A stretch of 25,425 nucleotides of DNA from a virus: IMG/VR virus record IMGVR_UViG_3300048837_001465, positions 1 through 25,425 of that record, one strand, 5' to 3'. The notes beneath the pieces were generated by a model. That model ran no database searches. It was not told the origin of the DNA and saw only the letters and a list, made by a program, of their open reading frames with translations. Both the position numbers and the translations under genes were made by a program. The first letter of the stretch is position 1. Each line of letters begins with the position of its first letter. Of this stretch, positions 1-25,425 are shown in pieces.

Positions 1-1723
1 CCTGGGCGCTTCTCAGGTTGTTTTCAAAGGTGTCTGACTGGATATTATAAAGGAAATCATCAAAGGTGTTTGATTCGTCTGCAATAAGCTGGCGGCGGGA
101 CGTGGCCGGTGCATTTGCTTCGGCCTGTACCTTCCTGTCTTCCCATTCTTTGCGAAGTGATTCTATATCAGGCTGGATCGGTGCCATGGCTGGATATTCA
201 TTGATTTCCGCCTGGGCCTGGTTCAAATTCTGCTCAAACTCTCCAATTTTCTGATCCCTGAACCCTTCCTGGAACTGCTCAAATTGATCTGATTCTGGCC
301 CTATTATATTCTGCTGAGATTGTTGTGCAGGGTCTGTTGTCTTTGTTTTGTTTTGCTGCTGCGAAGCAATCTCTTTATCAACATTGGCAAGCTCGATGAG
401 GTATTGTTCCCGTAATTCTTTTTGACGAGGAGTCAAAGACCTAAATAGGGAAAGGTTGTTTATTCTCTTCGTCAACTTATCACGGTATTCAAGAGACATT
501 CCCTCTCCGACTTTGCCTCTCATAGCGCTAAGTACATCTTCACCGTTTGTAGCATATGTAACAAAATCAGTGTTTAACTCAATAGGTTTGCCTTCTTCGA
601 TTCTGTCCATAGCCATTGCTGACCATGCCTCAGCGTTATTTGATATGCCTGTATCATCTCCTTTCTTCTCATGCGCCAGGATACCCTTCTCAATAGCTTC
701 TACTGCTTTCAGTCTTGCTTTCGGATCATCAAGATTATTGATCTGATTTTTTAGGTTGCGCTTATTTACCATAGTAAGGCCCTGTGACCCGAGACCAAAG
801 CCCAGACTCATTACCATAGCAGGGACAATCGCCTCAACCATTGCCTCCCTCCATGCTCCTTCATCTTGCAGCCCTAACCCTGTTTCTACCTGGTAGCCCA
901 ACGCTTCTTGAAGCATTTCGGTTGGTATTTCATTCAGGAAAGTGTCTGTTGCGAGCTTCTTACCCCATGTTGAGAGCGGTGTTTCGATCAACTCTTTTAA
1001 TGATTGTTTAAGCGGCTGAGTGATAAATTTGTCAACACCAAAAATTTTAAGCCCAATCAATGACCCGGCTGTTTCAATCCCGCCTTCTATAAGAGCTTGT
1101 TTAAACGCTGCCTTCTCTGCTTCAGGCTTTTCAATGCCCTGATCAATATATTCTTGCCGCTTCTCTCCATATACACCAAATCCGAACAATCCAAGTGTGC
1201 CAATACCAGCCCCTACCAATGCACCAACTGGACCAAAGACAGAACCAGCCGAACCACCGGCCAAGACCGGAGCAATGGACGGGACTGATGACCTGACACC
1301 ACCTTTCCAACCCCTGGACAATAATCCTTCACCGGCAGCCTCGGACTGATCCTGCTTCATGATACCCAAATTCTTTTCGGCATAATCGGTCACGTCAATC
1401 ATCTTCTGCCCGGCTTTTTCAAGGATATCAATCCCGCCGTCCGGATCAATGGTTTTCAAGGCGTACCCGCCCATGCGGGTTAGATCACCGGCACCCCTGG
1501 CAAGATTTGACGCCACATCGCCTACAAAACCTCTGTCAGTAACAACCCCAGAAGGAGAGTCAACCTTGCCTGGCTCATATTGTTCTTTCCCTTCAAATAA
1601 ATCCTGATACCCTGGTGAATTATTCCAAGCAAGTTCATGCTGCTTTTTCACTTCTTCCGGGTCATACTGTTTGAATTTATCGAGAATCCCGCTGTCTATT
1701 TCGTCTTGTGTGAGGTATGGCAT
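1..1723 (-). CDS. Large virion (internal virion / ejection-like) protein, N-terminal 574 residues, truncated by window edge
   Basis: An open frame runs from an ATG at 1723 to the window edge with no stop, so at least 574 residues are encoded and the C-terminus is missing. The protein begins MPYLTQDEIDSGILDKF. Residues ~147-185 form a Gly/Ala-rich hydrophobic stretch (VLAGGSAGSVFGPVGALVG) that could insert in a membrane. The rest is charged and mostly helical, with Gln/Lys-rich stretches late in the visible part. Large proteins of this build at the end of a short-tailed phage structural operon are often internal virion or DNA-ejection proteins, or polyvalent proteins with several enzyme domains further downstream. 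No enzyme motif is visible in the portion present. The placement rests on position and composition, not on a recognised domain. It follows the 342-aa gene after a ~108-base gap. Confidence 0.6.
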   Translation of the reverse strand, partial: MPYLTQDEIDSGILDKFKQYDPEEVKKQHELAWNNSPGYQDLFEGKEQYEPGKVDSPSGVVTDRGFVGDVASNLARGAGDLTRMGGYALKTIDPDGGIDILEKAGQKMIDVTDYAEKNLGIMKQDQSEAAGEGLLSRGWKGGVRSSVPSIAPVLAGGSAGSVFGPVGALVGAGIGTLGLFGFGVYGEKRQEYIDQGIEKPEAEKAAFKQALIEGGIETAGSLIGLKIFGVDKFITQPLKQSLKELIETPLSTWGKKLATDTFLNEIPTEMLQEALGYQVETGLGLQDEGAWREAMVEAIVPAMVMSLGFGLGSQGLTMVNKRNLKNQINNLDDPKARLKAVEAIEKGILAHEKKGDDTGISNNAEAWSAMAMDRIEEGKPIELNTDFVTYATNGEDVLSAMRGKVGEGMSLEYRDKLTKRINNLSLFRSLTPRQKELREQYLIELANVDKEIASQQQNKTKTTDPAQQSQQNIIGPESDQFEQFQEGFRDQKIGEFEQNLNQAQAEINEYPAMAPIQPDIESLRKEWEDRKVQAEANAPATSRRQLIADESNTFDDFLYNIQSDTFENNLRSAQ

Positions 1724-1740
1724 TAAAAGGTTACCTTTTA
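1724..1740. promoter_or_regulatory. 8-bp dyad abutting the start of the large virion gene
   Basis: TAAAAGGT (1724-1731) and ACCTTTTA (1733-1740) form a perfect inverted repeat around a single base, ending next to the ATG at 1723. It contains the AAGG ribosome-binding sequence of the downstream gene. In RNA a 1-base loop is too tight for the full stem, so a partial hairpin or a protein-binding dyad would be the options. The function is inferred from position only. Confidence 0.35.
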
Positions 1741-1831
1741 TTCATAATATGCTGTATGGAGTTATTTGAGCTTAGCATGTTTTGTACCATAAATGGCTTA
1801 GTTTTGTTATGCTTTTTTTATTGAATCAAGT

Positions 1832-2860
1832 CTACTTTTTCCGGTAAGGATCGTCATATTCCTGTGTAGCCCACTTAGCTGCTGGCTTTATTCCACGCTC
1901 TATGATTATGTTCCCGGCCTTGTTTGACAAGTCCCATGCACCTGTAGCGGCTCGGTTGAATCCTGTTGCTATATTGTGGGCCTTATCAACGCCCAATGCG
2001 TGACCTATATTGCTGTGGATAAAAGATTCGCCGAATGGCCTTGGCATAGCATTTTCTGGGATATATGTCGGTATTTTACGCTTTTTTATGGGAGGAGTGG
2101 GCTGTCCTTTACTGTTCACAATAGGAGCAGCAGAATTATTATTCACTTGAGAAGGAACTCTGTTTCCAAGTTGATCATAACTTTCCACGGTACCATCTTC
2201 CCTTGTCACAGTATCATATCTCATTGAAGAGGCGTTCTCCGATGCGGCCCCGCCACCAGCCTGCGCCCTGGCCCAATCGCTCTGAGCCTCTGACAATTTC
2301 CCTCCTGTTGCCAGCGTGTGAGCTATTGAGACGCCCATGTCTTTATCTGTCAGGCCGGATGAACTTTCCCTGTATTTAAACCAATCCTGGGAAAGATTCG
2401 GTTTCGCACCATCACCTCCCCCAAGCATATCATCTTGACTGTCCAGCCCTCTTAATTTTGCAAACTGATCAAACTTATCTTTTTCTCTTTGCAGGTCGAA
2501 ATCACGATCTTTATTCTTCTGATCAAAGCCAAGGCTTGCATCGAACTGCCTTCCGCCTTCTCTAAGCTTGGCATTCCAGGTGTCCATGTCGCCTCTATTT
2601 ACTAAAGCCTGTTTCTTTAAGTCACCACTGGTCGCGACTTTCTGAACATCAAGCCGACCGACCTGTTCTCTATCAACGAGTGCCAGCTTTCTTTTATTCT
2701 CAGCATCAGCCATGCGATTAACAGTATCTTCTTCCATAGACATTCGATACCTATTCGCTGGATTCGTAGGATCGTTATATACCCTCTTGCTCCATTCATC
2801 GCTTCTAAGCTTCCTATCATTTTCCTTGCTTCTACGTATTATTTCATCTGCCATACCCAT
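1832..2860 (-). CDS. Hypothetical helical virion protein, 342 aa
   Basis: The ATG at 2860 sits behind a near-perfect ribosome-binding site (AGGAGGTGATAAT then ATG), so the start is secure and expression should be strong. Residues ~1-145 are very rich in Lys, Arg, Asp, Glu and Gln (SKENDRKLRSDEWSKRV, RDFDLQREKDKFDQFAKL) and should be largely helical. The middle is Ser/Gly-rich and low in complexity, and a short basic Pro-containing linker (PPIKKRKIPTYIPENAMP) precedes a helical C-terminus. No catalytic motif or membrane segment is seen. It lies between a long coiled-coil protein and a large virion protein, so a structural or ejected-protein role is likely. The exact function is unknown. Confidence 0.72.
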   Translation of the reverse strand: MGMADEIIRRSKENDRKLRSDEWSKRVYNDPTNPANRYRMSMEEDTVNRMADAENKRKLALVDREQVGRLDVQKVATSGDLKKQALVNRGDMDTWNAKLREGGRQFDASLGFDQKNKDRDFDLQREKDKFDQFAKLRGLDSQDDMLGGGDGAKPNLSQDWFKYRESSSGLTDKDMGVSIAHTLATGGKLSEAQSDWARAQAGGGAASENASSMRYDTVTREDGTVESYDQLGNRVPSQVNNNSAAPIVNSKGQPTPPIKKRKIPTYIPENAMPRPFGESFIHSNIGHALGVDKAHNIATGFNRAATGAWDLSNKAGNIIIERGIKPAAKWATQEYDDPYRKK

Positions 2861-2878
2861 ATTATCACCTCCTAATAT

Positions 2879-4747
2879 TTATAATTTCTTTTCTTCATAA
2901 TAGTGGTTTTCAGTCACTGAAGAAGACTCGTCATTGGAAGAACTGTAACCCATCGTAGCAGAGGCGTTAACAGCATTCATGGCACTCGCTGCAAGCTGTG
3001 CATGGGCGTTCATTATTCCCTCTGTTCCTTTGACCTGCAATTCTTTGAGCGCCACGTAACCGGTTTTTACGGCTTCTATGATTGCAACCCCTTTTGAAAC
3101 ATCAAGTCTTGCCTTCTCTATAGTCGCATTAACTTCTGCGATCTGGGTGGAGTAATGCATTTCTTGGGCTCTGATTTCTGCGGTATAAGCTGTCGCCTCT
3201 GATTCAAAAGCTCTGATTTGGATATCAGACGTCTGCGTCTCAGTTAAAAGCTCAGCCTTGTAACCATCAATTTTTGCGAGATATTCATCAATCTTTTGCT
3301 GGTTTGTTTGAAGCACATTGGCTGCAATGCTCTTTTGAATTTCGATTTCTGCTTTTTTGGCTTCTACTTTAGTTTGATAGGCCCTTACTCTTTCTCCATA
3401 AGCCTCGGCTCTATGCCTCTCACTCTCAACTTGAGTTCCATAAATATCAGCTTTTATTTTTTCAGCTTCAAGCCTGGCAACATAGACTTCCGTCTGCGCT
3501 TTGAATAAATCAATTTTTAATTGTTGAATCTCAACCTTTACTTTTGTTGATTCCATTTCAGTCGCATACAAACTGATCAGGGTGTCAAGAGCCTTAACTT
3601 CTGTGGCATAAATATTAACAAGTGTTTGCTGAACGTCCGCACTAACTCTTACGCCTTCAATTTGAGCTTTATAAATTTCAACAACGGCCAATTCTGATCT
3701 GATCTTCGTCTCAAACACAGAGGCTTCTGTCTGATATTGTTCTAATTTTAATTTTTCCTTAGCAACCAAAGCATTAAAAACTTCGATGGCTTGCAAGGCC
3801 ACTGATTTTGCGGCTTCGAACAATCTGTCTTGTTGTCGCTGGAAAAAATCCATCAGGGATGATTCGATCTGTCTAGCCTGATCTACTGTGAATTGTGTAT
3901 TTTTTTGCGCCAACTCGGCCTGATTGATGATTATTTCTCTATTGAGCTGATCATTTTTTCTGGATATTTCATTGCTTACCTCTAATAACATTGCCGCAAA
4001 AGCCCCGGATGGTAAATGCATCCCTGTGGCCGAAAACTGGTTTTCAACTTCCCTATAAAGGCGTTCGTTTTCTACTCTTTGACGTTCTGTACCACGGGTA
4101 TAAATATCAGCCTCTATTTCAACAGAAAGACCTGTACCGCCATTTTCAATATCGGCTAATATTTTGGTGAATAATGCAACTCTGATATCAGAATTATACG
4201 CACCTTCATAATATTGAAAATTTGTTGGTGTGGAGATGGTCTCAAGTGGAGACAATACAGCGTCAAAAACCGGTAAAGTAATATTAGGGGGATTGGGAAT
4301 TGCGATATCTGTTAATTGCGGTGCGACCGGGAACACCATTTCCGGCTTATCCGGTATTTCAACGGACTCAATATTTGTATTATCTGTCGGGGCGTTTTCA
4401 ATAGAAAACACCGGAGCAGAATATTTGATTTCAGTAAAAGAAACATCTTCGCTTGGGACATCAACAGATATTCCTGGAACAATTGCTAAAACAGGACTGC
4501 TTGGGAATATGTTATCAAATGCAGGAAAAGATTCTAAAGCCGCAGAAAATTTAGGCCTTGCATTATAATCAATAGGCGTTATTTCCGGGGTTTCAATATT
4601 TTCAAGGTCCTCAATACTCGGAACCTCTAATGCCTGCAAAAGGGTTTCAAGTTGGTCCGAATAATTCTTTGCTTCTGCAATTGCATCTTGAGCATATGAT
4701 TCAGCCGAATCAAATCGGCCTGAAACCAATTCGTAAGCATATGTCAT
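2879..4747 (-). CDS. Long coiled-coil tail/virion protein, 622 aa
   Basis: The ATG at 4747 overlaps the upstream stop in a TAATG junction. Residues ~45-180 form an extended Pro-rich region with repeated short units such as IPNPPNITLPV. Residues ~215-555 are almost pure alpha-helix. Within that, F310, F324, Y338, F345, Y359, Y380, Y394, F415, Y422, Y436, Y450 and Y457 are all separated by exact multiples of seven, a continuous heptad register over about 147 residues. A later aromatic set (Y489, Y496, F514, Y521, Y532) is offset by four or eleven residues, as coiled-coil stutters produce. The C-terminus is Ala/Ser-rich and ends EEKKL. The build fits an elongated oligomeric fibre or internal virion rod. 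No specific family is recognised. The neighbours are tail-like proteins on both sides. Confidence 0.72.
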   Translation of the reverse strand: MTYAYELVSGRFDSAESYAQDAIAEAKNYSDQLETLLQALEVPSIEDLENIETPEITPIDYNARPKFSAALESFPAFDNIFPSSPVLAIVPGISVDVPSEDVSFTEIKYSAPVFSIENAPTDNTNIESVEIPDKPEMVFPVAPQLTDIAIPNPPNITLPVFDAVLSPLETISTPTNFQYYEGAYNSDIRVALFTKILADIENGGTGLSVEIEADIYTRGTERQRVENERLYREVENQFSATGMHLPSGAFAAMLLEVSNEISRKNDQLNREIIINQAELAQKNTQFTVDQARQIESSLMDFFQRQQDRLFEAAKSVALQAIEVFNALVAKEKLKLEQYQTEASVFETKIRSELAVVEIYKAQIEGVRVSADVQQTLVNIYATEVKALDTLISLYATEMESTKVKVEIQQLKIDLFKAQTEVYVARLEAEKIKADIYGTQVESERHRAEAYGERVRAYQTKVEAKKAEIEIQKSIAANVLQTNQQKIDEYLAKIDGYKAELLTETQTSDIQIRAFESEATAYTAEIRAQEMHYSTQIAEVNATIEKARLDVSKGVAIIEAVKTGYVALKELQVKGTEGIMNAHAQLAASAMNAVNASATMGYSSSNDESSSVTENHYYEEKKL

Positions 4748-6825
4748 TATGATAAATCCTTATTCTTGGAATCTATTTTTTGTGTTGCATAAACTTTTAA
4801 AAAATCATTTGGCATGTCAGGCTTTAATGTAAAATTTTCATTTAAATAAACATTTAAATTGGTTGTGTCAAATGCCCCAAAACCTCCCCAAGCGCCAGGT
4901 TTTCCACCAAAGACGTTACAAAAATAAGTAATATTATCTTCACCTAAAATTCCCACTATACCAGTTTCTGTAAAATGCTCGAATAAAATATTAGCTCTAT
5001 GCCGAGGAGAATCCATCCAACCTTGTACCACATCTTCCAATGAATATATATTCATAGTACTCACTGCATTATTTTCACTTACATAACAATATGGAATAGG
5101 CCTATTTATAAAGTATCCTGCATCTTTAGCTCTGTCATAATCAATAGATCCATCAGATCCTATATGACCACTAAATTTATTTAAAGCCATATCTTTTGCA
5201 TGTCTAAGAGCTGATTTTTGTAAAATATGATTTGGAATCAATGGAGATAAGCTTCTGTTTGTTCTTTCTAAATTAATTAAATCAAGAAGCTCTTCGTATA
5301 CAGATTCATCAGAATTTAATCTATATTGAATATTAACTCCTACTTGAAATTTAGATGTTCCACTGACATAAGGATTTATACAAAAAGCATCAAAAGCAAT
5401 AATTGCTTTAACTTCAGTATTATCAAATTCATCTGTTTTAGTATAAGAATTTCCAACTCCTATAGTTGACCAAGTATCTGTTCTATTATGAGATAAAGAA
5501 TATTCATTTTCTATTTCACCATAATGATTTTCCCATAATGCCGGTTGCGACCAATCACCATGAATAAATGAATCATATAAATTAATTGTAACAGCTTTCA
5601 TTTGAGCTGAGAAAGGAATATCATCTGTAAAATCTGGACCAAATAATGGGTTGTAAAATAATGCTTCTCTGGTTATATAAGGCAATCCTATTGGCCATGA
5701 ATACCCAGAAGAATTTTCAAACTCTGTTTGCCAAAATTCAATTTTGCAACTTTCAACTTTACTAAAAACATAAGAAGATAGTTTTTCAGTATATTCAGGT
5801 AATTCAATATATTTAAAATTAAATACAGGTTCAATGGAAGGAATATAATTTGCTCCAATATCGTTATCTTCAAAAGCAGCTTGAGTTAAATTACCCCCAG
5901 GAGAATCATAAACATTTCCAACAGATGCTCCGGATATATGTACATTCAATATATTAGAAGCATATCCTTCTGGAGAATCAATAATTGTAACTGTCCAAGT
6001 TTCAGTAATTGAACCTAAAATATCACCAAAAAACTTAGTTTGATCCAAAGCCCCAGAACCATGTTTAGAAATATTTTTTATTTCCGAAGATCCTTTTACA
6101 GTATCAAATGTAAAATAATCTCCAATTTCCCAATCATCACTAATTGAATATAAAGCATTTGGTGCTAATCGAAAATATACACCCATATAATCTATAAGAT
6201 CATCTTCTGAAGATATTATATCATCAATATTCCAAGTGTTTAAATCTTCATTATAAGGAGCAATAGTATTATAATTTTTATTATCAATTACTATCCATGG
6301 GATACCAATAAAAGTATCAGGAATATTTCCATCTTGATCTACTATTTGATATACTTCAGGTCCTGATAAGTTTTCTTCCCAAGATGAAGTATAAGTTAAT
6401 TCAACTGAAGGATGATAGTTTTCAGAAATTAAAAATTCAGAAAGCTCACTAAAGGTTTGTTTTTCTCCAATTATAATATCATTAATAATATCCCAAGCAA
6501 TAGCTTCAGAGCCATCAGCTAAAGATATTATTACGATCAATTCAGATTCATCAATAAAATCTTTAATACTAACAGCTAATGGTTGAGCATAAATTTTACA
6601 TATTTGATTATTAAAAAACTTATTGCATTCAATAAATATTCCATTGCCAAGATTAACTCGTCTGATACCTTGTTGAAGATTTTGAAAACTCATTTCCTGT
6701 TTTAAGATTTCCATTTGGCTGTTCGCAGGCCCAATAAAATTCTTGGCTCTTTTAGTATCGCCGCCACATAAAATTTTATTCGGATTAATTCTTATCAAAG
6801 CTGTGGCTCCAATGGTAATAAGCAA
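4747..6825 (-). CDS. Tail-associated protein with C-terminal CAP/SCP (YkwD-like) domain, 692 aa
   Basis: Residues ~510-641 match the bacterial CAP/SCP fold: an opening helix LINLERTNRSLSPL, a conserved SGHIGSDG with H554, SEN with E584, and the hallmark GWMDSPRHRANIL with H609, followed by TGIVGI and YFCNVFGG. These His and Glu positions correspond to the metal-binding cluster of CAP proteins. The first ~500 residues are beta-rich, acidic and unrecognised, as expected of a tail or adhesin body. The frame opens directly after the upstream TGA, so the first possible start is TTG at 6825; ATG codons at residues 38 and 45 are alternatives with no better ribosome-binding site. The gene is strikingly AT-rich (one sampled 60-base line is 28% GC). 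The CAP call is strong. The role, perhaps contact with cell wall, lipid or a surface ligand, is inferred. Confidence 0.8.
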   Translation of the reverse strand: MLITIGATALIRINPNKILCGGDTKRAKNFIGPANSQMEILKQEMSFQNLQQGIRRVNLGNGIFIECNKFFNNQICKIYAQPLAVSIKDFIDESELIVIISLADGSEAIAWDIINDIIIGEKQTFSELSEFLISENYHPSVELTYTSSWEENLSGPEVYQIVDQDGNIPDTFIGIPWIVIDNKNYNTIAPYNEDLNTWNIDDIISSEDDLIDYMGVYFRLAPNALYSISDDWEIGDYFTFDTVKGSSEIKNISKHGSGALDQTKFFGDILGSITETWTVTIIDSPEGYASNILNVHISGASVGNVYDSPGGNLTQAAFEDNDIGANYIPSIEPVFNFKYIELPEYTEKLSSYVFSKVESCKIEFWQTEFENSSGYSWPIGLPYITREALFYNPLFGPDFTDDIPFSAQMKAVTINLYDSFIHGDWSQPALWENHYGEIENEYSLSHNRTDTWSTIGVGNSYTKTDEFDNTEVKAIIAFDAFCINPYVSGTSKFQVGVNIQYRLNSDESVYEELLDLINLERTNRSLSPLIPNHILQKSALRHAKDMALNKFSGHIGSDGSIDYDRAKDAGYFINRPIPYCYVSENNAVSTMNIYSLEDVVQGWMDSPRHRANILFEHFTETGIVGILGEDNITYFCNVFGGKPGAWGGFGAFDTTNLNVYLNENFTLKPDMPNDFLKVYATQKIDSKNKDLS

Positions 6826-7959
6826 TCATCTTATTTTTCCCCTGACATGTCTGAGAATACCTTCATCTACGGAACCGGATTCCATAGAAAGCTTTAATGA
6901 CTCTATTTCAAGATTCATGGTACCAGGGTCTGATTTACTTCCGAATATGCGAGATTTTAACATCGGTAAGTTACCGGTTACGTCCGCCACTTCGCCGGTA
7001 TACCCTGTGGCTGTAAAATTTGGGGTCAATAATGAACCGATTATATTTGCTGTCTCCCCTGTAATAACGTCACAGGAAGCCTGTAATGAAGGGAAAACTA
7101 TTGAAACACTATTATTCCCACCATGTGTCGCGGATATGTATAAATCAGGACTTTGTATTTTGGCATCAAGCTCAGCGACAATTGGGGTTGAGGCTTGAAT
7201 ATCTAACTGTTCAATTACCGGCATATTCAGGTCAATGTATCCTCCTGATGTTGCCTCCAAGGAAAGTTTTGGCATACTTCCATTCAATGAGGCAATCTTT
7301 TCAGAGAACAATTCACCAGTTAAAGAAATTTCAGGAATTTCTGCTTCAATCAATCCTCCACTTTCTCCGCCCATTTCAAACCCAGGGAGAGACATAGACA
7401 TGAACGGTTGGGTAAGCACATCGCCTACAAGGATAATATCTTGAGTAGAGAAAATTAATTTAGGGGGTGCTGGTGTAATTCTTGTACCAAGAACAATATT
7501 AGCAAAAGCATATAAGTTCATTCCAGTTGGTAATGGATATATAATGTCCCCAGATCCTGCAAAAATTTCATTTGAACCGGAAATATTTAATATTGCAGAA
7601 TCATTTGATACAACAGTCTTATGGCCATACATCTGAATATTTGAGTCATTGAAAACAAGTCTGGCAGGAGAAACAAGAATAGCTGCCCCTCCTTTTGCTG
7701 CAACAGTCCATACGCCAGGCGTGATGCTTGTGCCTGGACCTAAAGCAAGAATCCCAAGATCATTAAAAATTACTTGTTTATGACTGGAGATAATTTCTAC
7801 ATTTGGTGAACTAAAAAGGATCTTTGTTGGAATAACTACAATAGATGAATGTCCATCTACAACTATATTAGGAGATGAAAAAGATATACTTGGAACCGGC
7901 ATTGCAGACGATTCGCCATAAACAATAATACTATTTACTTTCGCGGTATATGAAGCCAT
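6826..7959 (-). CDS. Beta-repeat tail protein, 377 aa
   Basis: The ATG at 7959 has an AGGA sequence upstream. The N-terminal half holds degenerate units around a h-x-F-S-S-P-N-h pattern (SISFSSPNIVVDG, KILFSSPNVEI, RLVFNDSNIQMYG, KLIFSTQDIILVG). The C-terminal half (~200-345) holds units of 17-24 residues that begin with Pro and alternate hydrophobic residues (EIPEISLTG, SMPKLSLEA, NMPVIEQLD, NLPMLKSRI). Such short beta units are common in phage fibre and appendage proteins. No enzymatic motif, signal peptide or membrane helix is present. The stop is immediately followed by the TTG of the CAP-domain gene, suggesting coupled translation and a joint role in the tail. No named family is recognised. 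Confidence 0.7.
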   Translation of the reverse strand: MASYTAKVNSIIVYGESSAMPVPSISFSSPNIVVDGHSSIVVIPTKILFSSPNVEIISSHKQVIFNDLGILALGPGTSITPGVWTVAAKGGAAILVSPARLVFNDSNIQMYGHKTVVSNDSAILNISGSNEIFAGSGDIIYPLPTGMNLYAFANIVLGTRITPAPPKLIFSTQDIILVGDVLTQPFMSMSLPGFEMGGESGGLIEAEIPEISLTGELFSEKIASLNGSMPKLSLEATSGGYIDLNMPVIEQLDIQASTPIVAELDAKIQSPDLYISATHGGNNSVSIVFPSLQASCDVITGETANIIGSLLTPNFTATGYTGEVADVTGNLPMLKSRIFGSKSDPGTMNLEIESLKLSMESGSVDEGILRHVRGKIR

Positions 7960-7970
7960 TTTTATTTATC

Positions 7971-8861
7971 CTACCATGGAATAAGCTTTAAATAGGATGA
8001 AAACATAATTGACACAACACCGCCACCGAGATATTCATCAAATTGACTTATATCTATAGTATGTTTTCCTTCCCCCAAAGCAATGAAATCATAAGGACTC
8101 CATTGATACCAACCAGATAAACCAGGATATTTTATAAGAGCAGGATCAGCTTCAAAATAACTCGAAGGTCTTAAATCAATCCACAAAGAAGCGTCTGTTC
8201 CAACCACCCAAAAACCATAAAAAGGAAGTTCATTTATTTCTAAATCATGAGATATAAACTCTGTATCTACTTCTAAAACAATATTAGTTGTTTCTGATAA
8301 AGGTTCATCTCCAAAATATTTGGCTGGCAAAATAGCAATTTGTCTTTCAGAAGCCATTGTGGATTCAGATAATGTAAATTCATATCCATTATCGAAAGAG
8401 ATATAAGTTTCTACTGGAATAGATTCTTCAATAGGCTCCCATATAAAGCGCCAATGATTTGATGTAGTTTGAATTTGCCAAGTGTCAGGATCAGATTCAA
8501 TCTCAGTTATAACAGCAGACGCGAAAGAGTCTTGAAAAATGATAACTGTATCTGGATCTGGTGTAAAAGATAATAAATTAAGATATCCAGGTACTTCAAC
8601 AGGAACTGAATTATGACATCCAACTTCAAGTTCAAAAATGCCATCAGTGACCGTGACTACAATATTTTGTTCTAAAAGTTCATCGGTGTTATTTTGAATA
8701 AATCCTGAAGAAGATTTTGCCCATCCACCAGGCTGAACAGCAATAGTTAAAGAGGCGGTACCAGATTTTTCCTCAGAGGCTACTTCAATAAGAAATATTT
8801 TATATTCAGCTTCAGTTAATTCTCCGAAGCCAAAATTAAATTGTAATGGAAATGCTGCCAT
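7971..8861 (-). CDS. Hypothetical tail-region protein, 296 aa, AT-rich gene
   Basis: Starts at ATG 8861 (MAAFPLQFNFGFGELTEAEYK) and ends 11 bases before the next gene. The product is acidic and predicted to be mainly beta, with many aromatic residues (YLNLLSFTPDPDTV, GLSGWYQWSPYDF, LPFYGFWVVGTDASLW). The composition resembles carbohydrate-contacting or fibre-associated domains, but no family is recognised. Codon choice is AT-rich, like the CAP-domain gene and unlike the head genes. Position between small structural proteins and the beta-repeat protein suggests a tail or host-contact role; that is inference. Confidence 0.65.
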   Translation of the reverse strand: MAAFPLQFNFGFGELTEAEYKIFLIEVASEEKSGTASLTIAVQPGGWAKSSSGFIQNNTDELLEQNIVVTVTDGIFELEVGCHNSVPVEVPGYLNLLSFTPDPDTVIIFQDSFASAVITEIESDPDTWQIQTTSNHWRFIWEPIEESIPVETYISFDNGYEFTLSESTMASERQIAILPAKYFGDEPLSETTNIVLEVDTEFISHDLEINELPFYGFWVVGTDASLWIDLRPSSYFEADPALIKYPGLSGWYQWSPYDFIALGEGKHTIDISQFDEYLGGGVVSIMFSSYLKLIPW

Positions 8862-8885
8862 GATACCACCTCAATAAGATTATAC

Positions 8886-9329
8886 TTATGCGTTTTCCAG
8901 TTGACCAAATCCACCTGCAAAATTAATCTGGAACAATTTAGTATCAGGAGTGTCGTAATCAGCCCCGAAATCAATACACATGACAACAGTCTTAGAAGCA
9001 TGAGTGTCATTATAAACTATGGCAGAGCCCACAGTCGGAATAGCTCCTCCAGTGGCTGTCCATGTAACACTATCAGCAGCAATATCAACTTTGTTATTTA
9101 CTGTATCAATTGATACCTCAACATTTGTCAAAGTATCACCTCCAGTGGTATATCCATAACCATTAGCTATTTCAGAAGCAGACACAGTAGCATAAGTTGA
9201 ATGCGTATCAGGATCAAAAGTAAAAGCTGATCCTAATAAAATTATTTTCAATGTATCGTCTTCGATATCATGTTCTTTCCGAAGAGCTTCAAGCATAAAT
9301 TGATGTGAATATGTACTTACAACTGCCAT
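8886..9329 (-). CDS. Small phage structural protein of a widespread tail/head family, 147 aa
   Basis: Start at ATG 9329. The layout (short N-terminal helix MLEALRKEHDIEDDTLKIILLGSAF, then FDPDTHSTYATV, EIANGYGYTTGG, VTWTATGG, a AIVYNDT strand and a closing IDFGADYDT...FQINFAGG) is typical of a small, mostly beta phage virion protein found in many tailed phages next to tail or head completion genes. I recognise the pattern but not a verified role. It directly precedes the 296-aa protein and follows the 240-aa structural protein in the same operon. Confidence 0.75.
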   Translation of the reverse strand: MAVVSTYSHQFMLEALRKEHDIEDDTLKIILLGSAFTFDPDTHSTYATVSASEIANGYGYTTGGDTLTNVEVSIDTVNNKVDIAADSVTWTATGGAIPTVGSAIVYNDTHASKTVVMCIDFGADYDTPDTKLFQINFAGGFGQLENA

Positions 9330-9366
9330 TTTGCTTATCCTTATTGATTATTTATGTGTTTATCAA

Positions 9367-10089
9367 TTAGCTTGCAGGGAGTGTCAAGGAAACAGAATCT
9401 ACAGTGGTTGTCCCACCAACGGTTATCGCGGTATTGGATAAATTAAATTGAGACCCACTTGTTGCAACACCTCCATCCATCCTGATAGCTGTTAGGCTTG
9501 CGCCTAAAACATAATCATTCGCATAGACCCTGAACCAACCGGCAGTCCCAGGGACAAGGCCGACTCCTGACCAAACCTCACCAGCTTCTTTATGCAAAAC
9601 GCCTGAAGCGACTTCGCCAAAATTAATACCATTCACAGGAGACCCTGCGGTAAATGCACCACTTGACAAGGTTATTGATAAAAGCTTGCTGCCAGTTTCT
9701 GCACTGTCTGCGCTGACTGGTTGAGAGCCTGTGAATACGTCAATGATGCAGTTTCTAAACAAATCGACAAAGGCTCCCCCACGAGCGCCAGCCAGAATAA
9801 CTGTATCGCCTGCTGATTCATTTGTTAAAGATGCTGCCGCAATCTCAAGATATCCGGTAGCAACTGCCAATATTTCATAGTTGCCGTCATTGGATGTTGA
9901 ACCAGAAACTGTAACAGTATCCCTGCGAATGTAATCTCCAAACCCATTACCGGAATCAAGAATCCTGTCTCGTCCACCTGTGCCCGTCCCGGATTCAAAC
10001 GAAATAGTTGTGGCTACAATTAGATTAGCGGCTTCTGCCTTTTTGTCTAATAATGCGTTCCTCAAGCCTGTAGAAAGTCGTAATGCCAT
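9367..10089 (-). CDS. Phage structural protein (MALRLSTGLRN family), 240 aa
   Basis: Start at ATG 10089. The opening MALRLSTGLRNALLDKK and the later IDVFTGSQPVSADSAETGSKLL are features I associate with a recurring phage structural family found near tail genes. Between them lies a beta-rich insert (~residues 28-105) with RDTVTVSGSTSNDGNYEIL, resembling a small beta domain. The C-terminal part (GWFRVYANDYVLGASLTAIRMDG, VSLTLPAS) is again beta. No catalytic residues are evident. It is the first gene after the nozzle-like protein, consistent with a short-tail or appendage component. Confidence 0.72.
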   Translation of the reverse strand: MALRLSTGLRNALLDKKAEAANLIVATTISFESGTGTGGRDRILDSGNGFGDYIRRDTVTVSGSTSNDGNYEILAVATGYLEIAAASLTNESAGDTVILAGARGGAFVDLFRNCIIDVFTGSQPVSADSAETGSKLLSITLSSGAFTAGSPVNGINFGEVASGVLHKEAGEVWSGVGLVPGTAGWFRVYANDYVLGASLTAIRMDGGVATSGSQFNLSNTAITVGGTTTVDSVSLTLPAS

Positions 10090-10109
10090 AATATTTCCTT
10101 ATAATGAAA

Positions 10110-11465
10110 TCATACTTTAAGATTTCTCACAATTGGTAAAATTTTAATTTCGTCTATCGAAAAATCACAAGTTCCGGATATTTTGAATGTCCAGAACCGA
10201 CCATATAATTCACGGCTTATGGGGATACGGATATCTTGTTGTCCAGCACCAGAAATGGGTACTGTATATGTCTTTGAAGAAACCTTCTCTGTGTTAATAA
10301 TTAAGGAAAGATTCCCTGTGGATTCAAGTGACAGATAAACATATCGTAAGCGTTTGTCATTGTTGATCCCAAAATCCATTGTGGCAGTTAACAAATAAGC
10401 GGTATTGGTAACATCAACTGCACCTAATGAGTAAATCCCATTGTCTCCTGCTGCCCAATACCCATGATTAAACTTCACAATAGAGTTTGCATCAAAATAT
10501 AGATATTGAGATGATGCCTTGTTTTTCAGATTCGTATCAATTGTTAGATTGTTTACTGCACCGTGAATAAAGTTGTACCCCATTAAACCACCGAAGCCTG
10601 TCCGGAAGTTCTCTGGATAAATTATTTTGTTTTTTGTCAAATTCAGTATCTGACCGGACGGAAATCCCAGGATCGCCCCCTCTGGGCTCACCCATAAAGC
10701 ACAAAGCCCAGGGTCAAATCCAATATCACCGCCCTCAACATATTCTATCGCATCCGACCACTCTAAAGCAGGAAAACTTGCCGCCTTTACCATGGTAAAA
10801 TCAGATGGCTTATTGCCGGTCAGAAAATAGGTGTTATGTGCCGTTGAGACATATAGGCCGCCTGGCACCGACTTAATCATCCTGATATCGGTGTGGAACT
10901 GGATTAAAGACCTGGCCTGATCAAAAAGATCAAACCGGAAAAGCTCAGACCACCAAAGCACGTTTCCGGCTGATGCGAACACGCGCCCTGAATGGACTTC
11001 CAAATGAGTTATGCCTGATGGAATGGAAAAAGACCGGTCAGTTGCCGGGCCATGGTACTCACCTGGTTCCCATGTCTTTGAAACACCGTCCTCAATGATC
11101 CCGTACTGCATACCATTGGCGTAATAAGTCTTTGCCCCGTATTTCTTGAACGCTATTCTCTGTCCAATGGTCAATCCGGACATGACACCAGCCAAAGTGC
11201 CGTCATTGCCAACCTGATAAATGGCGGTATCTGCATCCCGATCCTTGGCAACGAAGCAATCCCATCCGTCGCAGTACATGGAATGAAAAGACCCGGGCTC
11301 AATAAGTGTTTGCCCAACCCTCTTTGAAGGGCGCCCGGAACTGTCCACACGCATATTAACCAGTTCTGCCACATCAGATATGGCATTTTTGGCCATTGGG
11401 ATCCTGGCCGGGTCGTCAACGGTATTGAGCCCTGATGTTCCCCGGAATATAGTAATGGGATTCAA
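10110..11465 (-). CDS. Nozzle / DNA-stabilisation-like tail protein, 451 aa
   Basis: The start is TTG at 11465, overlapping the upstream TGA (TTGA) and placed seven bases after GAGG; no ATG is available nearby. The N-terminus (FRGTSGLNTVDDPARIPM, ELVNMRVDSSGRPSKRVGQT) resembles short-tail nozzle and stabilisation proteins such as P22 gp10 or T7 gp12, which open with a statement-like region about parameters and a repeated beta-propeller-like body. Internal segments (YCDGWDCFVAKD, LEVHSGRVFASAGNVLWWSEL, HGYWAAGDNGIYSLG) look like propeller blades. It follows the adaptor-like gene, the expected position. The assignment is by position and fold impression, not by sequence identity. Confidence 0.6.
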   Translation of the reverse strand: MNPITIFRGTSGLNTVDDPARIPMAKNAISDVAELVNMRVDSSGRPSKRVGQTLIEPGSFHSMYCDGWDCFVAKDRDADTAIYQVGNDGTLAGVMSGLTIGQRIAFKKYGAKTYYANGMQYGIIEDGVSKTWEPGEYHGPATDRSFSIPSGITHLEVHSGRVFASAGNVLWWSELFRFDLFDQARSLIQFHTDIRMIKSVPGGLYVSTAHNTYFLTGNKPSDFTMVKAASFPALEWSDAIEYVEGGDIGFDPGLCALWVSPEGAILGFPSGQILNLTKNKIIYPENFRTGFGGLMGYNFIHGAVNNLTIDTNLKNKASSQYLYFDANSIVKFNHGYWAAGDNGIYSLGAVDVTNTAYLLTATMDFGINNDKRLRYVYLSLESTGNLSLIINTEKVSSKTYTVPISGAGQQDIRIPISRELYGRFWTFKISGTCDFSIDEIKILPIVRNLKV

Positions 11466-12124
11466 AGTCTGTCCTCAAGGTCTGTAACATACATCGGATC
11501 ACCGTCATTAGGAATAAGAACGTCAAGGTCAAGTAGGCCCTGCTGGAACTCCTGAGTCCAGTATCCAGTATTTATTTTCTGACCTTCTATGCCATCCTCA
11601 ATTTGGCCAAAAATTTCTTTGCACGCATACCCCACAAGCAATGGTCTATGAAGCAATGTCGGTAAGCAGCTTGGGATATCTTCATAGTTAATCAACGTGG
11701 ATGGGTTTTTGTAATAATGGACAGTCAAAGTCTCAGCAGTAGCTGGAACATCCCTGTAAACCAATTTGTTCCCTACAACCGCAACTTTAAAAACTGATCC
11801 TGATTCCTGCCCGGGGTAATCGCTTAAAAACTTCCTAAACGACACCTCAATGGGGATCTTATCACCATTTGAATTGACTACTTGGATTACATCCCGATTG
11901 AAATCAGATGGCAGGTTACATGTGGCAACGCCGGCAACAGTATCAATGTCAGTGGAGGTGTAAAGGTCAGGCAATGGGGGGGAGAGCTGATATTTCCCTG
12001 GCAGCATAACCCCTGTTGCTACAACAATCAGGGCATTATTAAGCTTTGACTTGATTGTTGCCTCAGACCAAGCAGTGTCCTGCACTATGTTGGTCACTTC
12101 ATTTATCAGCTCTTCAAATGTCAT
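11462..12124 (-). CDS. Head-tail adaptor-like protein, 220 aa
   Basis: Begins MTFEELINEVTNIVQDTAWSEATIKSKLNNAL, the helical opening seen in podovirus adaptor proteins (T7 gp11 / P22 gp4-like). It continues with a beta section (CNLPSDFNRDVIQVVNSNGDKIPI, VGNKLVYRDVPATAETLTVHYYKNP) and a helical C-terminus in which acidic LPTLLHRPLLVGYACKEIFGQIEDG matches the typical helix after PxxxHxxL. These proteins form the ring under the portal. The four-base TTGA overlap with the next gene couples their translation. Confidence is moderate since the family is defined mainly by structure. Confidence 0.62.
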   Translation of the reverse strand: MTFEELINEVTNIVQDTAWSEATIKSKLNNALIVVATGVMLPGKYQLSPPLPDLYTSTDIDTVAGVATCNLPSDFNRDVIQVVNSNGDKIPIEVSFRKFLSDYPGQESGSVFKVAVVGNKLVYRDVPATAETLTVHYYKNPSTLINYEDIPSCLPTLLHRPLLVGYACKEIFGQIEDGIEGQKINTGYWTQEFQQGLLDLDVLIPNDGDPMYVTDLEDRL

Positions 12125-12156
12125 GTTTCTATCCCTTAAAAATATTCCCTTGATGC

Positions 12157-12192
12157 TCCCGGGCGGCCGCCGTCGCAGGCCACCAGCCGGGA
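12157..12192 (-). other. GC-rich hairpin between decoration and adaptor genes
   Basis: TCCCGG (12157-12162) pairs with CCGGGA (12187-12192), and inner GGCC blocks (12165-12168, 12178-12181) can pair with each other. There is no T-run directly after it on the minus strand, so it is more likely an RNA processing, stability or partial attenuation element than a full terminator. Confidence 0.5.
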
Positions 12193-12208
12193 ACGTATTC
12201 GGGTTTAA

Positions 12209-12568
12209 TTATCTGGCGTAAGGGTCAAGCTCAATGTCAATGTCGCATGCAGCCGCAGCCGCAGCCGATGTAACGAATTTCAAAAATGTCCCGGCCTCAA
12301 GCACTGTTGCACCAGTAGTAGCGTTTGCAGCCCATACCGCAATTGCCCCGGCAGCGATGGTTGATCCAAACGTCAATGTTCCGATTGCGGTGGAGGTACC
12401 TCCAACCGTTGGTTCATGCGTTACCGTGATTGTTTCTGCATCCCCAGGGTCAGCCTGAACAATGGCGTTAATCTCCCTGACAGTGCAACGATACGGGAGT
12501 CTGAAATATGTTGTTACTGCTCCAGCGGCAAAGGCTGTGACATGCTGGAAATGAATATCCTGATCCAT
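12209..12568 (-). CDS. Capsid decoration-like protein, 119 aa
   Basis: Starts at ATG 12568 with a GGAAAG sequence upstream. The product is small, Ala/Thr-rich and beta (ETITVTHEPTVGGTSTAIGTLTFGS, FLKFVTSAAAAAACDIDIELDPYAR), without charged clusters. It lies immediately downstream of the major capsid gene, where decoration, head-fibre or head-stabilising proteins usually sit. It is flanked on both sides by strong hairpins, which may set its mRNA level. The family is not named here; the role is inferred from position and composition. Confidence 0.65.
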   Translation of the reverse strand: MDQDIHFQHVTAFAAGAVTTYFRLPYRCTVREINAIVQADPGDAETITVTHEPTVGGTSTAIGTLTFGSTIAAGAIAVWAANATTGATVLEAGTFLKFVTSAAAAAACDIDIELDPYAR

Positions 12569-12592
12569 AATTTTCTTTCCTTTATTGGTTAT

Positions 12593-12612
12593 CCCCGGTC
12601 CGGAAACCGGGG
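12593..12612 (-). other. Perfect 7-bp hairpin between capsid and decoration genes
   Basis: CCCCGGT (12593-12599) and ACCGGGG (12606-12612) enclose a six-base loop. On the minus strand it follows the major capsid stop and precedes the decoration gene's ribosome-binding site. No T-run follows, so complete termination is not expected. Confidence 0.55.
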
Positions 12613-12643
12613 AATTAGGTTAATTACATGCACTGGCATCGGC

Positions 12644-13612
12644 CTATGACGGCTCGGTCAGATTGGTATGGCGGCAATGGGCTTTTCTGTTTGTGCATAC
12701 GAGCTGGCCGATCCACCTGGTATTTGCCGTAAGGGTATCCGGTTGGTCCTTGGAATATTCCCACATGGGAGTTGTGAACTTCCATTTGGTATGGGTCTTA
12801 ACCTTGAGGAACCTCAAGTTCAAGGCATCAAGGATTCCGGATGACTGCTTATCGTCTGCAACAACCGGGACACTACCGAACAGCACGTTATCGAAACCGG
12901 CATTAACCAGGGTGGTGTTTGAATATCGTGCCTGGGTGTGTAAGGTCCGCTCAAACCCATCCTTAAGCGCGTCAGTGGTGATATAAATATTCGGCTTGGC
13001 ATCTTTGCTCTGGCCGACCTTGGCTGTTCTGCGAATGGTCTGCATAACCTTAAAGCTGATAGCCTCGGCATCGGTTATCACATTGGCTTTCCATTCTGCC
13101 ATGTCTGCCTCTGTGACATCTCCGTAGGCAGTTGACGTGCTTGTATTGAACAGATTCCCAAGCCCAAGGAAAGCTGAAGAGTCTGCGGCGGATGCGTACA
13201 CATCAGTGCCCATTTGATCCCGGATGGTCTTGTGGATATTGCCAAGCTTGGCATGTACAAGGTCAACCAGTGCTGCCTTACCATTGTTTTGGATTTGCTC
13301 TTCCAGGTCAATGGTGTTTGCCGCGTAATACCCGGCCCACCGGAACAAAGCAGCGTTCAGGATATCTTTCTTGGACTGCGGGATTTTTGTGGTGTTCCCG
13401 TAGCTTCCAACATGGGATTTCGCGTACTCCAGGAAGGTCTTAATTTTCTTACCGCCGTCAACCGTTTCACCTGGCTGTATCAGCGTATCCTGGAACTTAC
13501 TCCCGGACATAAGCATGTAAAGAAGGACGTTGTCATCAAAAATGACATCCTCTGGTTTATTGCTGGCGATATAATCTTCTGTGATTATCGCCAATTGGTC
13601 TGTTAAAGACAT
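12644..13612 (-). CDS. Major capsid protein, 322 aa
   Basis: Start at ATG 13612 after AAGGA. Directly follows the scaffold gene and precedes a small decoration-like gene, the canonical capsid position. Features fitting an HK97-fold coat protein include a helical N-terminus, an E-loop-like segment (GGKKIKTFLEYAKSHVGSYGNTTKIPQSKK), a long spine-helix-like part (ALVDLVHAKLGNIHKTIRDQMG), a central P-domain with PNIYITTDALKDGFERTLHTQARYS, then a beta section (NVLFGSVPVVADDK) and a C-terminal strand pair ending in WIGQLVCTNRKAHCRHTNL. No protease lies upstream, so maturation probably does not involve prohead cleavage encoded here. The fold is inferred; the assignment as coat protein is strong from context. 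Confidence 0.85.
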   Translation of the reverse strand: MSLTDQLAIITEDYIASNKPEDVIFDDNVLLYMLMSGSKFQDTLIQPGETVDGGKKIKTFLEYAKSHVGSYGNTTKIPQSKKDILNAALFRWAGYYAANTIDLEEQIQNNGKAALVDLVHAKLGNIHKTIRDQMGTDVYASAADSSAFLGLGNLFNTSTSTAYGDVTEADMAEWKANVITDAEAISFKVMQTIRRTAKVGQSKDAKPNIYITTDALKDGFERTLHTQARYSNTTLVNAGFDNVLFGSVPVVADDKQSSGILDALNLRFLKVKTHTKWKFTTPMWEYSKDQPDTLTANTRWIGQLVCTNRKAHCRHTNLTEPS

Positions 13613-13639
13613 AATTTAAATTCCTTATAATTGGCCGGG

Positions 13640-14398
13640 TCAACCCATGGCATCCAAGCGCTGTAAGGTATGAGCTTTAAGCTCAGATGCCGTCATCTTT
13701 TTGTTGGGCCTCCCGATATCTTTTGCTTTGGCCCCTGGTTTTTGCAGGACTTTATCTGTCCTCTCAGCACCCTGGGCTATTTTGTCTATTCGTTTCTGTT
13801 CTTCGGCGGCAGCGGTGGCCTGCTGTGCCTGGTAAGCGAAATATGCTGAAAAATCGTCATGTATACCTGGTAGCGACTTCTTTACAGGATCGAGCTTTCC
13901 AGAATTCATCAACTCTATGAAATCCGGATGTTCATCAAGGAACTGCTGTTGTGCAGCTTCTCTTTGCTGTTTTGCAGTCATTTCTTGGTATTTTGATAAT
14001 GCGTTCCTTGTTGCTGTCTCGGCCGCAAGGTCTGCGGCTTTAGCAAGAGCCTGATCGTATGGGATATCTCCGGCTTCTACACCGCTCACCAACTCTGACA
14101 TCCTTGCGTTGTAATCGAAATCGTCTTTCTCCGCCTCTGTGGCCGGGGTCTTGTCTCTGGCATCTCGCTGCTCCAGCTTATTCAAAAGCAGTGAATTCAT
14201 TTGTTTTATACTGCCCAGCTCGTTCCCCTGCTCCCCGATTCTCTTTTCCAGCTCTTGATAAGAAGTTGCCAATTCGTCAGGGCTTTTGAATTTTCCGAGT
14301 ATCAGCTCGGGTTCGTTATCTGTCTCTTGGGTCTCAACTTCAAGTTCTGGTTCCGGAGGCATCGCACCAGACGGCATTACATCATTGTCTTCAGTCAT
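13640..14398 (-). CDS. Capsid scaffolding protein, 252 aa
   Basis: Start at ATG 14398. The protein is acidic at the N-terminus (PEPELEVETQETDNEPEL), carries the ILGKFKSPDELATSYQELEKRIGE motif that many phage scaffold proteins share (G-K-F-K-S-x-D-E-L-A), then a long charged helical body (TAKQQREAAQQQFLDEHPDF) and a basic C-terminus (KPGAKAKDIGRPNKKMTA). This composition (acidic head, coiled-coil middle, basic coat-binding tail) and placement directly before the coat gene identify it. It would direct procapsid assembly inside the cell and leave before or during DNA packaging. Confidence 0.82.
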   Translation of the reverse strand: MTEDNDVMPSGAMPPEPELEVETQETDNEPELILGKFKSPDELATSYQELEKRIGEQGNELGSIKQMNSLLLNKLEQRDARDKTPATEAEKDDFDYNARMSELVSGVEAGDIPYDQALAKAADLAAETATRNALSKYQEMTAKQQREAAQQQFLDEHPDFIELMNSGKLDPVKKSLPGIHDDFSAYFAYQAQQATAAAEEQKRIDKIAQGAERTDKVLQKPGAKAKDIGRPNKKMTASELKAHTLQRLDAMG

Positions 14399-14467
14399 TT
14401 TCTACGCTCCTTTGGGGCCGATTTACCGGTTATCCCGATTAAAAATTGCTGCCTCTTTCGGGCGGGG

Positions 14468-14737
14468 CTATGATCTTTCAATAATCCCGTTGTCCTTAAG
14501 ATAGCGCTTATACTCAGTCCTGGTTTCAATGGGGGCTTCTGATTCTGTGTCTTGCAGACATCCACGAACCTCATCGTTCAACCAGGTCGGTTCATCCCGC
14601 TGTATCTGTGCGGTGATGACCTTTTCACCGATCCGCCCGCATCTTGGGCATGGTACCGGTGTTTTATAATCAGCCAGTTTCAAAAACTGGTCATAACCTG
14701 TTTTGCAATTTTGGCACTTATAGTGGTAAAGTGGCAT
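14468..14737 (-). CDS. FmdB-type zinc-ribbon protein, 89 aa
   Basis: Start at ATG 14737. The opening MPLYHYKCQNCKTGYDQFLK with C8 and C11, followed by VPCPRCGR with C30 and C33, is the FmdB/CxxC-CxxC zinc-ribbon signature. After residue ~40 the sequence is acidic and polar with no further domain. Small FmdB-like proteins occur in many phage head modules, where their role is not known. It sits between the DUF2829 gene and the scaffold gene, two bases after the former's stop. Confidence 0.78.
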   Translation of the reverse strand: MPLYHYKCQNCKTGYDQFLKLADYKTPVPCPRCGRIGEKVITAQIQRDEPTWLNDEVRGCLQDTESEAPIETRTEYKRYLKDNGIIERS

Positions 14738-14738
14738 A

Positions 14739-15245
14739 TCACACGACCGTCCAGTCTTCTTCTATGCAATCAGAAACAGACGGCTGCCACACCTGGTGGG
14801 AACCATCCGCACACCGCAATTGAAAATATGGCCGGCACTTGAACAAGTCACCTTCCTGCATTCCAAAAGCTTTAGCGGTTTGAGCATTGCATGGGATGCC
14901 GTCAGGATACCCCTTCTGATAAACGACAAACATGCCCTTTCCGTTCCACCCGTCCCTGGCAACTTTATTCCCTAACTTCATGGCCTCAATAGCCATGCCG
15001 AAAGGCATGCCGGTCATGGGCTTGTATGCGACATCAAAAACATCAGCAGGGGACCAGGAGATATAATGGCATCCACCTTCAAGTTCACCATCAAAGTTGC
15101 CATGCGCATCCGGGTAGCCGACCAGATGCCCTGGATCATCAGGATTTTCATTTTTCGGGATATCCCAGCCCCTGTGTTCGTTGTAATCCCCCCGGTTCAT
15201 GGCCCGGGCCTTAATCACTTTCGTTCCAATGTACTTTTCCATCAT
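14739..15245 (-). CDS. DUF2829 (Tad2-like) protein with an N-terminal accessory domain, 168 aa; candidate anti-Thoeris
   Basis: The ATG at 15245 overlaps the portal stop (ATGA). Residues ~80-168 carry the DUF2829 pattern: PFGMAIEAMKLGNKVARDGWNGKGMFVVYQKG, then RPYFQLRCADG and a closing CIEEDWTVV. Proteins of this family include Tad2 of phage SPO1, a tetrameric sponge that binds the cyclic ADP-ribose isomer signal of Thoeris and so blocks the defence. Residues 1-~78 form a separate domain (IKARAMNRGDYNEHRGWDIP, GCHYISWSPADVFDVAYKP) often seen fused in front of DUF2829 in my recollection. Placement inside the head operon is odd for an early anti-defence protein. Family assignment is firm; the anti-Thoeris role is inference. 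Confidence 0.8.
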   Translation of the reverse strand: MMEKYIGTKVIKARAMNRGDYNEHRGWDIPKNENPDDPGHLVGYPDAHGNFDGELEGGCHYISWSPADVFDVAYKPMTGMPFGMAIEAMKLGNKVARDGWNGKGMFVVYQKGYPDGIPCNAQTAKAFGMQEGDLFKCRPYFQLRCADGSHQVWQPSVSDCIEEDWTVV

Positions 15246-17068
15246 GCTGCTCCTTGTTTCGCCCTTGGTACTCCAGGTTGCTGACGACCGACGTCTGGCT
15301 GCTGCTGGCGGCCACCAGTCTGCGCCCTGGTCCCGTTCTGTGGCTCAAGTAAATATTGTTTAAGGCTAACTGCTTCTTCTTCCGTCATTCCAGCCTGAAC
15401 CAAAATCTGAATAGCCTGATCAAGTTGACCTTCACCCACCCGTTCAATGATCTGCTTCCAGCCTGGGAAATTTAGCGTCTCCAGCAGTGCCTGCCGGTCA
15501 ATAGCCTTGTCGCGGTACAGGGCCATTGCCTGTTCTTGTTGCTGAATGGATGTCCTCGCTACTGTGGACCCTGACTCAACCATGTAATTGAACCTTCTGC
15601 CGGCCATGGTCACTCCTTGCAAAGCAACAGTGGTTCCCCTAATTTCCAGTGTTTCAACCTCAGTTGCAAAGTTCAAAAGCCCTGAGATAGCCCACCGGCC
15701 ACGCTCCCGGGCAATGCTTTCCATTGCCCGGATTTTGTGCTGGATCAAAACCGAGTTACGTTCCTGCAGGGCTACAATCGCCGACGCGGCTGTAACGCCA
15801 GTTGGCTGGACCCCCCGATCAGCATCTTCAATCTGATAAATCCGATCATGGAAACCTGTAAGGATATCCAAGACCTGGAAAAGGGCTGCTGGAGGGTTAG
15901 GTACCGGAACAAACTCTATCCTGGCATTGGGTCGAGTTGGCATCAAAACCAACCCTGGCTTATTGTTGATCATGTTCTTGGTAATACCGCACCCGGCATC
16001 CACCCTAAGTGGGGGGAACATGGCGAAATTCGCCCATGCCACCATTCGGCTTACCATCTCATCAATGCGCTTGTTGAGATCCCCAACCTGCTCGCCTGCG
16101 GAAAAACCCCAGATACTGGTGGAATCCTCGTAACTGTTAACGTAGGAGAACGGATATCTGCCCCAGGCGTAAGTTTCCTTGATGGCCTCCTGATCAATCT
16201 CCAAGTTAATATTTGGGTTTTCCATATCTGCCAAAACCACACGCCCACGGTTTGCAACGAGGACTACCCGGATGCCATCCGGCATGCTTTCGTCTCTAAA
16301 CCAACATTCAACTACCAGGCCTTCCCCTTTTCCGCGGCTGGTCCGGCCTGTTACCTCAGACGTGTTTTTATACTGCTGTTCAACAATACCGGATTCACGA
16401 TTCATCATCGTGTTATTTGGCCTGGCTTCTTCCCTGTCTTCTCTGCCAAGAATATTCCTAACATCCTCCGCGTCAATTGTTCCTGGTTTTTGATTGAACA
16501 TTTTTTCTATCGCATAAACATCCATGGCATAAGCGTGGATCACATAAGGAAGGTCCTGTATATCCCGGGTATACCCAGGAGCCGGAAAAAAGGAATAGGC
16601 ATCCAGGACTATAGAAATCGGATTCTTGCCAGCGATTGACCAACCGTGCTTTTCCACGGTGATCCCGTAGATCTCATTATTCTGACAACTGGTAGCAAGA
16701 CTTGCCTGTTGTTCTGATTCATGCCAGTATTTCCTCACCCTGGTGGTTAATGCCTCATCAGCCCCATCATTAACCCCGTCCATATCCACGACTTCAACAA
16801 CCGGGTTTTTTGCAGTAATGTTGGCCACGGTCCTCTGAATATTGGCAAAATACAGATTGATGGACAGCCGATTCGGCTTGTTGATACCCTTGTACCCCCA
16901 GTGATCCCCACGAAACATGCGGTAGTTGGCCACCCACCTGTCCATCAGGCCCAGCCGTTCTTTCTCTGCATAGGCATCCTCGAACAGGCCCCAAATCCAA
17001 AGGCCCAATTCCTTATGGCCTTTTGGCGGCGGACTTTCTATGCTGTATTCTTCGATGGATTTAACCAA
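15242..17068 (-). CDS. Portal protein, 608 aa
   Basis: The only start near the N-terminus is TTG at 17068, overlapping the previous gene's stop, with GGAAGGA upstream. The sequence opens with a helical domain (WIWGLFEDAYAEKERLGLMDRWVANYRMFRGDHWG), contains INLYFANIQRTVANITAKNPVVEV, a typical portal early region, a wing-like beta section (DGIRVVLVANRGRVVLADMENP) and the late helical stem/crown (GVTAASAIVALQERNSVLIQHKIRAMESIARERGRW). The C-terminus is a Gln-rich disordered tail (GGRQQQPDVGRQQPG). At 608 aa it is of usual portal length for podoviruses. It follows a head-fibre and two small genes and precedes scaffold and coat, the standard order. Confidence 0.85.
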   Translation of the reverse strand: MVKSIEEYSIESPPPKGHKELGLWIWGLFEDAYAEKERLGLMDRWVANYRMFRGDHWGYKGINKPNRLSINLYFANIQRTVANITAKNPVVEVVDMDGVNDGADEALTTRVRKYWHESEQQASLATSCQNNEIYGITVEKHGWSIAGKNPISIVLDAYSFFPAPGYTRDIQDLPYVIHAYAMDVYAIEKMFNQKPGTIDAEDVRNILGREDREEARPNNTMMNRESGIVEQQYKNTSEVTGRTSRGKGEGLVVECWFRDESMPDGIRVVLVANRGRVVLADMENPNINLEIDQEAIKETYAWGRYPFSYVNSYEDSTSIWGFSAGEQVGDLNKRIDEMVSRMVAWANFAMFPPLRVDAGCGITKNMINNKPGLVLMPTRPNARIEFVPVPNPPAALFQVLDILTGFHDRIYQIEDADRGVQPTGVTAASAIVALQERNSVLIQHKIRAMESIARERGRWAISGLLNFATEVETLEIRGTTVALQGVTMAGRRFNYMVESGSTVARTSIQQQEQAMALYRDKAIDRQALLETLNFPGWKQIIERVGEGQLDQAIQILVQAGMTEEEAVSLKQYLLEPQNGTRAQTGGRQQQPDVGRQQPGVPRAKQGAA

Positions 17069-17426
17069 GCTTGAAACGTCCTTCCGGAGCTAAAAGCCCC
17101 CCGCATTCCCGACATTCCAGCGACCCGGACCCGGCACTCGGATCAGGCGGAGGCGGCTCCCAGCAGTAACTGAGATATGGCTCCTTGAGTCTGAGCATCC
17201 CCGGGTGAACGTGCTTATCTATGTCAAAATCCTCGGTAGTCTCAAAATGGCAGGCGCCGCACAACGGGCAGATGATGTCTTTGCCGGAGTTGATCGCCTT
17301 CGGCACACCGTAAAAACCGGTTTCCTCATCCCCGGCGATCTCGTATCCATCGGGTAGGTTCTTCTCGGCCAGAATCCGGGTACGGTATTTATCACCTCGA
17401 CTGGATAAAAAAATGTCATGTGTCAT
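17061..17426 (-). CDS. Hypothetical Cys-motif protein, 121 aa
   Basis: Start ATG 17426, four-base overlap with the upstream gene. It has C53-P-L-C56-G-A-C59-H60 and C105-R-E-C108-G-G, two CxxC knuckles about 50 residues apart that could bind a zinc ion together. A Pro-rich link (WEPPPPDPSAGSG) separates them. No family is recognised. It ends overlapping the portal start, so it belongs to the head operon. Confidence 0.65.
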   Translation of the reverse strand: MTHDIFLSSRGDKYRTRILAEKNLPDGYEIAGDEETGFYGVPKAINSGKDIICPLCGACHFETTEDFDIDKHVHPGMLRLKEPYLSYCWEPPPPDPSAGSGSLECRECGGLLAPEGRFKLG

Positions 17427-17701
17427 TTACAACCTGCCTTGTCAGCCAGAGATTGAGCAAATTGTTCCGTAAACCGGTCCTGTGCTTCTCTAAATTCGGC
17501 TGGGAACTCCGTTTTCGACGTCTGCATATCATTCCTCAACTCAAATCCGTCGTTAACATTAAAGGCTTGCCCTTCTGGCTGCTTCACAGAAAACATATTG
17601 TCATATCCTTCTCTCTTTGTCCTAAAGACAAGGAAGCCGCCAAGAACGACTCCGGACAGTGAACAAGCCCATGCCAAAATAAAGGCCAGAATCAATTCCA
17701 T
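17423..17701 (-). CDS. Small single-pass membrane protein, 92 aa
   Basis: Start ATG 17701, inside a TAATG overlap with the previous gene. Residues ~3-26 are a clear hydrophobic helix (LILAFILAWACSLSGVVLGGFLVF) followed by positive residues (RTKREG), predicting an anchor with the C-terminus in the cytoplasm. The rest is polar and helical (EFREAQDRFTEQFAQSL). It could be a lysis accessory or a membrane-docked assembly factor, but no family is recognised. Confidence 0.62.
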   Translation of the reverse strand: MELILAFILAWACSLSGVVLGGFLVFRTKREGYDNMFSVKQPEGQAFNVNDGFELRNDMQTSKTEFPAEFREAQDRFTEQFAQSLADKAGCK

Positions 17702-18153
17702 TATGACAGAGCCACTCCGCCAACATTTTCAACTATGGTCCCATTCCCAGCCGAATCAATCCATAGGATGATGCACTCCTTCGGTGCATTGAGCGTCACT
17801 ACATCGTTTGTGCCGTCGAACGTCCCTACCGCTGCCGTCACTGTATGTGCAGCGGTACCGGATGCGCTCGTGTCCTTAATGACCAGAAGACCCTGATGGT
17901 TTGCCAAATCTGCTATAGTTGCCGCAACAACAACAGTGGCATGATTCAGCTCTATTGCATTGACGCCGGGCGTGACCGCTCCGGATACCGTAAGTTCCTG
18001 CATATTTCCCCGGCCTGCCCGGAGTGAATCGGCATACGCCTTGATACTCTGTTGAGTCGCAAGTGCCCGGTCGTCGTCAGACGCCATTGTATTCTCATCT
18101 TTAATGTCATAAGTGGCGATCCCGCCTATTGTCACTGCCTTATCTATAGTCAT
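17701..18153 (-). CDS. Head-fibre-like / decoration protein, 150 aa
   Basis: Start ATG 18153. The N-terminal segment (NTMASDDDRALATQQSIKAYADS) matches the short joining motif found at the base of many phage fibre proteins (S-x-x-x-x-A-T-Q-x-S-V-K-A-Y). The remainder is a small Ala/Thr/Val-rich beta domain (LTVSGAVTPGVNAIELNHATVVVAATIAD, SGTAAHTVTAAVGTFDG, SAGNGTIVENVGGVAL) of a type I associate with phage head-fibre or decoration proteins. It is likely displayed on the capsid surface. Its position between terminase and portal is unusual but shared with other phages in my recollection. Confidence 0.7.
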   Translation of the reverse strand: MTIDKAVTIGGIATYDIKDENTMASDDDRALATQQSIKAYADSLRAGRGNMQELTVSGAVTPGVNAIELNHATVVVAATIADLANHQGLLVIKDTSASGTAAHTVTAAVGTFDGTNDVVTLNAPKECIILWIDSAGNGTIVENVGGVALS

Positions 18154-18156
18154 AAT

Positions 18157-18846
18157 TCATATCTCCATGTTTATTGGTTTGCCGTGGTCAATGTCCTGCT
18201 CCCACGTTCGTTCCGTCATTATTGTGTGTACCAGCCCTGCCAGAATTCCGGCAGCCGGGTAATCGAAGACCTTTCCCTTGTCGATGATGTCTGGCTGGAT
18301 GGCTTCTACCCTGGCAATCAGGTCAGGGAACTGGCTTATTGCCACAGTTCTCTGCTCTTTGGCCCGTTTCAGTTGCCACATATACAATGGGAATACATTC
18401 GGCTCATACCAGTCCGCAGGCTCCCGAATGTAGAATCCATGTCCAGGTCCAAGTTTCTTTTCCAGGGCCACCGACGTTTCAGCCACCAATGCCGTGTATC
18501 TGTCAGGGTCTGCAATCCAGTCAGGCAATATTCCGCCAAACTCTCCAAACCGGTATGCCTTCCTGGTCATAACAACATCCTCAACCAAGTCATACACTGA
18601 CCGGTGTTCACGGAACTCCAGGACCTGAACCCTGCCCTGATCCACCCCGGCGACAATCATGCATCCGGGTTCCAAGGCAGTGGGCCAGCCGATTGCGCCG
18701 GAAATTGCCGAATACTTCTGTCCGGTTCTCATGTCATGAATCAGCGACGGCTTTAACTCCAGCATCTTGCCAGTGACTTCTGCCCAATCATGGCGAGCCT
18801 GGCTGGTTTCAGCGTTGTATGAATCACGGATGATTTCTATAATCAT
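18157..18846 (-). CDS. Hypothetical protein between terminase and head-fibre genes, 229 aa
   Basis: The ATG at 18846 overlaps the large-terminase stop (ATGA) and is preferred over an in-frame TTG six bases upstream. The protein is a mixed alpha/beta, moderately acidic product with many Trp and aromatic residues (GAIGWPTALEPGCMIVAGVDQGRV, GHGFYIREPADWYEPNVFPLYMWQLKRA). No catalytic motif or membrane segment is recognised. Tight coupling to TerL hints at a packaging or head role; that is inference only. Confidence 0.65.
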   Translation of the reverse strand: MIIEIIRDSYNAETSQARHDWAEVTGKMLELKPSLIHDMRTGQKYSAISGAIGWPTALEPGCMIVAGVDQGRVQVLEFREHRSVYDLVEDVVMTRKAYRFGEFGGILPDWIADPDRYTALVAETSVALEKKLGPGHGFYIREPADWYEPNVFPLYMWQLKRAKEQRTVAISQFPDLIARVEAIQPDIIDKGKVFDYPAAGILAGLVHTIMTERTWEQDIDHGKPINMEI

Positions 18847-20096
18847 GCCCAACCGCCTCCGCCGAAAAATCCGATATACTCAATCTCCATAGCGTACCGG
18901 ATGGAGTCTATGTAGTGATTATCTTTATCAACGGGAATGGGCAAGCTTACTCCATTCTTATCCTTTTTCCATTGCCAGGTTGTAAGCTCATTCACCAGCC
19001 CTTGAAGCTTTTCATCGACTATTATCTCATGCTTTTGCAACCATTTTATTGAGTACAACAGTGAGTCCTTACCCTTTTTAACCGCTCTTGCGTCAATCCC
19101 GTTATCCTTCAGTTCCTGGATTGACTTTGGCTCTGCTGAATCGCAGAACAAAGCTTCTGGCCCGATCTCTGATTTGATTCTGGCCGCGATCATAGGGTTA
19201 GTCATTTTATTCTGATGCCAGCCGGAGAACACATATACCCGCTTATTAACCGGATCATAATGGTTACGGGTGAAAGCGTTGGGGTCTGCCGAATATCCGA
19301 AATCCAGGCCGTTCCTGACATTGGTGAATTGGGAGTGGTCAGACAGATCGTCCGTCTTCCAGTTTGTAAGGATCGCATCCCCAAGTATTCCCCAATCGCC
19401 ATCTGTGTATACCTGCCGGTAATATTCATCCCCCTCGTTCTCCAGGGCATAAACATCATCCGGCATCAACCATTGATTGTCTTTGTAGGTGGTTTTCAGG
19501 ATGGACAGGTGGTCATCCTGGTATTCTTTCTGGTTCTCTGACCAGTTTATTGGCTTAAAAAAATGTTCGTAAATCCAATGCGTCTGATAAATTGGATTGA
19601 ATGACAGGATATGCCGCTTAGGAACCTTTGACATTCCCCTGAGACGTTTCCCTAACTGCTTTGTGGCCTCGTATGTGTTTTCTGTGGCCTCTTCCTGCCA
19701 GATATCAGTTATAACGCCTTTTTTCGGGGTTACTGATTTTATCTTCTCTTCATCGTCCAGACCCTTGAAAAGCATCTGATATCCATTCAGGCATGTAATT
19801 TCCATGTCACCTGTCCGAATCTCGAACAGGTGGTTTGCATGGTGTGCAGTAATGGCTTTGCAAATCTCATTAAAGACGGATGATCTGACCGTATTTGATA
19901 CTTGCCTTGTGATAAGGTAATTCCTTCCGCCCTGGAGCAAATCCTTGACTGCACGTTGAGCAAGGAAAAAAGATTTCCCGGATGATGACCCTCCATAAAA
20001 AATTTGAGTCCTGGTTTGCAGGTCCAGGTAATATAGATACCGAGAGTTATAAATCCTTGGATCGATGCGGACGTTTGTTTGCAGTTTAGTCAACAT
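18843..20096 (-). CDS. terL: Terminase large subunit (TerL), 417 aa
   Basis: ATPase: Walker A GGSSSGKS (residues 35-42, K41), Walker B VITDIWQEEATE with D131 and acidic E135/E136, coupling motif LSFNP (N167). Nuclease: D265 in GLDFGY, D319 in FCDS, D397 in YIDSIRYAME, the three metal-binding aspartates of the RNase-H-like fold. The pattern is that of the PBSX/XtmB-type terminases, and the 417-aa length is normal. The start at ATG 20096 overlaps the TerS end; an in-frame TTG 15 bases upstream is a weaker alternative. The protein translocates DNA into the procapsid through the portal and makes the packaging cuts. Confidence 0.95.
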   Translation of the reverse strand: MLTKLQTNVRIDPRIYNSRYLYYLDLQTRTQIFYGGSSSGKSFFLAQRAVKDLLQGGRNYLITRQVSNTVRSSVFNEICKAITAHHANHLFEIRTGDMEITCLNGYQMLFKGLDDEEKIKSVTPKKGVITDIWQEEATENTYEATKQLGKRLRGMSKVPKRHILSFNPIYQTHWIYEHFFKPINWSENQKEYQDDHLSILKTTYKDNQWLMPDDVYALENEGDEYYRQVYTDGDWGILGDAILTNWKTDDLSDHSQFTNVRNGLDFGYSADPNAFTRNHYDPVNKRVYVFSGWHQNKMTNPMIAARIKSEIGPEALFCDSAEPKSIQELKDNGIDARAVKKGKDSLLYSIKWLQKHEIIVDEKLQGLVNELTTWQWKKDKNGVSLPIPVDKDNHYIDSIRYAMEIEYIGFFGGGGWA

Positions 20097-20607
20097 CTTC
20101 GTATTTCTCAACGGTCACAATGATTTCTTGATTCCCCTTTTGGAGATTATCCCTCTCAAACATACCAAGATGTTTCGCCACGTCGGCAAGCGATGCCCGT
20201 TTGTCCACAAATTTATACTTCAAGATTTCAAAAGAATCCCCGTCTTCCCCGGCCATACGTTTAGCGTCAAGACCAGCGATAGCCGCGGCAACATCATCAG
20301 ATAGTTTATGCAGTGGTAGTGGATTCCCATTTTCATCAACCAACTTGCGCGGATCAAGGAAAGCTATGCGAGCATATTCCTGCAAAACTCGATCTTGTGT
20401 GATCTCTGTTCTTTTCTCCCGATCAGCCATGCGAAGCTGTATAGCCGCTTGTATTGCAGGTTTCTGCAAGTTTTCTTGCCCAATTCGGAACGCTGTCCTT
20501 GGTGAGTATTTAGCACGACGAGCAGCCGCTGACGCATTGAGATCAATTAAATACTCGTCAACAAAAAGTTTTTGCTTTGCAGTAAGTTTTTTTTCAATTG
20601 TTGTCAT
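20086..20607 (-). CDS. terS: Terminase small subunit (TerS), 173 aa
   Basis: The N-terminal part (LTAKQKLFVDEYLIDLNASAAARRAKYSPRTAFRIGQENLQKPAIQAAIQLRM) is the helix-turn-helix DNA-recognition domain of the Terminase_2/XtmA family, followed by a helical oligomerisation region (TQDRVLQEYARIAFLDPRKLVDENGN) and a C-terminal segment (KYKFVDKRASLADVAKHLGMF) typical of the family. It recognises the packaging site and hands DNA to TerL, with which it overlaps. The start at ATG 20607 overlaps the end of the preceding membrane-protein gene. Confidence 0.92.
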   Translation of the reverse strand: MTTIEKKLTAKQKLFVDEYLIDLNASAAARRAKYSPRTAFRIGQENLQKPAIQAAIQLRMADREKRTEITQDRVLQEYARIAFLDPRKLVDENGNPLPLHKLSDDVAAAIAGLDAKRMAGEDGDSFEILKYKFVDKRASLADVAKHLGMFERDNLQKGNQEIIVTVEKYEDVD

Positions 20608-20965
20608 GTTTCGTTACCAAATCGTCAGCCCTTCGACCACCGAGCATCACGCTATGCCGCTGCAAACACGCCTCGTGCCGGTCTGTTCTGATGTACAGCT
20701 CTTTTAAATCTATCGCCGTGGACGTTTTATCAGCGAACCTGCCGGAAAGCTCCTCTCTGCACAGCGATTGTTTTTCTGTGAATTTTGTAATTGTTGAGAG
20801 AATTGTATCGAGTTGCCTTTTTGAGAAAAACCCGACAATTGCTATCAGGAAAGAAATTACACCGAAACCTACCCCTGCAAGGATAGAATCAGAAGTTAAT
20901 GCTGAGTGTGCTATTGCTGTCCCTGTTGTCTGTGCTACCACAGGGAGTGTTAAAAATACCGACAT
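20594..20965 (-). CDS. Small membrane protein, holin or lysis-accessory candidate, 123 aa
   Basis: Start ATG 20965 after AAAGGG. A hydrophobic helix at residues ~29-47 (ILAGVGFGVISFLIAIVGFF) is preceded by a weaker hydrophobic N-terminal stretch (~2-12) and followed by a charged, helical tail with Cys and Arg residues (FTEKQSLCREELSGRFADK, HEACLQRHSVMLGGRR). The first gene after the putative late promoter and directly before TerS is a common place for holins, but no family signature confirms that. No endolysin is visible in this window. Confidence 0.6.
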   Translation of the reverse strand: MSVFLTLPVVAQTTGTAIAHSALTSDSILAGVGFGVISFLIAIVGFFSKRQLDTILSTITKFTEKQSLCREELSGRFADKTSTAIDLKELYIRTDRHEACLQRHSVMLGGRRADDLVTKHDNN

Positions 20966-20992
20966 ATCTACCCTTTATCTTAAAAAAGCTTG

Positions 20993-21015
20993 TGATATTA
21001 TTTCGTCTAATATCA
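20993..21015. promoter_or_regulatory. Candidate operator dyad at the late-promoter start site
   Basis: TGATATTA (20993-21000) and TAATATCA (21008-21015) form a perfect 8-bp inverted repeat with a 7-bp spacer, 23 bp in all. Its right arm touches the -10 element of the minus-strand promoter, so it covers the expected start site. That is the place where a repressor or a phage regulator would bind. No regulator is known. Confidence 0.5.
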
Positions 21016-21043
21016 TTCTACAGATTTATGCACAACATGTAAA
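21015..21043 (-). promoter_or_regulatory. Sigma70-type promoter for the head/packaging operon
   Basis: On the minus strand TTTACA (21038-21043) and TAGAAT (21015-21020) are separated by exactly 17 bases; each matches five of six consensus positions. The start would be near 21008, giving a ~43-base leader with AAGGG before the ATG at 20965. It lies right in front of the terminase operon, so it is the likely late promoter. Confidence 0.6.
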
Positions 21044-21073
21044 TATTTTTTTTTGATGTTTCGTTTAACTGAA

Positions 21074-21490
21074 CTAACAACTAAGCTTTCTGAGTATTGT
21101 GGTTTTCTTTTCTTTATCTTTAATCCAGTTAAATCTTATAGATGCTTCCTTGTGAACAGATATCCACTCCCTAACACATGGATGAATAGTAAACCATTCA
21201 CCGCGTTTTTTAGAGTACCTAAACTTTCTGTGCAACTTGTCTTCTAAGTCTTTAACCCTAAATAAATCGACTGGGAAGAAATACCACATGCTTAAATCAT
21301 GTGGAGTTCCAATCTGCAATTGTGCAAGTCTTTGTTGCGGATTATGAGAAAACCCTATTTTAACAGAATTCCTCCAGTCTTGGGTTTTGTGGACATGGCA
21401 AACTATAAAATAAATATAAGAAATAGGCCCATCTTCTATGACCCTAAACTCATTTATATTATCTAAGAATATTTTTTTTGGCTTTGACAT
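21074..21490 (-). CDS. GIY-YIG-related (T5orf172/MUG113-type) protein, 138 aa
   Basis: The ATG at 21490 follows AACAGGAG at good spacing; an upstream TTG at 21580 lies too close to the promoter and is rejected. The segment PISYIYFIVCHVHKTQDWRNSVKIGFSHNPQQRLAQLQIGTPHDLSM has the IYFI start, the VKIGxSxxPxxRLxxLQxGxP core and later DLEDKLHRKFRYSKKRGEWF of the GIY-YIG superfamily's T5orf172-like branch. Such proteins in phages may be nucleases or nucleic-acid-processing enzymes; catalytic function is not proven here. The gene diverges from the small rightward operon and reads toward the late promoter. It may act early. Confidence 0.75.
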   Translation of the reverse strand: MSKPKKIFLDNINEFRVIEDGPISYIYFIVCHVHKTQDWRNSVKIGFSHNPQQRLAQLQIGTPHDLSMWYFFPVDLFRVKDLEDKLHRKFRYSKKRGEWFTIHPCVREWISVHKEASIRFNWIKDKEKKTTILRKLSC

Positions 21491-21582
21491 AACAAGTCTC
21501 CTGTTGACTTTCCTGATTTGGTGAATGTGGGAACTCCGGTCAGGATTCCGGTATTCGAGTGGCCGCTCTATCCCACGCAACT

Positions 21583-21611
21583 AATATACCACAACAAATT
21601 ATATAAATCAA
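21583..21611 (-). promoter_or_regulatory. Promoter for the GIY-YIG gene
   Basis: Minus-strand TTGATT (21606-21611) and TATATT (21583-21588) with a 17-base spacer. The predicted leader of ~85 bases ends at the ATG 21490. The -35 matches four of six and the -10 five of six consensus positions. Confidence 0.5.
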
Positions 21612-21651
21612 CTCCATACATAGCACGTTTCCAGTATTATAACTAATATCT

Positions 21652-21673
21652 TTTTAAAATAATTTTAAAATAA
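21652..21673 (+). repeat. Tandem 11-bp AT repeat (UP-element-like)
   Basis: Two head-to-tail copies of TTTTAAAATAA (21652-21662 and 21663-21673) lie three bases before the -35 of the rightward promoter. An 11-bp period keeps both A/T tracts on about the same DNA face, as in UP elements bound by the RNA polymerase alpha subunit or in bent DNA. Confidence 0.6.
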
Positions 21674-21676
21674 TTA

Positions 21677-21705
21677 TTGACACAAAGATAAATATAAAGT
21701 ATAAC
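21677..21705 (+). promoter_or_regulatory. Near-consensus sigma70 promoter for the rightward operon
   Basis: TTGACA (21677-21682, perfect) and TATAAC (21700-21705, five of six) are separated by 17 bases. The start would be near 21712, ~40 bases before the first ATG at 21753. With the AT tandem repeat upstream it should be one of the strongest promoters in the window and read by unmodified host polymerase, typical of early phage genes. Confidence 0.75.
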
Positions 21706-21752
21706 TTAATCATGAGTGAGGCGGAACTTAACCCAAACAACGGAGACCGACA

Positions 21753-21998
21753 ATGGCATTACTTAAAATAAAAGTTGGAAGACATGAATATGAAATAACT
21801 GAGGCAGATAAATTCATGGACAATGGCTATTGCGTACAGCTTCTGACACAGAGCAAGGAACCTTCTACATGGGGAGAAAGGAAACTTCCTGTATTATCAA
21901 AAAGAGCAATATTGGCAATAGGTAATTTTGTACACAATCCGATTAAACACGGTTATGGCCATACAGTGAAAGTATTTTCTTTATCCAGCAATATATAA
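21753..21998 (+). CDS. Hypothetical early protein 1, 81 aa
   Basis: ATG at 21753 is preceded by GGAG at a seven-base distance. The product is small and mixed alpha/beta (LKIKVGRHEYEITEADKFMDNGYCVQLLTQSKEP, SKRAILAIGNFVHNP), basic near the end. No family is recognised. It is the first gene of the only rightward operon and sits behind a strong promoter, which suggests production soon after infection. Host take-over, counter-defence or lysogeny control are all possible roles, and the sequence does not choose among them. Confidence 0.68.
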   Translation: MALLKIKVGRHEYEITEADKFMDNGYCVQLLTQSKEPSTWGERKLPVLSKRAILAIGNFVHNPIKHGYGHTVKVFSLSSNI

Positions 21999-22011
21999 GG
22001 AGATAAAAAAA

Positions 22012-22215
22012 ATGAAATTTAATAAGGAATACGTAAAAACAATTTTGGAAGAAAACTTTAATAACTCTGACGATTCATCAAGTTTACGGGACTGTACAGA
22101 GTTAGAGCTTGAAAACTACCCAGAAGGATTCAACTGTTTTTTTGAAACTTCATGGGATGAACTGACAACAAGTGAGCGCGAAGAAAGAAAAGACATCCTA
22201 TTAAGCATTATATAG
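22012..22215 (+). CDS. Hypothetical acidic early protein 2, 67 aa
   Basis: ATG at 22012 follows AAGGAGAT. The protein is very acidic (DDSSSLRDCTELELENYPEG, WDELTTSEREERKD) and has two Cys and several aromatics. Strongly acidic small phage proteins are sometimes DNA mimics that block host nucleases or polymerases, but nothing here proves it. It ends just before a UUCG-loop hairpin. Confidence 0.68.
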   Translation: MKFNKEYVKTILEENFNNSDDSSSLRDCTELELENYPEGFNCFFETSWDELTTSEREERKDILLSII

Positions 22216-22223
22216 AATAACCA

Positions 22224-22248
22224 ACAAAGCCCGGTTCGCCGGGCACAA
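22224..22248 (+). repeat. Hairpin repeat copy 1 (UUCG loop)
   Basis: A 25-base unit with stem GCCCGG-TTCG-CCGGGC at 22229-22244, six perfect base pairs. It lies between genes 2 and 3 and ahead of the AAAGGAG of gene 3. It recurs after gene 3 with a single mismatch. No T-run follows, so it is probably an mRNA stability or processing element. Confidence 0.7.
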
Positions 22249-22264
22249 CCAAAGGAGAATAACC

Positions 22265-22474
22265 ATGATAACAGCAGAAATTATAAAAACAGCAACATAC
22301 GACCACACCTTGACAATTAATGGAAAAGATTGCAAAGGCGCAACAGTAGTAGCAACTAATGGTGAAAATGTCCTAATAAGTGTTGATATACTGACCGGGG
22401 AACTTGTTGCAGCAGAAGTTATCGACCCTGCCCAAGTAAAATGCGACTGGACACTGTTCACAGAATTTTTATAA
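22265..22474 (+). CDS. Hypothetical early protein 3, 69 aa
   Basis: ATG at 22265 has AAAGGAG upstream. The small beta-rich product (TATYDHTLTINGKDCKGATVVATNGENVLISVDILTGELVAAEVIDP) is mildly acidic and has two Cys. No family is recognised. Third and last gene of the rightward operon, followed by hairpin repeat 2 and the operon terminator. Confidence 0.68.
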   Translation: MITAEIIKTATYDHTLTINGKDCKGATVVATNGENVLISVDILTGELVAAEVIDPAQVKCDWTLFTEFL

Positions 22475-22482
22475 TTAACAAA

Positions 22483-22507
22483 ACAAAGCCCGGTTCGCCT
22501 GGCACAA
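22483..22507 (+). repeat. Hairpin repeat copy 2
   Basis: Same 25-base unit as at 22224-22248, with T instead of G at 22500. The stem (22488-22503) therefore has one mismatch. On the minus strand the hairpin is followed by TTTGTTTTGTT, so it might also help stop leftward transcription arriving from the right. Confidence 0.65.
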
Positions 22508-22514
22508 TAAAGTA

Positions 22515-22544
22515 GCCCTGGTGTAAAAGCCAGGGCATTTTTTT
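22515..22544 (+). terminator. Rho-independent terminator of the rightward operon
   Basis: GCCCTGG (22515-22521) pairs with CCAGGGC (22530-22536) around an 8-base loop, followed after one A by seven T (22538-22544). Textbook intrinsic terminator 40 bases after the last small gene. Confidence 0.9.
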
Positions 22545-22615
22545 ATCTGTTATCTCCGCTGCCCAGTATCGTGCCTCTATCATGCCTTCTTGCAAGCTTA
22601 TGGACTTGGCCGATA

Positions 22616-22897
22616 TCAATTTACCGTTAATGGTCGAATAGTAATATCCCACTGAGGAAGCTGGGTAGAACGATCAAGGCGCTTTTCAAGTTCTGCTTTC
22701 TCCTTTGTGCATAGGGTGATTCCCTTCTGGTATACTGATGTAAGGAGGCTGACGGTTGTCTTTACGCCTCTCCATACGAAGTTTCCTGCTCTTTTGAGCA
22801 CGGTTTCCATACTATCAAGGAGATAGCTGTTCCATGATTGTTCCAATCCACCCCAAGGAGTCCCCTTCTGAATCTGTGATTCAGGATGGGTAGTTGA
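22616..22897 (-). pseudogene. C-terminal fragment of a DDE transposase (IS630/ISAzo13-like), 93 codons
   Basis: The frame opens after a stop at 22898 and has no ATG or ribosome-binding site before a TTG at 22846. It reads GTPWGGLEQSWNS, LLDSMETVLKRAGNFVWRGVK, then SVYQKGITL and LPQWDITIRP. This order resembles the C-terminal tail of the transposases in which a W-G-x-L-E-x-x-W-N motif follows the last catalytic Glu, then an S-x-E-T helix, a Y-x-K-G-I/V segment and a L-P-x-W-D/Y-x-x-I end. The region where the catalytic NPIE motif should lie reads QKGT, so it is degraded. The upstream catalytic domain is missing. It is probably a fossil of an insertion element, and may be transcribed from the dCMP deaminase operon. 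The family match is from memory and not checked. Confidence 0.5.
22868..22884. repeat. 7-bp inverted repeat upstream of the transposase fragment core
   Basis: CTGAATC (22868-22874) and GATTCAG (22878-22884) form a perfect stem with a 3-base loop. It lies in the degraded 5' part of the transposase fragment and has no T-run; function unknown. Confidence 0.4.
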
Positions 22898-22960
22898 CTA
22901 TTGCGCTATGGCTTTCCAGCCGTTTAACCACCAGAAGTTTCCGCACTCTGGACAAGTCAT
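22898..22960 (-). CDS. Tiny Cys-motif ORF, 20 aa
   Basis: ATG at 22960 overlaps the stop of the MazG/DUF1599-like gene (ATGA) and the frame ends TAG at 22898. The product opens with MTCPECG, a CxxC knuckle, followed by an aromatic stretch (NFWWLNGWKA). The single CxxC could bind zinc only as a dimer. The overlap favours translation, but it may equally be the truncated start of a longer gene cut by the transposase-related DNA. Confidence 0.4.
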   Translation of the reverse strand: MTCPECGNFWWLNGWKAIAQ

Positions 22961-23421
22961 TTCTTATTTTCATCATAAAGAACCGCGGACAACAAGATAA
23001 TATAATTCACCAGGTCAGTACACTTTTCCTCGACTATTTCAGGTGTCGGCTGAAGTCGGCCTTCTACCAAGTCCATAACTGAGACCAGATGCTTTGTTGC
23101 CATGCCCCATAGGGCCTGCGGCATAGTATGCCCGTTGATCTTTGCTGCCAACCGGAAATTAAATAGCCTATCGCCGTCCTGTGCGTACTCACCGGCCTTT
23201 TGTCCTAAAATACTTTTGATGCGTACCAGCCAGGCCTGTAGAAAAACGTTAAAGTCATCATGAGAAAACTTACATTCCTCTTTGCTTTTTGCATTCCAAT
23301 CTGCTTCTACTTCTGTTCCGTCGTATGCGTAAATGCAAGAGCATGGTGGTTCTTGATCAACGCCTATGTCTATTATGCATGGTCCTGCTTTATCGTTACA
23401 AGAGTTGCAACTGTATTTCAT
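22957..23421 (-). CDS. MazG/DUF1599-like protein with N-terminal Cys cluster, 154 aa
   Basis: ATG at 23421 follows AAGGAG; it overlaps the dCMP deaminase stop (ATGA). The first ~35 residues carry seven spaced Cys in CNSC, GPC and PCSC groups, suggesting a metal site. Residues ~62-150 ([62 protein letters not shown]) show the all-helical pattern with a conserved E-x-x-x-D-x-x-N-Y of DUF1599/MazG-type nucleotide pyrophosphohydrolases, which act on nucleotide pools. Its neighbour, dCMP deaminase, fits a nucleotide-metabolism operon. Activity is not proven. Confidence 0.72.
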
Positions 23422-23891
23422 ATCTCTATCTCTCCTTCAAATTTTTGTAGCAATCCGAACAGCACAGTATCCGACATCTTATCATCGTATTCATCCTTGT
23501 AAACAACGTTTAATATACCGGCATTAACTATCATTTTTGCACAGATTGAGCAAGGTTTTGATGTGCAATACAAAGTGGATGACATCGTTGAAATGCCGTG
23601 TAATGCTGCCTGAATAATTGCATTCTGTTCAGCATGAACGCCCCTGCAAAGCTCGTGCTTTTCACCAGATGGGACATTTAACTGTTCCCTCATACAACCG
23701 ATTTTTTGACAATGCTGATATCCTGCTGGTGCACCGTTATAGCCTGTGCTGATGATTCTGCTATTTTTAACCAGCACAGCACCAACCTTGCGCCTGATGC
23801 ACGTTGACCGTGTTGCAGCCAATTCCGCCATGGACATGAAGTATTGATACCATGATGGCCTACTCAATAGCTTGCCCCTTTTTTCTTCCAT
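23418..23891 (-). CDS. dCMP deaminase, 157 aa
   Basis: Zinc- and catalytic motif H86-A-E88 in GVHAEQNAI, and P113-C114-S-I-C117 in [10 protein letters not shown], the two halves of the cytidine/deoxycytidylate deaminase active site. The N-terminal helix [47 protein letters not shown] and the extra Cys/His residues (C61, C66, H79, C82) match ComEB-type dCMP deaminases. It converts dCMP to dUMP, raising dTMP supply for phage replication. The length is typical. Its start overlaps the end of the upstream 76-aa gene by 28 bases. Confidence 0.92.
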
Positions 23892-24094
23892 TTTGCGTTT
23901 TTAACCCATTCCAGACACTTCCAAAGCTCTTTGCATTCAGCCTCATAAATATCAATAAACTCTTCGCAGGTAAGGCATGACTCCCCGTACAATGAGCCCA
24001 TATCGCAATCCATAAACTCTTTTTTCAATTCGTAGAGTTCGTTCTCTGAATTTGCCAGGGCGGCCTGGACTATTTCGATTACTTTCTGTTTCAC
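23864..24094 (-). CDS. Hypothetical helical protein, 76 aa
   Basis: The start is GTG at 24094, six bases after AAGGA; no ATG is available. The product is helical and rich in Glu and Lys ([51 protein letters not shown]) with four Cys. No family is recognised. It is the first gene after the terminator at 24118-24145 and opens the dCMP deaminase group. Confidence 0.62.
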
Positions 24095-24117
24095 ACGAAG
24101 TCCTTTTGTTAAAAATT

Positions 24118-24145
24118 AAAAAAAGGGCTGCGCGGACGGCAGCCC
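24118..24145 (-). terminator. Intrinsic terminator after the SSB/HTH genes
   Basis: On the minus strand GGGCTGC (complement of 24139-24145) pairs with GCAGCCC (complement of 24125-24131) around a 7-base loop, followed by seven T (24118-24124). It separates the ssb/HTH genes from the dCMP deaminase operon, so the latter needs read-through or its own promoter, which I did not identify. Confidence 0.88.
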
Positions 24146-24183
24146 CATGTCATTCAGCTCTTACCGTTTCCAGTGGCTGTTGG

Positions 24184-24354
24184 CTATTCCTGCTTTATTG
24201 CGTCAACATGCTTTCTGATAGTAATGTAAGAAAACCCAGTGTCTTTCTTGCATTCTGTCACCGTTTTACCAGGGTTTTTCTCAAGCCAGGCCCGGATAAT
24301 TTCACGGTTCTTTCTTGCAAGTTCCTTCTTATGCTCGCCTTTTCCTGATTTCAT
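24184..24354 (-). CDS. Small helix-turn-helix protein, 56 aa
   Basis: The ATG at 24354 follows AAGGGGAAG, and a longer in-frame reading with an upstream start at 24402 is less likely. The sequence REIIRAWLEKNPGKTVTECKKDTGFSYITIRKHVDAIKQE contains a helix-turn-helix of the type used by MarR/winged or resolvase-like DNA-binding regulators (helix, turn TGFS, recognition helix YITIRKHVDAI). The N-terminus is basic. It is probably a phage regulator that binds DNA; its target could be the dyad at the late promoter, which is speculation. Confidence 0.68.
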   Translation of the reverse strand: MKSGKGEHKKELARKNREIIRAWLEKNPGKTVTECKKDTGFSYITIRKHVDAIKQE

Positions 24355-24440
24355 AATGCTTCCCCTTTTTTTTGTGGGTTTATCTACAAGTAAAACAAAC
24401 AATGATTTTATTTATACTTTAACATACTGGTTGTCAATAC

Positions 24441-24908
24441 CTAAAAGGGCAAATCGTCTAGAACGTCATCATACCCGTTGTTCTGATTATTTTGCTGCGG
24501 TTGTCTGACTTGACTTTGCTGCCCTGGTGCAGGCTTATTCCCTCTTCCTGGCTGCTGGCCACCACCGTTTGACTGCTGGCCAGCACCTAAAAAAGTGAAA
24601 TCCTGTACCACAATCTCAGTTGCATAATGCGTCTGGTCTTCTTTTTCGTACTGCCTCGTTTGTAGCTTGCCCTCTATGTATACCTGGCTCCCCTTGACCA
24701 GATATTTTCCAAGAACTTCGGCCTGTTTGCCGAAAGAGACGCAGCGGTGCCATTCTGTTTTTTTCTGCTTTTCTCCTGTGCTTTTGTCAGTCCAGGATTC
24801 GCTTGTGGCAATCGTCATGTTGCAGATTGCCGTACCTTGTTGGGTGTATTTCATTTCCGGGTCACGGCATAATCTTCCGATTAGCATTACTTTGTTTAAA
24901 CCTGCCAT
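24441..24908 (-). CDS. ssb: Single-stranded DNA-binding protein, 155 aa
   Basis: ATG at 24908 follows GAGG. Residues 1-~108 form the SSB OB-fold ([72 protein letters not shown]). The linker is Gln/Gly/Pro/Asn-rich and disordered, and the C-terminus ends DDLPF, the acidic tip that recruits replication and repair partners. A complete, bacterial-type SSB. It protects ssDNA during phage replication and recombination. Confidence 0.95.
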
Positions 24909-24961
24909 TTGTTCAATCCTCTAAATTTTAAATTTAATCCACGTTTATGTGGTGGTTTGTA

Positions 24962-25219
24962 TTACAGATTGTCTGTCTTTATAGTGCCTTCAATTGTGCT
25001 TTTACCGAAAAAAATATCGTTAAATTCTTTATCTGGAACAGTTATTGTCATTATTTTTGAAAAAACAAAAGAATTATCCTTGTCGGCCTTTTCTTTTGCT
25101 TCGTCTATAAATCCAGGGTTGTCATCATCCCCGTATTCGTCTATCGCTGCTAATAGTTCAGGAGCATATTCTCCGTCATACTGGCACTTTCTTTGAGCGA
25201 ATAAGCATATTATTTCCAT
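24962..25219 (-). CDS. Hypothetical acidic protein upstream of ssb, 85 aa
   Basis: ATG at 25219, overlapping the end of the 53-aa gene. The opening MEIICLFAQRKCQYDGEYAPELLAAIDEYGDDDNPGF is a pattern I associate with small phage and plasmid proteins of unknown function next to replication genes. The rest is beta (IMTITVPDKEFNDIFFGKS). The Asp-rich loop suggests metal binding, without proof. Confidence 0.72.
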   Translation of the reverse strand: MEIICLFAQRKCQYDGEYAPELLAAIDEYGDDDNPGFIDEAKEKADKDNSFVFSKIMTITVPDKEFNDIFFGKSTIEGTIKTDNL

Positions 25220-25371
25220 CTATTTCCCCTCCTTTTCAACTTTTTCAGATAATCATCAATAGCCCGTCGAACATGCTCTGCCATCGCCATGTCTGTGTCT
25301 TTTTTGCCCTTAAAGAAACGTGACTTGTCGAGCTTTGTAACATCAATGCTTAGATTTAATCCAATTTTCAT
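25210..25371 (-). CDS. Small protein, 53 aa, with a possible ribbon-helix-helix-like C-terminus
   Basis: ATG at 25371 follows GGGAG and is preferred over an in-frame TTG at 25395. The N-terminus MKIGLNLSIDVTKLDKSRFFKGKK matches the start of a larger, widespread phage protein that sits next to ssb, but the body of that family is absent. The C-terminus (AEHVRRAIDDYLKKLKRRG) looks like the second helix of a ribbon-helix-helix or CopG repressor. It may be a chimera or a shortened version. Function is unknown. Confidence 0.65.
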   Translation of the reverse strand: MKIGLNLSIDVTKLDKSRFFKGKKDTDMAMAEHVRRAIDDYLKKLKRRGNRWK

Positions 25372-25372
25372 G

Positions 25373-25425
25373 CTATAAATCTCCCTTTTCTTCAATCTGG
25401 TTCAAACTTTTTACTATGCCTTCAA
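25373..25425 (-). CDS. C-terminal end of an upstream gene, partial
   Basis: On the minus strand an open frame enters from the window edge and ends TAG at 25373, one base before the next ATG. Its last visible residues, EGIVKSLNQIEEKGDL, form a plausible amphipathic helix. The GGGAG ribosome-binding site of the 53-aa gene lies inside its end, as in the other tight junctions here. Nothing can be said about the product. Confidence 0.45.
   Translation of the reverse strand, partial: EGIVKSLNQIEEKGDL

Follow-up and report, generated by a model that had tools for sequence, protein, structure and literature searches.

Phage Tad2 proteins are already known as sponges of nucleotide immune signals. The Tad2 protein of phage SPO1 (gp34.65) binds gcADPR, and ModTad2, the anti-Thoeris 2 protein of a Myroides odoratus prophage (PDB 9eib and 8v3e), binds His-ADPR (PMC13299392). 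Both are stand-alone proteins, with ModTad2 being 88 residues long, and the SPO1 gene lies among small genes downstream of the replication and sigma-factor genes, outside the structural operon. According to their PDB titles, SptTad2 was solved with cGG (8wjd), and AcrIIA7/HgmTad2 with cADPR and cGG. One review has the gcADPR pocket built from the loops beta1-beta2 and beta3-beta4, strand beta4, the loop beta4-alpha3 and helix alpha3 of adjacent protomers, and holds a long insertion between beta2 and beta5 responsible for cyclic dinucleotide binding (PMC12043709). The Acb2/Tad1 hairpin (PF24729) represents another sponge fold. A 2026 study reported that the RyR-domain proteins of phages (RyDEP/RyR, PF02026), whose catalytic or sponge domain is unrelated to Tad2, either degrade 2'/3'cADPR or sequester it, and the counter-defence proteins known so far are mostly early to middle (PMC13232231).

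The window, meaning the whole stretch of 25,425 nucleotides of viral DNA analysed here, contains at 14739..15245 on the minus strand a 168-residue open reading frame that joins a Tad2-like domain to a separate N-terminal module (N-module). An earlier note, made from the letters alone, had proposed this frame as a candidate Tad2-family sponge with a separate domain in front; the frame and its motifs PFGMAIEAMK, VARDGWNGKGMF and EDWTVV are all present. The minus strand reads, in order, TerS, TerL, four small genes, portal, the Tad2-like gene, a Zn ribbon, a probable scaffold and the major capsid protein, which bears out the portal and scaffold setting given by the note. The portal gene (15242..17068, minus strand), the upstream flank, matches PHROG 156 and 1216, and its SU10_portal match of 25.2 bits is slightly below the cut-off of 30. 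The downstream flank is an FmdB-like Zn-ribbon gene (14468..14737, minus strand; Zn_ribbon_8, PF09723, 38.3 bits), assigned also by synteny. The probable scaffold (13640..14398, minus strand) gave no significant family match and is placed by its position before the capsid gene and by synteny, while the capsid gene (12644..13612, minus strand) matches the major head protein family PHROG 9953 with 98.2 bits and starts 1.1 kb downstream of the Tad2-like stop.

The junction at the upstream flank, read from the sequence at 15240..15255 (minus strand), is tight. The portal stop TGA (15244-15242) overlaps the ATGATG start of the Tad2-like gene, so that the two frames share four bases (ATGA), and an AAGGAG motif (15255-15250) lies within the 3' end of the portal gene. 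The second ATG at 15242 may be the true start, giving a protein of 167 residues (MEKYIG...), since it is better spaced from the AAGGAG motif and homologues begin likewise. At the other end, the Zn-ribbon gene begins one base past the end of the frame. Three other observations concern the surroundings. Among isolates, the portal comes nearest to that of Methanosarcina virus MetMV (40% over 95%) and TerL is closest to Marinitoga viruses (51%), so the window is a mosaic whose head genes are related to those of a virus of an archaeon. A T5orf172/MUG113 (GIY-YIG-type) gene lies upstream of the terminase genes at 21074-21580 (minus strand). In the virion/tail region, the 692-residue protein encoded at 4747-6825 (minus strand) includes, over residues 514-624, a domain of the CAP (cysteine-rich secretory protein) family (PF00188, 41.4 bits).

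The Tad2-like domain spans residues 80-168 (14742..15008, minus strand) and matches PF11195 with 78.7 bits (E 4.7e-22) against a curated cut-off of 25, covering all of the profile (1-73 of 73). A phmmer search of the PDB sequences returned ModTad2 at the top (69 bits), followed by SptTad2, HgmTad2/AcrIIA7 and SPO1 Tad2. An AlphaFold2 monomer model of the whole protein, built from 49 sequences, reached a mean pLDDT of 91. Its 24 Foldseek matches in the PDB at E<=0.001 are every one a Tad2, with TM-scores of 0.61-0.86 by target length, and the top match is 9eib, the ModTad2 structure bound to His-ADPR (E 1.5e-7). ModTad2 is therefore the best match both by sequence, at 44% identity over 86 residues with identical GWNGKGMF and PSVSD loops, and by fold. 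SPO1 Tad2 shares the PF11195 domain, the fold and the invariants of the pocket loops, but is only 39% identical over 80 residues.

Twenty residues of the window protein are identical in ModTad2, SPO1 Tad2, SptTad2 and HgmTad2: F82, G83, A85, E87, K90, G92, V95, R97, G99, W100, N101, G102, K103, M105, F106, W153, S156, D159, D164 and W165. They are concentrated at 97-106 (R.GWNGK.MF) and 153-165 (W..S..D....DW), most of them in pocket loops. In the model, the predicted beta1-beta2 loop comprises residues 98-105, and residues 153-161 run from the last part of a strand through a loop into a helix. These positions fit the published pocket description (PMC12043709), which places the conserved residues in the right pocket elements, as judged by loop and not by contact. 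Within the signal-binding loops, R97, GWNGK at 99-103, M105, F106, W153, S156 and D159 all agree with the four solved proteins. The profile match, the modelled fold and the retained loop residues agree with the note in making a nucleotide immune-signal sponge the likely function.

The two-domain architecture itself is common, since PHROG 872, a family with no assigned function, covers the entire protein (residues 1-168, 162.7 bits), and 95 of the 372 phage records found by tblastn cover at least 80% of the query. The same architecture is widespread, occurring among others in N4-like, P22-like, Vibrio, Klebsiella and Pseudomonas phages. The window gene is diverged within this family, being 38-44% identical to its best isolate relatives, and an NCBIfam search with the two-domain protein gave no match.

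The N-module (residues 1-77; 15015..15245, minus strand; YIGTK...GYLVEY...SWSP..VF..AY) has no Pfam match, is modelled as a distinct domain and forms a family of its own across 142 phage records, which confirms the separate front domain seen in the note. It is predicted to be beta-rich, with 60-77 residues and a model pLDDT of 88. Residues G7, K9, G39, Y61, W64, S65, P66 and Y74 are invariant in an alignment of 62 modules; G7, K9, G39, Y61, W64 and P66 are invariant both in this set and in one of 64 sequences that includes the window protein. A profile search of the PDB found nothing credible (best E 0.44), Foldseek of the module model against the PDB gave no fold match (best E 2.3), and a BFVD structure search matched solely other phage proteins.

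What distinguishes this module is the variety of its partners. A first scan of IMG/VR gave 64 non-redundant N-module proteins, in which the attached domain was Tad2-like in 47, crAss001_48 in seven, Phage_gp49_66 in four and Acb2_Tad1_hairpin in three. A second scan, with modules from the other fusions as queries, recovered 61 non-redundant proteins; a custom profile found Tad2 in 38 of them, and the remaining 23 included 12 with gp49_66, four with crAss001_48 and one with an Acb2/Tad1 hairpin below cut-off. These proportions are biased through sampling by similarity to the query, which leaves the variety of partners unaffected. The clearest hairpin fusion scores 51.1 bits against a cut-off of 27 (L125:3157-3642), and two others lie near or under that cut-off (L096:5001-5591, 25.5 bits; L235:1501-2064, 22.4 bits); the hairpin is absent from the window protein. 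In Yersinia phage TG1 (KP202158, 126132-126632, minus strand), one frame combines the N-module (E 3.5e-10) with an RyR domain (PF02026, 41.3 bits, cut-off 27.4); the text of the paper on RyR proteins (PMC13232231), when searched, did not mention the module. Three unrelated kinds of signal-disarming domain, Tad2, Acb2/Tad1 and RyR, thus bear the same module, which is a mobile accessory domain common to several classes of signal-disabling phage proteins.

Further arrangements were seen in passing. One protein (L128:5001-5723) contains three domains, N-module, crAss001_48 and Tad2. In Vibrio phage 1.205.O (L056:4217-5208), a crAss001_48+Tad2 gene adjoins one that joins the N-module to an unnamed HLPPHLQEVS domain, so the modules reshuffle between neighbouring genes; an assignment of the HLPPHLQEVS part to Acb2 was dropped, having neither Pfam nor PDB support. 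A protein of Carjivirus communis annotated as N4_gp49/Sf6_gp66 family (BK010471, 27507-27680) also matches the module (E 5e-4), which extends it to crAss-like phages. The module probably gives the domain it is attached to a second capacity to bind, either a ligand or a partner, though we advance this with little weight. The note had suggested that the front domain may modify ligand choice or counter a different signal system; what the analysis adds is its recurrence on other proteins that counter such signals. It is a more tentative thought that the N-module is a general counter-defence domain, binding a second signal or a common TIR/CBASS partner, and that crAss001_48 and gp49_66 are signal-countering as well; this we hold as possible rather than probable.

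The position of the gene between portal and Zn ribbon was studied in portal relatives, comprising 53 loci from IMG/VR and six loci from GTDB genomes (Desulfobacterota, Cloacimonadota, one archaeal and related MAGs). Nearly all of those relatives with contigs reaching there retain the Zn-ribbon gene (14468-14737 in the window) between portal and scaffold, and so it seems a genuine part of the head operon. The slot itself is occupied by a two-domain gene in the window, L002, L003 and L006 (the same as L155/L156). It is empty in twelve loci (L149, L157-L162 and L164-L168), where portals 54-79% identical to that of the window are separated from the Zn ribbon by 3-9 nt. Four of the empty junctions were inspected at sequence level (L149, L157, L159 and L167). 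The L159 junction has the same AAGGAG and TGATG stop-start overlap as the window, but there it starts the Zn-ribbon gene, and those of L167 and L157 have purine-rich motifs much like AAGGAG.

Other genes take the same place. A Desulfobacterium MAG (L148) has an N-module fused to Phage_gp49_66 (82.7 bits) together with a helical protein, and at 7939-8388 of L163 lies a gene whose product resembles nucleoside 2-deoxyribosyltransferases (PF15891, 29.6 bits against a cut-off of 30) and may be a further nucleotide-acting counter-defence protein. In L006, the two-domain gene is the most divergent of the operon, at about 45-53% identity to the window, with portal and capsid at 83%, Zn ribbon at 84% and scaffold at 64%. 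In the Tad2 domain, the L006 protein shares 65% identity with L063 and just 44% with the window, and a tree constrained to unite it with the window, L002 and L003 is worse by 57 log units (AU p=0.032). We prefer to explain the L006 gene as a replacement by a Tad2 of another lineage. Accelerated divergence, the other explanation considered for its 45% identity, is disfavoured by the grouping with L063, although p=0.032 is moderate and the hypothesis was post hoc. Between the window and L002, dS is 0.077 for the Tad2-like gene against 0.30 for the portal, 0.59 for the Zn ribbon and 0.85 for TerL, which indicates a recent exchange. With the slot empty in some relatives and filled by other genes in others, the low dS and the swapped lineage in L006, the Tad2-like gene is dispensable, swappable cargo that was cleanly inserted, and not a conserved virion component.

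The earlier note had called a late position unexpected for a counter-defence gene. The position is as described, yet it is less of an anomaly than it appeared, because the gene recurs beside structural genes elsewhere and the slot is empty in close relatives. In L083 an N-module+Tad2 gene lies between the portal (PHROG 1216) and the scaffold and capsid (capsid PHROG 267), and in L105 such a gene or its equivalent does so with one small gene intervening; it is near the portal in L015 and L121, and between TerL and portal in L075. In Pseudomonas phage phiAH14a the gene follows the portal and head morphogenesis genes, and in Vibrio phage 1.205.O the two domains belong to neighbouring genes, with the terminase-portal region on one side and the capsid gene on the other. 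Elsewhere it stands beside lysis genes or before TerS (Kapi1, Louie and Y3), or near replication genes (IME11 and 41E34.2). A tally of the neighbours of about 50 N-module+Tad2 loci has no single dominant context, with portal or terminase genes in some and ParB, nuclease or gp49_66-type genes in others. The idea that the gene is always in a structural operon was therefore rejected; such operons are a recurrent place for it but not the only one.

The late position becomes understandable once the trigger of Thoeris is considered: major capsid proteins activate the Thoeris cyclases of staphylococci and streptococci (PMC12578639), and the gene sits in the capsid operon. A sponge made from the capsid's own transcript would be present as the trigger appears. 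A promoter and terminator scan was uninformative on timing, the promoter signal being no higher than in shuffles. We consider it probable, from the sequence and the model together, that the window encodes a late-expressed Tad2 counter-defence sponge carried as swappable cargo, with a mobile accessory N-module. The C-terminal Tad2 domain, modelled here as a monomer, would most likely tetramerise and sequester a nucleotide immune signal, which would be of the ADP-ribose type (His-ADPR or 2'/3'cADPR, for instance) and the product of a host TIR protein, and the Thoeris effector would then stay off. The gene, set as cargo between the portal and Zn-ribbon genes, would be co-transcribed with the capsid gene, and the sponge would be made while the capsid protein, a known Thoeris trigger, accumulates.

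The choice of ligand separates this proposal from its nearest rival, in which the protein would be a sponge for CBASS cyclic dinucleotides instead of ADPR-type Thoeris signals. Some Tad2 proteins bind such molecules, as the cGG structures of SptTad2 and AcrIIA7/HgmTad2 attest, and the N-module is fused to Acb2-type hairpins too. However, the residues counted between the GWNGKGMF loop and the conserved tryptophan that follows, across beta2-beta5, number 46 in the window, nearer to the 41 of the ADPR sponges ModTad2 and SPO1 Tad2 than to the 53 of SptTad2 and 59 of HgmTad2, and the following loop, QPSVSD, resembles TPSVSD of ModTad2 and VPSQTD of SPO1, not LASQTD of SptTad2 and HgmTad2. The window protein thus has neither the long insertion nor the loop of the cyclic-dinucleotide type. 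The candidate ligand leans to the ADPR type on these two features, with a cyclic dinucleotide less favoured, and we regard the CBASS reading as unlikely. The phylogeny gives no reading of the ligand. A tree of 88 Tad2 domains puts the window beside L002, L003, L004 and Vibrio phage 1.205.O and joins stand-alone domains to this group next, the resulting clade including none of the four solved Tad2; ModTad2 falls in another clade with moderate support, and a joint clade of window and ModTad2 is neither supported nor rejected (AU p=0.40). The identical PSVSD loop was considered as a sign that the window protein and ModTad2 have one ligand class, a suggestion that stays tentative beside these differing clades and the same p=0.40. 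An AcrIIA7-type anti-CRISPR role would draw on the inclusion of AcrIIA7 in DUF2829 (PDB 8kbi and 9kzr) and on a homologue in Escherichia phage Louie annotated 'anti-CRISPR protein', but PF11195 alone is in common, there is no link to Cas9 here, and the AcrIIA7 structures hold cADPR and cGG, so the label is not a structurally supported activity; we give this role hardly any credence.

A role in the virion or its assembly, with the Tad2 fold being incidental, would suit the place between portal and scaffold, the 4-nt coupling to the portal and the similar placement in other phages, and localisation to virions had been raised by the note. This is not supported. A structural protein would be constantly present in the virion cluster of its lineage, but relatives with portals 54-79% identical lack the gene, unrelated genes are swapped in (a different one in L163), and the family elsewhere adjoins lysis, terminase or replication genes, making a structural role very improbable. 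Somewhat less remote, and still quite doubtful, is the reading in which the N-module does the principal work and its Tad2 partner is secondary or degenerate. The module does occur alone (L082 and L062), it has many partners, and its aromatic and polar residues K9, N22, R25, W27, Y61 and W64 are strongly conserved. Nevertheless, the window protein retains its Tad2 pocket residues intact, and Tad2 domains that stand alone are reportedly active.

On the host side, the phage probably belongs to uncultured anaerobic microbes. ThsB_TIR (PF08937) is found in three of the five searched MAGs with portal relatives, whose contigs may be mis-binned. In a Syntrophaceae MAG, where binning may likewise be wrong, three ThsB-like TIR genes adjoin a SLOG-patatin phospholipase protein (L209:4293-7916). 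This layout is Thoeris-like, and the pairing with the effector may be unusual.

In the literature searched there was no report of a cargo slot between portal and Zn ribbon, or of an N-module common to signal-countering proteins. What appears to be new is the link that an unnamed module makes between three or more unrelated classes of phage protein acting against nucleotide immune signals; through it, gp49_66 (also in crAssphage) and crAss001_48, large families with no assigned function, become candidates for the same role. Apparently new as well is a precisely bounded cargo slot, which lies within one lineage's capsid operon and holds different Tad2 lineages or other proteins. Such a slot offers a natural set of counter-defence genes whose expression would be expected to accompany that of the capsid, which triggers Thoeris.
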